Positions 1 to 64,000 of a stretch of DNA of 64,000 nucleotides are shown here, one piece after another. This stretch comes from Flavobacterium eburneipallidum (GTDB lineage: Bacteria > Bacteroidota > Bacteroidia > Flavobacteriales > Flavobacteriaceae): the NCBI RefSeq assembly GCF_027111355.2, contig NZ_CP114291.2, positions 744,001 to 808,000 on the forward strand, in the 5' to 3' direction. Under the pieces are notes generated by a model that was not told where the DNA came from, searched no databases, and was given only the letters and a program-made list of their open reading frames with translations. Position 1 is the first letter of the stretch, and the number at the start of each line of letters is the position of its first letter. Both the position numbers and the translations under genes were made by a program.

Positions 1-648
1 CATTATTGGCTCTCCAATTTTTGGGTTCAAAATAGGTTTGGTTTCTATTTGAGTTAAGACTAATAATGCTAAAATCGAACAAGCAAAAATGGAGCACATT
101 GACCAATGAACTCCGATCCAAGTGATAGAAAATCCAGCCACAGCAGGCCCAATAACGGAGCCAATTTGCCAAACCGAACTACTCCAAGTAGCTGCGTTGG
201 GATATACTTTTCTCGGAACCACTAATGACAACAAGGAGAATATTGTTGGCCCCAAAAACGCGCGAACCAATCCACCCAAAAAAACCAAGAAATAAATAGA
301 ATATAAAATAGTATCGGTGGATAAATCGCTGACCATTCGTGGCCAAGTCAATAAAAACAATCCAAAACTGATGATAGAAAATCCTAGAATACATTTAACA
401 AGCATTCCTTTTTTCTCTTTTTGATCGACAATATGACCCGCAAACAGAGCCATTCCAACGGCTGGAATTACTTCCATTAATCCAATCATTCCTAACGAAA
501 GGGCGCTTTTAGTCAAACTATACACTTCCCATTCGATGATGATAAATTGCATAGACCAGGCAAAAACCATAGCAAAACGCACCATCAAAAAAATATTAAA
601 TTCTCTAAAACGCAACGCTGCGTATGGATCTCTCACTTTCTCACTCAT
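1..648 (-). CDS. MFS transporter, 3' part outside the window
   Basis: The reading frame is open from the ATG at 646-648 (minus strand) to the window edge, 216 codons, so the C-terminal half is missing. It starts MSEKVRDPYAALRFREF and has several hydrophobic segments. After the second comes GHIVDQKEKKGML, the loop-2/3 type of motif (G-x-x-x-D-x-x-x-R/K) of major facilitator exporters, and later a proline/glycine-rich IGPAVAGF segment. It resembles the EntS-like MFS_3 group of drug or siderophore exporters. It begins 6 nt after the recJ stop, so it is probably the second gene of a recJ operon. Substrate unknown. Confidence 0.8.
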   Translation of the reverse strand, partial: MSEKVRDPYAALRFREFNIFLMVRFAMVFAWSMQFIIIEWEVYSLTKSALSLGMIGLMEVIPAVGMALFAGHIVDQKEKKGMLVKCILGFSIISFGLFLLTWPRMVSDLSTDTILYSIYFLVFLGGLVRAFLGPTIFSLLSLVVPRKVYPNAATWSSSVWQIGSVIGPAVAGFSITWIGVHWSMCSIFACSILALLVLTQIETKPILNPKIGEPIM

Positions 649-654
649 AATCTG

Positions 655-2343
655 CTACTTAATATCTTTCAATCGCAATTGAACGGAAGTTTTACCATTC
701 CATTCGTTTTCATCTATACAATACGCCGCTTCAAACGGATTTTTATTTATTGTTACTTCTATTTTATTTCCTAATCCAAAGCCAATTGCAGCTATTCCTT
801 CCGAATTATTTTGACGTACAAAAAGTCTTAAATGTTCTTCATCGGCTCCTAATTTTTGAGCATAACCAGTATCTATAACATTTTTGGTCAGGAAAACAGG
901 TGTCATATTTTGAGGACCAAAAGGTTCGAATTGTTTTAAAAGGCGGATCAGTTTTGGGGTAATATCCGATAAATTAATTTCAGCATCAATGGTAATTTCT
1001 GGAATCAACATATCGGGATGAATGGTTCTTTCGACTTCTTTTTCGAAAGCATTTTTGAAAGCCAGATAATTTTCTTCCAACAAAGTCATTCCAGCCGCAT
1101 ACATGTGTCCGCCAAATTGCTCCAGATGTTCCGAACAGGCTTCCAAAGCATTATAGACGTCAAAACCTTTTACCGAACGTGCCGAAGCCGCATATTTATC
1201 ACCACTTTTGGTAAAAACCAAGGTCGGACGATAATAGGTTTCTATCAATCTCGAAGCCACAATTCCAATCACGCCTTTGTGCCAGTCTTCTTGAAAAACC
1301 ACTGATGTAAATCGTTTTTCTTCCTTATTTTCTATAATTTGATTCAGTGCTTCTTTGGTAATTTGTTTGTCTAACTCTTTGCGTTCCGAATTATAAGCTT
1401 CAATTTCGGATGCAAATTGTTGGGCTTGTTCAAAATCAAATTCAGTCAATAATTCCACAGCGTGATTCCCGTGTTTGATTCGTCCCGCTGCATTGATTCT
1501 CGGTGCGATGATAAATACTACATCGGTAATATCCAAGGTTTTCTTTTTAATTTGATGTGTCAAAGCTTTGAATCCTAGTCTCGGATTGGAGTTGATGACT
1601 TGCAAACCAAAATAAGCCAAAACCCGATTTTCTCCTGTCATCGGAACGATATCAGCAGCAATTGCTGTTGCCACCAAATCCAAATAGGAAGTCAAATCTT
1701 CTATAGTTTGGTTTCGGTTTTCGCCCAATGCCTGAATTAATTTGAAGCCAATTCCACAACCGCACAATTCATCATACGGATAACTACAATCGTCTCGTTT
1801 GGGATCTAAAATCGCCACCGCTTCGGGTAAAAATTCTCCTGGTCTGTGGTGGTCGCAAATGATGAAATCGATGTTTCTCTCTTTGGCGTAAGCGATATGA
1901 TCGATAGATTTTATACCGCAATCCAAAGCAATAATCAGCGAAAAACCATTGTCGTCAGCAAAGTCAATTCCTTTAAAAGAAACCCCATAACCTTCGTCAT
2001 AACGATCTGGAATATACGTAGCAACATTTGGATAATAGGTTTTTAAATACGATGAAACCAACGAAACGGCAGTAGTTCCGTCCACATCATAATCGCCAAA
2101 AACGAGAATATTTTCTCCGTTTTCAATCGCTGATTCAATACGTTTAACTGCTTTGTCCATATCTTTCATCAAATACGGATTATGTAAATCTGCCAATGTA
2201 GGACGGAAAAATTGTCGGGCTTGTTCGAAAGTTTCAACGCCACGCTGCACGAGCAGTGTTGCTATAGATTCCTCAATATTCAAAAGGGCTGCCAATTGTT
2301 TTACTTTTTCTTCAGAAGGTTTTGCTTTGATAGTCCAGCGCAT
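655..2343 (-). CDS. recJ: Single-stranded-DNA-specific exonuclease RecJ
   Basis: This 562-residue protein carries the DHH-family metal-binding motifs: DYDVDG at about residues 84-89, ALDCG at 139-143 and CDHHRPGE at 163-170. The later glycine-rich DHHA1 segment has FGGHMYAAG, and a C-terminal OB-like part follows. RecJ degrades single-stranded DNA 5' to 3' in recombination, mismatch and base-excision repair. Length is normal for the family. On the coding strand a TAAATTTG box lies at 2393-2400, about 50 nt upstream of the start, a possible -7 element without a well-spaced -33 partner. The MFS gene follows after 6 nt. Confidence 0.96.
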   Translation of the reverse strand: MRWTIKAKPSEEKVKQLAALLNIEESIATLLVQRGVETFEQARQFFRPTLADLHNPYLMKDMDKAVKRIESAIENGENILVFGDYDVDGTTAVSLVSSYLKTYYPNVATYIPDRYDEGYGVSFKGIDFADDNGFSLIIALDCGIKSIDHIAYAKERNIDFIICDHHRPGEFLPEAVAILDPKRDDCSYPYDELCGCGIGFKLIQALGENRNQTIEDLTSYLDLVATAIAADIVPMTGENRVLAYFGLQVINSNPRLGFKALTHQIKKKTLDITDVVFIIAPRINAAGRIKHGNHAVELLTEFDFEQAQQFASEIEAYNSERKELDKQITKEALNQIIENKEEKRFTSVVFQEDWHKGVIGIVASRLIETYYRPTLVFTKSGDKYAASARSVKGFDVYNALEACSEHLEQFGGHMYAAGMTLLEENYLAFKNAFEKEVERTIHPDMLIPEITIDAEINLSDITPKLIRLLKQFEPFGPQNMTPVFLTKNVIDTGYAQKLGADEEHLRLFVRQNNSEGIAAIGFGLGNKIEVTINKNPFEAAYCIDENEWNGKTSVQLRLKDIK

Positions 2344-2540
2344 AAATAATGTAGGAATTGAGAATTACGAATGATGATTTTGTGTGTTAAGACAAATTTA
2401 GTTTAAAATAGCCAAAAAATATAAAGCGGCAAGAAATTAACAACCGATTAGGTATTTGTTGTTTGTTTCATTCATTCCTTAAGAATGCTTTTTGTAAGCA
2501 AATATTTCAATCTAGTACTGTTTTTAAATCAAAAATAATC

Positions 2541-2548
2541 TATTTTTG
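2541..2548 (+). promoter_or_regulatory. Candidate -7 box (TATTTTTG)
   Basis: It matches the Bacteroidota -7 consensus TAnnTTTG 21 nt before the lipoprotein ATG. No convincing TTTG at the -33 distance was found, so the match could be chance in A/T-rich DNA. Confidence 0.4.
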
Positions 2549-2569
2549 TATGGATAAATTCTTTAAATC

Positions 2570-3052
2570 ATGAAAAAAATAGTTGCCTATCTGTTATTGT
2601 TTTTTGCTTTTGTTTCTTGTGAAGATAACGTGAAATTTAACAATCCTACTTTTGAAGGACAGAAAGATAATGTGTTTTGGCGCGCTATTGATGCTAAAGT
2701 TATGCTACTCAGTGATGGTGGTTTGATGGTTGAAGGATATACTAGAAACGAAATAATTTCTTTGAAAACAGCCTCAATTACAGCTCAAACATATACTTTA
2801 GGAATAGATGACTCGAATAAGGTTACTTATACTTACAAAGATGCCAACGGAACAATAACTTATGAAACAGGAGATGGAATTGGAGAAGGAGAAATTGTGA
2901 TAGAGGAGTATGATGCTGTAAACAAAACGGTTTCAGGAACTTTTAAATTCAATGCAGAGAACATTTACAACAATCCATTGGCTGGACCACTATTGAATTT
3001 TCAGTATGGTCGCTTTTATAAAATACCTGTAACAACTGAATTTATCAATTAG
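2570..3052 (+). CDS. Small secreted lipoprotein, DUF6252-like
   Basis: 160 residues beginning with a hydrophobic signal and a lipobox, FAFVSCED, with the lipidated cysteine at about residue 17. The rest is a predicted beta-rich domain with no catalytic motif (segments such as FEGQKDNVFWRA, and FNAENIYNNPLAGPLLNFQYGRFYKIP near the end). The overall pattern, including N-P-L-x-G-P and G-x-F-Y-x-I-P near the C-terminus, resembles uncharacterised DUF6252 lipoproteins of Flavobacteria. Expected in the outer or inner membrane facing the periplasm. Function unknown. It is divergent from recJ and stands alone. Confidence 0.75.
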   Translation: MKKIVAYLLLFFAFVSCEDNVKFNNPTFEGQKDNVFWRAIDAKVMLLSDGGLMVEGYTRNEIISLKTASITAQTYTLGIDDSNKVTYTYKDANGTITYETGDGIGEGEIVIEEYDAVNKTVSGTFKFNAENIYNNPLAGPLLNFQYGRFYKIPVTTEFIN

Positions 3053-3165
3053 CAGAAACTTATAAAAATCTCTTGTAATCAAGGCTTTTGCGATTTAAAC
3101 TTGAATATTCTTCATATATAAATCATAAATAAACTAATACATAGTAGATTAGAGAAAAATAAGAC

Positions 3166-3173
3166 TACATTTG
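3166..3173 (+). promoter_or_regulatory. Candidate -7 box (TACATTTG)
   Basis: TAnnTTTG match 23 nt upstream of the RRM protein ATG, giving a very short leader. The -33 partner is not clear. Confidence 0.45.
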
Positions 3174-3196
3174 TCCTATATTATAAATAAGTACAT

Positions 3197-3550
3197 ATGA
3201 ATATTTTTGTTGGAAGCCTTCCATTCAGTATTGAGGAAGCAGATTTAAGAGAGTCTTTCGAGGCTTATGGAGCAGTTGATTCTGTAAAAATTATTACTGA
3301 TAAATTTACTGGAAGAAGTAAAGGATTCGGTTTTGTTGAAATGCCAAATGATGACGAAGCTCAAAAAGCAATCGATGAATTGAACGGAGCAACTGTTCAA
3401 GGACGTGCAATCGTTGTTAATAAATCTGAACCAAAACCAGAAGGCGAAAGAAGAAGTTTTAATAACAACCGTGGTGGAGATTCACGCGGAGGTTACGGAA
3501 ACAACCGTGGTGGAGATAACCGTGGAGGTGGAGATAGAGGAAGATACTAA
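3197..3550 (+). CDS. RRM-domain RNA-binding protein with Gly/Arg-rich tail
   Basis: 117 residues. A single RNA-recognition motif occupies residues 1-80: RNP2 is NIFVGSL near the N-terminus and RNP1 is SKGFGFVEM near residue 45. The tail from about residue 88 is low-complexity, rich in Gly, Arg and Asn with RGG-like steps. This is the small RNA-binding protein family widespread in Bacteroidota, which lack Hfq in many members; post-transcriptional regulation or cold response is the usual suggestion. Monocistronic, closed by a strong terminator at 3571-3604. Confidence 0.92.
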   Translation: MNIFVGSLPFSIEEADLRESFEAYGAVDSVKIITDKFTGRSKGFGFVEMPNDDEAQKAIDELNGATVQGRAIVVNKSEPKPEGERRSFNNNRGGDSRGGYGNNRGGDNRGGGDRGRY

Positions 3551-3570
3551 TATTTTTTTCAATCATATAG

Positions 3571-3604
3571 AAAAAGCTGTCAATGAAAATTGACAGCTTT
3601 TTTG
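3571..3604. terminator. Intrinsic terminator between convergent genes
   Basis: AAAAGCTGTCAA and TTGACAGCTTTT form a perfect 12-bp stem around a 6-nt loop, with a T-run after it on the plus strand and an A-run before it. It sits between the RRM gene (+) and the transglycosylase (-), so it can serve both. Confidence 0.9.
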
Positions 3605-3626
3605 TTTGTACAAAGTTGTAGTACTA

Positions 3627-4367
3627 TTAATAATCCAATTTGCCCATTTGTCTCATGATGCGAACAATTTTATCTTTTCTGCGATTGATGTAAGATGAGG
3701 AACTCGTTGCGGTATATTTTCTTGGATTGGGTAAAATGGCTGCAATTCCTGCGGCTTGCTTTTTAGTCAAACTCGAAGCATCTTTTCTGTACCAATGCTC
3801 ACAAGCGGCTTGGGCACCATAAACACCATTTCCCATTTCGATACTGTTGAGATAGACTTCCATGATTCTTTCCTTGCCCCAAATCAATTCTATCAAAACC
3901 GTAAAATAAGCTTCTAATCCTTTGCGCAAATAACTTCTGCCTTGCCAGAGGAAAACATTTTTAGCGGTTTGTTGCGAAATGGTGCTTCCACCTTTTATTC
4001 TTCGTCCCCTCGAATTGTTCTTATAAGCCTTTTGCATGGCTACAAAATCAAAACCATTATGAGTAAGAAAAGTTCCGTCTTCACTCGCAATTACTGCTTT
4101 TTGCAAATTAACTGAAATGTTTTCTATCGGCTCCCAGTCGTGGCTAAAGTAATTCTCTTTTCCGTCTATTTTATTTTCTATAGCTCGAATCACCATCAAT
4201 GGCGTAAATGGTACTGGAACAAATTTGAAAAATACCACTGAAAAAATGGACAATCCAAAAAACCATAACATCGTTTTAAGTAAAAAACGAGTCAGCTTGC
4301 TTTTGAAATTTCCTGAATCTTTTTTAGTTGAGGGTTTTGTTTTCTTTGGGGTAATTCTTGTTGCCAT
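3627..4367 (-). CDS. mtgA: Monofunctional peptidoglycan transglycosylase
   Basis: 246 residues: a basic cytoplasmic N-terminus, one membrane segment at about 28-50, then a GT51 domain. Motifs seen are ASEDGTFLTHNGFD (catalytic Glu near residue 96), KGGSTISQQTAKNVFL, RKGLEAYFTVLIE and ERIMEVYLNSIEMGNGVYG, in the family order. There is no transpeptidase domain. It polymerises lipid II into glycan strands on the outer face of the inner membrane. Length is normal for MtgA. It is divergent from the S9 peptidase gene. Confidence 0.95.
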   Translation of the reverse strand: MATRITPKKTKPSTKKDSGNFKSKLTRFLLKTMLWFFGLSIFSVVFFKFVPVPFTPLMVIRAIENKIDGKENYFSHDWEPIENISVNLQKAVIASEDGTFLTHNGFDFVAMQKAYKNNSRGRRIKGGSTISQQTAKNVFLWQGRSYLRKGLEAYFTVLIELIWGKERIMEVYLNSIEMGNGVYGAQAACEHWYRKDASSLTKKQAAGIAAILPNPRKYTATSSSSYINRRKDKIVRIMRQMGKLDY

Positions 4368-4493
4368 TCTATTTTTGCCGCTAATTTATATAAATATAAA
4401 AAAATATTTCCGTTTTCAAAATTAACCATAAAACAACAGTTCCTAAAACATTTAGAATTTGTATTTTTAAGAAATAATAAATTTCCAAGTTTT

Positions 4494-6395
4494 ATGAAAA
4501 AAGTACTATATATAACATTGATAATGATAAATCTAAATGCAATGGCGCAGCGTGTAATGACTCCAGAACTGCTCTGGAAATTAGGAAGAATAACCACTTT
4601 AGGAATTACTAAAGACGAAAAAAGTATAATTTATAAAGTAGATTTTCCTTCTGTTGAAGAAAACAAATCGAATTCTAAGTTGTATGCTTTGCCTATAAAT
4701 GGTGGAAAACCAACAGAAATAACAACAACCAAAGAAGTTCTGAAAGACAAAAACGTTTCTCCAGATGGAAAATATGTTGTGTATCATGAAGAAGTAAAAA
4801 TAGACAAAGTGCATGGTAAAGATTTTTATCCAGAACTCGAAAAATCAAATGTTCAAGTGTATAACGGATTGGATTATCGCCATTGGGATAAGTGGAATGA
4901 AGGTAAATTTAATCATGTTTTTTACAAAGAGAGTACAGAGAATGGGGTAGGAGTCGACCTTTTGAGTGGTGAATCTTTTGATAGTCCACAAAAACCTTTT
5001 GGCGGAGACGAAGATTATATTTGGTCGCCAGACAGCAAAAGCATTTTATACGTTTGCAAGAAAAAATCAGGAACCGCTTATGCAACTAGCACCAATACCG
5101 ATATTTATGAATATCATTTAGAAACCAAAAAAACAATTAACAGAACCGAGCCAAACTTGGGTTATGACACCAATCCAGTGTTTTCTCCAACAGGAAACTT
5201 GACATGGTTGCAAATGAAACGTGACGGAAATGAAGCTGACAAAAACGATATTATTGTTAGTTTCAAAGGAATGAATATCAATTTGACAGCGCATTGGGAC
5301 GGAACGGTGGAAAATTTCAAATGGAGTAAAAACGGAGAAAAAGTCTATTTTGTAGCTCCTGTTGATGGAACATTACAGCTGTTTGAAGTTGATTTCCCTG
5401 GATTGACCAAAAAAATGCCACAAGTCATTCAAATCACCAATGGCAATTTTGATGTGGTAGATATTGTTGGTTTTTCGGGAGATTCTGTCATTGTGAATCG
5501 AACAGATATGAATCATGCGTCCGAGATTTTTAGCTATCATTTAAAAACAAAAAGCTGGAAGCAATTGTCGAATGTAAATACGGAAATATACAATTCATTG
5601 GCGTTAAGCAAAACCGAAAAAAGGTATGTAACTACCACTGACGGTAAAAAAATGTTGGTTTGGTTGATTCTTCCCCCTAATTTTGATGTTACTAAAAAAT
5701 ATCCAACATTACTTTATTGTCAAGGCGGTCCACAAGCTCCGTTGACTCAATTTTATTCTTTTCGTTGGAATTTTCAATTGATGGCAGCTCAAGGTTATGT
5801 TGTGGTTGCTCCCAATCGCCGTGGAATGCCAGGTCATGGTGTAGCATGGAACGAACAAATTAGCAAAGATTGGGGCGGACAAGTAATGGATGATTATCTT
5901 TCAGCGATTGACGATGTCGCTAAAGAAATTTACGTTGACAAAAACCGTTTGGGGTGCGTTGGAGCCAGTTTTGGAGGTTATTCTGCTTTTTATTTAGCAG
6001 GAATTCACAACAATCGTTTCAAAACTTTCATTGCACATGATGGCGTTTTCAATACTCAAAGTATGTACGGAACGACCGAAGAAGTTTTCTTTAGTCATTG
6101 GGAATCGGGTGGTGCTTATTGGGAGAAGGATAATGCGATTGCTCAAAAAATATTTACCCAATTTAATCCTGCTAATTTTGTTCAAAAATGGAATACGCCT
6201 ATACTAATTATTCAAGGCGGAAATGATTTTAGAGTGCCGATTGGACAAGCCCAAGAAGCTTTTCAGGCCGCACAATTATTAGGTGTAAAAAGTAGATTCT
6301 TGTATTTTCCAGAAGAGAATCATTGGGTTTTAAAGCCTCAAAACGCTATCGTTTGGCAAAGAGAATTTTACAAATGGTTGAAAGAAACTTTGTAG
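4494..6395 (+). CDS. Secreted S9-family (prolyl oligopeptidase-like) peptidase
   Basis: 633 residues with an N-terminal signal ending near MNAMAQ. An N-terminal beta-propeller-like region with WD40/TolB-type repeats (SPDGKYVVYHE, WSPDSKSILYV) is followed by an alpha/beta-hydrolase domain. The nucleophile lies in GASFGGYSA (Ser about 492), with Asp in GGNDFRVP (about 578) and His in EENHWV (about 610), a complete triad. These enzymes cleave oligopeptides, often after proline or alanine, in the periplasm. Monocistronic, ending at the terminator at 6417-6447. Confidence 0.93.
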   Translation: MKKVLYITLIMINLNAMAQRVMTPELLWKLGRITTLGITKDEKSIIYKVDFPSVEENKSNSKLYALPINGGKPTEITTTKEVLKDKNVSPDGKYVVYHEEVKIDKVHGKDFYPELEKSNVQVYNGLDYRHWDKWNEGKFNHVFYKESTENGVGVDLLSGESFDSPQKPFGGDEDYIWSPDSKSILYVCKKKSGTAYATSTNTDIYEYHLETKKTINRTEPNLGYDTNPVFSPTGNLTWLQMKRDGNEADKNDIIVSFKGMNINLTAHWDGTVENFKWSKNGEKVYFVAPVDGTLQLFEVDFPGLTKKMPQVIQITNGNFDVVDIVGFSGDSVIVNRTDMNHASEIFSYHLKTKSWKQLSNVNTEIYNSLALSKTEKRYVTTTDGKKMLVWLILPPNFDVTKKYPTLLYCQGGPQAPLTQFYSFRWNFQLMAAQGYVVVAPNRRGMPGHGVAWNEQISKDWGGQVMDDYLSAIDDVAKEIYVDKNRLGCVGASFGGYSAFYLAGIHNNRFKTFIAHDGVFNTQSMYGTTEEVFFSHWESGGAYWEKDNAIAQKIFTQFNPANFVQKWNTPILIIQGGNDFRVPIGQAQEAFQAAQLLGVKSRFLYFPEENHWVLKPQNAIVWQREFYKWLKETL

Positions 6396-6416
6396 TATTT
6401 CAATTGTTTTTGAACC

Positions 6417-6447
6417 AAAAAATCCCGTCAATTTGACGGGATTTTTT
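6417..6447. terminator. Bidirectional intrinsic terminator
   Basis: AATCCCGTCAA / TTGACGGGATT with an A-run before and a T-run after, between the convergent S9 peptidase and accC genes. Confidence 0.9.
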
Positions 6448-6460
6448 ATATGACTAGAAT

Positions 6461-7813
6461 CTAGTTTTTTTCAGGATCATTCATTTTAAAAGTATCCATA
6501 AAAGCGGTGGTATAATCTCCAGCGATATAACGCGGTTCATCCATCAACTGTCTGTGGAACGGAATGGTTGTTTTAATTCCTTCGATTACGAATTCATCTA
6601 AAGCTCTTCTCATTTTGCTAATAGCTTCTTCACGAGTTTGAGCCGTCGTGATTAATTTAGCAATCATAGAATCGTAATTTGGCGGAATCGTGTAACCAGA
6701 GTAAACGTGAGTGTCTAAACGAACTCCGTGACCACCTGGCATGTGAAGCGTAGTGATTTTTCCTGGCGAAGGTCTGAAATCATTATATGGATCTTCGGCA
6801 TTGATACGACATTCGATAGCGTGTAATTGTGGTAAATAATTTTTACCTGAAATTGGCACACCAGCGGCAACTAGTATTTGCTCTCTAATCAAATCATAAT
6901 CAACAACTTGTTCCGTTATTGGGTGCTCTACTTGGATACGAGTATTCATCTCCATGAAGTAGAAATTACGGTGTTTATCTACCAAAAATTCTACTGTTCC
7001 TGCACCTTCGTATTTAATGTATTCGGCTGCTTTTACTGCAGCTTCACCCATTTTTTGACGTAATTCCTCGGTCATAAATGGTGAAGGAGTTTCCTCTGTT
7101 AATTTTTGATGACGACGTTGAACTGAACAATCTCTTTCTGAAAGGTGACATGCTTTTCCATAAGAATCACCAACAATTTGAATTTCAATATGACGTGGTT
7201 CTTCAATCAGTTTCTCCATGTACATTCCGTCATTTCCAAAAGCAGCAGCCGATTCCTGACGAGCACCTTCCCAAGCTTTTAGTAAATCTTCTTCTTTCCA
7301 AACAGCACGCATTCCTTTTCCACCACCACCAGCAGTTGCTTTTAGCATTACAGGATAGCCCATTTCTTTGGCTAATTTTTCGGTTTGTTCAAAAGATTCT
7401 AATAATCCATCTGAACCAGGTACACACGGAACTCCAGCTTCTTTCATTGTTGCTTTGGCCGAAGCTTTGTCACCCATACGGTCAATCATTTCAGGCGCTG
7501 CTCCGATGAATTTGATGCCGTGTTCTTGACAGATTTTAGAAAATTTAGAATTTTCAGAAAGGAATCCGTATCCAGGGTGTATGGCATCTGCATTAGTAAT
7601 TTCTGCAGCTGCAATAATATTTGACATTTTTAAATAAGACAAATTACTAGGAGGTGGACCAATGCAAACTGCTTCGTCTGCAAATTTTACGTGCAAACTT
7701 TCAGCATCGGCAGTAGAATAAACAGCTACTGTTTTGATGCCCATTTCTTTGCAGGTTCTGATGATGCGAAGAGCAATTTCTCCTCTATTGGCAATCAATA
7801 TTTTTTTAAACAT
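6461..7813 (-). CDS. accC: Biotin carboxylase subunit of acetyl-CoA carboxylase
   Basis: 450 residues, the family length. It starts [17 protein letters not shown], then has the glycine-rich ATP-grasp loop ([12 protein letters not shown]), [12 protein letters not shown] and [14 protein letters not shown], all typical of biotin carboxylases. It carboxylates biotin on AccB with ATP and bicarbonate, the first step of malonyl-CoA synthesis in the cytoplasm. It is the last gene of the pdxA-yceD-rpmF-fabH-accB-accC run and is separated from accB by a 7-bp-unit hairpin element. Confidence 0.98.
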
Positions 7814-7821
7814 CTTTTTTT

Positions 7822-7901
7822 AAATTAAAAATTAAAAATTTTGAATTAAAAATTAAAAGATACTTCAAGCATTTTTAATTTTTAATTAATAATTTTTAAT
7901 T
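7822..7901. repeat. Inverted arms of 7-bp units between accB and accC
   Basis: The left arm (7822-7859) reads as units of ATTAAAA in 7-bp phase with one variant unit. The right arm (7871-7901) carries the complementary units TTTTTAA in the same phase, also with a variant unit in the middle. The arms face each other around a 12-nt centre, so a long imperfect hairpin can form. It lies inside an operon. See the finding on 7-bp-unit elements. Confidence 0.8.
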
Positions 7902-7903
7902 GA

Positions 7904-8383
7904 TTAAGAGGGATCTACTAAAAATAATGGTTGGTCGTATTCTACTGGTGACATATCATCCACTAAAATTTTAACGATTTTACCTGAAACTTCAGATTCG
8001 ATTTCGTTGAATAATTTCATGGCTTCAATTACACAAAGTACATCTCCTTTAGCAATAGTGCTGCCTACTTCTACAAACATTGGTTTGTCTGGAGATGGTT
8101 TTCTATAAAAAGTTCCAATAATTGGAGATTTAACAGTAATGTAATTAGAATTCTCTACTGCTGGAGCAGCTGGTGTTGGAGCTACTGGAGCGATGGTTTG
8201 AGGAACTGCAACTGGCTGAATAGCTGGTTGAGCTGGAATTTGTTGGATATAAGTTGCTTCAGCTACATTTCCTTCCAAAGTGGTTCTAATGGTGATTTTA
8301 ACATCGTCCATTTCTAATTTAACTTCAGCAACTCCTGAATTTGCTACAAATTTGATTAGATTTTGAATTTCTTTTAAATCCAT
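7904..8383 (-). CDS. accB: Biotin carboxyl carrier protein of acetyl-CoA carboxylase
   Basis: 159 residues: an N-terminal helix region, a Pro/Ala/Gln-rich hinge at about 48-76, and a biotinyl domain at about 80-159. The biotin-accepting lysine is in EAMKLFNEIE (Lys about 123), and the protruding-thumb region SPIIGTFYRKPSP is present. It carries carboxybiotin between AccC and the carboxyltransferase. It lies 26 nt after fabH in the same direction. Confidence 0.98.
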   Translation of the reverse strand: MDLKEIQNLIKFVANSGVAEVKLEMDDVKITIRTTLEGNVAEATYIQQIPAQPAIQPVAVPQTIAPVAPTPAAPAVENSNYITVKSPIIGTFYRKPSPDKPMFVEVGSTIAKGDVLCVIEAMKLFNEIESEVSGKIVKILVDDMSPVEYDQPLFLVDPS

Positions 8384-8409
8384 GATTATTGTTTTTTTTG
8401 GTTTAAATT

Positions 8410-9408
8410 TTATTTTTTATCGTATGCCCATTTTAAGTAAATAGAACCCCATGTAAATCCTCCTCCGAAAGCGGCTAAAATGATGGTGTCGCCTTTTTTG
8501 AATAGGTTTTCAAAATCATTAAGTACTAATGGTAAGGTGGCAGAAGTTGTATTTCCGTACTTTTCTATATTCATTAAGACTTTAGAGTCTTCTAAATTCA
8601 TTCGACTTGCGGTCGCATCAATAATGCGTTTGTTGGCTTGATGTGGAACTAACCAATCTACATCTGCATTGGTCAAATTATTTCTTTTCAAAATCATTTC
8701 ACTAGCATCAGCCATATTAGTCACAGCATATTTGAAAACTGTTTTTCCGTCTTGTTTGATATTGTGTCTTCCTTCTTCAACCGTTTGGGTTGTTGCTGGA
8801 TGTAAAGATCCACCAGCATCAATTTTAAGAAAATCACGACCAATGCTGTCTCCTCTTAAATATTCGTCTTGCAATCCTAATCCTTCATAATTAGGTTCGA
8901 ATAAAGCGGCACCAGCTCCATCGCCAAAGATGATACAGGTAGTTCGGTCGGTATAATCTACTATAGATGACATTTTATCAGCTCCGATAAGTAGTATTTT
9001 TTTATATCTTCCGGATTGAATGTAAGCTGCTGCAGTGGACATTCCGAATAAAAAACTAGAGCAGGCTGCTTGCAAATCATAGGCAAAAGCATTTTTTGCA
9101 CCGATTTCAGTTGCAACATGTACTCCTGAAGCTGCCACTGGCATATCTGGTGTTGCAGTTGCCATTATTACCATGTCAATTTCTAAAGGATCGATATTGG
9201 CTTTTGTTATCAAGTCTTGAGCGGCTTTTATGGCCATAAAAGAAGTTCCTTTTGTGTCATCTTTTAGAATTCTTCTTTCTTTTATTCCCGTACGAGAGGT
9301 TATCCATTCATCATTAGTATCTACTAATGTTTCGAGAATTTTATTTGTAAGCACGTAGTCTGGAACATAAGCTCCAACAGCAGTAATTGCGGCTGTAATT
9401 TTATTCAT
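8410..9408 (-). CDS. fabH: Beta-ketoacyl-ACP synthase III
   Basis: 332 residues of thiolase fold. The catalytic triad is visible: Cys116 in DLQAACSSFLFG, His256 in VPHQANKRI and Asn286 in KYGNTTSA. It condenses acetyl-CoA (or a branched starter) with malonyl-ACP to begin fatty-acid synthesis. It is placed between rpmF and accB in the usual Bacteroidota order. A terminator hairpin at 9537-9563 lies between rpmF and fabH, so fabH may also have its own promoter. Confidence 0.97.
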   Translation of the reverse strand: MNKITAAITAVGAYVPDYVLTNKILETLVDTNDEWITSRTGIKERRILKDDTKGTSFMAIKAAQDLITKANIDPLEIDMVIMATATPDMPVAASGVHVATEIGAKNAFAYDLQAACSSFLFGMSTAAAYIQSGRYKKILLIGADKMSSIVDYTDRTTCIIFGDGAGAALFEPNYEGLGLQDEYLRGDSIGRDFLKIDAGGSLHPATTQTVEEGRHNIKQDGKTVFKYAVTNMADASEMILKRNNLTNADVDWLVPHQANKRIIDATASRMNLEDSKVLMNIEKYGNTTSATLPLVLNDFENLFKKGDTIILAAFGGGFTWGSIYLKWAYDKK

Positions 9409-9536
9409 TATATTCAGTTATTTCTTGTCAAATGCTTCCATTTGAAAAATTGCTAAAAGAACTCGAAAATTACAAAAAAAATCGAATTCTTATCGTTTTA
9501 ATCACTCTTATTTAATGAAAATTATAAACAACAAAA

Positions 9537-9563
9537 AAACTCTCACATTGCTTGTGAGAGTTT
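9537..9563 (-). terminator. Hairpin between rpmF and fabH
   Basis: AAACTCTCACA and TGTGAGAGTTT form an 11-bp stem with a 5-nt loop. Read on the minus strand it is followed by a T-run, so it can end or attenuate transcription leaving rpmF before fabH. Confidence 0.85.
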
Positions 9564-9585
9564 GATTATCATTTACATAGATGTA

Positions 9586-9780
9586 TTAAGCAACCGCTGT
9601 AGATTTATCTATAACAACTTGACCTCTGTAGTACATTTTACCTTCATGCCAGTAAGCTCTGTGGTATAAATGTGCTTCACCTGTAATAGGGCAAGTAGCG
9701 ATTTGAGCTACAGTAGCTTTGTAATGTGTTCTTCTCTTATCTCTTCTTGTTTTCGAGATTTTTCTTTTAGGATGTGCCAT
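9586..9780 (-). CDS. rpmF: 50S ribosomal protein L32
   Basis: 64 residues starting [17 protein letters not shown], the L32 signature. The usual zinc-ribbon cysteines are mostly absent: only [12 protein letters not shown] keeps one Cys, and no CxxC pair is visible, so this is a zinc-independent form. It starts 9 nt after the yceD stop, the normal yceD-rpmF arrangement. Confidence 0.97.
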
Positions 9781-9789
9781 TTTACTATA

Positions 9790-10332
9790 TTATTTATCCG
9801 TTAATAGTTGTTTTAATTTGTCCCAACGCGGGTCAATATTTTCTTCTTTTTTATTCTCTTTTTTCAGTTCTTTTACTGTCAATTCTTTCAGTTTTGTTAA
9901 GGCTTCAGAGTTTAGGCTGCCATCTTTAACTCCTGGATGAATTCGCTTTAGAGGAACTGATAATACAATCATTTCGTATATATACTGTGCAATATCTATT
10001 TGATATTCTCCATGCGGCAAAATGAGCAATTCTTCATTGTCATTATTGAAGACATCTCCAAAACGAACAATTAATTTCATACTTCCTTTTATTGGCAAAT
10101 CAAACTCTTCGTTTGTCATATCACAAGGAACATTTACTGTTCCTTTATGTTTGAAGGCCAACTCCAACATGGTGCTTTTTTTCTCTAAAACTACATTTAC
10201 TTTGATATTCGAATTATTATATTCGTGATAGTCAAAGATTTCAAAGAACGAGTTACTTACCTGATATTCAAAATGATGTTTCCCTAGCTTTAATCCTATA
10301 AAAGGAATTAAAAATTCTTTTGTCTTCTCCAT
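9790..10332 (-). CDS. YceD/DUF177 family protein
   Basis: A longer frame opens at 10368, but the ATG at 10330-10332 (MEKTKEFLIPFIGLKLG) is preferred because it matches the usual N-terminus of this family in Flavobacteria. 180 residues. The central part has the DUF177 pattern CDMTNEEFDLPI, with the C-x-x-T/C-x-x-x-F/P-I core. YceD-type proteins are almost always encoded just upstream of rpmF and are linked to 23S rRNA or 50S assembly. Here it sits directly upstream of L32, within the pdxA-to-accC run. Confidence 0.9.
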   Translation of the reverse strand: MEKTKEFLIPFIGLKLGKHHFEYQVSNSFFEIFDYHEYNNSNIKVNVVLEKKSTMLELAFKHKGTVNVPCDMTNEEFDLPIKGSMKLIVRFGDVFNNDNEELLILPHGEYQIDIAQYIYEMIVLSVPLKRIHPGVKDGSLNSEALTKLKELTVKELKKENKKEENIDPRWDKLKQLLTDK

Positions 10333-10422
10333 TTCAACAACAATTTGCCCGAAACTTCGGGAGTGCAAAGATATAAAATTATTGTAAACCTAATAATCTT
10401 ATTTATCTTTTTTTGTTTATAT

Positions 10423-11466
10423 CTATTTTTCTTTTATTTTCAAGGGTTTTTGGCTGATTTCTGCATATTGATTTCTTGAATGATAGATGTCAATTGCAGC
10501 ATAAACAGCTTCTTTAAACGAATTATAATCCGCAATTCCTTTTCCAGCAATATCATAAGCTGTTCCGTGATCTGGGGAAGTTCGTACTTTATTCAAACCA
10601 GCTGTGTAATTTACTCCGTTTCCAAATGATAAAGTCTTGAAAGGAATTAGTCCCTGATCGTGATAAGTAGCAATAATAGCATCATATTTTTCATATTGAT
10701 TACTTCCAAAAAAGCCATCGGCAGCAAAGGGACCAAATACTAATGTTCCTTTTTCGAATATTTTTTTTAATGCTGGTTTCAATACTACATCGTCTTCTTT
10801 GCCAATAACGCCACCGTCTCCACAATGTGGATTCAATCCCAATACCGCTATTTTTGGTTTGTTGATGCTGAAATCTTGTATCAATGACTGTTTAATAGTT
10901 TCAATCTTTTTTACAATCAATTCCTCTGTAAGATGTGATGCAACTTCATTAATAGCAATATGATCTGTCAATAGTCCCACTCTCAAGTTATCCTGAATCA
11001 TAAACATCAAAGCATTTCCTTCCAATTCCTGATCTAAATAATCTGTATGTCCCGGAAATTTAAAATCTTCCGATTGAATGTTGTACTTATTTATAGGGGC
11101 TGTTACTAATACATCTACCAATCCTTCTTTCAAAGCTTTAGTAGCTGTAACAAAAGATTTGATGGCATATTTACCCACTTTATCATCGGTAGTGCCAAAT
11201 TTTATATCTACGGCTTCTTGCCAAACATTTAATACATTGATTTTTCCCAAAACAATTTGGTCTAATCTATCAATTCCGTGAAGCATAGATGTAGATTCCA
11301 AACTTTTCTTTACAAAGGATAGAATTTTTACATTGGCAAAAATAACTGGTGTACATAATTCCAACATTCGAGAATCTTCAAATGTTTTAAGAATTACTTC
11401 GCTTCCAATACCGTTTAAATCTCCTATTGAAATTCCGACGATTATATTTTCTGCTTTTTTTGTCAT
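10423..11466 (-). CDS. pdxA: 4-hydroxythreonine-4-phosphate dehydrogenase
   Basis: 347 residues, the PdxA length. It opens with IIVGISIGDLNGIGSEVI, and has FPGHTDYL, LGLNPHCGDGG (metal and substrate binding) and DGFFGSNQYEKYDAIIATYHDQGL with the metal-binding histidine, then RTSPDHGTAYDIAG. It oxidises 4-phosphohydroxy-L-threonine with NAD in the DXP-independent pathway of pyridoxal phosphate synthesis. It is the first gene of the minus-strand run and divergent from ribE with 58 nt between. Confidence 0.97.
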   Translation of the reverse strand: MTKKAENIIVGISIGDLNGIGSEVILKTFEDSRMLELCTPVIFANVKILSFVKKSLESTSMLHGIDRLDQIVLGKINVLNVWQEAVDIKFGTTDDKVGKYAIKSFVTATKALKEGLVDVLVTAPINKYNIQSEDFKFPGHTDYLDQELEGNALMFMIQDNLRVGLLTDHIAINEVASHLTEELIVKKIETIKQSLIQDFSINKPKIAVLGLNPHCGDGGVIGKEDDVVLKPALKKIFEKGTLVFGPFAADGFFGSNQYEKYDAIIATYHDQGLIPFKTLSFGNGVNYTAGLNKVRTSPDHGTAYDIAGKGIADYNSFKEAVYAAIDIYHSRNQYAEISQKPLKIKEK

Positions 11467-11524
11467 GACATCAAGTTATTTATTGCTAATTTTGAAGTGC
11501 AAATTTAGTAAAATAAAACAAGAA

Positions 11525-12112
11525 ATGTTTACAGGAATCATAGAAACCCTTGGTAAAATCCAGGAAATAAAAAAAGACAAAGACAATCTACATATTACAA
11601 TAACATCTTCCGTTGCTAATGAACTTAAAATAGATCAAAGTGTGGCTCATAATGGGATTTGTTTGACAGTTGTTAATATTAATCAAGATCAATATACTGT
11701 AACTGCTATTGATGAAACAATAAAAAAAACGAATATTTCCCATTGGCAAACTGGAGATATTGTTAACCTTGAAAGAGCTATGAAATTAGGTGATCGATTG
11801 GACGGTCATATTGTTCAGGGACACGTAGATCAAATTGGGACTTGTATTGTAGCAAAAGAAACCAACGGAAGCTGGGGATATACCTTTGAATATGACGAAT
11901 CACTTGGAAATATTACTATCGAAAAAGGATCGATTACTGTAAATGGAGTAAGTTTGACTGTAGTAGATTCTGGTAAAAACCAATTTAGTGTTGCAATTAT
12001 TCCTTATACTTTTGAACATACTAATTTTAATACTTTTATAGAAGGGACAAAAGTGAACCTTGAATTTGATGTCATTGGTAAATATGTTTCTCGTTTGTAT
12101 TCAAATAAATAA
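11525..12112 (+). CDS. ribE: Riboflavin synthase, alpha subunit
   Basis: The ATG at 11525 gives MFTGIIETLGKI, the conserved N-terminus; an earlier in-frame start at 11333 would lie inside pdxA and is rejected. 195 residues in two homologous beta-barrel halves: VAHNGICLTVV in the first and VNGVSLTVV in the second, with LGDRLDGHIVQGHVD between. It dismutates two 6,7-dimethyl-8-ribityllumazine molecules to riboflavin. There is room for only a 58-nt leader, so no FMN riboswitch fits. Confidence 0.97.
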   Translation: MFTGIIETLGKIQEIKKDKDNLHITITSSVANELKIDQSVAHNGICLTVVNINQDQYTVTAIDETIKKTNISHWQTGDIVNLERAMKLGDRLDGHIVQGHVDQIGTCIVAKETNGSWGYTFEYDESLGNITIEKGSITVNGVSLTVVDSGKNQFSVAIIPYTFEHTNFNTFIEGTKVNLEFDVIGKYVSRLYSNK

Positions 12113-12130
12113 ATCGTATTATAATAATAA

Positions 12131-12166
12131 AAACAAAGGCTTCAATTTAAATTGAAGCCTTTGTTT
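12131..12166. terminator. Bidirectional terminator overlapping the end of a small gene
   Basis: A perfect self-complementary stretch of 36 nt: the arm AAACAAAGGCTTCAATTT pairs with its exact complement. A- and T-runs flank it on both sides. It ends ribE (+) and the small proline-rich gene (-); the last six codons and stop of the latter lie inside the stem. Confidence 0.92.
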
Positions 12167-12365
12167 TTATTTGGTATTTTAGAATACTATAGAAGCTAAA
12201 GATTAATGCTATTAATATCAAAAAATAAATATTTTCGTCTATGGGTAATCCAGGTGGCGGTGGCGGTATTTTTTTTGGCGAAGGAGGATTTGGTGCGGCA
12301 ATAATACTTCCTGTGAAAAAAAACAAAGCAATTAAAACAAAAAATCTATACATAATTGTTTTCAT
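12147..12365 (-). CDS. Small signal-peptide protein with Pro-rich linker and one membrane segment
   Basis: 72 residues: a hydrophobic signal at 5-23 ending IIAAPNPP, then a stretch rich in Pro including KKIPPPPPGLPIDE, then a second hydrophobic segment at about 47-63 and a basic tail. This is a family of tiny Flavobacterial proteins with the PPPPPGLPID pattern; no function is known to me. A TTG-N20-TAACTTTG promoter lies upstream at 12438-12468. Its stop codon sits within the shared terminator. Confidence 0.75.
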   Translation of the reverse strand: MKTIMYRFFVLIALFFFTGSIIAAPNPPSPKKIPPPPPGLPIDENIYFLILIALIFSFYSILKYQIKTKASI

Positions 12366-12437
12366 AAATTATTAATAAATAACAAAACAAAGAGATTTTG
12401 TGTTTAAACCTCCTAGGTTTTAATTAATTAACGCCTA

Positions 12438-12468
12438 CAAAGTTATTTATATTTTGTTAGGAAACAAT
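12438..12468 (-). promoter_or_regulatory. Promoter for the small Pro-rich protein
   Basis: Minus strand: TTG (12466-12468), 20 nt, TAACTTTG (12438-12445). The leader of about 65 nt includes a short palindrome, AAACCT-AGG-AGGTTT, around 12405-12420. Confidence 0.55.
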
Positions 12469-12534
12469 TTTTTTAACGATTAAAATACATTTTTTACCGA
12501 TAAAAAGCATTGTTGAATTTTAATTGTAAAAAAA

Positions 12535-12562
12535 AACCTATAAATCGATTGATTTATAGGTT
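12535..12562 (-). terminator. Terminator downstream of the tRNA
   Basis: AACCTATAAATC and GATTTATAGGTT form a 12-bp stem with a GATT loop, followed by a T-run when read on the minus strand. It begins 6 nt beyond the tRNA 3' end. Confidence 0.88.
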
Positions 12563-12568
12563 TTTTTG

Positions 12569-12642
12569 TGGTCCCACTTGGAATCGAACCAAGCACCTAC
12601 TGATTATGAGTCAGTTGCTCTAACCGAATGAGCTATAGGACC
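12569..12642 (-). tRNA. tRNA with anticodon CAT (Met, possibly Ile2)
   Basis: The 74-nt cloverleaf reads GGTCCTA (acceptor), AGCTCATTCGGTTAGAGC region for the D arm, anticodon stem ACTGA/TCAGT around CTCATAA, and a T arm containing GGTTCGATTCC. The acceptor closes with TGGGACC and discriminator A; CCA is not encoded. Anticodon CAT. It lacks the initiator C1-A72 mismatch, so it is an elongator Met or the lysidine-modified Ile2 tRNA; sequence alone does not separate these here. Confidence 0.93.
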
Positions 12643-12843
12643 GTTATTGCGGATGCGAAATTACTACTATTTTATATTTGTTCCAAATATTTTTAGAAAT
12701 AGATTTTTTATATTCAAATCAGTATCACTTTCAAAACAGAAACTACTGATTATTAGAATCATCCTATAAGACATTCCTTTTGGCTGATTGTCAAATTTCA
12801 CGTTTTAATTATCTAAAAGAACTAAACTTTGTCTGTTAGAGTC

Positions 12844-12872
12844 TTTGGAGCTTCAAAAAAATCGTATTTTTG
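12844..12872 (+). promoter_or_regulatory. Promoter of rbfA, almost touching the ATG
   Basis: TTTG (12844-12847), 17 nt, TATTTTTG (12865-12872). The ATG begins only 4 nt after the -7 box, so the transcript would have almost no leader. Confidence 0.6.
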
Positions 12873-12876
12873 CAAC

Positions 12877-13269
12877 ATGGAAACAAATAGACAGAAAAAA
12901 ATAGGCGGAGTTATCCAAAAAGATTTGGTGGACATCCTACAAGGTGAAGTGAGAAAGAACGGACTTACGAATTTAATCATTTCGGTATCCAAAGTTAGTG
13001 TGACTACAGATTTATCCGTAGCCACGGTTTATTTAAGTATTTTTCCTCAAGAAAAAGCCCAAGAAACTTTAGTGGGAATAAAAGCGAATTCTAAATTAAT
13101 AAAACACGATTTGTCTCAAAGAGTACGTTTGCAATTGCGAAAAGTGCCTAATTTAGTATTCTTTATAGACGACTCATTAGATTACATAGAAAAAATAGAC
13201 AATGCTTTGTCTAATAAAGAAAATCCTATAGAAAATCGTGATCTTTTAGAAAAACGCAGATTTCAATAA
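12877..13269 (+). CDS. rbfA: Ribosome-binding factor A
   Basis: 130 residues from the ATG at 12877 (METNRQKKIGGVIQKDL); an upstream in-frame GTG/ATG extension would run through the promoter box and is rejected. The KH-type fold pattern is visible: ISVSKVSVTTDLSVATVYLSIF and LSQRVRLQLRKVPNLVFFIDDSLDY. It binds 30S subunits and helps mature the 5' end of 16S rRNA. The downstream permease starts 3 nt after the stop. Confidence 0.94.
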   Translation: METNRQKKIGGVIQKDLVDILQGEVRKNGLTNLIISVSKVSVTTDLSVATVYLSIFPQEKAQETLVGIKANSKLIKHDLSQRVRLQLRKVPNLVFFIDDSLDYIEKIDNALSNKENPIENRDLLEKRRFQ

Positions 13270-13272
13270 AAT

Positions 13273-14472
13273 TTGAATTTTCCTCTTTACATAGCCCAAC
13301 GGTATATTTTTAGCAGCAGCAAAAATAATGCTATCAACATCATCAATCGCATTGCTAGTGTGGGAATCATCGTTGGTGCGATGGCTTTGTTTGTGGTTTT
13401 GTCCGTTTTTAGCGGATTAAAAGTCTTCAGCCTTTCGTTTAGCAATGATATTGATCCTGATTTGAAAGTTAGCAGTACTTTGGGAAAATCTTTTCTAGTT
13501 TCTCCATCTCAAGAAAATCAAATCAAACAAATTGAAGGTATTGCTTCTTACAGCAAAATAATAGAAGAACGTGTTTTATTTACTTTCAACGGAAAACAAG
13601 AAGTTACTTGGCTCAAAGGAATTGATTCTAGTTATACCAAAGTAAATGCAATTAAGAAAAAAATCTATACAGGGGATTGGCTCGAAAAAGATACTTATCA
13701 AGTAGTGGTTGGCTATGGAACTGCTGTGGAATTTTCGATGGGAATATTGGATTTTAAAAATCAATTGGAAGTTCTGGCACCAAAACCGGGAAAAGGCAAT
13801 ATCGAAAATCCAGCGGAAGCTTTCAATAAAGAGGTGATAATTCCAGTAGGAGTCTATGCAATTAGCGAAGAATTGGATTCTAAATATGTGTTTGCTGATT
13901 TAGGTTTGGCTCAAGAATTATTGGAGTATAAACCCACCCAAATTTCAGGAATTGAAATCAAGATGAATAAAAATGCTGATGAAAAAGCTATTGTCAATAA
14001 ACTTCAAACTATTTTCAATAATAAAATCACAGTAAAAAACAGAGCGCAACTCAACGAATCACTGTATAAAATGCTGAATACCGAGAATCTTGCGGTTTAT
14101 CTCATATTTACTTTAGTCATTATTATTGCCCTTTTCAATCTGGTTGGTGCATTAATCATGATGATTCTGGACAAAAAAGGAAACCTGAAAACACTTTTAA
14201 ATCTAGGAACTGACATCAAAGATTTACGCAAAATATTCCTGCTTCAAGGTACTTTGTTAAGCGTTTTTGGTGGAATAATTGGATTGACTTTAGGTATTGC
14301 AATCGTTTTACTGCAACAACATTTTGAATTGATAATGATTACTCCAACCCTAGCTTATCCAGTAGATTTTACAATAGAAAACGTGTTGATTGTGTTTGCA
14401 ACCATTGTTTCCCTTGGTTTTATTGCTTCATTGATTGCGAGTAGTCGTGTAAGTAAGAAGTTGTTGGATTGA
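13273..14472 (+). CDS. ABC transporter permease of the LolC/LolE (FtsX) type, TTG start
   Basis: The only fitting start is TTG at 13273, 3 nt after rbfA; it yields MNFPLYIAQRYIFSSSKNNAINIINRIA, the family N-terminus. 399 residues: one membrane helix at about 30-50, a large periplasmic MacB-like domain, and three helices near the C-terminus (from about 275, 320 and 370). Such permeases extract outer-membrane lipoproteins or export other substrates with a separate ATPase, not encoded here. It is translationally coupled to rbfA and converges with the toxin gene with no spacer. Confidence 0.9.
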   Translation: MNFPLYIAQRYIFSSSKNNAINIINRIASVGIIVGAMALFVVLSVFSGLKVFSLSFSNDIDPDLKVSSTLGKSFLVSPSQENQIKQIEGIASYSKIIEERVLFTFNGKQEVTWLKGIDSSYTKVNAIKKKIYTGDWLEKDTYQVVVGYGTAVEFSMGILDFKNQLEVLAPKPGKGNIENPAEAFNKEVIIPVGVYAISEELDSKYVFADLGLAQELLEYKPTQISGIEIKMNKNADEKAIVNKLQTIFNNKITVKNRAQLNESLYKMLNTENLAVYLIFTLVIIIALFNLVGALIMMILDKKGNLKTLLNLGTDIKDLRKIFLLQGTLLSVFGGIIGLTLGIAIVLLQQHFELIMITPTLAYPVDFTIENVLIVFATIVSLGFIASLIASSRVSKKLLD

Positions 14473-14775
14473 TTATAAAATCTGCGGAAGCTTGTTTGGG
14501 ATATCTTCTTTGGAATGCCAAAATGCTAAAATAAACACTTCATTATTTTCCCAAATATAATACAAACCATAAGGGAATTTATTCAACCAAAATATTCTGA
14601 TTTTAGAATAACGAAACTGGAAACTTTCAGGATTTTTAGCAATAATTTTTAAACCTAATCGTATTTCTTTTTCGATTCTTTTTGCTAAAACAATATTGAT
14701 TGAAGCATAATGTGCAATTACATTTTCGATTTCAACCGCTGTATTTGTTTTTAAAGTGAGTTTGTTATAACTCAT
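14473..14775 (-). CDS. RelE/ParE-superfamily toxin
   Basis: 100 residues. The pattern VEIENVIAHYASINIVLAKRIEKEI, then LGLKIIAKNPESFQFRYSKIRIFWLNKFPYGLYYIWENNEVFILAFWHSKEDI, is that of ParE/RelE-type toxins, with a conserved Y-x-I-x-x-x-x-V-x-I-L-x-x-x-H core. Targets of the family are mRNA on the ribosome or DNA gyrase. Its start overlaps the antitoxin end by 11 nt. Its stop abuts the stop of the upstream-strand permease (14470-14472) with no spacer. Confidence 0.85.
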   Translation of the reverse strand: MSYNKLTLKTNTAVEIENVIAHYASINIVLAKRIEKEIRLGLKIIAKNPESFQFRYSKIRIFWLNKFPYGLYYIWENNEVFILAFWHSKEDIPNKLPQIL

Positions 14776-15004
14776 ATTTAGATTTTAAGGAATCTAAAAA
14801 TTCAAACGCATCAACTCCAGATTTAGAATTTTCTTGATGTTCAGCTAGTCTTTTATCTAATTCTTTCTTTTGCTTTTCGGATAACGAAACAGGTTCAATT
14901 TCGTGCAAAACAAAATTCTTCACTTTCTGAATAATAGAAGCGTCATTGATATTTTGAAGTAAATCAATTAAAAGCGATTTTTCGGTTTGAACACTCATAA
15001 TCAA
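14765..15004 (-). CDS. Antitoxin of the RelE/ParE-type pair
   Basis: 79 residues (or 77 from the second Met at 14998). Predicted helical throughout, with LSEKQKKELDKRLAEHQENSKSGVDAFEFLDSLKSKY at the C-terminus. That matches the addiction-module antitoxins found next to this toxin type in Bacteroidota, where the C-terminal helix wraps the toxin. Antitoxin first, toxin second and an 11-nt overlap is the usual autoregulated layout. Confidence 0.82.
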   Translation of the reverse strand: MIMSVQTEKSLLIDLLQNINDASIIQKVKNFVLHEIEPVSLSEKQKKELDKRLAEHQENSKSGVDAFEFLDSLKSKYEL

Positions 15005-15064
15005 GGTTATTTAATAACAAATATAATGAAAATTGGAGAACAATAATTTCAAATTCTTTATTTT

Positions 15065-16057
15065 CTAAACCACCTCATATCCCGAATAAGTTTCTTCAAT
15101 TTCATTCAAAACAGCAAATAATTCTTCGGGACGGTCTAGAGTAACCAATTGTTGTTTAAAAGGTTTGAAAGAATGAATTCCTTTAAAGTAATTGGTATAA
15201 TGCGGACGTGTTTCTACAATTCCGAGTCTTTCACCTTTCCATTCCATTGCCCAGGTTAAGTGATTGCGAACAGCTTCTACTCTGTCCGACACAGTTGGTT
15301 TTGCTAAATGCTCGCCAGTTTTGAAGTAATGTTTGATTTCATCGAAAATCCAAGGATAGCCAATGGCAGCACGACCAATCATAATGCCGTCGATGCCGTA
15401 TTCATTTTTATACTGTAATGCTTTTTCGGGAGAATCAATATCGCCATTTCCAAAAATAGGCATTGTGATTCTGGGATTATTTTTCACTCGGGCGATGTGT
15501 GACCAATCCGAATGGCCTTTATACATTTGGGCACGGGTTCGGGCGTGAATGCTCAAAGCAGCAACACCAATATCCTGCAGACGCTCGGCAACCTCATCAA
15601 TATTAATAGAATTATCATCCCAGCCCAAACGGGTTTTTACTGTAACTGGCAAATGTGTGCTGTCGATAACGGCTTGCGTCAAGCGAATCATCAAATCGAC
15701 ATCTTTCAAAACTCCTGCGCCTGCGCCTTTGCAAACGACTTTCTTTACGGGACAGCCAAAATTAATATCAATTAAATCTGGATTTACCGTAGAAACAATT
15801 TTAGAGGACAATGCCATTGCTTCTTCGTCTCCTCCAAAAATCTGGATTCCAACGGGTCTTTCGTAATCGAAAATATCGAGTTTCATTCGGCTTTTGATGG
15901 CGTCGCGAATTAATCCCTCGGAGGAAATAAATTCGGAATACATCAAATCGGCTCCGTGTTGTTTGCACAATCTGCGAAACGGCGGATCGCTCACATCTTC
16001 CATAGGTGCGAGAAGTAACGGAAAATCAGGAAGTTTTATGTTGCCAATCTTTATCAA
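15065..16057 (-). CDS. dusB: tRNA-dihydrouridine synthase
   Basis: 330 residues of TIM-barrel fold. Motifs: LLAPMEDVSDPPFR at the N-terminus, DINFGCPVKKV with the catalytic cysteine, GAGVLKD, VKTRLGWDD, SIHARTRAQMYKGHSDW, and GNGDIDSPEKA / GIMIGRAAIGYPWIF for FMN phosphate binding. It reduces uridines in the D-loop of tRNAs using FMN and NADPH. DusB-type by overall pattern; the subtype is inferred. It is divergent from lepA. Confidence 0.95.
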   Translation of the reverse strand: MIKIGNIKLPDFPLLLAPMEDVSDPPFRRLCKQHGADLMYSEFISSEGLIRDAIKSRMKLDIFDYERPVGIQIFGGDEEAMALSSKIVSTVNPDLIDINFGCPVKKVVCKGAGAGVLKDVDLMIRLTQAVIDSTHLPVTVKTRLGWDDNSINIDEVAERLQDIGVAALSIHARTRAQMYKGHSDWSHIARVKNNPRITMPIFGNGDIDSPEKALQYKNEYGIDGIMIGRAAIGYPWIFDEIKHYFKTGEHLAKPTVSDRVEAVRNHLTWAMEWKGERLGIVETRPHYTNYFKGIHSFKPFKQQLVTLDRPEELFAVLNEIEETYSGYEVV

Positions 16058-16137
16058 GGGTAATTTTTTTGCAAAGATAGATGATTTGATAGAATAGAAA
16101 AAAGATAAAAGAATAAAGCGAGCAAATGAGGTATTTC

Positions 16138-16256
16138 ACCGCAGATTCACAGATTTATTTATCGAAAATCTGATTTTTATGATTTTGAAAGTCTAACTCG
16201 TACTTAAATTCATTGATTTTGAATACCAATTTTATTAAAATCTGCGAATCTGCGGT
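16138..16256. repeat. Dispersed inverted-repeat element, copy A
   Basis: The ends ACCGCAGATTCACAGATTT (16138-16156) and its near-perfect complement (16238-16256; one mismatch in 19) flank about 80 nt of A/T-rich DNA. A second copy with the same ends lies at 53844-53967. It occupies the dusB/lepA intergenic region of 400 nt. Confidence 0.8.
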
Positions 16257-16318
16257 TATTTTTTAGCACATACATATTTCCATTGAGTCTTAAACCAAGT
16301 AGTTTGTGATTGAAGCGC

Positions 16319-16348
16319 TTTGAAACTGTTGAATTTAAACTATATTTG
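16319..16348 (+). promoter_or_regulatory. Promoter of lepA
   Basis: TTTG (16319-16322), 18 nt, TATATTTG (16341-16348): a full match to the Bacteroidota consensus. The leader is about 100 nt long. Confidence 0.75.
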
Positions 16349-16413
16349 CAGATTAATTGCTTGCTTGAGAGAGCTTGTGACGATAGTCTGTTCGCCGCAG
16401 TGAACACGCCCAA

Positions 16414-16437
16414 ACTTCGACTGCGCTCAGTTGGACA
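16414..16437. repeat. Short dispersed repeat in the lepA leader
   Basis: Contains TCGACTGCGCTC followed by AGTTGGACA. The same 12-bp core followed by GAAGTGACA occurs inside hemW at 59584-59608. The block is visibly more G/C-rich than its surroundings. Confidence 0.6.
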
Positions 16438-16457
16438 TAAATTGACATACACAAAGA

Positions 16458-18254
16458 ATGAAACACATAAGAAATTTTTGCATTATTGCACACATTGACC
16501 ACGGTAAAAGTACGCTTGCCGACAGACTTCTTGGCGCTACACAAACCGTTACGGCTCGTGAGGAAAAGGCTCAATTGCTTGACAATATGGACTTGGAACG
16601 CGAACGTGGGATTACCATAAAAAGTCACGCCATTCAGATGGAATACAAGTACAAAGGCGAGGATTATATCCTGAATTTGATTGATACTCCTGGACACGTG
16701 GATTTTTCGTATGAGGTTTCCCGTTCGATTGCGGCTTGTGAAGGGGCTCTTTTGATTGTAGATGCTGCGCAAAGTATTCAGGCACAAACGATTTCGAATT
16801 TGTATTTGGCTTTGGAAAACGACTTGGAGATTATTCCAGTTTTGAATAAAGTGGATTTACCAAGTGCCAATCCTGAAGAAGTTAGCGATGATATTATTGA
16901 TTTATTGGGTTGCAAACTGGAGGATATTATTCACGCTTCGGGGAAAACTGGTTTTGGTGTCGAAAATATTTTGGCTGCCATTATTGAGAAAATCCCACCT
17001 CCTAAAGGAAATAAAGACGAACCATTACAAGCTTTGATTTTTGACTCACATTACAATCCATTCCGTGGAATTGAGGTTATTTTCCGTGTGAAAAACGGAG
17101 AAATCAAAAAGGGTCAGAAGATTAAATTTATGGCTACTGGAAATGAATATTTTGCGGATGAAATTGGTACGTTGAAACTAAATCAAGTGCCAAAAAATGT
17201 CATTTCGACTGGAGATGTGGGTTATTTGATTTCGGGAATTAAAGAGGCGAAAGAAGTAAAAGTAGGGGATACACTTACGGATGCCAAAACGCCAACTACA
17301 AATATGATTACAGGTTTCGAAGATGTGAAACCAATGGTTTTTGCCGGAATTTATCCAGTGGACACCGAAGATTTTGAAGAGTTGCGTGCTTCGATGGAAA
17401 AATTGCAATTAAACGACGCTTCTTTAGTATTTACTGCCGAAAGTTCTGCGGCTTTAGGTTTTGGTTTTCGTTGCGGATTCTTGGGAATGTTGCACATGGA
17501 AATCATCCAGGAGCGATTGGAACGTGAGTTCGATATGACTGTGATTACTACGGTTCCCAACGTTTCGTATTTGGCTTACACCAAGAAAAATCCTGAAACT
17601 GCACTTGTAGTCAACAATCCTTCTGATTTGCCAGAGCCTTCTAGTTTAGACCGAGTAGAAGAGCCTTATATCAAAGCGACTATCATTACCAAAGCTGATT
17701 TTGTTGGGAATGTAATGAGTTTGTGTATCGAAAAACGAGGATTAATTACCAATCAAACTTATTTGACCACCGAAAGAGTGGAATTGAATTTCGATATGCC
17801 ATTGGCCGAAATTGTATTCGATTTTTACGACCGATTGAAGACGGTTTCCAAAGGATATGCTTCTTTTGACTATGCTCCAATTGGAATGCGTACTTCTAAA
17901 TTAGTAAAATTAGACGTTTTATTGAATGCCCAATCCGTGGATGCCCTTTCTGCCTTGATTCACGAAAGCAATGCTTACAATATTGGTAAAAAAATGTGTG
18001 AGAAATTGCGTGAACTGATTCCGAGACAGCAATTTGATATTCCGATTCAGGCGGCAATTGGTGCTAAAATCATTGCCCGTGAAACGATAAAAGCCTTACG
18101 TAAAGACGTTACCGCCAAATGTTATGGTGGAGATATTTCCCGTAAACGTAAATTATTGGAAAAACAGAAAAAAGGTAAAAAACGCATGAGACTGGTTGGA
18201 AATGTTGAGATTCCTCAAGAAGCGTTTATGGCTGTTTTGAAATTGAATGACTAG
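16458..18254 (+). CDS. lepA: Elongation factor 4 (LepA)
   Basis: 598 residues, family length. GTPase motifs: AHIDHGKST (residues 11-19), [20 protein letters not shown]. Then the EF-G-like domains and the LepA-specific C-terminal domain ending [21 protein letters not shown]. It back-translocates or remodels stalled ribosomes under ionic stress. It has its own promoter and a terminator at 18295-18328. Confidence 0.98.
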
Positions 18255-18294
18255 ATTTTAGACTTTTTAGATAAAAGACGAATAGATAATAGAG

Positions 18295-18328
18295 AAAACC
18301 TGATGATGAAAATTGTCAGGTTTTTTTG
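18295..18328 (+). terminator. Terminator of lepA
   Basis: AAAACCTGA and TCAGGTTTT pair around a 12-nt loop and are followed by a T-run. It also shows that the longer frame starting at 18303 is not the true start of the next gene. Confidence 0.8.
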
Positions 18329-18353
18329 TTTATTTTTACATCAAAAATTAATA

Positions 18354-19064
18354 ATGAAAGAAATTAATCAATTAATAGATAATTTAGAAAATTTAAATAA
18401 TTTGATTTCTGGCGAAATAAATAAACATAATGAAAATGATATTCGGAACGTTACTCTTGATTTAGTTGCAACGCGAATTCAAGATTTTAGAACCTCACTT
18501 ATTTTGAGCAAAAATATCAATAAAAAGTGGCTTTTTGAAAATAACAGCAATGAGCATTATAGTGATATTGAAATTAAAACGTTTATTTCGAATTTTGTAC
18601 ACAATCAAATTGATGCATTTTTTATAAATACTTTTATGTATATAGAAGCACATATTAGATTAATTGCAAAATATTACGAAAATTCAAATAATAAAATTTT
18701 GAATTTTAAAATTTCTCAAACATTTGAAAACTTAACTAATAACAATAAAATTCAATTGTTTGAAAATATCAGCGAAGAAAACAAATTGTTATTCAAATTT
18801 TATCTTTCATTAAGAAATACTATACACACCGGACATTTTCACACTTGGGACTATGATTTTTTTATCATAAATGATAAATCTTCAATTATTGATAAAACTG
18901 AAAAAAAATTAGAACTACATAAAAATAAATATGTTGAAATTAATCCCTTCGAGAAACTTCTATTGATTGAACAAATAATAAAATTAATTTTAAAAATTAA
19001 TTCCAAAATACCAAACAACACAATAATTGAGCATAGTTATGTTGATATTGGATATAATGAATAA
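18354..19064 (+). CDS. Unknown helical protein with HEPN-like motif
   Basis: 236 residues from the ATG at 18354 (MKEINQLIDN), chosen because the earlier in-frame start lies within the lepA terminator. I do not recognise the family. It is predicted almost all helical, rich in Asn, Lys and Ile, and its codons are more A/T-rich than those of lepA or the WYL gene. The segment LSLRNTIHTGHFHTW (about 152-165) has R-N-x-x-H and R-x6-H spacings like those of HEPN-type RNases and related abortive-infection proteins. It is followed after 7 nt by a 40-codon antitoxin-like frame. Probably acquired. Function not assigned. Confidence 0.6.
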   Translation: MKEINQLIDNLENLNNLISGEINKHNENDIRNVTLDLVATRIQDFRTSLILSKNINKKWLFENNSNEHYSDIEIKTFISNFVHNQIDAFFINTFMYIEAHIRLIAKYYENSNNKILNFKISQTFENLTNNNKIQLFENISEENKLLFKFYLSLRNTIHTGHFHTWDYDFFIINDKSSIIDKTEKKLELHKNKYVEINPFEKLLLIEQIIKLILKINSKIPNNTIIEHSYVDIGYNE

Positions 19065-19071
19065 TTAAAAA

Positions 19072-19194
19072 ATGGAGGAAAAAGACAATAAAATTCCCGT
19101 TGAGCATCAACAAATTGTTTTGGAACGAATAGAAAAATCAAAGACGAATCCAGAAAGACTTTTAGATTGGGATGAAGTTTCTAAAAATTTATAA
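19072..19194 (+). CDS. Antitoxin C-terminal-like microprotein
   Basis: 40 codons: MEEKDNKIPVEHQQ, then a helix VLERIEKSKTNPERLLDWDEV and the end SKNL. The E-H-x-x-I-V-x-x-R-I-x-x-x-x-x-N-P-E-R-x-L-D-W-D-E-x-x-K pattern is that of the C-terminal, toxin-binding part of Bacteroidota addiction-module antitoxins, usually about twice as long. No toxin gene follows (the next gene is a WYL regulator). It is either a remnant or a stand-alone toxin-neutralising peptide. Confidence 0.55.
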   Translation: MEEKDNKIPVEHQQIVLERIEKSKTNPERLLDWDEVSKNL

Positions 19195-19244
19195 TTTTTG
19201 AAATGTATCTTTGAGACATTATCCACAAACATTTAACTCATAAA

Positions 19245-20204
19245 ATGCTCGACGAAACCCCAAAACGATTTGACCGCATTGTTGCTATTTTGATCCAATT
19301 GCAATCCAAAAAAATTGTAAAAGCACAGGAATTGGCGAATCGTTTTGATGTCAGCTTGCGGACTATTTATCGTGACATTCGTACTTTGGAAGCTTCAGGA
19401 GTTCCTATTTACAGTGAAGCTGGCGTTGGTTATGCCTTAATGGACGGCTACCGATTACCGCCTGTAATGTTTACCCGAGAGGAAGCCAGCAGTTTTATTG
19501 CTGCAGAAAAATTAATGCAGAAATTCACTGATGCGACTCTAGGAAATCATTATGCTTCGGCGATGTACAAACTAAAAGCTGTACTTCGAAGCGATGATAA
19601 AGATTGGGTTTCCAGCATTGAATCGAGCGTTTTGATGCAATCTTCCGAAAAGCTTTTCAATGATAAATCACCGAATACTTTGTCCACTCTTTTTGAAAGT
19701 ATAGCCGAAAAAACACAAGTTATTCTTTCGTATGAAGCGATTCAATCGGATGGAATTACGGTGCGAAATATTGAACCTGTTGGGGTTTTTCACGACAACA
19801 ACAATTGGTATATGTTGGGTTATTGCCATTTACGAAAAGATTATCGACAATTTCGAGCAGATCGGGTTCACGGAATTGAAAAAACGGAAATTCCTTTCTC
19901 TATAGAACACGATGCTTTGGAAACTTATTTGGATAAAAACAAAAATGTTCCAACAACCAAAATCCGGATTCTAGTAGATAAAAAAATTGCCAACTATCTG
20001 GCATACGAACGAAAATACCACGGCTTTGTTTCTGAAAAAATAATAGACGACAAAATCGAAATGACTTTTATGTCTTGTGATACACTGGAAGGATTTTCGC
20101 GCTGGTATCTGATGTTTGGAGATTACGCCACCATATTGGAACCTGAAAGTTTAAAAACCAGAATTCTGGAATTATTAGAAATAAACAAACAACGACTTTT
20201 ATAA
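19245..20204 (+). CDS. HTH/WYL-domain transcriptional regulator
   Basis: 319 residues. An N-terminal winged helix-turn-helix (KAQELANRFDVSLRTIYRDIRTLEASGVPI, about 25-55) is followed by the SEAGVGYALMDGYRLPPVMFT linker and a WYL domain (NNWYMLGYCHLRKDYRQFRADRV), then a C-terminal WCX part. YafY/DeoR-like regulators of this type bind DNA and sense nucleotides or DNA damage. The DinB gene downstream on the other strand is a frequent neighbour. Confidence 0.92.
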   Translation: MLDETPKRFDRIVAILIQLQSKKIVKAQELANRFDVSLRTIYRDIRTLEASGVPIYSEAGVGYALMDGYRLPPVMFTREEASSFIAAEKLMQKFTDATLGNHYASAMYKLKAVLRSDDKDWVSSIESSVLMQSSEKLFNDKSPNTLSTLFESIAEKTQVILSYEAIQSDGITVRNIEPVGVFHDNNNWYMLGYCHLRKDYRQFRADRVHGIEKTEIPFSIEHDALETYLDKNKNVPTTKIRILVDKKIANYLAYERKYHGFVSEKIIDDKIEMTFMSCDTLEGFSRWYLMFGDYATILEPESLKTRILELLEINKQRLL

Positions 20205-20224
20205 AACATTGTTTCTATTTATAA

Positions 20225-20275
20225 ACCATTAAGACATTAAGTTTTTATACTTAATTTTCTTAATGTCTTAATGGT
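20225..20275. terminator. Perfect 17-bp hairpin after the WYL gene
   Basis: ACCATTAAGACATTAAG (20225-20241) pairs perfectly with 20259-20275 around a 17-nt loop. There is no long T-run. It probably acts as an end or stability element for the WYL transcript and lies beside the nested palindrome at 20286. Confidence 0.6.
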
Positions 20276-20285
20276 AAATTCAAAC

Positions 20286-20476
20286 CCGTTGGGTGTAATT
20301 TCATTTAGTTTTTTTAACACATAGAAACATAGTTTTTATTAACTTTAAAGTCGTTTCACTTTATTAAAGAATCATAGCTATGTGTACCGATAAATCGGCT
20401 ATATAACTCTTTTTTCTATGATTCTATGCGTTTCAAATTTTACAATTTCTAAAGATTTAATAATTACACCCAACGG
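20286..20476. repeat. Nested palindromic element, copy 1
   Basis: Perfect 15-bp terminal inverted repeats: CCGTTGGGTGTAATT (20286-20300) and its complement (20462-20476). Inside is a second inverted pair (AACACATAGAAACATAG and CTATGATTCTATGCGTT), then a CATAGCTATG palindrome and a tip hairpin CCGAT-AA-ATCGG. It fills the space between the convergent WYL and DinB genes. Copies at 34807 and 60617. Confidence 0.88.
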
Positions 20477-20490
20477 CTTAAATTCAAATG

Positions 20491-20973
20491 TTATCTTTCC
20501 CAGAAAAAAGGAGGTGTAATTCCTAACGCACGCAAATACACATATCCCTGACCTCGATGATGTACTTCGTTATCAATGAAATATAGAATATTATGAATAA
20601 TCGGGAATTCGTATTGACCAAACAAATTAAAGGTTTCGTTAAAATCTTCTATTGTTAATTTCTCCCAATGCTGATTGATTTCTGCTGTAGCTTCATCCCA
20701 TTTCTCTAGGTATTGCGCTTTGAAAATCAATTTTTCTGCTCTTTCTTCATTATAAGGCTGAATTTCTCGATTTACAATCCCTTTCAAAGCAGGTGCGCCA
20801 ATAGCCAGAAGTTCATCTATCAATTTTGCAAAAGGACGCATCCCGCCAATGGAGAATTCAAAGAAATCTTTTTCAGGAAATGATTCAATTACACGACGGG
20901 TTAAGGCGCGATGCCCTTGCCAGTGTTTCAATAAATCTTCAGGAGTAATAACTTGTTGCGCTAATGTTTTCAT
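20491..20973 (-). CDS. DinB-family protein
   Basis: 160 residues forming the four-helix DinB/YfiT pattern. Metal-ligand histidines are expected in LLKHWQGHRAL (about 15-24) and DNEVHHRGQGYVYLRALGI near the end, where HHRGQ is the clear family motif. Many members are metal-dependent thiol-transfer or stress proteins; the substrate here is unknown. It converges with the WYL regulator, which may control it. Confidence 0.88.
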   Translation of the reverse strand: MKTLAQQVITPEDLLKHWQGHRALTRRVIESFPEKDFFEFSIGGMRPFAKLIDELLAIGAPALKGIVNREIQPYNEERAEKLIFKAQYLEKWDEATAEINQHWEKLTIEDFNETFNLFGQYEFPIIHNILYFIDNEVHHRGQGYVYLRALGITPPFFWER

Positions 20974-21044
20974 AATTTTAAAGTTTTTATTTTTATTTCT
21001 TCAAAAGTAGATACAGCTGGTGACAACAGTTTGTCAGTAGTATT

Positions 21045-21977
21045 TTATTTATTTTGCAACCACCCAAATAGTCGTTTTGCATCCTCCAGTTTAAACAATT
21101 GGGTTCCTTCGTTCATCGTGGCTGCAGATCCACAGGAAACACCCCATTGCACGACTTCTTTCAGACTTTTGTTTTGGGATAATGCCCAGGTCATTGCGCC
21201 AACCATACTATCGCCAGCTCCAACGGTGCTTTTCTTGGCTACATTCGGCGCCGAAACAAACTCGGTTTGAGTTGCTGTTACCAAAACTGCTCCTTGTGGA
21301 CCAAGCGAAACAACAATAATTTCGGCACTGCCTTTTTCGATTAAGGTTTGTGCGGCGTGAACCACTTCATCTATTTCTAATTTTTCGACCCCAATTAATT
21401 TGGCCAATTCCCCGACATTCGGTTTTATTAAATAAACGCCAGTTTCCAAGATCTTTTGCAAGGCTTCTCCCGAAGTATCTACAATTACTTTCGAACCTAA
21501 TTTTTTTGCTAAATCGGCAATGTTTTTATAATAATCCGTTGGCAAACCTTCGTTCAAACTGCCACTCAATACCAAGAATTTGGGTTTCAACTCTTGAATA
21601 GTTTGAATAATTTTTTTTTGTTCTTCATCAGAAATTGCAGAACCCGAAAAACCAAAACGATATTGCGAATTGGTATTATCGTCAACAGCAACGAAACTTT
21701 CTCTTGTCCAATTTTTGGTTTTGATGGCTTCGAAATCTATATTTTCTTTTTGAACTAATCCTTCCAACATCGACCCAATTGGACCGCCAGAAGTAAAAAC
21801 ACAAAAGGACTCTCCTTCCAATCTGGCAATAGCTTTGGAAACATTGATTCCGCCACCGCCAGCATCATAACGAGGCTCCTCGCAACGAATTTTTTGTTCA
21901 GGAATTAATCCTTTGAAATGAGCTGTTTTGTCTAAAGCTGGATTTACGGTAATGGTAACAATATCGAATGGTTTCAT
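21045..21977 (-). CDS. PfkB-type 1-phosphofructokinase / hexose-phosphate kinase
   Basis: The ATG at 21977 (MKPFDIVTITVNPALDKTA) is chosen; the longer frame from 22145 would overlap thiL. 310 residues. Motifs: GGGGINVSKAIARLEG near the N-terminus and the anion-hole signature STVGAGDSMVGAMTW near the C-terminus. The N-P-A-x-D start is that of 1-phosphofructokinases and tagatose-6-phosphate kinases, acting on a sugar phosphate with ATP in glycolytic sugar use. No PTS gene is nearby, so the substrate is open. It is divergent from thiL. Confidence 0.9.
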   Translation of the reverse strand: MKPFDIVTITVNPALDKTAHFKGLIPEQKIRCEEPRYDAGGGGINVSKAIARLEGESFCVFTSGGPIGSMLEGLVQKENIDFEAIKTKNWTRESFVAVDDNTNSQYRFGFSGSAISDEEQKKIIQTIQELKPKFLVLSGSLNEGLPTDYYKNIADLAKKLGSKVIVDTSGEALQKILETGVYLIKPNVGELAKLIGVEKLEIDEVVHAAQTLIEKGSAEIIVVSLGPQGAVLVTATQTEFVSAPNVAKKSTVGAGDSMVGAMTWALSQNKSLKEVVQWGVSCGSAATMNEGTQLFKLEDAKRLFGWLQNK

Positions 21978-22073
21978 TTTCTGTTTTTTTTTTGAATGGC
22001 ATAAATTTAAGGATAAATAAAATGACAGAATCGAAACTGTTTTTTTATTTCTCAAAAAGCCTTCTGTTCTTTG

Positions 22074-22081
22074 TACCTTTG
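22074..22081 (+). promoter_or_regulatory. Candidate -7 box of thiL (TACCTTTG)
   Basis: TAnnTTTG match 22 nt before the thiL ATG. The -33 element is not obvious. Confidence 0.45.
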
Positions 22082-22103
22082 CAACTTTAAAATATAAATC
22101 ACA

Positions 22104-23156
22104 ATGATCGAAGATAAAACTCCACAAAGAACCAGTATTGCTCAATTAGGCGAATTTGGTTTGATAGACCACTTGACTAAAAACTTTGAAATCAATCAAA
22201 CTTCCACATTAAAAGGAATTGGAGATGATGCAGCCGTTTTGGATTTCAAGGACAAAAAAACCGTTATTTCAACTGATTTATTGATTGAAGGCGTTCATTT
22301 TGATTTGGCTTATATGCCTTTGAGGCATTTGGGTTACAAAGCAGTTGTGGTCAATGTTTCTGACATTTGTGCGATGAATGCCAGAGCGACTCAAATCTTG
22401 GTTTCAATTGCGGTTTCTAATCGTTTTCCTTTGGAAGCTTTAGAAGAATTATTCGACGGAATTACGCTTGCTGCCAATGAATACAAAGTGGACGTAATCG
22501 GTGGCGATACCACTTCATCTCAAAAAGGAATGATTATCAGTATTACCGTTATTGGCGAAGCCGAAGAGAACGAAATTGTGTATAGAAACGGTGCTGGTCA
22601 GACTGATTTATTGGTGGTAACAGGCGATCTTGGTGCTGCTTATATGGGGTTGCAAGTTCTCGAAAGAGAGAAACAAGTATTTCAGGTAAACCCAAATTCG
22701 CAACCTGATTTAGATGCTTATACGTATTTAATCGAACGTCAATTGAAGCCAGAAGCTCGTAAAGACGTACGTACTTTATTGCACGCATTGGAAATAAAAC
22801 CAACAGCAATGATTGATATTTCGGATGGATTGTCTTCTGAAATTATGCACATTTGCAAAAAATCCAAAGTGGGTTGTAATTTGTATGAAGACAAATTGCC
22901 ATTGGATCCGCAATTTATGAATGTTTGCGAAGAATTCGACTTGGATGCCACAACGGTAGCCATTAACGGTGGCGAGGATTATGAATTGCTTTTCACTATC
23001 AAAATGGAAGATTTTGAGAAGATTAAAGGAAATCCAAACTTCACGATTATTGGTCACATGACCCAAGAAAGCGAAGGAATTCATTTGGTAACCCGAGCCA
23101 ATACTCGAATTCCGCTAAAAGCTCGAGGCTGGAATGCTTTGAGCGAGGAAGAATAA
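22104..23156 (+). CDS. thiL: Thiamine-monophosphate kinase
   Basis: 350 residues of PurM/AIR-synthase fold. Motifs: GIGDDAAVLD, STDLLIEGVHFD, VVVNVSDICAMNARA, VIGGDTTSS, MIDISDGLSSEIMHI and INGGEDYELLFTI, in family order. It phosphorylates thiamine phosphate to thiamine diphosphate with ATP. No TPP riboswitch is visible in the short leader. It ends at a strong terminator. Confidence 0.97.
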   Translation: MIEDKTPQRTSIAQLGEFGLIDHLTKNFEINQTSTLKGIGDDAAVLDFKDKKTVISTDLLIEGVHFDLAYMPLRHLGYKAVVVNVSDICAMNARATQILVSIAVSNRFPLEALEELFDGITLAANEYKVDVIGGDTTSSQKGMIISITVIGEAEENEIVYRNGAGQTDLLVVTGDLGAAYMGLQVLEREKQVFQVNPNSQPDLDAYTYLIERQLKPEARKDVRTLLHALEIKPTAMIDISDGLSSEIMHICKKSKVGCNLYEDKLPLDPQFMNVCEEFDLDATTVAINGGEDYELLFTIKMEDFEKIKGNPNFTIIGHMTQESEGIHLVTRANTRIPLKARGWNALSEEE

Positions 23157-23181
23157 ATTTTAAATACAAAGCTTAAATAGT

Positions 23182-23216
23182 AAAAAACGACATTTTTAAA
23201 GTGTCGTTTTTTTTTT
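23182..23216 (+). terminator. Terminator of thiL
   Basis: AAAAAACGACA and TGTCGTTTTTT form an 11-bp stem around 9 nt, followed by further T residues. Confidence 0.92.
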
Positions 23217-23373
23217 GCATAATGCTAAAAAATACCAATTATTTTTTATTGCATTCTAACACTTCACAGGAATCTGTTGTGTTTTCAACAGGAAAACCAG
23301 CAATTTAACAGACTTTATTAGCGAAAACCAATCAAATCATCGCAATTGGGGGAAATAATTTAAAAAATACTTT

Positions 23374-23413
23374 GGAAACTATTTTGGTATTCAAAGTTTC
23401 CGTTTTATATTTG
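23374..23413 (+). promoter_or_regulatory. Promoter of the YceI gene with an inverted repeat over the -33 box
   Basis: TTTG (23383-23386), 19 nt, TATATTTG (23406-23413). The pair GGAAACT (23374-23380) and AGTTTCC (23395-23401) brackets the -33 box, an arrangement expected of an operator. About 50 nt of leader follow. Confidence 0.65.
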
Positions 23414-23464
23414 CACCATAAATTTTAACACAAAAAGTCTTTTTAACATAAAATTCAACCAACT

Positions 23465-23959
23465 ATGACAACAAAATGGGCTATTGATGCAAACCAATCG
23501 GATGTGTTAATCAAAGTAAAAGATGCTACAATTACGTATTTAGGTGGCGAAACCAATCAATTCAATGGTTTTGTGTCTATGGATGAAGATGAAGTTGAAG
23601 ACGCATCGGTAGAATTTTTATTAGACAGTAACACATTTCCTTCTCAAAAAAGAGATTCAAAAAACAATCCTAAAAAGCCTTTGATTCGTTTCAAATCGAC
23701 TTCGTTTCAAAAAATTAAAAATAACATCAATTTCTTGAAAGGTTATTTAACGATAAAAGATGTTACCAAAATGGTGGAATTGGATGCTGAATTTATTGGC
23801 ATCAACAATTACAACGGAAGTCGTAAAGCTGCTTTTGAAATAAAAGGCGACATTAATAGAAATGACTTTGGATTGGATAAAAATTTCAATAATTCGAATG
23901 AAAAATTTGGATTAGGAAAAAATCTAAAACTAGTGGCTAATTTGGAGTTTTCAATCTAA
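23465..23959 (+). CDS. YceI-family protein
   Basis: 164 residues of lipocalin-like beta-barrel pattern: KWAIDANQSDVLIKVKDATI, FNGFVSMDEDEVEDASVEFLLDSNTF, LIRFKSTSF, LKGYLTIKDVTKMVELDAEF, FEIKGDINRNDFGL, all typical of YceI. The family binds isoprenoid-type lipids. No signal peptide is visible, so it appears cytoplasmic, as in many Flavobacterial members. Single gene with its own promoter. Confidence 0.9.
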   Translation: MTTKWAIDANQSDVLIKVKDATITYLGGETNQFNGFVSMDEDEVEDASVEFLLDSNTFPSQKRDSKNNPKKPLIRFKSTSFQKIKNNINFLKGYLTIKDVTKMVELDAEFIGINNYNGSRKAAFEIKGDINRNDFGLDKNFNNSNEKFGLGKNLKLVANLEFSI

Positions 23960-24063
23960 AGAAGTTAAGTTATTGTAAACATCTTGGAAACCAATTTTTA
24001 GTTAAAATCTTCCAACTTACTTTTACATCAATAAAGGCGCTGAAGTTAATTCAGTAAAAAAAA

Positions 24064-24660
24064 ATGAAAGAAAAAATTATAGCAAAAGCAGGCGAAATGT
24101 TTTTAAAACTTGGTTTTAAAAGTATTACTATGGATGACATCGCAGGCGAAATGTGTATTTCAAAAAAAACGATTTACAAATATTTTTGCAACAAAGAAAT
24201 TCTAGTTGAAGAGAGTGTGCAATTGCTTCATAAAGAAGTGCATAAGCTAATAGAAGAAGCTATATCTAAAAACTTCAATGCTATTGCTGAAAATTTTGAA
24301 ATCAGACGCATGTTTGCCGAGATGTTTAAATCTTCGGATACTTCTCCTATTTATCAATTAAAAAAGCATTATCCAGAAATATATCATAATGCTTTAAAAT
24401 TTCAAATTGAAGAATGTGAATTTTGTTTTAGACAAAATATCGAAAAAGGAATTGAACAAAAACTATATCGAAGTGATTTGAATGTAGAGGTTTATGTTAA
24501 ATTCTACTATTATTTGATTTTTAGTATCAACGAAAACACACCTTCAGAGGCGGAAGCTGAAACACTAGAATTTGAAGCTTTAGAATACCACACCCGAGCT
24601 ATGGCTACAGCTGATGGAATAATCGAACTCGAAAAACAATTAAAAAACGTTAATATATAA
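24064..24660 (+). CDS. TetR/AcrR-family regulator of the efflux operon
   Basis: 198 residues. The N-terminal helix-turn-helix is AGEMFLKLGFKSITMDDIAGEMCISKKTIYKYFCNKEIL (about 8-46), the TetR signature; the C-terminal part is a variable ligand-binding domain. It is the first gene of a tight run (3 nt to the TolC gene), so it very likely regulates its own operon in response to a pump substrate. Confidence 0.92.
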   Translation: MKEKIIAKAGEMFLKLGFKSITMDDIAGEMCISKKTIYKYFCNKEILVEESVQLLHKEVHKLIEEAISKNFNAIAENFEIRRMFAEMFKSSDTSPIYQLKKHYPEIYHNALKFQIEECEFCFRQNIEKGIEQKLYRSDLNVEVYVKFYYYLIFSINENTPSEAEAETLEFEALEYHTRAMATADGIIELEKQLKNVNI

Positions 24661-24663
24661 TCA

Positions 24664-26001
24664 ATGAAAAAAATAATTCTAATACTATTGTGTTCTCTTG
24701 GTTGGACTACCAATGCACAAGTTAAAACCCTAACCTTGAAAGAAGCCATAACCTATGCGCTAGAAAACAAGGCCGATGCAAAAAAAGCAAAGTTAGATGT
24801 AGAAAATAGTGAATACCAAATTCAGGAAGTTCGCTCTAGAGCTTTGCCACAAATTACGGCTAATGGAAGCTTAAATTACAATCCTGTTTTGCAAACTACA
24901 GTAATTGATGGAGCTGCTTTTGGTACGCCAGGAACTACAATCCAAGCTGCTTTTGGACAAAAATGGAATTCAGTTGCAGGAGTTTCTTTAAATCAAGCTT
25001 TGTATGATCAATCGGTTTTTATTGGATTGAAAGCATCAAAGTCAACTAGAGAGTTTTACCAAATCAATGCGCAATTGACCGAAGAACAGCTTATAGAAAA
25101 AGTAGCTAATGCTTATTATCAGGTGTATGTTACTCGCCAAAACTTAAATGTTTTAGATAACAATTTAAAAAACACTACTAAAGTTAAGGATATTATCAAA
25201 GGGCAATTTGATAACGGTTTGGCAAAAAAAATTGATTTAGATCGAACTTTAGTTCGTGTTTCGAACATCAACACACAACGCCAGCAAACTATTAATGCTA
25301 TAGCTCTTCAGGAGAATTCCTTAAAATTTTTGATGGGAATGCCTATAGAAACGACTATTTCAATTCCAGAAACTGAATTTGAAGTAACTCCAGAAGCACT
25401 TTCTGCCAAACCAGATACAACCACAAGATCAGAATATGCACTGCTAAAAAAGAACGAACAACTTTTAGAGTATCAAAAAAAATCAGTTCAAGCGGGCTAT
25501 TATCCAACACTTTCTTTAACAGGAAGCTATAATTATATAGGACAAGGACCAGAAATGCCTTGGTTCAAAAAACCATCCGACGGAGTGTATTGGTCTGATT
25601 TTGCTTCAGTTGGTTTGAATTTGCAAGTTCCTATTTTCAGTGGATTTGGAACACGAGCCAAAGTTCGTCAAGCGGATAATAAATTAAAATCGATAAAAGT
25701 AGATTTAGAGGAAACGAAATTGGCTCTCGATTTAGAATTTGAAAATGCTAAAACTCAAATTGACAATAGCCTTATTTCCATCAATAATCAAAAGCAAAAT
25801 GCACAATTGGCACAAGAAGTTTTGACTAATACCAATAATAATTACATTCAAGGATTGGCTTCTTTAACTGATTTGTTGGATGCTGAAAACGAATTGGTAG
25901 CCGCTCAAAACAATTACACCACTTCTTTACTACAATACAAATTAGCTGAAATAGCATTAATCAAATCCAAAGGACAACTTAAATCACTTATAAACAAATA
26001 A
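24664..26001 (+). CDS. TolC-family outer-membrane efflux protein
   Basis: 445 residues with a signal ending WTTNAQ. It has two related halves with long helical segments and the motifs LTLKEAITYALENKADAKKAKLDVE, LPQITANGSLNYNP and, in the second half, YYPTLSLTGSYNY and GLASLTDLLDAENELVAAQNNYTTSLLQYKLAEI. It forms the trimeric exit duct across the outer membrane. It lies between the TetR regulator and the adaptor (5 nt). Confidence 0.95.
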   Translation: MKKIILILLCSLGWTTNAQVKTLTLKEAITYALENKADAKKAKLDVENSEYQIQEVRSRALPQITANGSLNYNPVLQTTVIDGAAFGTPGTTIQAAFGQKWNSVAGVSLNQALYDQSVFIGLKASKSTREFYQINAQLTEEQLIEKVANAYYQVYVTRQNLNVLDNNLKNTTKVKDIIKGQFDNGLAKKIDLDRTLVRVSNINTQRQQTINAIALQENSLKFLMGMPIETTISIPETEFEVTPEALSAKPDTTTRSEYALLKKNEQLLEYQKKSVQAGYYPTLSLTGSYNYIGQGPEMPWFKKPSDGVYWSDFASVGLNLQVPIFSGFGTRAKVRQADNKLKSIKVDLEETKLALDLEFENAKTQIDNSLISINNQKQNAQLAQEVLTNTNNNYIQGLASLTDLLDAENELVAAQNNYTTSLLQYKLAEIALIKSKGQLKSLINK

Positions 26002-26006
26002 CGAAT

Positions 26007-27071
26007 ATGAAAAAAATTATAACAACCGTACTAATAATTGTTGCCTCATTGGCAGTAATTGGATATATTTTGACGAGTAACAAAGCCGAGAACAAAGCGA
26101 AGACTGATATTGTTGCCGAAAAAAATGCAACAGTTTCTGTAAAAGTAGCTCCAGTAAAAACAGAAGAAATTGTGTTGGATTTCGTAGCAAACGGAAGCTT
26201 TGAACCTATCCAAGAATTGACTTTTTGTGCAGAAAAATCAGGAAAGGTAATCAGCGTTTTAGTAAAAGAAGGCGATTATGTAAGCGTAGGTCAAACATTA
26301 GCAACTGTAAGAGGCGATGTAATTGATGTAAATGCTCAAACGGCAAATGCAGTTTATCAAAATTCAAAATCAGATTATGCTCGTTATGAAAACGCATTCA
26401 AATCAGGTGGAGTGACCAAACAACAATTAGATCAAGCCAAATTAGCTTTGACTAATGCTGAAGCCAACTTAAAACAAGCCAGAATCAATGTAGGAGATAC
26501 TCGAATCAAAGCACCAATCAAAGGTTTTATCAACAAAAGATACATCGAACCAGGATCTATTTTGACTGGAATGCCAGCTACTTCATTATTCGATATTGTG
26601 AATGTTTCTAAATTGAAATTGAATGTTACTGTTGACGAAAGTCAAGTAGCTAGCTTGAAAAAAGGAAATACAGTAAATGTTACTTCAAGCGTATTTCCTG
26701 ATAAAACATTTTCTGGAAAAATCACTTTTGTTGCTGCTAAAGCGGATGCAACATTAAACTTTCCGGTAGAAATTGAAATCGCTAACAACTCGGACAATAG
26801 CCTAAAAGCGGGAATGTACGGAACGGCTAATTTTGGTTCGAAACAAAAGAAATTGTTGAAAGTAGTTCCAAGAAATGCTTTCGTAGGAAGTGTAAGTGCT
26901 AACGAAGTTTTTGTTGTAGAAAACGGAACTGCTAAATTGAAAAAAGTAACTGCTGGAAGAATTCTAGGCGATCAAGTAGAAATTGTTGACGGATTAGACG
27001 AAGGTGATACAGTAATTATTACAGGGCAAATTAACCTACAAAATGGTAATGCAGTAGAAATTATTAAATAA
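26007..27071 (+). CDS. RND efflux periplasmic adaptor (MFP)
   Basis: 354 residues with an N-terminal membrane anchor (about 5-22). The lipoyl-like halves are GKVISVLVKEGDYVSVGQTLATV and NVGDTRIKAPIKGFINKRYIEPGSIL, separated by a helical hairpin; beta-barrel and membrane-proximal domains follow (VNVTSSVFPDKTFSGKITFV, VEIVDGLDEGDTVIITGQINLQNGNAVEI). It joins the RND pump to the TolC-type channel. Confidence 0.95.
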   Translation: MKKIITTVLIIVASLAVIGYILTSNKAENKAKTDIVAEKNATVSVKVAPVKTEEIVLDFVANGSFEPIQELTFCAEKSGKVISVLVKEGDYVSVGQTLATVRGDVIDVNAQTANAVYQNSKSDYARYENAFKSGGVTKQQLDQAKLALTNAEANLKQARINVGDTRIKAPIKGFINKRYIEPGSILTGMPATSLFDIVNVSKLKLNVTVDESQVASLKKGNTVNVTSSVFPDKTFSGKITFVAAKADATLNFPVEIEIANNSDNSLKAGMYGTANFGSKQKKLLKVVPRNAFVGSVSANEVFVVENGTAKLKKVTAGRILGDQVEIVDGLDEGDTVIITGQINLQNGNAVEIIK

Positions 27072-27072
27072 A

Positions 27073-27151
27073 AGTAATTAGTGACTAGTAATTAGTGATT
27101 AGTTATGAACTGTACTCAAGGCTAATCACCAGTCACTAATTACTTATCACT
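27073..27151. repeat. Inverted arms of 7-bp units between adaptor and RND genes
   Basis: The left arm has five 7-bp units of the type AGTAATT / AGTGACT / AGTGATT. The right arm, read in reverse complement, has AGTGATA, AGTAATT, AGTGACT and GGTGATT in the same phase. The centre is about 13 nt. It lies within the efflux operon, 16 nt before the pump ATG. Confidence 0.82.
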
Positions 27152-27167
27152 CTTTAAAACAAAATAT

Positions 27168-30100
27168 ATGAAATTAGCAGAAATATCCATAAAACGTCCC
27201 TCGTTAATCATTGTATTGTTTACAATATTAACCCTTGGTGGACTCTTCAGTTACAGCCAATTGGGCTATGAATTGATCCCGAAATTCGAACAAAACGTAA
27301 TTACTATTTCGACTGTTTATCCTGGAGCTTCTCCGAGTGAGGTAGAAAATACAGTTACCAAAAAAATTGAAGATGCGATTGCATCCTTGGAAAATATCAA
27401 AAAAATTGATTCTAAATCCTACGAAAGTTTGTCTATCGTATCGATTTCATTGACATCCAATGCAAAAGTAGATTATTCGATGAATGATGCGCAACGAAAA
27501 ATCAATGCCATTATTAGTGATTTACCAGATGATGCTAAAACACCCGCATTGACTAAATTCTCTTTGAGTGATTTGCCAATTATGACCATTGGTGCCAATG
27601 CCAAAATGGACGAAGCTACCTTTTATGACTTGATTGACAAAAAAGTAGCACCCGTTTTATCTCGTGTTCCTGGTGTGGCCGAAGTAAGGATAGTAGGTGG
27701 TCAGGAACGTGAAATTCAAGTCAATCTGGATGCTGTAAAAATGCAAGGTTACGGATTATCAATTCCGCAAGTGCAACAAACCATTTTGACTTCCAACTTG
27801 GATTTTCCAACAGGAAATATCCAAACGCGTGATCAAAAAATCTTGATTCGTTTGGCAGGAAAATACAAGAGTGTTGAAGAATTAAGAAATTTGGTAGTTT
27901 CTTCTCAAAACGGAATTCAAATTCGTTTGGGCGAAATTGCAGATGTTCAAGATGCTCAAAAAATTGCTGAAAAAATTTCGAGAGTAGATCAAAAAAGTGC
28001 TATTATCTTGCAAGTTGTTAAGCAGTCGGATGCCAATGCGGTTGCGGTAAGTGAAGAGTTGGTTAAAACCATCAACAACTTAAAAGTAGATTATGAAAAA
28101 AATGCTTTACAATTAGAAATTGCCAAAGACAGTACAGTTTATACGCTGGAAGCTGCGGATTCTGTAATCCACGATTTGTTGATTGCCGTAATTTTGGTGG
28201 CTTTTGTAATGTTGTTCTTCTTGCACAGTATTCGTAACTCTTTGATTGTAATGGTGTCGATTCCGGTATCGTTAATTGCGACTTTTATTGGGATTTATTT
28301 GATGGGTTACACCCTGAACTTAATGAGTTTATTGGGATTGTCGCTTGTGGTAGGTATCTTGGTTGATGATGCTATTGTGGTATTAGAAAACATTTACAGA
28401 CACATGGAAATGGGCAAAAGTCGTGTTCGTGCCGCTTATGACGGAACTGCCGAAATTGGCGGAACCGTTACTTCTATTACATTAGTAATTGTGGTGGTAT
28501 TTTTACCTATTGCGATGAGTTCAGGATTAGTGTCTAATATTATCACGCAGTTTTGTGTTACGGTAATTATCTCTACCTTATTTTCATTATTGGCTTCGTT
28601 TACGATTATTCCGTGGTTGTCTTCTCGTTTTGGAAAATTAGAACACATTGAAGGTAAAAACTGGTTCGGAAAATCGATTCTTGGATTCGAAAAAATATTA
28701 ACTCGCTTTACCAACTGGGTTACTGGATTGTTAAACTGGTGTTTGGATCATTATATTAAAACCATTGTTGTTGTAGTGGTATTGTTTTTCGCTTCTACAG
28801 TAGGTTTGATGGCAGGAGGTTTTATCGGAGGAGAATTCTTTGCGGCATCAGATAGTGGAGAGTTTTTAGTGCAAATCGAAATGCCAAAAGACGCTTCGTT
28901 AGAACAAACCAACTTTATGACTCAAAAAGCCGAAGCGTATTTGAAAGGACAAGAGTATGTAGAAAGTCAAATTACGACCATTGGTCAAACCAGTGAAGGA
29001 TTTGGCGCATCGCAAGCTACGGCTTACAAAGCCGAGATTGATGTAAAGATGATTGAACAATCCGAACGTTCGGACGACGCTTCTGTTTATGCAGCCAAAA
29101 TCAAACGTAAATTAGAAAAAGTATTGGTGGGAGCCAAAATCAAAACAGTTCCAGTAGGTATTTTAGGAACTGCCGAGGATGCTACTCTTGGATTAATTGT
29201 TACAGGACCATCAACAGAGGAAGCAATGAAATTTGCCAAATTAGCCGAAGCCGAATTGCGTACTATTCCAGGAACTACCGAAATCCGATTGAGTGTCGAG
29301 GACGGAAATCCTGAAGTAAACGTGCAGGTAGATAGAGATAAAATGGCAGCATTAGGATTAAGCCTTCAAACGGTGGGTATGACTATGCAAACGGCTTATA
29401 GCGGTAATACTGACGGAAAGTTCAGAGCAGGTGAATACGAGTACGACATCAATATCAAATACAATGCTTTTGACAGAAAAAGTATTGCCGATGTTAGTAA
29501 TTTGATTTTCATAAACAATGCTGGACAACAAATTAAATTAGCACAATTTGCTACTATTTCTGAAGGTTCTGGGCCTAGCCAATTAGAGCGTAGAGACAAA
29601 ACGGCTTCGGTAACGGTTAAAGGACAAAACGTTGGGGTTGCCTCTGGAACCATTGTAGCGCTATGGCAAGAGAAATTAGACAAACTAAAAAAACCTGCAG
29701 GAGTCAATTACATTTGGGGTGGTGACCAAGAAAATCAAAGCGAGGGTTTTGGTACTTTGGGAATTGCATTATTAGCCGCTATTATCTTGGTTTACCTGGT
29801 AATGGTTGGATTGTATGATAGTTTTGTTCACCCGTTTGTGGTATTGTTTGCCATTCCGCTTTCGTTTATTGGAGCGATGATGGCTTTGGCTTTGACTAAT
29901 AACACCTTGAATATATTTACCATTTTGGGAATCATTATGTTGATTGGTCTTGTGTGTAAAAATGCGATTATGTTAGTGGATTATACCAACCAACGAAGAG
30001 CAGCTGGCGAATCGATCAGAACGGCGTTAATTCAAGCGAATCACGCTCGTTTGCGTCCGATTTTGATGACGACAATTGCCATGGTATTTGGTATGTTCCC

Positions 30101-30344
30101 AATAGCATTGGCATCAGGAGCTGGAGCCGAATGGAAAAATGGTTTGGCTTGGGTAATTATTGGTGGATTAATTTCTTCTTTATTCTTAACCCTGATTATC
30201 GTTCCTGTGATTTATGAAATCATGGAAAAAATAATCGCTAAATTCTCTAAAGGCGAAAAAGTAGATTACGAAGCCGAAATGGTTGCCGATTATGAACACA
30301 CCGAATTAAGCGAAGACGGTTTCAACCCGAAACATACGGTTTAA
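27168..30344 (+). CDS. Efflux RND transporter permease (AcrB/MexB superfamily)
   Basis: 1058 residues, the RND length. It starts MKLAEISIKRPSLIIVLFTILTLGGLFSY and shows the twelve-helix duplicate layout with two large periplasmic parts. Characteristic segments: YPGASPSEVENTVTKKIEDAI, LVDDAIVVLENIYRHME with the acidic pair in helix 4, and in the second half the GLVCKNAIMLVDYTNQRR block. It is a proton-driven exporter of drugs or envelope compounds (HAE1-like). It completes the TetR-TolC-MFP-RND operon and is followed by a terminator. Confidence 0.97.
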   Translation: MKLAEISIKRPSLIIVLFTILTLGGLFSYSQLGYELIPKFEQNVITISTVYPGASPSEVENTVTKKIEDAIASLENIKKIDSKSYESLSIVSISLTSNAKVDYSMNDAQRKINAIISDLPDDAKTPALTKFSLSDLPIMTIGANAKMDEATFYDLIDKKVAPVLSRVPGVAEVRIVGGQEREIQVNLDAVKMQGYGLSIPQVQQTILTSNLDFPTGNIQTRDQKILIRLAGKYKSVEELRNLVVSSQNGIQIRLGEIADVQDAQKIAEKISRVDQKSAIILQVVKQSDANAVAVSEELVKTINNLKVDYEKNALQLEIAKDSTVYTLEAADSVIHDLLIAVILVAFVMLFFLHSIRNSLIVMVSIPVSLIATFIGIYLMGYTLNLMSLLGLSLVVGILVDDAIVVLENIYRHMEMGKSRVRAAYDGTAEIGGTVTSITLVIVVVFLPIAMSSGLVSNIITQFCVTVIISTLFSLLASFTIIPWLSSRFGKLEHIEGKNWFGKSILGFEKILTRFTNWVTGLLNWCLDHYIKTIVVVVVLFFASTVGLMAGGFIGGEFFAASDSGEFLVQIEMPKDASLEQTNFMTQKAEAYLKGQEYVESQITTIGQTSEGFGASQATAYKAEIDVKMIEQSERSDDASVYAAKIKRKLEKVLVGAKIKTVPVGILGTAEDATLGLIVTGPSTEEAMKFAKLAEAELRTIPGTTEIRLSVEDGNPEVNVQVDRDKMAALGLSLQTVGMTMQTAYSGNTDGKFRAGEYEYDINIKYNAFDRKSIADVSNLIFINNAGQQIKLAQFATISEGSGPSQLERRDKTASVTVKGQNVGVASGTIVALWQEKLDKLKKPAGVNYIWGGDQENQSEGFGTLGIALLAAIILVYLVMVGLYDSFVHPFVVLFAIPLSFIGAMMALALTNNTLNIFTILGIIMLIGLVCKNAIMLVDYTNQRRAAGESIRTALIQANHARLRPILMTTIAMVFGMFPIALASGAGAEWKNGLAWVIIGGLISSLFLTLIIVPVIYEIMEKIIAKFSKGEKVDYEAEMVADYEHTELSEDGFNPKHTV

Positions 30345-30364
30345 TTTCTGAATTTTAATATTTT

Positions 30365-30403
30365 AAAAAAACCACCTGAAATTTGATTTTGGGTGGTTTT
30401 TTG
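30365..30403 (+). terminator. Terminator of the efflux operon
   Basis: AAAAAACCACC and GGTGGTTTTTT form an 11-bp stem around 16 nt, with further T residues. Confidence 0.9.
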
Positions 30404-30488
30404 TTTTTTGTAAGAATGGAATGATTATATTAGCGGAGAATATAAAGTGAAATAAACCTTCGCCAATCTACCTAATTTTGGGCGGATT

Positions 30489-30567
30489 GTCGCTACTTTG
30501 TAGCGAGTATATATAAGTTTGGCAAAAGAAAAAAAGGCCAAATTTAGATAATACTTAGGCCTTTTTT
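30489..30567 (+). promoter_or_regulatory. Hairpin, -7-like box and terminator ahead of the nuclease-STAND gene
   Basis: In order: a small hairpin TCGCTAC-TTT-GTAGCGA (30489-30505), TAAGTTTG at 30514-30521 matching the -7 consensus, and a terminator-like stem AAAAAGGCC (30531-30539) / GGCCTTTTTT (30558-30567). The gene starts 69 nt further on. If the box is a promoter, transcription must pass or escape this terminator. The remainder of 30404-30636 holds no convincing gene. Confidence 0.5.
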
Positions 30568-30636
30568 CCCTTCGCCAAGCGGACTGACGTTGGTGGCAAT
30601 TGTAAGAAAAATATCCGGTAAACAAAATCCTTGTAA

Positions 30637-33294
30637 ATGAAAACAGAAATTAAAATCATACTTGAGGAAGGCTCTTCAAATAAAGCTAAAGGAAATTGTT
30701 TTGAAACGCTTATTAGAAATTTACTTGCAATTCATCAATATGATATTAGAGGAAATATAAACTTTTCAGGAATGGAAATTGACTTAATTGCTAATCATAA
30801 ACATAAAGACGAAATTCTTTATGTAGAATGTAAAGCAAAAGAAAAAGTTAGTTCAGATGAATTAAGTAAATTCTGTTTTAACGTTGAATTTCAAGAAGCT
30901 GATTATGGATATTTTTTTAGAACACAAGAATTAGAATATCAAGCTGGTGCTCTATTAAGTGAAATCAGAAAAAAAGCTAAATATAAAAATTTAACTTTTT
31001 TTGAACCCTCTGATATAATTCAAATGCTCTCCGATGCTAATAAAATTTTCGAACCAATTTCAAAGTTAAATTCATTTACAATTTCTAAAAAAATACTAGC
31101 AGTTACTCATTTTGGTGATTTTTTAATTTATTTAGTAGATGAAGCAAATTTATTTCCAACAAAATTTATTGTTGTTAATGCTAATAATAATTCGTTAGAA
31201 GTAAAAAAAGAAACTGTAGAATTAATCGTAAAGCGAATAGATGAGTTAAGTAAGTTAGAAGCAATAACAAATTTTATTGAACCTATAAAAAAAAATGAAT
31301 TAATAAAAAAAGAGGTTGTTGTTGAAACTATATCAGAAGTTCAAGAAAGTGAATATTGGTATGATTATTTACCTGCTTCTTCTACAAAAAATCATTTTGT
31401 TGGGAGAGATTTTATTAGAACACAAATTTTAGATTTTTTCAAAGAAGTTCAAACTGACAAAACACATAAGAGAATCTTTTACTTAAATGGAAAATCAGGT
31501 TGGGGAAAAAGTTCTTTATTACTTGAAATTAAATCACGTTGCGAAAATAAATATTATAAAAATAAATTTTTCACACTTGCCATCGACACAAGAAGTGCAT
31601 TGTCTGATAATTTTGTTGCTTTATCATTTGAAAAGCTTATCAATAAAGCAATAGAAAAAAAATTTATTAAAAAGACTATTTTCAGCAAGCAAGTCAAATT
31701 TACTTCAAATTTAGATTTACTATCGTCAGAATCAATAGAAGATTTATTTCAATCACTAAAAGCTGAAAATAAATATCTAGTACTTATTTTTGACCAATTT
31801 GAAGACGTTTTTAGAAAGCAAGATTTATTTAAATCCTTTTACAAGTTCTTAAGTGATGTCACAGATAAAAAACCAAATTTAATCGTTGGTTTTTCTTGGA
31901 AATCTGAATTTTTCATACCAAATGATGACCCAGCATATTATTATTGGCAACAAGCTAAAGAACAATCAAGAGAATTTATAATTGGAGATTTTGGTGAAAA
32001 GGAAATTGATGGTATAATTAAACAATTAGAACAATCCATAGGAAAACTTGATAAAGATATAAAAAACAGGATTAAAGAAAGCTCACAAGGTTTACCTTGG
32101 CTTACTAAAAAATTATGTATTCATATTTTTGAGCAAATTCAAGGAGGACTAAAAAAAGATAAACTTATTGAATCAAATCTTAATATTATAGATTTATTTG
32201 AAAAGGATAAAGAAAGAATAGAACCTGAAGAATTGAATGGTTTAAAATTAATTGCTCAAAAAGCATATGAAGGAGCATTTTTTGAAATTTCTGAAGTTGG
32301 AGAATCAATTGAAAGCAAAATAATAGATTCATTGTTAAATAAGCGTTTAATAATTAAATCAGGTGCTAATTATAATATTTATTGGGACATATTTAGAGAT
32401 TATTTAGTTACAAACATTATTCCTACTATTGGTGAAAGTTATTTGATAAGACAACGTGTAACATTATGTTTAGAAGTTTTTTTACTTTTCAAAGATTCCG
32501 CAGAACCACAAACTATTGAAACAATTCTAAAAAAACATATAAAAAGTATAGGAAAAACGAGTCTTGAAAATATTTTAATAGAATTAAGAAATTTTGGTCT
32601 AATTAAAAAAAATGATGATTTTTATAGTGTTGCAAAAAAAGAAATAGAAATCACAGAAAATGGTTTTATTACATTCATTACAAATAAATTCCAAAATTAC
32701 ACACCTTATTTAGAATTAAAGAAAATGAATTTAAACTCAATCACTAAAGATGATATAACAACAGTTTTAAAATCAATTTTCAAACAAGATTTTAAAGACA
32801 AAACCTGGGAAGCTTATTCATTAAATCTGATTAGTTGGTTTTTACAATCTAAATTAGATATTAAACCAAAAATTAAGGAACCACAAAAAGGACGAAGTAC
32901 AAAAACACAACTATCTTTAAAATCCGATAATGTAATTCCTAGAAGTTCGTTAAAAGAAATTTCAAATGTTATAAAATTAATGAAAGAAGCAGATTATTCC
33001 ATTAATAGTAAATATTATAGAGATTTACTGTTACTTAATATAATTGACGAAAGCAAAAATATTACCGCTATTGGTTCTCAAATTATTGAATTAAAGGATG
33101 AAAATTTAAAAATCTCGCTTATAAAACAATTAAATAAGAACAAAAAAATAATTGAATTACAAAAGATTTTGAAATTAAAACCAAAAATACAAGCTAAAGA
33201 ATTAGTAAAAAATTTACCAACTGATTTTTTTGACGGTAAAGCAGAAAGTTCAAAAATTATTTACGCATCAGTAGCCTTATCTTGGGTTAAATAG
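30637..33294 (+). CDS. PD-(D/E)XK nuclease fused to a STAND-type NTPase, candidate defence protein
   Basis: 885 residues. Residues about 15-110 form an Mrr-like PD-(D/E)XK domain: GNCFETLIRNLL, then GMEIDLIA (Asp49) and YVECKAK (Glu64-x-Lys66), then YGYFFRTQEL. From about 253 an NTPase begins with FVGRD. Walker A is NGKSGWGKSS (284-293), Walker B is LVLIFDQFED (381-390), and the GLP motif of STAND/NACHT ATPases is in SQGLPWLTKKL. A winged-helix-like region and a 300-residue helical C-terminus of unknown type follow. This nuclease-switch-sensor order is that of Avs-like and related anti-phage proteins, acting as an oligomerising cytoplasmic nuclease. It is strikingly A/T-rich compared with the efflux genes and stands alone, both signs of transfer. 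Not matched by me to a named system. Confidence 0.8.
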   Translation: MKTEIKIILEEGSSNKAKGNCFETLIRNLLAIHQYDIRGNINFSGMEIDLIANHKHKDEILYVECKAKEKVSSDELSKFCFNVEFQEADYGYFFRTQELEYQAGALLSEIRKKAKYKNLTFFEPSDIIQMLSDANKIFEPISKLNSFTISKKILAVTHFGDFLIYLVDEANLFPTKFIVVNANNNSLEVKKETVELIVKRIDELSKLEAITNFIEPIKKNELIKKEVVVETISEVQESEYWYDYLPASSTKNHFVGRDFIRTQILDFFKEVQTDKTHKRIFYLNGKSGWGKSSLLLEIKSRCENKYYKNKFFTLAIDTRSALSDNFVALSFEKLINKAIEKKFIKKTIFSKQVKFTSNLDLLSSESIEDLFQSLKAENKYLVLIFDQFEDVFRKQDLFKSFYKFLSDVTDKKPNLIVGFSWKSEFFIPNDDPAYYYWQQAKEQSREFIIGDFGEKEIDGIIKQLEQSIGKLDKDIKNRIKESSQGLPWLTKKLCIHIFEQIQGGLKKDKLIESNLNIIDLFEKDKERIEPEELNGLKLIAQKAYEGAFFEISEVGESIESKIIDSLLNKRLIIKSGANYNIYWDIFRDYLVTNIIPTIGESYLIRQRVTLCLEVFLLFKDSAEPQTIETILKKHIKSIGKTSLENILIELRNFGLIKKNDDFYSVAKKEIEITENGFITFITNKFQNYTPYLELKKMNLNSITKDDITTVLKSIFKQDFKDKTWEAYSLNLISWFLQSKLDIKPKIKEPQKGRSTKTQLSLKSDNVIPRSSLKEISNVIKLMKEADYSINSKYYRDLLLLNIIDESKNITAIGSQIIELKDENLKISLIKQLNKNKKIIELQKILKLKPKIQAKELVKNLPTDFFDGKAESSKIIYASVALSWVK

Positions 33295-33307
33295 AAACAA
33301 CAGCCAC

Positions 33308-33359
33308 CAACAGTTAGAGTTTCGTTGCGTGCGCAGCACGAACAATGAAACTCCTGTTG
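33308..33359. repeat. Structured hairpin after the nuclease-STAND gene
   Basis: Nested complementary blocks: CAACAG (33308-33313)/CTGTTG, GAGTTTC/GAAACTC, and an inner CGTGC-GCA-GCACG, with a 3-nt bulge on one side. It is more G/C-rich than the flanks. The block GCCACCAAC just before it (33303-33311) is the exact complement of GTTGGTGGC at about 30589-30597, upstream of the gene. Confidence 0.6.
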
Positions 33360-33422
33360 AACGGAACCGATTACACGTCCGTCAACCTATGTACTTATCG
33401 TAAAAGTTTTAGAGAGAATAGC

Positions 33423-33456
33423 AAGAGGATTTATATTCCTCTTTTTTTTTTTTTTT
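33423..33456 (+). terminator. Terminator with a 15-nt T-run
   Basis: AAGAGGA and TCCTCTT pair around 7 nt, followed by an unbroken T-run. It is the likely end of the nuclease-STAND transcript. The rest of 33295-33786 holds hairpins but no gene I can support. Confidence 0.8.
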
Positions 33457-33572
33457 GAGTAATTTCTAGAGGTTTTATCGTGTTTTCCATCACTTTTGGG
33501 CATACTATCCCTTACCCCAGCTCCTCGAAGAGTTCCCTAAAAGATAAATATTCATAAAGCTACGGTTGTGCT

Positions 33573-33596
33573 GGGCGAATGTCTCCGACTTCGCCC
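33573..33596. repeat. G/C-rich hairpin GGGCGAA / TTCGCCC
   Basis: A 7-bp stem with a 10-nt loop in otherwise A/T-rich non-coding DNA. Similar GCGAAG-containing hairpin sequence is inserted in copy 2 of the nested palindrome (around 34925-34955). Confidence 0.5.
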
Positions 33597-33786
33597 GCTA
33601 AACCTCTTTTGGAAACACTACTGGTTTTGGCTTAATATAAAGCTGGTTTTGTATTTTGGATGATTTGGCAAATTCGAAAATAGTACTTAATTTAGTTTCA
33701 AACCTTTGTACTAGCGAATGTTATCTAGAACAACGTTGCTATTACAAATAATAACAACTTGAAAAATTAACCAAAAAGCTACTATT

Positions 33787-34245
33787 ATGAAAAAGTTACA
33801 ATTCAAAGTCAGTATAGATGCAACTGCAAATAAGATCTATGATTTTATGCTGGGCATTAGCAATAAATCCACTTATGAGCAATGGACAGCTTTGTTTAAT
33901 CCTACATCTACATTTGAGGGAAGTTGGGACAAGGGAAATAAAATCCTATTTATTGGAGTAGATGAGAAAGGAGAAAAAGGAGGTATGGTTTCCAGAATAG
34001 TGGATAACATTCCCAATCAATTTGTTTCTATTCAACATTATGGGCTTTTTAAAGCGGATAAGGAAATAACAGAAGGCCCCGAAGTAGAAAAATGGGCAAA
34101 CGGATTTGAAAACTATACTTTCGAAGAAAACAATGGTACCACCACCGTTACTGTTGATTTAGATACCACCCAAGATTTTGTAGATTACATGAACCAGTCC
34201 TACCCAAAAGCACTCGACAAATTGAAAGAAATTTGTGAAAAATGA
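33787..34245 (+). CDS. SRPBCC/START-like ligand-binding protein
   Basis: 152 residues with the AHSA1/SRPBCC pattern: it opens with KKLQFKVSIDATANKIYDFML, then YEQWTALFNPTSTFEGSWDKGNKILFIG, MVSRIVDNIPNQFVSIQHYG, and ends in a long helix (YMNQSYPKALDKLKEICEK). Such proteins bind small hydrophobic ligands; the ligand is unknown. No signal peptide. Single gene, 71 nt before the lipoprotein gene. Confidence 0.88.
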   Translation: MKKLQFKVSIDATANKIYDFMLGISNKSTYEQWTALFNPTSTFEGSWDKGNKILFIGVDEKGEKGGMVSRIVDNIPNQFVSIQHYGLFKADKEITEGPEVEKWANGFENYTFEENNGTTTVTVDLDTTQDFVDYMNQSYPKALDKLKEICEK

Positions 34246-34316
34246 GTTTGATTTAGTGCCAAAACCACTATAATAGCAGATGTCGATTATTACAATTAAA
34301 ACATTATAAATTGCAC

Positions 34317-34799
34317 ATGAAAAAAATAATTCCACTTATCGTATTTGTAATTTTATCCTGTTCCTCTCCAAAAACTATTGTTGCAGGTAATGATGTTGCT
34401 GACACCGATAAAGGTGTAGGTGATACCAGAACAAAACAGGTTGAAATGCTAGATAATAATACGTATTTGTTAACGGAAACTAGTGATGATAAAACTTACG
34501 GATATGACAAATCCAATCCTATAAAAGTAGGAGGAGTACACGATAACACTGGTCCTTTGAACGAACGAAGATTTTTAAATGCACTTTTTGGGCCCAACGA
34601 TAGAAAGATGATGTATTTCAGAGCGGGTAGTTGTTGTCCATTTAAAACTCCCAATGGGTTTATTAACAATTCTGGAATGCTTGATCGTTATAGACTAACC
34701 GAAATTGGGAGTAAAGACACTTTAGATATCTATATCAATATGTACGATACTGGCGATTTAAAAATCCCTTTTGGTTTGAGAGCTAAAGAAAAGAAATAA
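34317..34799 (+). CDS. Secreted lipoprotein with a CCPF motif
   Basis: 160 residues from the ATG at 34317. The lipobox is FVILSCSS, lipid on Cys about 15. Conserved-looking features are MLDNNTYLLTETSDDKTYGYDKSNPIKVGG, NERRFLNALFGPN and AGSCCPFKTPNG, then DIYINMYDTG. Bacteroidota proteins of this pattern are sometimes labelled 2-dehydro-3-deoxyphosphooctonate aldolase in databases, but no aldolase motif is present. Function unknown; periplasm- or surface-facing. Confidence 0.8.
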   Translation: MKKIIPLIVFVILSCSSPKTIVAGNDVADTDKGVGDTRTKQVEMLDNNTYLLTETSDDKTYGYDKSNPIKVGGVHDNTGPLNERRFLNALFGPNDRKMMYFRAGSCCPFKTPNGFINNSGMLDRYRLTEIGSKDTLDIYINMYDTGDLKIPFGLRAKEKK

Positions 34800-34806
34800 T
34801 TAACAG

Positions 34807-35049
34807 TAACCCGTTGGATGTAATTCAAAATTTTTGATTTTTAAACACATAGAAACATAGATTTTGTAAATTTTGAAAGGCGTTTCACTTTATTAAAGAA
34901 AAACATAGCTATGTGAACCCAAGACCCGAGCGATAGCGAATAGGCGAAGCAATTGGGCTATAAAACTCTTTTTTTCTATGATTCTATGTGTTTAAATTTT
35001 ATATCTTTTTGAAATTCTTTTATTTTTAATAATTACACCCAACGGGTTA
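34807..35049. repeat. Nested palindromic element, copy 2
   Basis: Terminal repeats TAACCCGTTGGATGTAATT (34807-34825) and its complement at 35031-35049, with 18 of 19 positions pairing. The inner pair is AAACACATAGAAACATAG and its near-complement; the core palindrome is ACATAGCTATGT. The tip hairpin is CCCAA ... TTGGG, enlarged by about 25 nt relative to copy 1. It starts 8 nt after the lipoprotein stop. Confidence 0.88.
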
Positions 35050-35064
35050 ATAGTAATTAATTTC

Positions 35065-35192
35065 TATAAAAACATAATTATTTTGGAATTAATTCCAATA
35101 AAAACATAATTATTTTGGAATTAATTCCAATAAAAACATAATTATTTTGGAATTTAATCCAATAAAAACATAATTATTTTGGAATTAAAATT
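35065..35192. repeat. Four tandem 32-bp repeats upstream of a DUF4143 ATPase gene
   Basis: Four head-to-tail units of 32 bp (starting 35065, 35097, 35129, 35161), nearly identical. Each contains ACATAATTATTTTGG and, across the unit junction, the palindrome TTGGAATTAATTCCAA (altered in the last two). There are no spacers, so this is not CRISPR. The array ends 37 nt before the ATPase ATG. Confidence 0.92.
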
Positions 35193-35229
35193 CAATTAAA
35201 CTACTTTTGTTCTTCAATATCAATTCGTT

Positions 35230-36354
35230 ATGGTAAGAAGAGAACAAACCCATTATGCCAAAGCAAGATTATTCAAAGGAAAAGCACTTTTGGTTTTTGG
35301 ACCAAGGCAGGTGGGGAAAACTACTTTTGTACAAAACCTAATTGCCGACTTAAATAAAAAAACACTTTTCCTGAACGGAGACGAGTCGGATGTGTTGGTT
35401 TTATTCGAAAGTCCAAACGTTACGAAACTGAAGAACATCATTGGCGACAATGAAATTCTAGTGATTGACGAAGCACAGCGCATCACCAACATTGGCATTG
35501 TACTCAAAATCATTGTAGATCAAATTAAATCGGTGCAAGTTATTGCTACTGGTTCGTCAAGTTTTGAATTGGCAAATAAACTCAACGAACCTTTGACAGG
35601 AAGAAAATACGAAATGTTTTTGTATCCTCTTGCCTTTTCAGAAATGGTAAACCATAACGGATTACTAGAAGAAAAAAGAGCTTTGGAACAACGCCTTATC
35701 TTCGGCAATTATCCTGAAATAATTACGAATCCGATAGATGCGAAAGAGCACATCAAATTGATTGCCAACAGTTATTTATACAAGGATTTATTTCTGCTGG
35801 ATCAAATTTCGAAACCTGTTTTACTTCAAAAAATCGTCAAAGCATTAGCCTTGCAAATAGGAAGCGAAGTCAATTATAACGAATTGAGCAAATTGATTCA
35901 AATAGACAATAAAACGGTTGAAAAATATATTGATTTGCTCGAAAAAGCTTTTGTGATTTTTAAACTTCCTGCGTTGTCTAACAATGTTCGAAATGAAATC
36001 AAAAAAGGCAAAAAAATCTATTTTTATGACAACGGAATTATCAATGCGGTAACTGGAAATTTCAATCCTTTGACTCAAAGAACGGATATTGGTAGTTTGT
36101 GGGAGAATTATATCATAAGCGAGCGCATCAAATATTTGAATATTCAGCAGCAGGAAAGTGAGTTTTATTTTTGGAGAACCACACAGCAACAAGAAATAGA
36201 TTATATAGAGAAAAATGAAGACCAGATTTTGGCCTGTGAAATAAAATGGAACGCTAAATCGAAGTATAAAATTCCTGTCACTTTTTCGACAAATTATGCC
36301 AATGTAACCTCCCAAATAGTTTCGCCCGAAAATTATGAGGAGTTTTTGTTGTAA
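35230..36354 (+). CDS. AAA ATPase with DUF4143 C-terminal domain
   Basis: 374 residues. AAA_14 domain: Walker A GPRQVGKTT (24-32), Walker B ILVIDEAQRI, sensor TGSSSFELAN, then RKYEMFLYPLAFSEM. The C-terminal DUF4143 part has ENYIISERIKYL and FYFWRTTQQQEIDYIEKNEDQILACEIKWNAKSKYK, which contains a PD-(D/E)XK-like D-Y ... E-I-K triad common in this family. Its role is unknown; members are abundant, variable and often near mobile DNA. It is preceded by the 32-bp tandem array. Confidence 0.92.
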   Translation: MVRREQTHYAKARLFKGKALLVFGPRQVGKTTFVQNLIADLNKKTLFLNGDESDVLVLFESPNVTKLKNIIGDNEILVIDEAQRITNIGIVLKIIVDQIKSVQVIATGSSSFELANKLNEPLTGRKYEMFLYPLAFSEMVNHNGLLEEKRALEQRLIFGNYPEIITNPIDAKEHIKLIANSYLYKDLFLLDQISKPVLLQKIVKALALQIGSEVNYNELSKLIQIDNKTVEKYIDLLEKAFVIFKLPALSNNVRNEIKKGKKIYFYDNGIINAVTGNFNPLTQRTDIGSLWENYIISERIKYLNIQQQESEFYFWRTTQQQEIDYIEKNEDQILACEIKWNAKSKYKIPVTFSTNYANVTSQIVSPENYEEFLL

Positions 36355-36504
36355 TCTTTTATGGGTTTAATTCAACCAAAAAACTATTCGGAATCTTGAC
36401 TTTTAGACTCAATCTTAACGAAATTTAAAACTTTGGTAAAGGCTCTCAATTAACAAATGTGTTAAATATTTTGTATTTTTAGGGTGTTTTATCTCGTTTA
36501 TATC

Positions 36505-36512
36505 TATATTTG
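36505..36512 (+). promoter_or_regulatory. -7 box of the candidate small RNA (TATATTTG)
   Basis: A perfect TAnnTTTG immediately before the structured RNA region. Transcription would begin around 36514-36520. No clear TTTG at -33. Confidence 0.55.
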
Positions 36513-36513
36513 C

Positions 36514-36597
36514 AAAGGCAATTTTGATATAGCACAATCTGCACTCGCAGAGGTTACCAGTATTGGTACGGCTAATCAAAGATTGCTTTTTTTGTTT
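36514..36597 (+). ncRNA. Candidate structured small RNA with intrinsic terminator
   Basis: The outer stem AAAGGCAATTTTG (36514-36526) pairs with CAAAGATTGCTTTT (36577-36590) with one bulge. Inside are two hairpins, TCTGC-ACTC-GCAGA (36538-36551) and TACCA-GTAT-TGGTA (36555-36568), so a three-way junction is possible. The outer 3' arm runs into a T-run, giving a terminator. No ORF is present. It could be a 6S-like RNA or another Flavobacterial small RNA; I cannot assign it. Confidence 0.55.
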
Positions 36598-36631
36598 ATA
36601 TAACCATCAGTTTTAAATTCGCTTGCTTTTT

Positions 36632-37404
36632 CTATCTCGAATTTATTTTTTTTAGGATGGTATAATTACTGTTTTTACTTCCAAATTTTTCAAAATCGTA
36701 TAAATCAATTATCAAATTCATTTTCTCTACCAAAGCATTGTAAAACCTGCTTTCTTGGAGAAGAATATAGCGTTGTAAAGCCCACATCAAATAATCAATA
36801 ATACTTAACTCCGGTGTAATATCGCTTGGAATTGTTCTACAGTCATAATGAATTGCTATTGGTTTTTTCCTTTTTTTATTGTCTCTTTCAATTGCTTTTT
36901 CGATAGCTTCCTTTAATTTTTCTCCTGAATTACCAGCTCTGGTTGATAATAAAATTTGATAAAAAACGTCTTCTCTGTTTAATCTATCCTTTAACAAATG
37001 ATAGACCATATCAAAATAAAATTCACTTTCAGATTTATTATGCTTTTTGTGAAATAAATCCAAACGTTTTCTTCCAATAACAATATAAGATTTAAAATTT
37101 TCCATTTTTCTGATTAGCTCAATAAATTTTGTTCTAATTTCTGGTTGATCATTTCTAGCGTGAAAATACCAACCTTTAGGATTTGAAACACATTTTAAAG
37201 AGTTGTATAATGTGTCATTTTTAATGTCTTCTTGAAGACTTTTAATAGAATTGTATATTTCTTTTTTGTCTTCTAAAACTATCAATCCTAGTAACAATAA
37301 CGGTTGAAAGCCATCTGTTCCAACAAGTAGTTTGTTTTTTTGGCATAAAAAGAAGCATCACCGCTTTCGTCAATAAACAAATACACTTTCTTTTTATCCT
37401 CCAT
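36632..37404 (-). pseudogene. DUF3800 protein with a -1 frameshift in an A7 run
   Basis: The start ATG (37402-37404) gives MEDKKKVYLFIDESGD, the DUF3800 signature with the catalytic-type Asp-Glu. The frame is lost in a run of seven A on the coding strand (plus strand 37335-37341); one more A would join it to NKLLVGTDGFQP and the remaining frame to 36632. The second part keeps other family features: a HYDCRT segment and LSIIDYLMWALQRY. Whole length would be about 257 residues. DUF3800 proteins have an RNase H-like fold. It begins 1 nt after the dnaE stop. True decay, phase variation or a base-calling error are all possible. Confidence 0.75.
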
Positions 37405-37405
37405 A

Positions 37406-40400
37406 TCAATTCAACTTAAAATTCACTTGCATTTTCTCCAATTCTACTAACAATTCATTCGAAATCTTGATTTTTAGTTTTCGGCTGGGCATGGATAAAA
37501 AGGTAATGATTTTGGTTTCTTCTACGATTTCTTTTTCCATAATTACTACCGTGTTTTCGGTTTCTAGGGTAGTGTCGTCATCATCAAGTATCATTTCATT
37601 TTCATCTACTTCAACGGCAATTGGTGCTGCATCAACCTTTTTTTGGATAGTTTCCAGTTCCATTACTTCAAAAGTAACTTGGTGATCACCGCTGTTTTCT
37701 TGAAAAATGGTTTTCAATCTATGGATTAAATCTGTCTGTAAATCTTTAATATTTAGTGGAATAATTAATTTTTTAGCAAAAATGCCTAGTATGTCTTGTA
37801 ATTGTTTTGCATCAACAAATTGAATTCTTGGATCCGACTTTTTTCCTGTTTCTCTATTAACCCAACCTTCTTTAACGAGTATTTTAAAATAAACAAAATT
37901 GTTAGGTAATAAGTAGCGATGAAAATTCAAATAATCCTCATTGAAAATTTTAAACTCATAGCTTTCATCATAGCCTTCTAAATTGAAACTAGCCCATTCT
38001 TTGCCGTTCTTTGCCGTTCTTCTTTGAACATTAGATACAATCCCGCCAAAATGTAAATTTTTGCCAATATGCAAATCTAAATTTTTAAGTGATTCTAGTT
38101 TAGAACTACAAAAATATTTCATTTCAAACCTAAAATCATCCAGTGGATGGCCAGAAATATAAATACCGACTACTTCTTTTTCTTTTGCCAATTTTTCCAT
38201 CGTGCTCCAGTCTTCGCAAGGTGGTACAACGGGTTCGGCAATTTGAACATCGCTGCTTTCTCCAAACAAGCTCACCTGCGATGAATTTTCGTTTTCCTGA
38301 TATTTCGCTCCATAGCGAATGGCTTTTTCATAGAACGTAATTCCATCACCATCATCATGAAAGTATTGTGCTCGTGTTGTTCCAATAAAGGAATCAAAAC
38401 CGCCTGCTAAAGCCAGATTTTCGAATGCTTTTTTGTTGGCTGCACGCAAATCAATACGCTTTGCCAAATCAAAAATTGATTTATATTTTCCGTCTTTTCT
38501 ATTAGCTACAATAGTTTCTACAGCACCTTGGCCAACACCTTTTATCGCACCCATTCCGAAACGAACGGCATATTCGTCGTTTACCGTAAATTTATAAAAC
38601 GACTCATTTACATCAGGACCTAAAACTTTTAATCCCATGCGTTTGCATTCTTCCATGAAAAAAGAAACTTGCTTGATATCGCTCATATTGTTCGAAAGTA
38701 CCGCAGCCATATATTCGGCTGGGTAATGTGCTTTCAAATAGGCTGTTTGATAAGCAATCCAAGCATAGCAAGTTGAGTGTGATTTGTTGAAGGCGTAACT
38801 GGCAAAAGCTTCCCAGTCTTTCCAAATTTTTTCTAAAACGGTAGCGTCATGTCCTTTGGCAGAAGCTTGTTCTACGAATTTAGGTTTCATTTTAGCCAGA
38901 ACATCTATTAATTTTTTACCCATCGCTTTACGCAAAACGTCGGCTTCACCTTTAGTAAAACCAGCCAAAGATTGCGACAAAAGCATCACCTGTTCCTGAT
39001 AAACCGTAATTCCGTAGGTTTCTGCAAGGTATTCTTCGCAAGCATCCAAATCATAGACGATAGGTTCTTCGCCATTTTTTCTTCGAACGAAAGACGGAAT
39101 ATATTCCAATGGTCCTGGTCGGTACAAAGCATTCATAGCAATCAAATCCCCAAAAACTGTCGGTTTCAAGTCCTTCATGTACTTTTGCATTCCGGGTGAC
39201 TCGTATTGGAAGATTCCAACTGTTTCTCCTCTTTGGAACAGTTCATACGTTTTTATATCATCAATCGGGAAAGTGTCGGGATCGAGTTGAATTCCAGTTC
39301 TATATTTGACCAGTTTAACAGTATCTTTTATTAAAGTCAGAGTCTTTAAACCCAAGAAGTCCATTTTCAACAATCCAGCACTTTCGGCAACCGAGTTGTC
39401 AAATTGGGTTACATATAAATCCGAATCTTTGGCAGTGGTTACAGGAACGAAATTCGTAATATCCGAAGGCGTGATAATCACTCCACAGGCGTGAATTCCC
39501 GTATTTCGCATCGAACCTTCCAAAATTTTTGCTTGCTGAATCGTTTCTCCGGCTAAATCATCGCCACTGGCAATAGCAATTAGTTCTTTGACACTTTCGA
39601 ATTCATCTGAACGCAAGGCTTTTTTGACATCCTCTTCTTTTTCCGAAATAAAACGTGCCAAATTCCATTTGGAAGGCATCATTCCCGGAATCAGTTTGGC
39701 AATTCTGTCGGCTTCAAATAGCGGTAAATCCAATACACGAGCCGTATCTCGAATGGCTGATTTGGTTGCCATTTTACCATAAGTAATAATCTGTGCTACC
39801 TGATTTTTTCCGTATTTATTAATTACATAATCCATTACTCGACCACGACCTTCATCATCAAAATCGATATCAATATCGGGCATGGACACACGATCGGGAT
39901 TCAGGAAACGCTCAAAAAGCAAGTCGTATTTAATGGGGTCGATATTGGTAATTCCCAAACAATACGCCACCGCAGAACCCGCAGCCGAACCACGACCTGG
40001 TCCAACAGAAACGTCCATATTTCTAGCCTCGGCAATGAAATCCTGAACAATCAAAAAGTAACCCGGATAACCCGAATTGGAAATCGTCAATAATTCAAAA
40101 TCCAATCGTTCCTGAATTTCGGGTGTAATATCGCCATATCTTTTTTTGGCACCTTCCATCGTTAGGTGTCGCAGGTATTTATTTTCACCACGAACTCCAC
40201 CATCGGCTTCATCTTCCACAACAAAAAACTCGGATGGAATATCAAATTTTGGAAGTAAAACATCTCTGTAAAGCGAGTATATTTCAACCTTATCTACAAT
40301 TTCTTGAATATTGGAAATAGCCTCTGGTAAATCGGCGAAGAGTTTTTTCATCTCCTCTTCCGACTTGTAATAATACTCCTGATTGGGTAAACCATAACGG

Positions 40401-41941
40401 TAGCCACGACCACGACCGATAGGAGTCGCCTGCTTTTCACCATCTTTTACACACAATAAAATATCATGAGCATTAGCATCTTGTTTGTTTAGATAATAAG
40501 TATTGTTGGTCGCAATTAATTTGACATTGTGCTTTTTAGAAAATCCAATCAAGGTTTGATTTACCCTGTTTTCGTCTTCCTGATTGTGGCGCATAATTTC
40601 CAGATAAAAATCGGTGCCAAATTGTGCTTTCCACCAAACCAAGGATTCTTCTGCTTGATTTTCGCCTAAATTCAGGATTTTACTCGGAATTTCTCCGTAT
40701 AAATTCCCAGACAAAACCATAATGTCTTCCTTGTATTTTTCGACAATGTTTCGGTCAATTCTAGGCACATAATAAAAACCATCCGTGTAGGCAATAGAAG
40801 CCATTTTGGCTAAATTATGATAACCCTTTTTGTTTTTGGCTAACAAAACTACTTGATAGCCATTGTCTTTTTTGGTCTTATCCAAATGATTGTCGCAAAT
40901 ATTGAATTCGCAACCTACTATGGGTTTAATTTCGGTTTCGGTGGGTTCTTCACCACTTTCGACCAAGGCTTTGTTTTTGGTGGAAGCTGATTTGTTGTGG
41001 TTCATTACTGCACTCACAAAATGAAAAGCGCCCATCATATTCCCCGTGTCGGTCATTGCCACAGCGGGAAATTTATTTTTGGCTGTTGCCGAAACTAAAC
41101 CTCCAATAGCAATAGTGGATTGTAAAACTGAAAATTGAGTATGATTGTGCAAATGCGCAAATCGAGCATCAGATAATAATTCAACATTATTGGAAAGCTC
41201 TTGTTTGGAAATTACTGTCGATTGTTTCTCTCCAAACTGCTGACGTATTTTATCCGAGGCTTCTTTTAGGTTAATGTGCCTTAAACCTATTAACTGTATT
41301 TCACGGGGATTTTTATTTTTAAACTCTTCAAAATAATCCTTTGGAACATCCAGCTCTTCTTTTGTAAAAACTTCTCTTCGAATTAATTCTAAAAAACAAC
41401 GCGTAGTTGCCTCAACGTCGGCAGTTGCGTTGTGCGCTTCCGCAAAAGGAACGTTGAATAAATAACTGTGCAATTCGGTCAAAGTAGGCAGTTTGAACTT
41501 ACCACCACGACCTCCAGGTAATTTTAATAGAGAAGCAGTAACCTCGGTACAAGTATCCAAAACAGGCATAGTACTCATCGGAGAATCCACACCCATACGA
41601 TGAAATTCTGCGCCCATAATGTTTACATCAAAACCTAAATTCTGACCTACAATAAATTTGGTTTTCGATAAAGCAATATTGAATTTTTCTAAAACTTCCG
41701 CTAAAGGAATTCCATCGTGTTCGGCCAATTCGGTCGAAATTCCATGAATTCGTTCTGCATCATACGGAATATTAAAGCCATCTGGTTTGACCAAATAATC
41801 CTGATGTTCTATGAGTTTTCCCATCTCGTCATGCAGCTGCCAGGCGATTTGTATGCAGCGAGGCCAGTTGTCAGAATCAGTAATAGGAGCATCCCAACGT
41901 TTTGGCAAACCTGTGGTTTCGGTATCGAATATTAAGTACAT
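37406..41941 (-). CDS. dnaE: DNA polymerase III alpha subunit with N-terminal proofreading exonuclease
   Basis: 1511 residues. Residues 1-190 are a DnaQ-type exonuclease: MYLIFDTETTG (Exo I), VGQNLGFDVNIM (Exo II), AHNATADVEATTR (Exo III). Then a PHP domain (FAHLHNHTQFSVL at about 262), the polymerase palm with the PDIDIDFDDEGR metal-binding aspartates, fingers, HhH, and an OB fold (LHFGGIVSNVQRR). The exonuclease-polymerase fusion is known for Bacteroidota replicative polymerases. A TAAATTTG box lies on the coding strand at 41992-41999. The DUF3800 remnant follows immediately. Confidence 0.97.
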   Translation of the reverse strand: MYLIFDTETTGLPKRWDAPITDSDNWPRCIQIAWQLHDEMGKLIEHQDYLVKPDGFNIPYDAERIHGISTELAEHDGIPLAEVLEKFNIALSKTKFIVGQNLGFDVNIMGAEFHRMGVDSPMSTMPVLDTCTEVTASLLKLPGGRGGKFKLPTLTELHSYLFNVPFAEAHNATADVEATTRCFLELIRREVFTKEELDVPKDYFEEFKNKNPREIQLIGLRHINLKEASDKIRQQFGEKQSTVISKQELSNNVELLSDARFAHLHNHTQFSVLQSTIAIGGLVSATAKNKFPAVAMTDTGNMMGAFHFVSAVMNHNKSASTKNKALVESGEEPTETEIKPIVGCEFNICDNHLDKTKKDNGYQVVLLAKNKKGYHNLAKMASIAYTDGFYYVPRIDRNIVEKYKEDIMVLSGNLYGEIPSKILNLGENQAEESLVWWKAQFGTDFYLEIMRHNQEDENRVNQTLIGFSKKHNVKLIATNNTYYLNKQDANAHDILLCVKDGEKQATPIGRGRGYRYGLPNQEYYYKSEEEMKKLFADLPEAISNIQEIVDKVEIYSLYRDVLLPKFDIPSEFFVVEDEADGGVRGENKYLRHLTMEGAKKRYGDITPEIQERLDFELLTISNSGYPGYFLIVQDFIAEARNMDVSVGPGRGSAAGSAVAYCLGITNIDPIKYDLLFERFLNPDRVSMPDIDIDFDDEGRGRVMDYVINKYGKNQVAQIITYGKMATKSAIRDTARVLDLPLFEADRIAKLIPGMMPSKWNLARFISEKEEDVKKALRSDEFESVKELIAIASGDDLAGETIQQAKILEGSMRNTGIHACGVIITPSDITNFVPVTTAKDSDLYVTQFDNSVAESAGLLKMDFLGLKTLTLIKDTVKLVKYRTGIQLDPDTFPIDDIKTYELFQRGETVGIFQYESPGMQKYMKDLKPTVFGDLIAMNALYRPGPLEYIPSFVRRKNGEEPIVYDLDACEEYLAETYGITVYQEQVMLLSQSLAGFTKGEADVLRKAMGKKLIDVLAKMKPKFVEQASAKGHDATVLEKIWKDWEAFASYAFNKSHSTCYAWIAYQTAYLKAHYPAEYMAAVLSNNMSDIKQVSFFMEECKRMGLKVLGPDVNESFYKFTVNDEYAVRFGMGAIKGVGQGAVETIVANRKDGKYKSIFDLAKRIDLRAANKKAFENLALAGGFDSFIGTTRAQYFHDDGDGITFYEKAIRYGAKYQENENSSQVSLFGESSDVQIAEPVVPPCEDWSTMEKLAKEKEVVGIYISGHPLDDFRFEMKYFCSSKLESLKNLDLHIGKNLHFGGIVSNVQRRTAKNGKEWASFNLEGYDESYEFKIFNEDYLNFHRYLLPNNFVYFKILVKEGWVNRETGKKSDPRIQFVDAKQLQDILGIFAKKLIIPLNIKDLQTDLIHRLKTIFQENSGDHQVTFEVMELETIQKKVDAAPIAVEVDENEMILDDDDTTLETENTVVIMEKEIVEETKIITFLSMPSRKLKIKISNELLVELEKMQVNFKLN

Positions 41942-42240
41942 AGTTGAATTTTAATGTATTGCAACTACAGAAAACTATAGGTAGCAATTTTCAAATTTAG
42001 TTTTTTTTGGAGTAGAAACATAATTCAAGTTATCAACAAAAATGATTTTAAACTGAAAAAAATAATGGTTGTCTCAAATCATTTTTAAGTGAATTTTCTC
42101 TGCAAAATTCAAAAAAAAAATCAAAAATCTATTTTTTGGATGTCGTAGTATTTTGTCAAAAAAAAAGCATTAGAAATAGTCTAAATAATTTTATTTGAAG
42201 GAGTAAAAAAACAAAATAGTAGCATGAGTTAAAAATAAAT

Positions 42241-42276
42241 AAAAGCAATAATTATTGTTAATTATTGCTTTTTTGG
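42241..42276 (+). terminator. Orphan intrinsic terminator upstream of the leucine operon
   Basis: AAAAGCAATAAT and ATTATTGCTTTT pair around 8 nt, followed by T residues. No gene on the plus strand leads into it, since dnaE starts at 41941 in the other direction. The 41942-42495 stretch is otherwise A/T-rich with no gene I can support; an unrecognised small RNA may end here. Confidence 0.75.
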
Positions 42277-42495
42277 CTTGTTTTTTTGTGGTTTTTGGTT
42301 CAAAAACAGTTGGTTTAGACCAAAATCGTGATGATTTTTCAAAAAAACAAAACCATTTCTGCTAAATTGAAAACCCAATTAAAAAGAGAATTAAAGTTAA
42401 AATTAAAAGACAATGTTTTATCACTATTAACTATCAGAACTAGTTAGCTGTTGTAAAAACAACTTTGGGTATCGTATATATGTAGAATAGTAAAA

Positions 42496-42525
42496 TTGAT
42501 AACTTTATTTCTTTTTATAAATTTG
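42496..42525 (+). promoter_or_regulatory. Promoter of the leucine operon
   Basis: TTG (42496-42498), 19 nt, TAAATTTG (42518-42525), a full consensus match about 70 nt before leuC. Confidence 0.75.
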
Positions 42526-42542
42526 CACCCATTGTTATAATT

Positions 42543-42593
42543 ATGGCTAATTACCAAAATTGTAAAAAAGAGAAATACACTAAAAAATATTAA
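42543..42593 (+). CDS. Short upstream ORF in the leu leader
   Basis: 16 codons, [16 protein letters not shown], from an ATG about 12 nt after the expected transcription start to a stop 2 nt before the leuC ATG. It has no Leu, Ile or Val codons, so it is not a classical attenuator peptide. It may be chance, or may couple ribosomes to leuC. Confidence 0.3.
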
Positions 42594-42595
42594 AA

Positions 42596-43990
42596 ATGAG
42601 TAAGACATTATTTGACAAAGTATGGGATGCGCACGTAATACGTAAAATTGAAGATGGACCAGACGTGTTTTTTATTGACCGTCATTTCATTCACGAAGTT
42701 ACAAGTCCTGTTGCTTTTTTAGGTTTAAAAGGAAGAGGTGTTTCGGTTTTGTACCCAGAACGTACTTTTGCAACAGCCGATCACAACACGCCAACTATAA
42801 ACCAACACTTACCTGTTGCTGACGCTTTATCTGCTAATCAATTGAAAGCATTGGAAGATAACGCTGCAGAATATGGCATTTCTCACTGGGGATTAGGTCA
42901 CCAAAAAAATGGAATTGTACACGTAGTAGGTCCTGAAAACGGAATTACTTTGCCAGGTGCAACCATCGTTTGTGGAGATTCTCACACTTCTACTCACGGA
43001 GCTTTTGGTGCTATTGCTTTTGGTATCGGAACTTCTGAAGTGGAAATGGTTTTGACTACGCAATGTATCATGCAACCAAAGCCAAAGAAAATGCGTATCA
43101 ACGTAAACGGAACTTTGAGCAAAGGTGTAGGACCAAAAGATGTGGCTTTGTATATCATTTCAAAATTGACTACTTCCGGAGGTACAGGATATTTTGCTGA
43201 ATACGCCGGAAATGTTTTTGAAGAAATGTCTATGGAAGGCCGTATGACTGTTTGTAACCTTTCTATCGAAATGGGTGCTCGTGGAGGTATGATTGCACCA
43301 GATCAAAAAACTTTCGATTTCTTGGAAGGACGTTTATTCGCTCCAAAAGGAGAAGCTTGGACAAAAGCTGTTGAATATTGGAAAACGTTGAAAACGGATG
43401 CTGATGCAGTTTTTGATGCTGAATTAAATATCGATGCTTCTGATATCGAACCAATGATTACTTATGGTACCAATCCAGGAATGGGAATTGGTATCTCTAA
43501 ACATATTCCAAGTGCTGACCAAGTAGAAGGTGGCGAGGAAACTTATAAAAAATCTTTGGCTTATATGGGCTTCAACGAAGATGATGTAATGATTGGAAAA
43601 CAAATCGATTACGTTTTCTTGGGAAGTTGTACCAATGGTCGTATCGAAGATTTTAGAGCTTTTGCTGAAATTGTAAAAGGAAGAAAAAAAGCAGATAATG
43701 TTACCGCTTGGTTAGTTCCGGGTTCTCATGTTGTTGAAGCACAAATCAAAGAAGAAGGAATTTTAGACATTCTTACTGAAGCTGGTTTCGTATTGCGTCA
43801 ACCAGGTTGTTCAGCTTGTTTGGCAATGAATGATGATAAAGTTCCTGCTGGAAAATATGCAGTAAGTACATCAAACAGAAACTTTGAAGGTCGTCAGGGT
43901 CCAGGTTCAAGAACGTTGTTAGCTTCTCCAATTATGGCAGCAGCAGCAGCGGTTACTGGAAAATTAACTGATCCAAGAGACTTATTTTAG
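42596..43990 (+). CDS. leuC: 3-isopropylmalate dehydratase, large subunit
   Basis: 464 residues, aconitase superfamily. It starts [15 protein letters not shown]; the iron-sulfur ligands lie in [12 protein letters not shown] and [11 protein letters not shown], and [26 protein letters not shown] is the substrate/cluster region. With LeuD it isomerises 2- to 3-isopropylmalate. It is first in leuCDAB; the stop codon lies within the first unit of a 7-bp-unit hairpin. Confidence 0.98.
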
Positions 43991-44150
43991 ATTGAAGATT
44001 TTAGATTTTAGATTTCACTTGGTGTTATTTAAAAATCTAAAAATAGCTTCAACTAAAATTGATTTACATTATTAATAAAAAATATTTTTAGAATATCCAA
44101 TTTAGTATTTCAAATGAGAATCTAAAATCTGAATTCTAAAATCTAAAATT
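43983..44150. repeat. Inverted arms of 7-bp units between leuC and leuD
   Basis: The left arm (43983-44017) is in units of ATTTTAG with one variant unit, ATTGAAG. The right arm (44116-44150), read in reverse complement, is again ATTTTAG units with one variant, AATTCAG. About 100 nt of A/T-rich DNA separate the arms. Confidence 0.82.
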
Positions 44151-44157
44151 ACAAAAA

Positions 44158-44754
44158 ATGGCATACGATAAATTTAATATCCTTACCAGTAGTGCAGTGC
44201 CACTACCAATAGAAAACGTAGATACTGATCAAATCATTCCGGCTCGTTTCCTTAAAGCTACAAAACGTGAAGGCTTTGGCGACAACCTTTTCAGAGACTG
44301 GAGATACAATGGAGATGATACTCCAAAAGCTGATTTCGTGTTAAACGATAAAACATACAGCGGAAAAATTCTTGTTGGAGGAAAAAACTTTGGTTCAGGT
44401 TCTTCTCGTGAGCACGCTGCCTGGGCAGTTTACGATTATGGATTCCGTGCTGTAGTTTCTTCTTTCTTTGCAGATATCTTCAAAGGTAACTGTTTGAATA
44501 TTGGAGTTTTACCAGTGCAAGTGAGTCCTGAATTTTCAGAAACTATCTTCAAAGCTATCGAAGCAGATCCAAACACACAATTGGAAATCAATTTGCCAGA
44601 GCAAACGATTACTTTATTGGCTACTGGACAAAAAGAATCTTTTGATATCAACGGATACAAAAAGAACAATATGCTTAATGGTTTTGATGATATTGATTAC
44701 TTACAAAGTATGAAAGAAGAAATTGTTGGCTTTGCTGACAAACTTCCTTACTAA
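44158..44754 (+). CDS. leuD: 3-isopropylmalate dehydratase, small subunit
   Basis: 198 residues, the swivel domain: [60 protein letters not shown]. Partner of LeuC. It is followed by a strong hairpin at 44774-44818. Confidence 0.98.
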
Positions 44755-44773
44755 TAAAAAACCTTTACAAAAT

Positions 44774-44818
44774 GCAGTTACGGAAGCATTCCTTTTTGGA
44801 ATTTGCTGAAGTAACTGC
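44774..44818. promoter_or_regulatory. Long hairpin between leuD and leuA
   Basis: The outer stem GCAGTTAC / GTAACTGC and inner complementary blocks (AGCA/TGCT, ATTCC/GGAAT) surround a T5 loop; four T follow. It may be a partial terminator or an RNA-processing/stability site that adjusts LeuA relative to LeuCD. Confidence 0.65.
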
Positions 44819-44877
44819 TTTTAGTGTTTTATACAAAATACAATATCCCGATTTCAAATTAGCGAAATCATATTAAA

Positions 44878-46395
44878 ATGGAAAGAAGAAAAATTGAAAT
44901 AATGGATACGACGCTCCGTGATGGTGAACAAACCTCGGGAGTATCCTTTTCTGCTGCAGAAAAATTAACCATTGCGCAATTATTGCTAGAAGAATTAAAT
45001 ATAGATCGCATCGAAGTAGCGTCAGCTCGTGTAAGCGAAGGTGAGTTTCAAGGTGTAAAAGGTATTATGTCTTGGGCAGAGCAAAATGGATATAGTAATC
45101 GTATCGAAGTTTTATCTTTTGTCGATGGCGGAATTTCTATCGAATGGATGAAAAAGGCAGGAGCCAAAGTGCAAAATTTATTGACCAAAGGATCTTTAAA
45201 TCACTTGACGCATCAATTAAAAAAAACACCAGAACAGCATTTTTCTGAAATCGCACAATCTATTGCTTTAGCCAATGAAAACGGAATTGCTACTAATGTT
45301 TATCTAGAAGATTGGAGTAACGGAATGCGTAATTCTCCAGATTATGTTTTTCAATATTTGGATTTTTTAGTGACTCAACCTGTTAAGAGAATATTGTTAC
45401 CTGATACTTTAGGAGTTCTTATTCCTTCAGACACTTTTGCCTTTATTGCTAAAATCACAGCCAAATACCCAAACATTCATTTTGATTTTCATGCACACAA
45501 TGACTACGATTTAAGTGTTGCCAATGTGATGGAAGCTATAAAAGCAGGCATCAGCGGATTACACGTTACGGTAAACGGAATGGGAGAACGTGCAGGAAAC
45601 GCACCACTCGAAAGCACTGTTGCTGTGATTAATGACTTTATGCCCGAGGTACAAATCAACATCAAAGAATCATCCTTGTATTCGGTAAGTAAATTGGTGG
45701 AGACTTTTACTGGGTATAGAATTCCAGCTAATAAACCAATTGTTGGAGACAATGTATTTACACAGACTGCAGGAATTCACGCCGATGGTGATAACAAAAA
45801 TAATTTATATTTCAACAATTTGCTTCCGGAGCGTTTTGGAAGAAAACGAAAATATGCTTTAGGAAAAACATCTGGTAAAGCCAATATCGAAAAAAATCTG
45901 CAAGAGTTAGGATTACACCTTAATAACGAAGATTTGAAATTGGTTACTCAACGCATCATCGAATTGGGTGACAAAAAAGAAACCGTTACCAAAGAAGATT
46001 TGCCTTATATCATATCTGATGTTTTGGACAGTCATACTTATGAAGATAGAATTGTTATTGATTCGTATGCTTTAGTGCATTCTAAAGGATTTCAGCCCAC
46101 AACCTCATTGCGTTTGAAAATCGATAACGAAATTATCGAAGAGCACGCTCAAGGCGATGGACAATTTGATGCTTTTATGAATGCTTTGACCAAAATATAC
46201 AAGAGCAAAAAACTCACGTTACCAAAATTGACAGATTATGCCGTTCGAATTCCACCAGGAAGTAGTTCCGATGCGTTGTGCGAAACCATCATCACCTGGG
46301 CAGCCAACGGAAGAGAATTCAAAACCCGAGGTTTGGATTCGGATCAAACGGTTGCGGCTATCAAAGCAACACAGAAAATGCTGAATGTACAGTAA
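44878..46395 (+). CDS. leuA: 2-isopropylmalate synthase (LeuA/CimA family)
   Basis: 505 residues. TIM barrel: IMDTTLRDGEQTSGVSF at the N-terminus, metal-binding FDFHAHNDYDLSVAN, VNGMGERAGNAPLE. Then the linker region (TQTAGIHADGDNKNNLY) and a C-terminal LeuA regulatory-type domain. It condenses acetyl-CoA with 2-oxoisovalerate, the committed step of leucine synthesis. A citramalate synthase activity cannot be excluded from sequence, but the leu operon context favours LeuA. Confidence 0.93.
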   Translation: MERRKIEIMDTTLRDGEQTSGVSFSAAEKLTIAQLLLEELNIDRIEVASARVSEGEFQGVKGIMSWAEQNGYSNRIEVLSFVDGGISIEWMKKAGAKVQNLLTKGSLNHLTHQLKKTPEQHFSEIAQSIALANENGIATNVYLEDWSNGMRNSPDYVFQYLDFLVTQPVKRILLPDTLGVLIPSDTFAFIAKITAKYPNIHFDFHAHNDYDLSVANVMEAIKAGISGLHVTVNGMGERAGNAPLESTVAVINDFMPEVQINIKESSLYSVSKLVETFTGYRIPANKPIVGDNVFTQTAGIHADGDNKNNLYFNNLLPERFGRKRKYALGKTSGKANIEKNLQELGLHLNNEDLKLVTQRIIELGDKKETVTKEDLPYIISDVLDSHTYEDRIVIDSYALVHSKGFQPTTSLRLKIDNEIIEEHAQGDGQFDAFMNALTKIYKSKKLTLPKLTDYAVRIPPGSSSDALCETIITWAANGREFKTRGLDSDQTVAAIKATQKMLNVQ

Positions 46396-46403
46396 CGGAG
46401 TAA

Positions 46404-46442
46404 ATTCCAAAAAATAAAATCCAAATTCCAACTCATTGGAAT
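46404..46442. repeat. Short 7-bp-unit array between leuA and leuB
   Basis: Four 7-bp units: ATTCCAA, AAAATAA, AATCCAA, ATTCCAA, followed by CTCATTGGAAT, whose TTGGAAT pairs with the units. It is a shorter, one-sided version of the hairpins found in other operon gaps. Confidence 0.6.
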
Positions 46443-46474
46443 AGAAATAAATAATTAATTATAATATCAAAATA

Positions 46475-47530
46475 ATGAAATTTAACATCGCCCTTTTAGC
46501 CGGAGACGGAATCGGACCAGAAGTAATTGATCAAGCAGTAAAAGTATCAGATGCAATTGCACAAAAATTTGGACACGAAATTACTTGGCAACCAGCTTTA
46601 ACTGGAGCTGCTGCAATTGATGCAGTTGGTGAGCCTTATCCAGATTCTACTCATGAAATTTGTAAAAATGCTGATGCAGTTTTGTTTGGTGCTATTGGTC
46701 ACCCAAAATACGATAACGATCCTTCTGCACCAGTTCGTCCAGAACAAGGTTTGTTAAAAATGCGTAAAGCTTTAGGTTTGTTTGCAAACGTAAGACCTAC
46801 TTTTACATTCCCATCTTTATTAGATAAATCGCCATTAAAAAGAGAAAGAATCGAAGGAACTGATTTAGTTTTCTTAAGAGAATTAACCGGAGGAATCTAC
46901 TTTGGTGAAAAAGGAAGAAAAGACAACGGAGATACCGCTTTTGACAACTGTGTTTACACTAGAGCTGAAGTACAACGTTTAGCGAAAAAAGGTTTTGAAT
47001 TAGCAATGACACGTAGCAAAAGATTATGTTGTGTTGACAAAGCCAACGTAATGGAAACTTCCCGTTTGTGGAGAGAAACGGTTCAGGCTATGGAAAAAGA
47101 TTATCCAGAAGTAACTGTTTCTTACGAATTTGTTGATGCTGTTGCGATGCGTTTGGTTCAATGGCCAAATTCTTATGATGTATTGATTACAGAAAACTTA
47201 TTTGGAGATATCTTAACAGACGAAGCTTCTGTAATTTCAGGATCTATGGGATTAATGCCATCAGCATCTATGGGAGCTGAAGTGTCTTTGTTTGAGCCAA
47301 TTCACGGTTCTTATCCACAAGCAACTGGTTTGAACATTGCTAATCCAATGGCTACTGTTTTATCTGCTGCTATGATGTTTGAAAACTTCGGTTTAATGGA
47401 AGAAGGAAAAGCAATGAGAGATGCAGTTAACAAAGCGTTAGAAGCTGGAATTGTTACAGAAGATTTAGCCGATGGTGGTAAAGCTTATGGAACAAAAGAA
47501 GTTGGTGATTGGTTAGCAGCTAATATCTAA
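46475..47530 (+). CDS. leuB: 3-isopropylmalate dehydrogenase
   Basis: 351 residues. Motifs: ALLAGDGIGPEVIDQAVKV, RPEQGLLKMRKALGLFANVRP, RELTGGIYFGEKG, VDKANVMETSRLWRE and ENLFGDILTDEASVISGSMGLMPSASMG, in family order. It oxidises and decarboxylates 3-isopropylmalate with NAD. Last gene of leuCDAB, followed by two consecutive hairpins. Confidence 0.98.
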   Translation: MKFNIALLAGDGIGPEVIDQAVKVSDAIAQKFGHEITWQPALTGAAAIDAVGEPYPDSTHEICKNADAVLFGAIGHPKYDNDPSAPVRPEQGLLKMRKALGLFANVRPTFTFPSLLDKSPLKRERIEGTDLVFLRELTGGIYFGEKGRKDNGDTAFDNCVYTRAEVQRLAKKGFELAMTRSKRLCCVDKANVMETSRLWRETVQAMEKDYPEVTVSYEFVDAVAMRLVQWPNSYDVLITENLFGDILTDEASVISGSMGLMPSASMGAEVSLFEPIHGSYPQATGLNIANPMATVLSAAMMFENFGLMEEGKAMRDAVNKALEAGIVTEDLADGGKAYGTKEVGDWLAANI

Positions 47531-47555
47531 AATAGTTTTATTAGTCAAAAATAAC

Positions 47556-47627
47556 TGTTTACAAAACTCTAAAATTTTGTAAACAAGACGCATAAAAGTT
47601 TATTGAAATTCGTTTCAATAAACTTTT
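47556..47627 (+). terminator. Two tandem hairpins ending the leu operon
   Basis: The first is TGTTTACAAAA / TTTTGTAAACA (47556-47585). The second is AAAAGTTTATTGAAA-TTCG-TTTCAATAAACTTTT (47594-47627), with a stable TTCG tetraloop and a T-run. Confidence 0.9.
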
Positions 47628-47683
47628 TTTATTTGCAAACAGACCAAAATGTTAATCTGTAATTTGCTTTGATTTTTAGGAAT

Positions 47684-48790
47684 CTAAAACCGTCTTCCTT
47701 TCCATTCATACTTACCAAACAAGGAATACAAAGCCACACTCACACTGAAAAAAGGATACACTACACTACTCAAAACCAAATAACGGATTTTGTTTGAAGT
47801 CAAAAAACGATTGGTTTTATAAATTAAAATACTATCTACAGTACATTTTAAAAAGGCAAACATAACGATATTTAGAAACGAAATAAAATCCACAACCCAC
47901 AACCCACAACCTACAACCAAAGATAAATTCCCACCCAAAACTATCAATCCCAAACTAATTCCAAATTGACTTTGATAAGAGCCTGTTTTCGAAGCCCAAC
48001 GCACTCTTTGATGAAATAAAGATTTCCAATTATTTACGGGTTGCGTAGTAATAATGTTGTTTTCTGATTTTAAATAATGCACTTTTTCTGGGAATTGAGC
48101 TATGGCTTTTTGCAACAAAAAAACATCGTCGCCGCTGGCAATAGTGTTGTTTCCGTCAAAACCATTGAGTTCCTGAAAAAAAGATTTGGTGTAAGCAAAA
48201 TTAGCTCCATTGCACATAAAACCTTTTCGCAAACCAAAACTTCCTATTGTAGCACCTTGTAAACTCGTTAAATCCAATTGCTGAAAATGATGTAAAAAAG
48301 AGTTTTCACAATCATAAGTAACCGCTCCAGCTATCATCGAAATTTGATGCAGTTGAATGTAATTGTCTAATGCTGATAACCAGTTTTCATTGACTACACA
48401 ATCAGCATCGGTGGTGATAATCCAATCGTTTTTGACCACTTTCATAGCTGTTGTAATCGCATCTTTTTTGGGTGAATTCGACACCCGAATAGTATCAATT
48501 ACCTGAACACTGAACGCTGAACACTGAACACTGAACACTTCATCAGAATCGTCATTCACCAAAATTACTTCAAATAAAGCGGTTGGATAATCTAATTTGG
48601 AAAGACTATTCAAAAGTTTTGGAATATTTTCGGCTTCATTTCGAAAAGGAATTATAATAGAGAATTTGGTTTTTGGCTCCAGTCCAAGATAATCAAAGGA
48701 ATTGACTTTGGTAAAACCATAAATTAAGGCAGTAATCGCCAAGCAATAAATGAATATTATGATGTATAAAATAATTGTAATCATCATCAT
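47684..48790 (-). CDS. Family-2 glycosyltransferase with repeat-encoded segments
   Basis: 368 residues: an N-terminal membrane helix, then a GT-A domain with SIIIPFRNEAENI, TDADCVV, ASGDDVFLLQKA and HQRVRWASK, then three C-terminal membrane helices. It belongs to membrane glycosyltransferases of the GT2 type; the acceptor is unknown. Two stretches look foreign: VFSVQCSAFSVQV after LVNDDSDE, encoded by five 7-bp repeats, and LVVGCGLWVVDF in a membrane segment, encoded by four 7-bp repeats. It starts 4 nt after the YbhN-like gene, so the two are co-transcribed. Confidence 0.9.
   Translation of the reverse strand: MMMITIILYIIIFIYCLAITALIYGFTKVNSFDYLGLEPKTKFSIIIPFRNEAENIPKLLNSLSKLDYPTALFEVILVNDDSDEVFSVQCSAFSVQVIDTIRVSNSPKKDAITTAMKVVKNDWIITTDADCVVNENWLSALDNYIQLHQISMIAGAVTYDCENSFLHHFQQLDLTSLQGATIGSFGLRKGFMCNGANFAYTKSFFQELNGFDGNNTIASGDDVFLLQKAIAQFPEKVHYLKSENNIITTQPVNNWKSLFHQRVRWASKTGSYQSQFGISLGLIVLGGNLSLVVGCGLWVVDFISFLNIVMFAFLKCTVDSILIYKTNRFLTSNKIRYLVLSSVVYPFFSVSVALYSLFGKYEWKGRRF
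47890..47917. repeat. Four 7-bp units (CCACAAC) inside the glycosyltransferase gene
   Basis: CCACAAC three times, then CTACAAC. On the coding strand this gives LVVGCGLWVV within a predicted membrane helix. Confidence 0.85.
48503..48537. repeat. Five 7-bp units (CTGAACA) inside the glycosyltransferase gene
   Basis: Five consecutive units, four CTGAACA and one CTGAACG (coding strand TGTTCAG). They encode the low-complexity FSVQCSAFSVQV segment between two GT2 motifs. Confidence 0.88.
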
Positions 48791-48794
48791 TTTA

Positions 48795-49766
48795 TTAAGT
48801 TGCGTCTCCCTCTTCTTTGGAGAGGGTCGGGGTGAGGACTTTGAAATTCATTACATAATAACTGCCAATAATTACGGGTAAAACTACATTCAAAAACCAC
48901 ATTAGCGTACTTATGAAAACCACAATCCATTCGTTAACTCCTAAAATACCAAAGAAATAAACGGCAACACTACCTTTTACGGCAAAGTCTAAAAATTGAA
49001 ATGTAGGTAGCGATGAGGCTAAAAAGTAAACACTCGCTATGGTGGCCATCAAAGTGAAGTAAGGTAAATCTACATCAAAAGCTAAAAACAAAAAATAGTA
49101 TTGATGTGAAAAAGTTAAATAACGACAAACCGCCAAAAAAATATTCTTACGATGAATAGATTTTGGAATTTCGTTAATTTTGTGAATCAGTTTTTGAATC
49201 GAATACCCTTTGATATTTACTTTCTTCGAAAAAAATAAAATTCCAAAAAGTAAAGAACAAATTCCAAAAAGTATCAAAACTGTTTTTGGAGTAATAATGT
49301 TATAATTGACATTAAAGTATAACAACCCAAATAGCCCAAAAACTACCGATAAAATCATTTGGATTCCGTTACAAATTAAATTTAAAAAGATAACCGTTTT
49401 TGCTTTTGCTTTTTTGAAAAACAAAGCTTTCCCAGCATATTCACCAACACCGTTTGGCGTAAATAATCCAGCAGTTAATGCGCCTAGGACTTGCTTGGTG
49501 GCTTCTGGTAAAAGGATTGGATGAAGATAAGAAACCAAATTTTGCCATTTCAAAATCTCGAAAAATCGATTCAAAACACTCAAAAGTAAAATAAAGGCAA
49601 TTCCTCCAAAAGAGTAATTTTTATGGAATAAAATCAGGAATTTTTGCCAATCTAGCTTATCATTATTGGCCAGTTGATTGTAAATAAAATAGAACGCACC
49701 CCCAACAATCAAGATTTTGATTAGAAAGAAGAAAGATTGTTTTGCTTTTGGAGAAATGAAAATCAT
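48795..49766 (-). CDS. YbhN/AglD-like lysylphosphatidylglycerol-synthase-type membrane protein
   Basis: 323 residues with about eight hydrophobic segments, the flippase-like YbhN/UPF0104 pattern: GGAFYFIYNQL, a LGALTAGLFTPNGVGEYAGKALFF core (conserved G-E-x-x-x-K/R), SLPTFQFLDFAVKGSVAVYFF. The family is proposed to move or modify lipids. The last dozen residues, VLTPTLSKEEGDAT, are encoded by a dispersed repeat. The glycosyltransferase follows after 4 nt, so both may act in one glycan or glycolipid pathway. Confidence 0.88.
   Translation of the reverse strand: MIFISPKAKQSFFFLIKILIVGGAFYFIYNQLANNDKLDWQKFLILFHKNYSFGGIAFILLLSVLNRFFEILKWQNLVSYLHPILLPEATKQVLGALTAGLFTPNGVGEYAGKALFFKKAKAKTVIFLNLICNGIQMILSVVFGLFGLLYFNVNYNIITPKTVLILFGICSLLFGILFFSKKVNIKGYSIQKLIHKINEIPKSIHRKNIFLAVCRYLTFSHQYYFLFLAFDVDLPYFTLMATIASVYFLASSLPTFQFLDFAVKGSVAVYFFGILGVNEWIVVFISTLMWFLNVVLPVIIGSYYVMNFKVLTPTLSKEEGDAT
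48806..48838. repeat. Dispersed CCCTCT..AGAGGG palindrome forming a protein C-terminus
   Basis: CTCCCTCTTCTTTGGAGAGG followed by GTCGGGGTGAGGA. It carries the inverted pair CCCTCT/AGAGGG. Read on the minus strand it encodes LTPTLSKEEGD. Elements of this composition are widespread in Bacteroidota intergenic regions. Confidence 0.7.
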
Positions 49767-49834
49767 AACAGCAAAATAACAAATTTAATCTGTGAAAGTC
49801 TTTGAAATATTGGAAAGCTTTTATTAAAAAAAAT

Positions 49835-49860
49835 AGCTCGAAACGGTTAGGCTTCGAGCT
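49835..49860 (-). terminator. Terminator of the pectate lyase gene
   Basis: AGCTCGAA / TTCGAGCT pair around 10 nt; on the minus strand a T-rich run follows. Confidence 0.85.
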
Positions 49861-49886
49861 GTTTATTCTGTTGTTTGTGATTGTGT

Positions 49887-51440
49887 TTACAAACCGTGTT
49901 TAGCTTTCCAATTGGTGTATTCAGAACCAATCAATCCAGATGGCCAGTTGCCATACCAAGAATATCCTGTTCTTCTTTCGATTTCAATTTCGGCTAAAGT
50001 GTTTTTCTTAATGCCATCTCTACCACAGAAAAATGGTAAGCCTGTGTTTAAATCATAAAAACGAGCCCACAAAATTGCACCAGGAGAAGCTACAACCACT
50101 ACATCGTTTGGGTTTGTAGTTGCTTGTGTTTTTATATCAAAAAGTCTAGCACTAATAAACCAATCTACAGCATCTTTCACAGCTTGTTTTACCGCTGGCG
50201 AAGGACTTTCTACCATCATTAATATTCTTGTAATTCCAACCGATTCAGATCCGCTAATAGAAGGTAGTTCATAAGCTCTAGCTGTGGCAGGTAGTAAACT
50301 TACTTCATCGTGTTGTGCACACCAAGCTGTTTTTTTACCGTTTGAAGTAATTTGTGTTTTTAAAATGACATCAATTCCTTTGTTAAACGCGGCAACAGCC
50401 ATTGCTTTGTATTTAGAATTGATTACTTCGGTGTCTTTTTGAGTTTTAGAAATGTCCCACATCAAATTCATTACATTTCCCATAGCGTTATCGTTGTAAG
50501 TGATTTGGTGTCTGTATCCGCTTTTGTCAGGGTAATATTGCGGCCATCCACCATTGGCATATTGTGCTGTGAATAAGAAATCGATTCCTTTTTCGGCAGC
50601 AACCAAATAATTAGGATTTTTGGTAGATTTAAACGCACTAAGTAAATGTCTTATTTCTCCAATAGTATGATTGTTGTCTATGTTTGTGTCAAGGTTGTTT
50701 TTGGTATTGTTTGCAGTTGTAATTTCTGAACTGGTTTGTGTACGATCATATCCAGAAAAATCATTGTGAGGTTCTTTTGGCCATCCACCATTATTTCTTT
50801 GCCACAATAACATATTCTCTGCTCTTAGATTTGTAGTAAAGACAATACCAGAAATAGTAATAGTAAGTTGTCCTACTTTTCCGCTGCCGTCATTTGCTGT
50901 AGCATAAATGATAACTGTTCCGTTGGATATTGGTGTAAAAAGACCCGCTGAAGAAACGGTAGCAACACCCGAAGATGCAGACCAAGTAACAGTTTTGTTT
51001 GTGGCATTAGCGGGTTGAACATCTAAAGTAAGTTGTTGTGGTTTGCCATCAGTGCTAGGAGTTGCTCCGATAGTTACACTTGTAGCAAGCACAACAGGTC
51101 CAACAATTCCTGTGATGGTAATAGTAGCTTGTTTTGAAATTCCTGAACCGTCATTTGCAGTAACATCAACGGTTATGGTTCCGTTTTTTAATGGAGTTAA
51201 AAGTCCTGTTTGCGAAATGGTTGCAATTGTTGCGTCTGAAACAGACCAAGTAACGGTTTTGTCTGCGGCAGTACTTGGAAGTACAGTTGCTGATAATTGT
51301 TTAGGAAGACCATTCGTAATAGCTGTGCCATTATTGATTGTAATGGATTTTACTTGTTCTACCGTAGGCTCTTTATCAGAGCTACAAGCTGCTAAAAATA
51401 AGATGCCAATAAACAGGCCTAATTTTTTAATTGTGTTCAT
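49887..51440 (-). CDS. PL10-like pectate lyase lipoprotein with two Ig-like domains
   Basis: 517 residues. Lipobox FLAACSSD (Cys about 19). Two BIG_2-type domains at about 30-115 and 116-200, each ending in a TVDVTANDGSG or VIIYATANDGSG strand. The catalytic domain follows from about 205: WQRNNGGWPKEPHNDFSGYD, NGGWPQYYPD, ITYNDNAMGNVM, TAWCAQHDEVSLLPATARAYELPSISGSES, GRDGIKKNTLAEIEIERRTGYSWYG, the PL10/PelA pattern. It cleaves polygalacturonate by beta-elimination at the cell surface. A palindromic operator lies upstream. Confidence 0.93.
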   Translation of the reverse strand: MNTIKKLGLFIGILFLAACSSDKEPTVEQVKSITINNGTAITNGLPKQLSATVLPSTAADKTVTWSVSDATIATISQTGLLTPLKNGTITVDVTANDGSGISKQATITITGIVGPVVLATSVTIGATPSTDGKPQQLTLDVQPANATNKTVTWSASSGVATVSSAGLFTPISNGTVIIYATANDGSGKVGQLTITISGIVFTTNLRAENMLLWQRNNGGWPKEPHNDFSGYDRTQTSSEITTANNTKNNLDTNIDNNHTIGEIRHLLSAFKSTKNPNYLVAAEKGIDFLFTAQYANGGWPQYYPDKSGYRHQITYNDNAMGNVMNLMWDISKTQKDTEVINSKYKAMAVAAFNKGIDVILKTQITSNGKKTAWCAQHDEVSLLPATARAYELPSISGSESVGITRILMMVESPSPAVKQAVKDAVDWFISARLFDIKTQATTNPNDVVVVASPGAILWARFYDLNTGLPFFCGRDGIKKNTLAEIEIERRTGYSWYGNWPSGLIGSEYTNWKAKHGL

Positions 51441-51505
51441 AATTTTTTGGTTAATAGTTGGTTAGTTATTGAATCACAAATAAACAACAAAAATCATTCC
51501 TAAAT

Positions 51506-51519
51506 TGTAATCGATTACA
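51506..51519. promoter_or_regulatory. LacI/CcpA-type palindromic operator upstream of the pectate lyase
   Basis: TGTAATCGATTACA is a perfect 14-bp palindrome with a central CG, 66 nt before the pectate lyase ATG. It fits the general operator form TGWnAnCGnTnWCA of LacI-family regulators. Confidence 0.55.
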
Positions 51520-51543
51520 TTGTTTTGTGTTAAAAAAATAAAA

Positions 51544-51583
51544 AAGGCTATTTTTTTACGAAATTATATAAAAAAATAGCCTT
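51544..51583 (-). terminator. Terminator of the glycosidase gene
   Basis: AAGGCTATTTTTTTA and its perfect 15-bp complement around 10 nt, with a T-run on the minus strand. Confidence 0.88.
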
Positions 51584-51591
51584 GATTGTAA

Positions 51592-53787
51592 TTACGGCAT
51601 CGGTTTAAAACCTTCCCATTGCACCTTCCAAGTTCCGTCTTTTGGAAATCCGGGATTGTTTTCTGTCGTTCCGTCCCAACCAGCGCACATCATAGCAACG
51701 GTTGTTAAAATTCCCCCATTTCCAGGCAAGTATAATGTCAATCTTTCGGATTGGTAGTTGTGTCCGTTTTTCAAATACGTATTGGTAACTACGTCCATAA
51801 ACAAAGCATCGATGGCTTTTTTTGGCATATTCAAACGAGCTGCACTCATCGCTGTCATTGGGAAATCCCAACCCCAAGTTTTGTCCCAAGACCAAGTGTC
51901 CCAAACCAAATCGAAAGTGTTTTTCATAATCTTTTTATCCAAAAGAGTCGTTTCTGGCAACATTCCGTAAGTTCCTAAAACAGATGGATGATCGGTTTTG
52001 AATTCAGGATTAGTGTATGAATCCGTAGCACTTTCGGTAGCCAAATACACATTGTCGGCAACTGGCAAAGGGGATAATTTAGCCAAAACATCTTGCCATT
52101 CTTTTGGAGCAGGTTCGTTCAACCTTTTTTTCCAATCCAAAGCTGTATTTAACGCCCAATTCCAATACGCCAATTCGTAAGTTGGGTTAAAAGTTTGCAT
52201 TGCTTTGAAACGTTCTTGTGCAGGAATTACACCTGGCCCTAACATATATCTCTTTTTTTCGGCATCATAATGAGCGAACGAAGCCATAAAATCGGCAGTG
52301 GCAAAAACACGTTCTTTGTATTTTTCCAATGTTGCAGGAGTAGGCGAATTGCGATACAACAATTCAGCGTACGTAATAAAATGGGGCTGTTGCCAAATCA
52401 AAAGTGCTCCTACCGAAGAAGGACTTTCATTTCCATCAGGATCGGTCATTTTTTGCCATCTTGCTCCTTTAAATCCTTGTCTTTGGGCTATTTTTTTTGC
52501 TTTATCGAAGGCATTTTGATACCAAGGCAAACTTTTTTCTAATAGTTCTGGTCTTCCCCAAAGTGGAAAATGAACACCGTGCCACCAGTGCATTTCCAAA
52601 TGCGGTTTTCCGTACCAACTGTTATACGTTAAACCTGTTTCTTGTGGAGGCATTGAACCTGTACATTGAATTTTGGTCAAGTATTGCGAAAGAACAACTC
52701 TTCGTTCCAATTCGTGTGCTCTTGGGTCAGTACTTCCTGAAAAGTCAACTGCTGCACCACTTTCCCAAAAGGATTTCCAACCAGCGATACTGCTTTTTTC
52801 AATCGCTTCAAAAGAAGGGATTACAGATTTGTTTTTATCTGTTTGAATGAACGAACAGCTCAATTCGATTGTATTACTTTTTGAAGGCTCTACAACAAAA
52901 TAATGTTTTGCTTTTTCTTTAATCGATGCAGTACCTTTCCATTTCAAATTAATATCATACGAAATACTGTCCATTATGTGTGTAATTGTAGCTTCTGATT
53001 TATTTTTGATTTTCAGATTGCTTATATAATCTTGATTTCCGCCCCATTTTTTTCCCATATCAGTCCCCGCAATTGCAACTGCTGAAATAGTTACATCTTG
53101 TTTTTCTTCCCATTTTGTCCCCATATCACCCCATAATCCTGTTGGATAAGGAATTCTCAAACGGAATTTTAAGCGTCCTTGTTGCAATAAATCGGATACA
53201 ACTTTTACGCCAATAGCATCTTTTTCTTGATGCGAAGCTGTAGTTACTTTTACAGGAATGCCTTCCACTTTGAAATTACTTTCAATTTCTCCAGTCCAAA
53301 GATTTAGCGTTTGATCAATAGATTCGATGTCTTCGGCTTTCGCCAATGTGCCGTCTTTTTTAGTAATTTCAAAACCAAGATTTCCCAATTGCAGTAAATG
53401 CGCATTTTGTCGGAACCAGTTTACGGCTTCGTTTTTTCGAGGCGTTGATTTTTCTTGAACGCTATAACTAATTTTTCTGCCGTATTGATCGTAATCTCTT
53501 AAGGTTTCTGAAAATTTGTAGTTATTGGTGTTTTTATAACTGTCCCAACCCCATTCGGATTGCGTTCCCAATGGCACTCCTTTTTGATATTTTTCTGGGA
53601 AAGATTGTAATCCTGTAGCATCGACAGTAAAGGCGAAAGCACCATTTCCAACGGATAATGAAGCCAGAGTATCAATAGACGAAAGCTTCACATTATGGCG
53701 ACTGACCACTGCTTTTCGGTCAATTTTTTGCTGTCCTATCATTACGATAGAAAATAGAAGAGCTGTAATTATTAGGTTTTTTTTCAT
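51592..53787 (-). CDS. Secreted six-hairpin glycosidase-like protein
   Basis: 731 residues with a signal peptide (cut near MIGQQ). The opening VVSRHNVKLSSIDTLASLSVGNGAFAFTVDATGLQSFP and later PPQETGLTYNSWYGKPHLEMHWWHGVHFPLWGRPELLEKSLPWY indicate an (alpha/alpha)6-barrel enzyme related to GH65/GH95-type proteins, with Glu/His-rich active-site segments. Exact family and substrate are not known to me. The neighbours (pectate lyase, DUF4450-like protein) suggest action on pectin or rhamnogalacturonan fragments in the periplasm. Confidence 0.8.
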   Translation of the reverse strand: MKKNLIITALLFSIVMIGQQKIDRKAVVSRHNVKLSSIDTLASLSVGNGAFAFTVDATGLQSFPEKYQKGVPLGTQSEWGWDSYKNTNNYKFSETLRDYDQYGRKISYSVQEKSTPRKNEAVNWFRQNAHLLQLGNLGFEITKKDGTLAKAEDIESIDQTLNLWTGEIESNFKVEGIPVKVTTASHQEKDAIGVKVVSDLLQQGRLKFRLRIPYPTGLWGDMGTKWEEKQDVTISAVAIAGTDMGKKWGGNQDYISNLKIKNKSEATITHIMDSISYDINLKWKGTASIKEKAKHYFVVEPSKSNTIELSCSFIQTDKNKSVIPSFEAIEKSSIAGWKSFWESGAAVDFSGSTDPRAHELERRVVLSQYLTKIQCTGSMPPQETGLTYNSWYGKPHLEMHWWHGVHFPLWGRPELLEKSLPWYQNAFDKAKKIAQRQGFKGARWQKMTDPDGNESPSSVGALLIWQQPHFITYAELLYRNSPTPATLEKYKERVFATADFMASFAHYDAEKKRYMLGPGVIPAQERFKAMQTFNPTYELAYWNWALNTALDWKKRLNEPAPKEWQDVLAKLSPLPVADNVYLATESATDSYTNPEFKTDHPSVLGTYGMLPETTLLDKKIMKNTFDLVWDTWSWDKTWGWDFPMTAMSAARLNMPKKAIDALFMDVVTNTYLKNGHNYQSERLTLYLPGNGGILTTVAMMCAGWDGTTENNPGFPKDGTWKVQWEGFKPMP

Positions 53788-53843
53788 TGGTAGTTAATTT
53801 ATAAAAAAGGGCAATATTACCCAAATAAACGTATATTTTTTTT

Positions 53844-53967
53844 ACCGCAGATTCGCAGATTTTATTGTGAATTTTTATTAAATGAATTAACCACTTTCAG
53901 TGGAAATAGCACAAATTATCTTCTTTAAAAATCATAAATTTTGCTTTAAAATCAGCGAATCAGCGGT
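53844..53967. repeat. Dispersed inverted-repeat element, copy B
   Basis: The ends ACCGCAGATTCGCAGATTT (53844-53862) and 53949-53967 are complementary at 17 of 19 positions. An inner hairpin CCACT-TTC-AGTGG lies between. Same ends as copy A at 16138-16256; the interior is unrelated. It fills the 190-nt gap between two glycosidase genes. Confidence 0.8.
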
Positions 53968-53977
53968 TGTTGTTTTT

Positions 53978-56900
53978 TCATCGCACCAAAGTCGCACTCA
54001 TCAACCCAATCACCACATCATTGGCAATGGATTTCAGGGTAATATTTTTCAATGTTTTATTTTTATTTAATGGTAAATCTAAAATCGTTGCAGCACCGCC
54101 ATCAACGGCATAATTGCTAAATCCTTTTATCGATGTGAAATCGGTGAAAGTTCTGGAAATCGTTCCCGATTTTAAATACACTCTTGGCGGTTTTGGAGCA
54201 TCGGTCGTGAAAGCCAAACCGTCAATAAAATAATCTTGTTCTATCGGCCACCAGTTTTCAGGATTTGTAAGTGTTAGGATTTCCGAAGTTCCATCGGTGT
54301 AATTTACGGTCAATTCTCCATTTGTGAATCGACTTTGCATAGGGTTTGTGGTTCCTGCCATCATCAAATACAGGTGTGACGCTTTTCCTGAAAGGGGAAC
54401 AGCAATACTATCCGGAAAGTTATCCCACATTGAGGTAAAAGCAATGTTTTTCGAATTGGAATCCGATGGCGTTTGAAATAAAATCCCTTGTGGACTTGTA
54501 ATTTGGTTGTTTTTTGCACTTTGGCGTAAGCCAGAATCATCAATTTGTACGTCTAAATTGGGATAACACCAATTGCCAATTCCGTGTTTTGGTAATTGTA
54601 AAGTAGGCGATGTCGGTCTAGGCGAAAGGTATTCTTGTTTGAAAATATCGGTTACTTTAGCATTAAAATTTGGAGCAAGTGAAACTGTTTCTAGCTTTGT
54701 TTCTTTAGGTAAAGTAATATCCCAATTGGTAAACGAAATCGGAACTATTTTACCATCATTGGTTTTCAATTCTAAAGTATTAGTTCCCGAAATCAAATTC
54801 TCGAAAGGAATAGCAATAGTAGTTTCAGAATCTTTGTTCAAACTCACTTTTTGTGAAATTGCTGCTCCAAAAGGATTGAAAATCAAGTTCCCTTCAATCG
54901 CTTTTTGACTGTTGTTTTTTATGATAAAAAGTAATTTGTTGTTTTCTATTCTATTCGATTTTGCTTCGATTTCTGGTTTTACAATCAGTTTAATCGGATT
55001 CCACCAAGTCACATTTCCTTGTTGTAATTTTATGAAAAAAGTAGCATTTTCTTTGGTTTTCAAATTGGCTTTCAGTTCGGAATTCGTTTTCGAAACTTCT
55101 CTTAAAGCCATTTGTGGATCATAAATTTCAATGATTTTGGCTTTTGTTGTTTCCAATAAAATGCTTTCGCCAATGCAATAGCTTTTTTCCAATTTAGGTT
55201 GTTCTAGCTTTTCGCCATCCCAAGTAATGTCGATGTTGTAATTCTCTTTAAACGGACTTTCGACAATCAATTGTGGATTTCCAACTGCATCGAAGATTTT
55301 CCAAGTCGCTTTTTCGCCATTGATAGTTACGGATTTTATGTTGTCGTAAGGGATTTTAGCAACGAATTTCAACCCCATTTTTGTTGTAAAACGACTTTTA
55401 ATTTCATAAGAATCCGTGTTTTTTTCTCTATTGAAAACAACTGAAATATCTGGAATTTCAATACTTGCAGAATTCCATTCGACTGGAAATCCGGGATGAA
55501 TCGTTAACCTATTTTCCAGCGCATTCGGTTGGATTCCAAAAAGTCCTTCCACTAAAGTTCGGGAAGTCATTCCAATTGGGTCGGCAAAATCGCGGTATAA
55601 TTCGCCACGCATCGCATCATAAAACGAAAGCTGTTCAAAACCACCTGGCGAAGCACCTAGATACATACTGCCGATTAGGGCACTTTCCCACATTTTGAAA
55701 GCCGTTTCTTGTTGTCCGCCTTGCCAAAAAGCCAATGAAGTGTGCAATTGTTCCGCCAGCGCCACATTATTGATGGACCAATCGTAAGGTTGCCAATTGG
55801 TCGTACTGATGACATACAAATCTTTTTTATCCAATCCTTCGGCAACAATTGGAATATGAGGCGTTTTGGTATCTACATAATTGAGCATTTGGTAGGATTG
55901 AAAAGGATCCGATAATTCGGAATCGATGGTGTGATAGATGCTCCAAACGCCTGGAGAATCGTGTAATAATTTGTTTCCAAGTCCATCTTTGTATTCGGCA
56001 AAAATTCCTTTTTTAGGCATCCAAAGTTGGGCATTCGTGGCATTTGAAATCTTTAGAGCTTCGTTTAAAAAAGGTTTTTCATCTATGTTTAAAATTTTGG
56101 CAACAGCCGCCACTTCTTTGTTTGCATAAAAATTATAAGCCGAAGTATGCGTTACCGCTCCGCCGCTATATTGCAAGGCATCGCTCGCCCAAATGGCTGC
56201 ATACGCATCATACAATCCGTCATTATTAGTATCGAAATTTCTTTTTTCCCAAGCTAGATGCCTTTGTATTACGGGCCACATTTCTTTCATAAAACTGGTA
56301 TCGCCAGTCCATTTGAAATGGCGTAACATTTGGTCGAAAAAAACCAAATTCATATCATAATGATGGGCAATGGTATTGTTGTCTGGTCGGCGGCTAATGT
56401 ATCCGCTACTGAACATCGAAGTTCCAATTTTTTCGGTTTCACGAGCTAAATTTCGGCTAACATCGGGTGTGACAGGACCACTCAAAGGTTCCAGAACTTG
56501 CGAACGACTGTAACTGGTAAAATGAGTTTTGGCTCGATCGTGCCATCCCAAAGGATCGGCTGTGTAAGCGCCTCGCCAAGCATTTAAGTGCATTCGCCAA
56601 GCAATCGCTCCGTGCAAATAAGCGGGACTTTCCCAAATTCCGTCAGCGGCAATTGCCAAGGCAGAACCTAAAGTATTGATGTAAGGATTGGGTGTAACCA
56701 CTTTAACTCGATTCGCCAAAAGTTGAGTTTCTTGAACGGATTTTTCGAAAATAACAGCCAATTCTTTTTGATTTTTGAGTTGGGTTTTAGCATCGGTTTC
56801 GATCATCCAAAATAAACCAGATTTTGGAATGCTATTTATTTTTCCAGTAATGACAGGCAAAGAATCAGGAGTGGAATTGTAAAGTTCTAAAGGGGAATTT

Positions 56901-57610
56901 TGCTTGTTGGCATTCGCCAAATGAATTTCGGATTTGGGATAAAAACCAATCAAACTTTTGTTATTTCCTGTTTTTTCTTTGTTGACTGCAGCGCCATATT
57001 CCAACAAGAAAGATTCTTTTTGTAATGTGAATTTATTGTCAGTGCAATAATTGGGTTGCATATAAAACACCGATTCGGGGTCGGCACCAATATCGCCATC
57101 ACGACTGAATTTTCTACCACTCGCTCCACCAAAAGCCCAAATCAAAGCAATGTCTTTTGGGATATTGTTTCCAGTAACTTTCAATCCGAAACCTTCTGTG
57201 TTTTTCAAGGCAATTACTTCCAAAAGCAGTTCGCCATTTCCTAAAGTGGGATCTTGAATTTTGTAATACATAATGCCCAAAGTATATCGGGTATCGATTT
57301 TTGTAGCTTCGGTAATCCATTTGCTTTTGTCTCCTTTTTGAATTCCGAGTTTGAAGTTGCCGCCCATTCCAGGGAGATACAATGCAAATTCTGGTAAATC
57401 GCCCGTTTCAACTCTAAAAGCAGTGTTAGTTCCATAAAGTGCTCGGTTGAATTTTCGAGTTCCATTTTTTAACACAAAACTATTTCCTTCTGGCGCATAA
57501 TGAATTTTGCGAGCTGATGGTACAGTTTCTTTAGCCTGACTTACAGAAAGTATTGGGAATAAAAGCAATAAAACTCCAAAAAATGGGAAAAGTGTTTTTT
57601 TAGTTCTCAT
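53978..57610 (-). CDS. Large secreted glycosidase-like protein (DUF4450-like)
   Basis: The ATG at 57610 (MRTKKTLFPFFGVLLLLFPI, then SVSQAKE) gives a clear signal peptide and is preferred to 57682. 1210 residues. The N-terminal beta domain (RFNRALYGTNTAFRVETGDLPEFALYLPGMGGNF) matches the DUF4450 type. A six-hairpin domain follows at about 330-700 (IAWRMHLNAWRGAYTADPLGWHDRAKTHF, NTIAHHYDMNLVFFDQMLRHFKWTGD, NDGLYDAYAAIWASDALQY), then beta-rich C-terminal domains. Likely a glycoside hydrolase for a complex pectic glycan; specificity unknown. Confidence 0.8.
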   Translation of the reverse strand: MRTKKTLFPFFGVLLLLFPILSVSQAKETVPSARKIHYAPEGNSFVLKNGTRKFNRALYGTNTAFRVETGDLPEFALYLPGMGGNFKLGIQKGDKSKWITEATKIDTRYTLGIMYYKIQDPTLGNGELLLEVIALKNTEGFGLKVTGNNIPKDIALIWAFGGASGRKFSRDGDIGADPESVFYMQPNYCTDNKFTLQKESFLLEYGAAVNKEKTGNNKSLIGFYPKSEIHLANANKQNSPLELYNSTPDSLPVITGKINSIPKSGLFWMIETDAKTQLKNQKELAVIFEKSVQETQLLANRVKVVTPNPYINTLGSALAIAADGIWESPAYLHGAIAWRMHLNAWRGAYTADPLGWHDRAKTHFTSYSRSQVLEPLSGPVTPDVSRNLARETEKIGTSMFSSGYISRRPDNNTIAHHYDMNLVFFDQMLRHFKWTGDTSFMKEMWPVIQRHLAWEKRNFDTNNDGLYDAYAAIWASDALQYSGGAVTHTSAYNFYANKEVAAVAKILNIDEKPFLNEALKISNATNAQLWMPKKGIFAEYKDGLGNKLLHDSPGVWSIYHTIDSELSDPFQSYQMLNYVDTKTPHIPIVAEGLDKKDLYVISTTNWQPYDWSINNVALAEQLHTSLAFWQGGQQETAFKMWESALIGSMYLGASPGGFEQLSFYDAMRGELYRDFADPIGMTSRTLVEGLFGIQPNALENRLTIHPGFPVEWNSASIEIPDISVVFNREKNTDSYEIKSRFTTKMGLKFVAKIPYDNIKSVTINGEKATWKIFDAVGNPQLIVESPFKENYNIDITWDGEKLEQPKLEKSYCIGESILLETTKAKIIEIYDPQMALREVSKTNSELKANLKTKENATFFIKLQQGNVTWWNPIKLIVKPEIEAKSNRIENNKLLFIIKNNSQKAIEGNLIFNPFGAAISQKVSLNKDSETTIAIPFENLISGTNTLELKTNDGKIVPISFTNWDITLPKETKLETVSLAPNFNAKVTDIFKQEYLSPRPTSPTLQLPKHGIGNWCYPNLDVQIDDSGLRQSAKNNQITSPQGILFQTPSDSNSKNIAFTSMWDNFPDSIAVPLSGKASHLYLMMAGTTNPMQSRFTNGELTVNYTDGTSEILTLTNPENWWPIEQDYFIDGLAFTTDAPKPPRVYLKSGTISRTFTDFTSIKGFSNYAVDGGAATILDLPLNKNKTLKNITLKSIANDVVIGLMSATLVR

Positions 57611-57860
57611 ACGATAGGGTGGAAGCGTCTGGGTTAAATAGCTGAATTTCAATAATGATAGGGCAATATAATTCTTTTTCAAAATTAATCCATCCTATGC
57701 TGTCCTGTACTGTGCTGAAATTCTAAAATTCTGCTTCAAATATGATGCCGTTATTCCTTAAAAATTGAATCTAAATGTTATTAAAAAATAAATAGTGTAG
57801 GAACTGCAACAAAAGAATTAGATTTGTATGAGAATAAAACAATAGTAGAAATTAAAGAGT

Positions 57861-58814
57861 ATGAAGAAAAATAGAGACCGAAAATTACTTATGATTTTTT
57901 TGTTTTTAGGAATAAGTATTTCCAGTTTTTCGCAAAATACAGTAATTCCGTTGTGGGATAAAATTCCTAATTCCATTGAATTGAAGGATTATAAAGAAGA
58001 AATGACTTATTTTAACGATGGTTCAATAAACGGAATTAGTAAAGTTTCTGAACCTACAGTAACGGTTTTTCTTGCCGATGCCAAAATAGCTAACGGAACC
58101 TCGGTAGTTATTTGTCCTGGAGGCGGATACCATCATTTGTCTATTAATAAAGAAGGATATAAAATCGCTCAATGGCTTAATACTTTAGGAATTTCTGCCT
58201 TTGTTTTGAAATACCGAATGCCGAGCGATTTGACGATGAAAGACAAAACAATTGGACCTTTGCAAGATGCTCAAGAAGCGTTGAGAACGGTAAGGCGTAA
58301 TGCCGAAAAATGGAAATTAAATCCTGCGAAAATTGGGATTATAGGATTTTCGGCAGGAGGACATTTGGCTTCAACATTGGCGACACAATTCGATAAAAAA
58401 GTCTATGATTCTAAAGACAACACCAGTACTCGTCCCGATTTTTCGATTTTGATGTATCCCGTGATTTCGATGCAGGATGGAATTACGCACAAAGGTTCCA
58501 AAACGAATTTATTGGGCGAAAATCCGAGTGCAGCTTTGATAGAAAACTATTCGAATGAAAAACAGGTAAATGCAACAACTCCCAAAACATTTATCGTTCA
58601 CGCCACCGATGACAAAGCGGTTCCTGTTGAAAATAGCATCAATTATTATCTAGCATTAAAACAGAATAAAATTCCAGTGGAAATTCATTTGTATGAAAAT
58701 GGAGGTCACGGTTTTGGATTAGGCACGGATGGAACGAATAAAAACTGGTCGAAAGCCTGCGAAAATTGGTTGATTGCTAATGGATTTCTACCTAATATTT
58801 TAGCGACAAAATAA
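57861..58814 (+). CDS. Secreted alpha/beta-hydrolase esterase
   Basis: 317 residues with a signal peptide ending SISSFSQ. Oxyanion region VVICPGGGYHHLSINKEG; nucleophile in IGFSAGGHLAST; Asp in HATDDKAVP; His in ENGGHGFGLG. This is the acetyl-xylan-esterase / BD-FAE-like carbohydrate esterase group that removes acetyl groups from plant polysaccharides. It fits the adjacent pectin genes, which run the other way. It ends 2 nt before ruvC, an unexpected partner. A TAGATTTG box lies at 57819-57826. Confidence 0.88.
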   Translation: MKKNRDRKLLMIFLFLGISISSFSQNTVIPLWDKIPNSIELKDYKEEMTYFNDGSINGISKVSEPTVTVFLADAKIANGTSVVICPGGGYHHLSINKEGYKIAQWLNTLGISAFVLKYRMPSDLTMKDKTIGPLQDAQEALRTVRRNAEKWKLNPAKIGIIGFSAGGHLASTLATQFDKKVYDSKDNTSTRPDFSILMYPVISMQDGITHKGSKTNLLGENPSAALIENYSNEKQVNATTPKTFIVHATDDKAVPVENSINYYLALKQNKIPVEIHLYENGGHGFGLGTDGTNKNWSKACENWLIANGFLPNILATK

Positions 58815-58816
58815 TT

Positions 58817-59371
58817 ATGGCAAACGAACGCATTATATTAGGAATCGACCCCGGAACTACGATTATGGGTTTTGGATTGATAAAAATTGTCAACAAGAAA
58901 ATGGAATTTTTGCAACTCAACGAACTGCAATTGTCCAAATACGACAACCATTATCAAAAACTGAAAATCATTTTCGAACGCACCATCGAATTGATAGACA
59001 CACATCATCCAGATGAAATTGCGATTGAAGCGCCTTTCTTTGGCAAAAATGTACAGTCGATGCTAAAGTTAGGAAGAGCGCAAGGCGTGGCAATGGCTGC
59101 GGGACTTTCGAGAGATATTCCCATCACGGAATACGAACCCAAGAAAATAAAAATGGCAATTACCGGAAACGGAAATGCCAGCAAAGAACAAGTAGCCAAA
59201 ATGCTGCAACAATTATTAGGATTGAAAGAATTACCCAAAAATCTCGATTCCACCGATGGTTTGGCAGCTGCGGTTTGTCATTTTTTCAATTCCGGAAAAG
59301 TGGTGGGCGAGAAGAGTTATTCGGGTTGGGATGCTTTTGTGAAAAATAATGAAGAACGAATTAAGAAGTAG
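58817..59371 (+). CDS. ruvC: Holliday junction resolvase RuvC
   Basis: 184 residues. Acidic active-site residues are visible in ILGIDPGTTIMGFG (Asp near 10), IAIEAPFFGKNVQS (Glu near 70), and DSTDGLAAAVCHFF near residue 145. It resolves four-way junctions with RuvAB. It starts 2 nt after the esterase stop, so the two may be co-transcribed. Confidence 0.97.
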   Translation: MANERIILGIDPGTTIMGFGLIKIVNKKMEFLQLNELQLSKYDNHYQKLKIIFERTIELIDTHHPDEIAIEAPFFGKNVQSMLKLGRAQGVAMAAGLSRDIPITEYEPKKIKMAITGNGNASKEQVAKMLQQLLGLKELPKNLDSTDGLAAAVCHFFNSGKVVGEKSYSGWDAFVKNNEERIKK

Positions 59372-59442
59372 TGTTCAGTAATCAGTAATCAGTTTGCAGA
59401 CTGACGACCACTGAATACTGACCACTGAATACTGACCACTAT
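59370..59442. repeat. Inverted arms of 7-bp units between ruvC and hemW
   Basis: Left arm units AGTGTTC, AGTAATC (twice), AGTTTGC. The right arm, read in reverse complement, is AGTGGTC and AGTATTC alternating, in the same 7-bp phase. It begins at the ruvC stop codon and ends 3 nt before the hemW ATG. Confidence 0.85.
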
Positions 59443-59445
59443 TTT

Positions 59446-60594
59446 ATGAGCGGAATCTACATCCATATCCCTTTTTGCAAGCAGGCTTGCCATTACTGCG
59501 ATTTTCATTTTTCGACTTCGATGAAGAAGAAAGACGAGATGGTTTTGGCTTTGGTCAAAGAAATTCAAATGCGTAAAAATGAGCTTCTCGACTGCGCTCG
59601 AAGTGACAACGATGAGGTTGTAGAAACGATTTATTTCGGTGGAGGAACGCCTTCTACATTGCAGATTGCAGATTGCAGGTTGTTGATTGATGAAGTGTAT
59701 AAAAATTATAAAGTTTCTGAAAATCCAGAAATCACACTCGAAGCCAATCCCGATGATTTGTCGGAAACGTATTTAATGGAACTTTCGGAAATTGGAATTA
59801 ACCGATTGTCAATCGGAATTCAATCTTTTTTTGAAGATGATTTACAGCTAATGAATCGTGCTCATAATTCGGTGGAAGCCAAAAAATGTTTGGAACTGGC
59901 GACTCAATATTTTGATAATATTTCTCTCGATTTGATTTATGGAATTCCGGGAATGAGTAATGAAAAGTGGAAACAAAACATCGAAACCGCTTTGTCTTTT
60001 GGTATTCCGCACATTTCGAGTTATGCTTTGACGGTGGAACCCAAAACGGCTTTGAACAAACTCATCCAAACCGGAAAAATTACCCAACCCAAAGACGAAG
60101 TTGCCGAGGAACATTTCCAGATTTTGGTCGAAACGCTAGAAGCGAATGGGTTCATACATTATGAATTATCGAATTTTGGTAAGGAGAATTACTTTTCGAA
60201 AAACAATTCGGCTTATTGGTTGGGGGAAAAATATATTGGGATTGGGCCTTCTGCTCACAGTTATGATGGTATTTCTCGAAGTTGGAATATTTCGAATAAT
60301 GCGATCTATTTAAAATCTATTCAAGAAAATAAATTGCCTAATGAAATAGAAATTTTATCCAACACTGATCGGTATAACGAATATATTATGACGGGTTTGC
60401 GAACCATTTGGGGCGTTTCATTGAATAGAATTGAACAAGAATTTGGAAACGACTATTTAGACTATTTGCAAAAGCAATCCCAGAAATTTATAAAGGAAGA
60501 TTTACTTTTTATTGAAAATAAGATTTTAAAACCCACTCCAAAGGGGAAATTTTTGACCGATGGAATAGCCAGTGATTTGTTTTATATAGAATAA
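59446..60594 (+). CDS. hemW: HemW-type radical SAM protein
   Basis: 382 residues. The radical-SAM cluster motif is PFCKQACHYCDF (Cys 11, 15, 18), then YFGGGTPS, NPDDLSETYL, RLSIGIQSF, YGIPGMSNEKW and a HemN-like C-terminal domain. The family is often labelled oxygen-independent coproporphyrinogen oxidase but acts in heme insertion/transport. Two unusual stretches are repeat-encoded: LLDCARSDN before the GGGTPS motif, and LQIADCRLL just after it. Confidence 0.94.
   Translation: MSGIYIHIPFCKQACHYCDFHFSTSMKKKDEMVLALVKEIQMRKNELLDCARSDNDEVVETIYFGGGTPSTLQIADCRLLIDEVYKNYKVSENPEITLEANPDDLSETYLMELSEIGINRLSIGIQSFFEDDLQLMNRAHNSVEAKKCLELATQYFDNISLDLIYGIPGMSNEKWKQNIETALSFGIPHISSYALTVEPKTALNKLIQTGKITQPKDEVAEEHFQILVETLEANGFIHYELSNFGKENYFSKNNSAYWLGEKYIGIGPSAHSYDGISRSWNISNNAIYLKSIQENKLPNEIEILSNTDRYNEYIMTGLRTIWGVSLNRIEQEFGNDYLDYLQKQSQKFIKEDLLFIENKILKPTPKGKFLTDGIASDLFYIE
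59584..59608. repeat. Short dispersed repeat inside hemW
   Basis: CTTCTCGACTGCGCTC followed by GAAGTGACA; shares the 12-bp core TCGACTGCGCTC with the lepA leader at 16414-16437. Encodes LLDCARSDN. Confidence 0.6.
59658..59678. repeat. Three 7-bp units (ATTGCAG) inside hemW
   Basis: Three exact tandem units followed by GTTGTTG and ATTGATG in the same 7-bp phase. Encodes LQIADCR in a region that is variable in the family. Confidence 0.75.
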
Positions 60595-60616
60595 TTCTTT
60601 GGTAGCAATTCGAATT

Positions 60617-60750
60617 TTTTTAACACATAAGAAACATAGATCTATAAATTATAAAAAGGCGTTTCACTTTTTTTTTAGAAAACATTAGCTATGTGAACCC
60701 AAGAAATGGGCTATCGAATTCTTTTTTCTATGCTTCTATGCGTTTCAAAT
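60617..60750. repeat. Nested palindromic element, copy 3 (ends missing)
   Basis: It keeps the inner inverted pair (AACACATAAGAAACATAG and CTATGCTTCTATGCGTTT), the GGCGTTTCACTTT segment, the AGCTATGTG core and a tip hairpin CCCA-AGAAA-TGGG. The outer CCGTTGGG repeats of copies 1 and 2 are not recognisable. It lies between the convergent hemW and AraC genes. Confidence 0.82.
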
Positions 60751-60801
60751 TTTTATAGTTACAATCAAAAATTTATAGCATAAATAAATTGCTTTAGGAA
60801 A

Positions 60802-61674
60802 TCAATCTAAAACCGAACGCAACTCTTTGCGGTATTCCGAAGCAGTTTTACCGGTAAATTCATGAAATGATTTATTGAAATAACTAAAGTTGTTGAATCC
60901 ACTTTCGAAACAAATTTCGGTAATGCTGATGGGTTTTTCTGCAAGCAGTTTTGAAGCGTGTACCAAACGATATTCGTTGACAAATTTGGTAAACGTTTTG
61001 TGGGTTACTTTTTTGAAGAATCGACAAAAAGAAGGAACCGTCATACTAACTAATTCAGCCACTTCATCCAGCGTAATAGGTTCTTGAAAATGATCTTTCA
61101 CAAAATTAAAAACAGAGTTGATTTTGTCATTGTCCTGCATTGGCATTTCCATTGAGAAACCTTCGGCATTGAGCACCTTAAATTCTGTGGCTTGTTCCAT
61201 TTCATTTAAAACCGAAAGTAAAGTCAGTAATCTTTCGAACGGGGCTTGATTTTCCATCAATTCTATTTTTTGTCCAATTCTATTTTTGGTTTCACCAATA
61301 AAAACTAAACCTGCTTTGGCTCGATTAAAGAGATGCTGGATGTTTTTCATTTCGGCAATTCCAAAAAAGTCAGCTCCAAGGAAGTTAGGCAGCATTTGAA
61401 TTACCGTTTCTTTTTTGTTCCCTGTTTTTTCATCGGTAAAACCGCAATGTGGCAGATTGCTTCCTATGAGAATAACACATCCACGGGTATAGTAAGAAAT
61501 ATGGCTTCCTACTTGGCGTTTGCCCGCACCACCATTTACATAGACCAATTCGATTTCGGGATGGTAATGCCAAAAGTGGGATTTGTTGTTCGAATTTCCG
61601 CCATATTGTGTAAAAGTGAAGGAACTTCCAAAAGAGGGTTCTATTATTTTTAAGGTAGGTTGAATCTTTTTCAT
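60802..61674 (-). CDS. AraC-family transcriptional regulator with cupin domain
   Basis: 290 residues. An N-terminal cupin-type sensor (HFWHYHPEIELVYVNGGAGKRQVGSHISYYTRGCVILIGSNLPH) precedes two helix-turn-helix motifs (TLDEVAELVSMTVPSFCRFFKKVTHKTFTKFVNEYRL and SITEICFESGFNNFSYFNKSFHEFTGKTASEYRKEL). It is typical of regulators of sugar or plant-polysaccharide genes. Its target may be the nearby Gfo/Idh, esterase or pectin genes; this is inference. Confidence 0.93.
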   Translation of the reverse strand: MKKIQPTLKIIEPSFGSSFTFTQYGGNSNNKSHFWHYHPEIELVYVNGGAGKRQVGSHISYYTRGCVILIGSNLPHCGFTDEKTGNKKETVIQMLPNFLGADFFGIAEMKNIQHLFNRAKAGLVFIGETKNRIGQKIELMENQAPFERLLTLLSVLNEMEQATEFKVLNAEGFSMEMPMQDNDKINSVFNFVKDHFQEPITLDEVAELVSMTVPSFCRFFKKVTHKTFTKFVNEYRLVHASKLLAEKPISITEICFESGFNNFSYFNKSFHEFTGKTASEYRKELRSVLD

Positions 61675-61887
61675 ATATATAGGAGTTATTTATCAGAGGT
61701 CATATATGTTATCGCTTTTTTATTTATTGGTGTTTGCTTATGCAAACGGTTTGTTAATAGCGATTTCATATAGTCTCTGATTTAGAATCAATACAAAATT
61801 AACTAAAAATAACACAGAATTATCTTTTTTAACCTTAATCGTTTTCGTAAAAGGTAATATAGCATATAAATTGGAAAATAGAGCATC

Positions 61888-61917
61888 TTTGTGCATCAGT
61901 AAGTTGAGGTAAATTTG
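61888..61917 (+). promoter_or_regulatory. Promoter of the secreted 194-residue protein
   Basis: TTTG (61888-61891), 18 nt, TAAATTTG (61910-61917), 38 nt before the ATG. Confidence 0.7.
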
Positions 61918-61955
61918 ACTTAACAAAAATCATTGTTAACTTAAAATGAACAATT

Positions 61956-62540
61956 ATGAAAAAGATTTCAAAATTTGGTTTGATGCTGGGAGTAGCATTA
62001 TTAACTGTAAATATGAATGCTGGTACTGTTGATTCTGCATTAAGTGTAAAAGAAAAAAAGGTAACTTTTGTTTCTAATGAGATGGACAAAGTAGATTTAT
62101 CTATTTATGATTCTGAAGGGAAATTACTCCATTCAGAAATGGTTGATGCCAAAAAAAATCCTGCAAGAACTTTTGATTTGAAAGCTTTGCCAGAGGGGAC
62201 TTATTTTTTAGAAACAGAAACCGATGTGAAAGTTTCGAGATATAAAATTTCAGTTCTTGAAAAAACAGCATCATTATCGACTACTGTTGTTTCTGAAATT
62301 TATAAACCTGCGTTTGTAAACAAAAAAGGACTGATAATGGTAAGTATCTTGAATTTAGATAAATCTCCTGTGAATATCAAAATCTATGATAAAGCCAATA
62401 ATGAGGTTTATGATAGTGATGTTCTTATGGAACAAGATGTGAAAAAGGTTTTTGATATCAACAATTTACTCGACGAAGAATATACTTTTGTGATGAGTTA
62501 CAAAGACAAAACGTATAGCAAAACATTTGCGAGCAATTAA
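61956..62540 (+). CDS. Secreted protein with two Ig-like beta domains
   Basis: 194 residues with a signal peptide ending MNAGTVDS. Two similar segments follow: KVDLSIYDSEGKLLHSEMVDAKKNPARTFDLKALPEGTYFLE (about 46-87) and PVNIKIYDKANNEVYDSDVLMEQDVKKVFDINNLLDEEYTFV (about 138-180). They resemble the beta-sandwich of T9SS C-terminal domains and DUF3244-like proteins, but there is no cargo domain. Function unknown; periplasmic or surface. Single gene with a strong promoter. Confidence 0.8.
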   Translation: MKKISKFGLMLGVALLTVNMNAGTVDSALSVKEKKVTFVSNEMDKVDLSIYDSEGKLLHSEMVDAKKNPARTFDLKALPEGTYFLETETDVKVSRYKISVLEKTASLSTTVVSEIYKPAFVNKKGLIMVSILNLDKSPVNIKIYDKANNEVYDSDVLMEQDVKKVFDINNLLDEEYTFVMSYKDKTYSKTFASN

Positions 62541-62565
62541 TTTTAAGCCAATCGGGATTATGTAA

Positions 62566-62600
62566 AGAACAGCTCTACCTACTTAAGGGCTGTTTTTTTT
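62566..62600 (+). terminator. Terminator after the secreted protein
   Basis: AACAGC and GCTGTT pair around 15 nt, followed by a T8 run. It also lies at the end of the convergent Gfo/Idh gene. Confidence 0.75.
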
Positions 62601-62604
62601 ATGT

Positions 62605-63597
62605 TTATAAATTACCTAAAATCTTATCCATCACCCAACTAGTTTGTACTGCTGAAGCATCAGCTGAAGGATGCTGGCTATTGCCTAAAAGATGTTCTCG
62701 AATTCGTTCTACGTGATGCAATTGCACGTTTTCAGGATGCTCGATAAACAGTTCCGTATCGCCTTCGTCATTGGAAAGTAGAATTGCTTCGTCTTCGAAA
62801 ATAGAAAAGGTTATCTTTCCTTTACTTCCAGCAATTTCTACAATATCTTCTCGTTTAGGACTTCCAAAATTCCAATTGCCATTTCCTGTAACTCCTGATT
62901 CGTGAACCCAACAAGCTGTGATAGCATCTTTGGCAGAATACAATCCTTGTTGGTTCAAACTATAACCTGTAACGGCTGCGATGTCTCCCAAAAGAAAGGT
63001 GAATAAATTCAAACCGTGACTTGCCAAATCATCAAAATAACCACCTGGAGCTACTTTTGCATCCGTACGCCAATTGTATTCTTTTGACAAATCTTGTTCC
63101 GATGTGGTTTTAGTCAAATTCCATCGAATGGATCGTAGTTCTCCAATTTCATTATTGTCGAGCCAAGCTTTTATTTTTTCGAAACGAGGCAAAGTTCGTC
63201 TGTAATAAGCGGTAAATAATGGAATATTCTTTGCTTTGAAAGCTTCGTAAATTTCAAGACTTTCTTTGTAGCTCGGAGCTAATGGTTTTTCGATACAACA
63301 AATTTTTCCAGCAGTAGCTACTTTAAGTCCGTATAATTTATGAGTGTCTGGTGGAGTCGCAATATAAACAGCATCAATTTCAGGATCATTGATTAGTTCG
63401 TCAGCATCCGAATAATATTTACTAATGTTGTGTCTTTTAGCATAATCAGCAGCTTTTTCGGCATCTCGTCGCATCACGGCTTCGATTTTGAAACCTGCCG
63501 TTTTTTGATAGGCTGGACCGCTTTTTACTTCGGTTACATTCCCACATCCCAAGATTCCCCAACGGATTTTTTTTGTGTTTTCGGTGTTGTTTGCCAT
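62605..63597 (-). CDS. Gfo/Idh/MocA-family oxidoreductase
   Basis: The ATG at 63597 (MANNTENTKKIRWGILGCGNVTEVKSGP) is preferred over the frame start at 63669, which would lie in the upstream gene. 330 residues. Rossmann motif GILGCGNV, then YIATPPDTHKLYGLKVATAGKICCIEKPLAPSY with the catalytic EKP, and GGYFDDLASHGLNLFTFLLGD. An NAD(P)-dependent sugar or inositol dehydrogenase; substrate unknown. It starts 10 nt after the SGNH-like gene on the same strand. Confidence 0.93.
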   Translation of the reverse strand: MANNTENTKKIRWGILGCGNVTEVKSGPAYQKTAGFKIEAVMRRDAEKAADYAKRHNISKYYSDADELINDPEIDAVYIATPPDTHKLYGLKVATAGKICCIEKPLAPSYKESLEIYEAFKAKNIPLFTAYYRRTLPRFEKIKAWLDNNEIGELRSIRWNLTKTTSEQDLSKEYNWRTDAKVAPGGYFDDLASHGLNLFTFLLGDIAAVTGYSLNQQGLYSAKDAITACWVHESGVTGNGNWNFGSPKREDIVEIAGSKGKITFSIFEDEAILLSNDEGDTELFIEHPENVQLHHVERIREHLLGNSQHPSADASAVQTSWVMDKILGNL

Positions 63598-63607
63598 TTC
63601 AAATATT

Positions 63608-64000
63608 TTATTTTTTTTCGAAAAACCTATTGATAACTTCTGCTGTAAAAAGCCTCGCTCCCGCATCATTCATGTGTCCACAAGATGAGAAATATTGATC
63701 TCCTTGCACGACGTTTTCCAGATTGTGAATTTCTGGATAAATTTTGTTTGCTTTTTCAAAATAATCTAGTCCTTTCACATTGGTACACATAGGTGTCATT
63801 ACAGTGATTAGATTGTAATTATTTTGTTGGCAAATTAGCTTGATTTCTTCGTAATATTTGTTGCGAATGGGTTTCAAAGCCCTAATGTCGTTCTTCATGT
63901 TTCCGGGTTTGTTGCTATTTAAAGGATGATAGCCCAAATTGTCTAAAATATTTGTGGGTTTACCCGTTGCCGTATTGTACATTTCACGAAAACCAATCAG
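63608..64000 (-). CDS. SGNH/GDSL-hydrolase-like protein, 5' part outside the window
   Basis: 130 codons open to the window edge. The visible end has PIRNKYYEEIKLICQQNNYNLITVMTPMCTN and the C-terminal FSSCGHMNDAGARLFTAEVINRFF, which resembles the final His block (H-x-N-x-x-G) of SGNH esterases. The GDS nucleophile would be upstream of the window. Possibly a sugar esterase, co-transcribed with the Gfo/Idh gene. The assignment is tentative. Confidence 0.55.
   Translation of the reverse strand: MIGFREMYNTATGKPTNILDNLGYHPLNSNKPGNMKNDIRALKPIRNKYYEEIKLICQQNNYNLITVMTPMCTNVKGLDYFEKANKIYPEIHNLENVVQGDQYFSSCGHMNDAGARLFTAEVINRFFEKK

What the first reader, a model, noticed from the sequence alone, without database searches (positions are those of the whole stretch)
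30637..33294. Stand-alone nuclease-STAND NTPase: candidate anti-phage protein
Seen: an Mrr-like PD-(D/E)XK domain (Asp49, Glu64, Lys66), then a P-loop NTPase with FVGRD start, Walker A, Walker B with a paired acidic residue and a GLP motif, then a long helical C-terminus. Known: nuclease-STAND-sensor is the layout of Avs and related defence ATPases, which bind phage proteins through the C-terminus. Inference: this gene is a single-gene defence system. Its strong A/T bias, isolation and hairpin-rich flanks fit horizontal transfer. The C-terminal 300 residues are unlike TPR sensors I can recognise, so the trigger may be new.
Basis: partly seen in the sequence, partly recalled or inferred. Interest (0 to 1): 0.78.

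Follow-up and report, generated by a model that had tools for sequence, protein, structure and literature searches.

The report
Phage-defence-like nuclease on an integron cassette
The gene encodes a self-contained DNA-cutting switch protein that resembles known bacterial anti-phage alarms, and it appears to travel between Flavobacterium genomes as an integron-type gene cassette, in a cassette system that looks widespread in this genus and has an unusual integrase.

Summary
30637-33294 encodes 885 aa: Mrr-like nuclease, nSTAND1-type NTPase, winged helices, non-TPR helical C-terminus. Catalytic and P-loop residues are identical in 25 of 25 aligned proteins. No PADLOC model matches; the best solved-structure match is Avs4. 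Defence is likely but untested; enrichment of defence neighbours was not shown.

New: the gene looks like an integron-type cassette. A 9-nt core at 30589 is complementary to one at 33303. A 99%-identical copy in another Flavobacterium lies in an 8-attC array, and its homology to the window begins 2 bp before that core. A relative has another cassette at the same place. attC-like sites occur in 50 of 61 genomes of the genus. Homologs of one Xer-like recombinase lie before attC sites, same strand, at 20 of 24 testable places; 0 of 7 other tyrosine recombinases do. This recombinase scores under the IntI cut-off (0 of 61 genomes pass, no positive control). The 'hairpin-rich flanks' are cassette ends and attC remnants.

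The parts
30637..33294 (+). Mrr-nSTAND protein gene, 885 aa
   Evidence: Pfam; homologs
30685..30963 (+). Mrr-like PD-(D/E)XK nuclease domain (residues 17-109; D49, E64, K66)
   Evidence: Pfam Mrr_cat above cut-off; residues identical in 25 of 25
30982..31281 (+). beta-containing region between nuclease and NTPase (residues 116-215), fold not identified
   Evidence: predicted strands 148-157, 160-168, 176-181
31384..32025 (+). nSTAND1 NTPase match (residues 250-463; Walker A 285-293, Walker B 384-390)
   Evidence: Pfam nSTAND1 above cut-off; K291, D386, E389 identical in 25 of 25
31912..32421 (+). helical lid and first winged helix of the STAND module (residues 426-595), by predicted secondary structure
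   Evidence: helices plus hairpin 530-592; W583 and R587 identical in 25 of 25
32434..32640 (+). second winged helix (residues 600-668), by predicted secondary structure
   Evidence: three helices and a beta hairpin; winged-helix regulators among weak Foldseek matches, none at E<=0.001
32641..33291 (+). helical C-terminus, putative sensor; residues 766-885 are the least conserved part in most homologs
   Evidence: per-domain identities; no PDB match at E<=0.001
30589..30597 (+). left cassette core GTTGGTGGC
   Evidence: reverse complement of 33303-33311; homology to the L007 cassette starts at 30587
33303..33311 (+). inverse core GCCACCAAC that closes the cassette
33308..33359 (+). short attC-like hairpin, atypical
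   Evidence: fold z-score -4.17, 0 of 200 shuffles fold as well; not called by the attC models on this strand
33609..33741 (+). degenerate second attC site
   Evidence: model R2 27.0 bits, E 0.023; part of it (33626-33726) aligns with the attC at the same place in G074
30505..30595 (+). weak attC-like remnant before the cassette
   Evidence: 14.9 bits, E 0.042 in 5.3 kb, filters off; weak

Best explanation
A single-protein inducible nuclease carried as an integron-type cassette. Shown by sequence: an intact Mrr-type catalytic site, an intact STAND-type NTPase, predicted winged helices, a divergent helical C-terminus, cassette-type boundaries, and near-identical or related copies at different chromosomal places. 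Inferred: at rest the NTPase and C-terminus hold the nuclease inactive; an infection-derived ligand bound by the winged-helix/helical C-terminus triggers ATP-dependent assembly, which pairs the Mrr domains so that they cut double-stranded DNA, phage and probably host, stopping the infection. It works like Avs-type nuclease-STAND proteins but has a much shorter, non-TPR sensor. It spreads by attC-site recombination of whole cassettes, probably catalysed by the Xer-like integrase that heads Flavobacterium arrays, and single cassettes also end up alone in the chromosome.
Against: No activity has been measured. No PADLOC model at E<=1 and no NCBIfam model above its cut-off names it. The Avs4 match has a low TM-score (0.16) and the full model has pTM 0.38. 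Defence-model hits were not shown to be more frequent among 124 neighbours or 140 cassette ORFs than among 57 control ORFs. The hairpin that closes the window's own cassette is short and atypical. Core pairing alone is not significant: my scan gave 3 hits in the window on both strands but 14 in the reversed-sequence control, and the strict core test is met by 3 of 27 homolog loci plus the window, and by 9 of 407 control ORFs. The case rests on the core lying at the homology breakpoint and on the arrays. Cassette carriage is not universal in the family.
Confidence: 0.62

Rival explanations
1. A modification-dependent (type IV-like) restriction enzyme: the winged helices bind modified or foreign DNA directly, and the NTPase licenses or moves the Mrr nuclease, as in Mrr or McrBC-type systems. 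No phage-protein sensor is involved.
For: Mrr_cat domain; predicted second winged helix; source databases name several relatives 'restriction endonuclease'; residues 766-885 keep 42-48% identity in the loci L002-L006.
Against: nSTAND1 above cut-off and the Avs4 match point to a signalling STAND switch rather than McrB. Residues 766-885 have only 12-24% identity to the query in 13 of the 24 homologs.
Confidence: 0.22
2. A conflict protein aimed at plasmids or other cassettes, or an addiction-like stabiliser of the array, rather than at phages.
For: Carried by cassettes and on plasmids; toxin-antitoxin genes nearby in one plasmid and AbiE in L024.
Against: No ORF of 80 aa or more directly beside it in the window looks like a partner; smaller ORFs were not examined.
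Confidence: 0.1
3. The cassette reading is wrong for the window: core complementarity and hairpins are coincidental and the gene came by ordinary recombination.
For: The window's hairpin is not called by the attC models on its strand; the core scan alone does no better than its reversed control (3 against 14); 9 of 407 control ORFs also pass the core test.
Against: The homology breakpoint lies within 2 bp of the core, L007 is an array that obeys the core rule, and G074 has another cassette at the same place.
Confidence: 0.06

Closest known systems
Avs4 (AVAST type 4)
   Same: nuclease plus STAND ATPase plus C-terminal sensor (its Mrr-type effector is recalled; that Avs1-4 have nuclease effectors is in passages of PMC12931631); best PDB fold match (8dgf_B)
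   Different: 885 aa here against a 1534-residue chain there; no TPR array recognised; no PADLOC model match at E<=1; low TM-score
RADAR RdrA and other AAA+/STAND proteins
   Different: Mrr nuclease here; no partner gene identified
Integron gene cassettes that carry anti-phage genes (Darracq 2025; Getz 2025; Kieffer 2025; seen only as citations in passages of PMC12444791 and, for two of them, PMC13092281)
   Same: a defence-like gene in an attC-ended cassette
   Different: Bacteroidota host, Xer-like integrase on the same strand as the cassettes, orphan single cassettes
Canonical integron (IntI, attI, attC)
   Same: attC-like folds with covariation, the core-pair rule, arrays headed by a tyrosine recombinase
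   Different: TIGR02249 below cut-off and split around a missing segment; 92-93 residues between the conserved GLR and HxLRH motifs in 5 of 7 integrases, the other 2 not matched by the motif search; attI not looked for

Membership tests
Avs / AVAST | N-terminal effector domain (nuclease in Avs1-4) | tested here: met
   Mrr_cat above cut-off, D49/E64/K66 identical in 25 of 25
Avs / AVAST | central STAND NTPase | tested here: met
   nSTAND1 above cut-off
Avs / AVAST | long C-terminal repeat (TPR-like) sensor | tested here: not met
   about 290 residues after the first winged helix, no repeat family in Pfam at E<=1; no PDB match at E<=0.001 for the C-terminus folded alone
Avs / AVAST | matches the Avs profile models of PADLOC | tested here: not met
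   0 PADLOC families at E<=1
Avs / AVAST | activated by phage terminase or portal protein | not testable with these tools
   needs an experiment
Integron gene cassette | cassette start complementary to the inverse core of its own closing site | tested here: met
   GTTGGTGGC 30589 / GCCACCAAC 33303; rule holds in 43 of 45 scored array cassettes, 3 of 48 not scored
Integron gene cassette | canonical attC fold at its own end | tested here: inconclusive
   hairpin z -4.17 but not called by R1 or R2 on its strand; canonical in the CF136 homolog, a training site of the models
Integron gene cassette | same unit found at different places, in arrays | tested here: met
   L007 array; CF136; G074 has another cassette at the window's place
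Integron (canonical, IntI-driven) | integrase of the IntI family with the IntI-specific insert | tested here: not met
   own genome and L007's genome below the TIGR02249 cut-off; match split 2-177 and 240-313 in the own genome; 0 of 61 over cut-off, but none of 14 control genomes rang either
Integron (canonical, IntI-driven) | array of attC sites next to the integrase gene | tested here: met
   20 of 24 testable integrase places, 0 of 7 control recombinases
Integron (canonical, IntI-driven) | attI site and cassette promoter | not tested
   not looked for
Type IV (Mrr/McrBC) restriction | cleavage of modified DNA | not testable with these tools
   needs an experiment

The most novel reading that the evidence does not exclude
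Flavobacterium and many other Bacteroidota run their own class of chromosomal integrons: attC arrays of up to dozens of cassettes headed by a Xer-like tyrosine recombinase that lacks the IntI-specific insert and is transcribed in the same direction as the cassettes. Integron folding-based cassette exchange would then not depend on that insert. These arrays also store anti-phage cassettes, among them a compact nuclease-STAND class with a new kind of sensor.
Probability: 0.5. Interest if true: 0.86.

Novelty: new variant of a known kind. Interest (0 to 1): 0.66.

Why it matters
If right, a large environmental phylum for which one survey reported few complete integrons (passages of PMC9024848) has a widespread cassette-exchange system whose integrase falls under a standard integron model's cut-off. 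That would open a pool of uncharacterised cassettes, some of them defence-type genes, and make it testable whether the IntI-specific insert is needed for recombination of folded attC sites. It also gives a compact nuclease-STAND family with a short, non-TPR sensor for finding new phage triggers.

Tried and rejected
Housekeeping gene: rejected by patchiness. Phage-borne gene: no relative in viral contigs with the two peptide patterns used, nor in the phage collection. Avs member: not filed, as two defining features were not met. Direct repeats flanking the gene: no exact one of 10 bases or more between 30001-30640 and 33291-33790. Empty site in 20 relatives: G074 (another cassette) and G005 (RND flank and DUF4143 gene about 400 bp apart) were informative; the other 18 gave matches only up to 30334-30431. 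PDB by sequence: nothing meaningful. VIA-align's 50 rows mostly cover residues 224-594 and say little about other parts. Core scan of the window: 3 hits against 14 in the reversed control. Core test allowing one mismatch: 3 of 27 homolog loci (L007 too short, not counted; L001 skipped) against 9 of 407 control ORFs; looser pairings seen by eye at L002, L010, L012 and L013 are leads only. Neighbour survey: 124 ORFs of 17 loci (of 158 called in 18 loci) at E<=1e-20, 25 of 40 matching families visible: methyltransferases, one DRT-type reverse transcriptase, a homing endonuclease, a Cas1. Cassette ORFs: 140 of 184 called, E<=1e-10, 25 of 155 families visible. Control: 57 of 104 ORFs, E<=1e-10, 5 families. 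No enrichment is claimed.

Papers. PMC9024848, PMC2426708, PMC12444791, PMC13092281, PMC12931631, PMC8618304 and PMC8352920 were seen as passages only; all others as search listings. That I found no description of Flavobacterium integrons with a Xer-like integrase rests on the searches and 126 of an open-access library without preprints. Bacteroidota is listed among phyla with integrons in PMC8618304, and intI genes in the Bacteroidetes/Chlorobi group are reported in PMC2426708. PMC9024848 reports, for Bacteroidetes, only In0 elements earlier and then one complete integron in Salinibacter ruber; its per-phylum CALIN counts are in a figure that is not held. The literature on nuclease-STAND defence proteins was searched.

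Full report
What is there. The ORF at 30637-33294 (+) encodes 885 aa. Pfam finds Mrr_cat at residues 17-109 and nSTAND1 at 250-463, both above their cut-offs. In an alignment of 25 proteins (the query and 24 homologs) from Bacteroidota, Ignavibacteriae, Chloroflexi, Cloacimonadota, Clostridia, Eremiobacterota, Acinetobacter, Burkholderia, a cyanobacterium and an alphaproteobacterium, D49, E64, K66, K291, D386 and E389 are identical in 25 of 25. Five loci were dropped before that alignment: the own copy, contig-truncated L007, and L009, L015 and L022 with apparent frame breaks.

Structure. AlphaFold2 on 35 sequences gave pLDDT 76.4 and pTM 0.38, so domain folds are usable but their arrangement is not. 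Foldseek's best PDB match is Avs4 bound to a phage portal (8dgf_B, E 1.2e-8, prob 1.00, TM-score 0.16), followed mostly by Orc/Cdc6-type and RuvB-type ATPases. VIA-align supports the ATPase region only. The C-terminus folded alone reached pLDDT 85.9. Its predicted secondary structure at residues 600-668 is that of a winged helix; winged-helix regulators appear among the weak matches (for example PcaR, 72 columns, 3.1 A, E 0.18), but nothing matched at E<=0.001. For the homologs of L012-L014, L016-L021, L023 and L024, identity to the window protein is 39-64% in the nuclease and nucleotide-binding parts and 13-29% in residues 766-885, as expected of a sensor.

Distribution. The gene is rare and patchy: at E<=1e-3, 0 of 36 other same-genus genomes and 1 of 59 relatives; at E<=1e-60, 2 of 395 phylum genomes, one of them the own genome. 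Yet 489 homologs at E<=1e-3 were found among the 7995 protein-database candidates that were scored, and 22 loci in named genomes. The genus is taken to be Flavobacterium because the match in the Flavobacterium MAG locus L007 has the same contig coordinates and length as the match in G336, a 'same genus' genome.

It looks like a cassette. In L007 the protein is 99% identical over the 442 residues before the contig ends. DNA homology (95.9%) starts at window 30587, and BLASTN finds no other match between L007 and the window. L007 is a head-to-tail row of one-strand ORFs separated by 8 hairpins of 133-140 nt that fold in attC-like fashion. Each cassette begins with a GTT core whose complement stands at the start of its own closing hairpin. 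I tested this rule in six arrays: own pairs fit with at most one mismatch in 8 in 43 of 45 cases (3 of 48 could not be scored), wrong pairs in 103 of 370. The window gene fits it exactly: GTTGGTGGC at 30589, GCCACCAAC at 33303. A short hairpin follows (z -4.17), which is atypical and not called by the attC models on its strand. Core pairing by itself proves little: the scan that found it gave 3 hits in the window and 14 in the reversed sequence. What carries weight is that the core lies at the homology breakpoint.

Place. In relative G074 the chromosome matches the window to 30467, after the RND efflux gene. A different cassette then begins with GTTAGGC and ends in a clear attC (78.6 bits with the second model, for which it was a training site; 58.1 bits with the first, for which it was not), part of which aligns with window 33626-33726, where the window has a degenerate attC (27.0 bits, 33609-33741). 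In G005 the RND flank (30419) and the repeat before the DUF4143 gene (35055) are about 400 bp apart, so the interval with the cassette is absent. In the other 18 of 20 relatives the match ends at 30334-30431 and no attC was called. In Flavobacterium sp. CF136 the 60%-identical homolog is a lone cassette with a 9-nt core pair and an attC (106 bits, a training site) between two genes that look like ordinary chromosomal ones. Not all homologs are cassettes: a strict core test is passed by 3 of 27 loci plus the window, against 9 of 407 control ORFs.

The cassette system. A covariance model was built from nine sites, then a second from 36 sites. The 36 sites show 91.0% standard pairs and 17 of 21 pairs with changes on both sides; 0 of 500 shuffles reach any of the five measures. 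The alignment was fitted to the model, which favours it. With the second at E<=1e-6 they were found in 79 of 198 phylum genomes (49 of 102 genera; only 16 candidates scored per genome), and in 0 of 6 host genomes of other phyla, with 6, 28 and 14 sites in an Ignavibacteriae, a Flavobacterium and a Ferruginibacter genome, the last two being sources of training sites. Sixteen stretches chosen from seven genomes hold 137 sites at E<=0.001.

The integrase. In the own genome a tyrosine recombinase with a 342-codon open frame lies about 840 bp before two attC sites, on the same strand; L007's genome has the same layout. Homologs at E<=1e-60 occur at 31 places in 30 of 61 genomes. Seven places were not tested: six have under 1 kb of contig downstream, and the match at G003 is cut at residue 315 and was taken to run off its contig without fetching it. 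Of the other 24, 20 have an attC downstream on the same strand within 5 kb (none at G032, G062, G081, G022; G032 has only about 1.1 kb to look in). Sites of G000, G025 and G028 were among the training sites. Of 7 other tyrosine-recombinase loci, from two genomes, none has one. The recombinase scores under the IntI model's cut-off; in the own genome the match is split and skips positions 178-239. It has 92-93 residues between the GLR and HxLRH motifs in 5 of 7 integrases, the other two not being matched by my motif search; the larger spacing in IntI1 is recalled, not measured here. Six of 7 end in SPFDDL or SPLDNL, the own one in NPFDM; an SPLD-type end in IntI is recalled. No genome of 61 passes the IntI cut-off, but no control genome rang either, so this is not proof of absence.

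Function. Three recent papers report anti-phage genes in integron cassettes; I saw them only as citations, and one passage says that 20% of Vibrio cholerae cassettes without predicted function encode anti-phage systems (PMC12444791). The L007 array also carries a Drt4 reverse transcriptase, and other arrays carry a type IIG restriction enzyme, a DpdF-like helicase and Dnd-like genes. I could not show enrichment over 57 control ORFs. I therefore put an Avs-like infection-activated nuclease at 0.62, type IV-like restriction at 0.22, and leave the rest to other roles.

Verdict. The protein is a new variant of a known kind: nuclease-STAND, with a short non-TPR sensor. The more surprising result is its likely vehicle: an integron-type cassette in a phylum for which one survey reported few complete integrons (PMC9024848 passages), with an integrase that falls under the IntI model's cut-off.

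Noticed in passing
G000 2614955-2617934 (L086:14456-17435): Tyrosine recombinase followed on the same strand by two attC sites; a small integron-like array in the window's own genome.
   Followed up: yes
L105, L106 (G068 204500-244300): About 36 kb array of attC sites and cassettes headed by the integrase; includes a Dnd-like gene group (DndD-like, DndE/HerA-like) and, first after the integrase, a protein with a GAGAS motif that looks SIR2-like (motif recalled; no Pfam or PADLOC match at E<=1e-5).
   Followed up: partly
L007:902-2413: Drt4-type defence reverse transcriptase as a nearby cassette (PADLOC E 1.1e-193).
   Followed up: yes
L024:13481-18076: AbiEi, AbiEii and a TOTE primase-helicase lie directly behind the STAND homolog, within the same attC interval.
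   Followed up: partly
L018, L023, L024: The homologs are longer (1034, 1133, 1134 aa); in L023 and L024 the extra C-terminal repeats look like helicase-associated domains (recalled motif, not searched), suggesting that the sensor end is extended or swapped.
   Followed up: no
window 35230-36354: AAA_14/DUF4143 protein that matches the PADLOC model PDC-S01 (E 5.2e-160); a homolog at about 84% DNA identity stands near the RND gene in relative G005 (L049).
   Followed up: no
window 36632-37297: Protein with PADLOC match DUF3800_VII (E 4e-19).
   Followed up: no
window about 35055-35190: Short tandem repeats (TAAAAACATAATTATTTTGGAATT-like) before the DUF4143 gene.
   Followed up: no
L029 (Fuscovulum plasmid): Distant homolog among an AAA ATPase/restriction endonuclease pair, Fic, SIR2 and toxin-antitoxin genes.
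   Followed up: no
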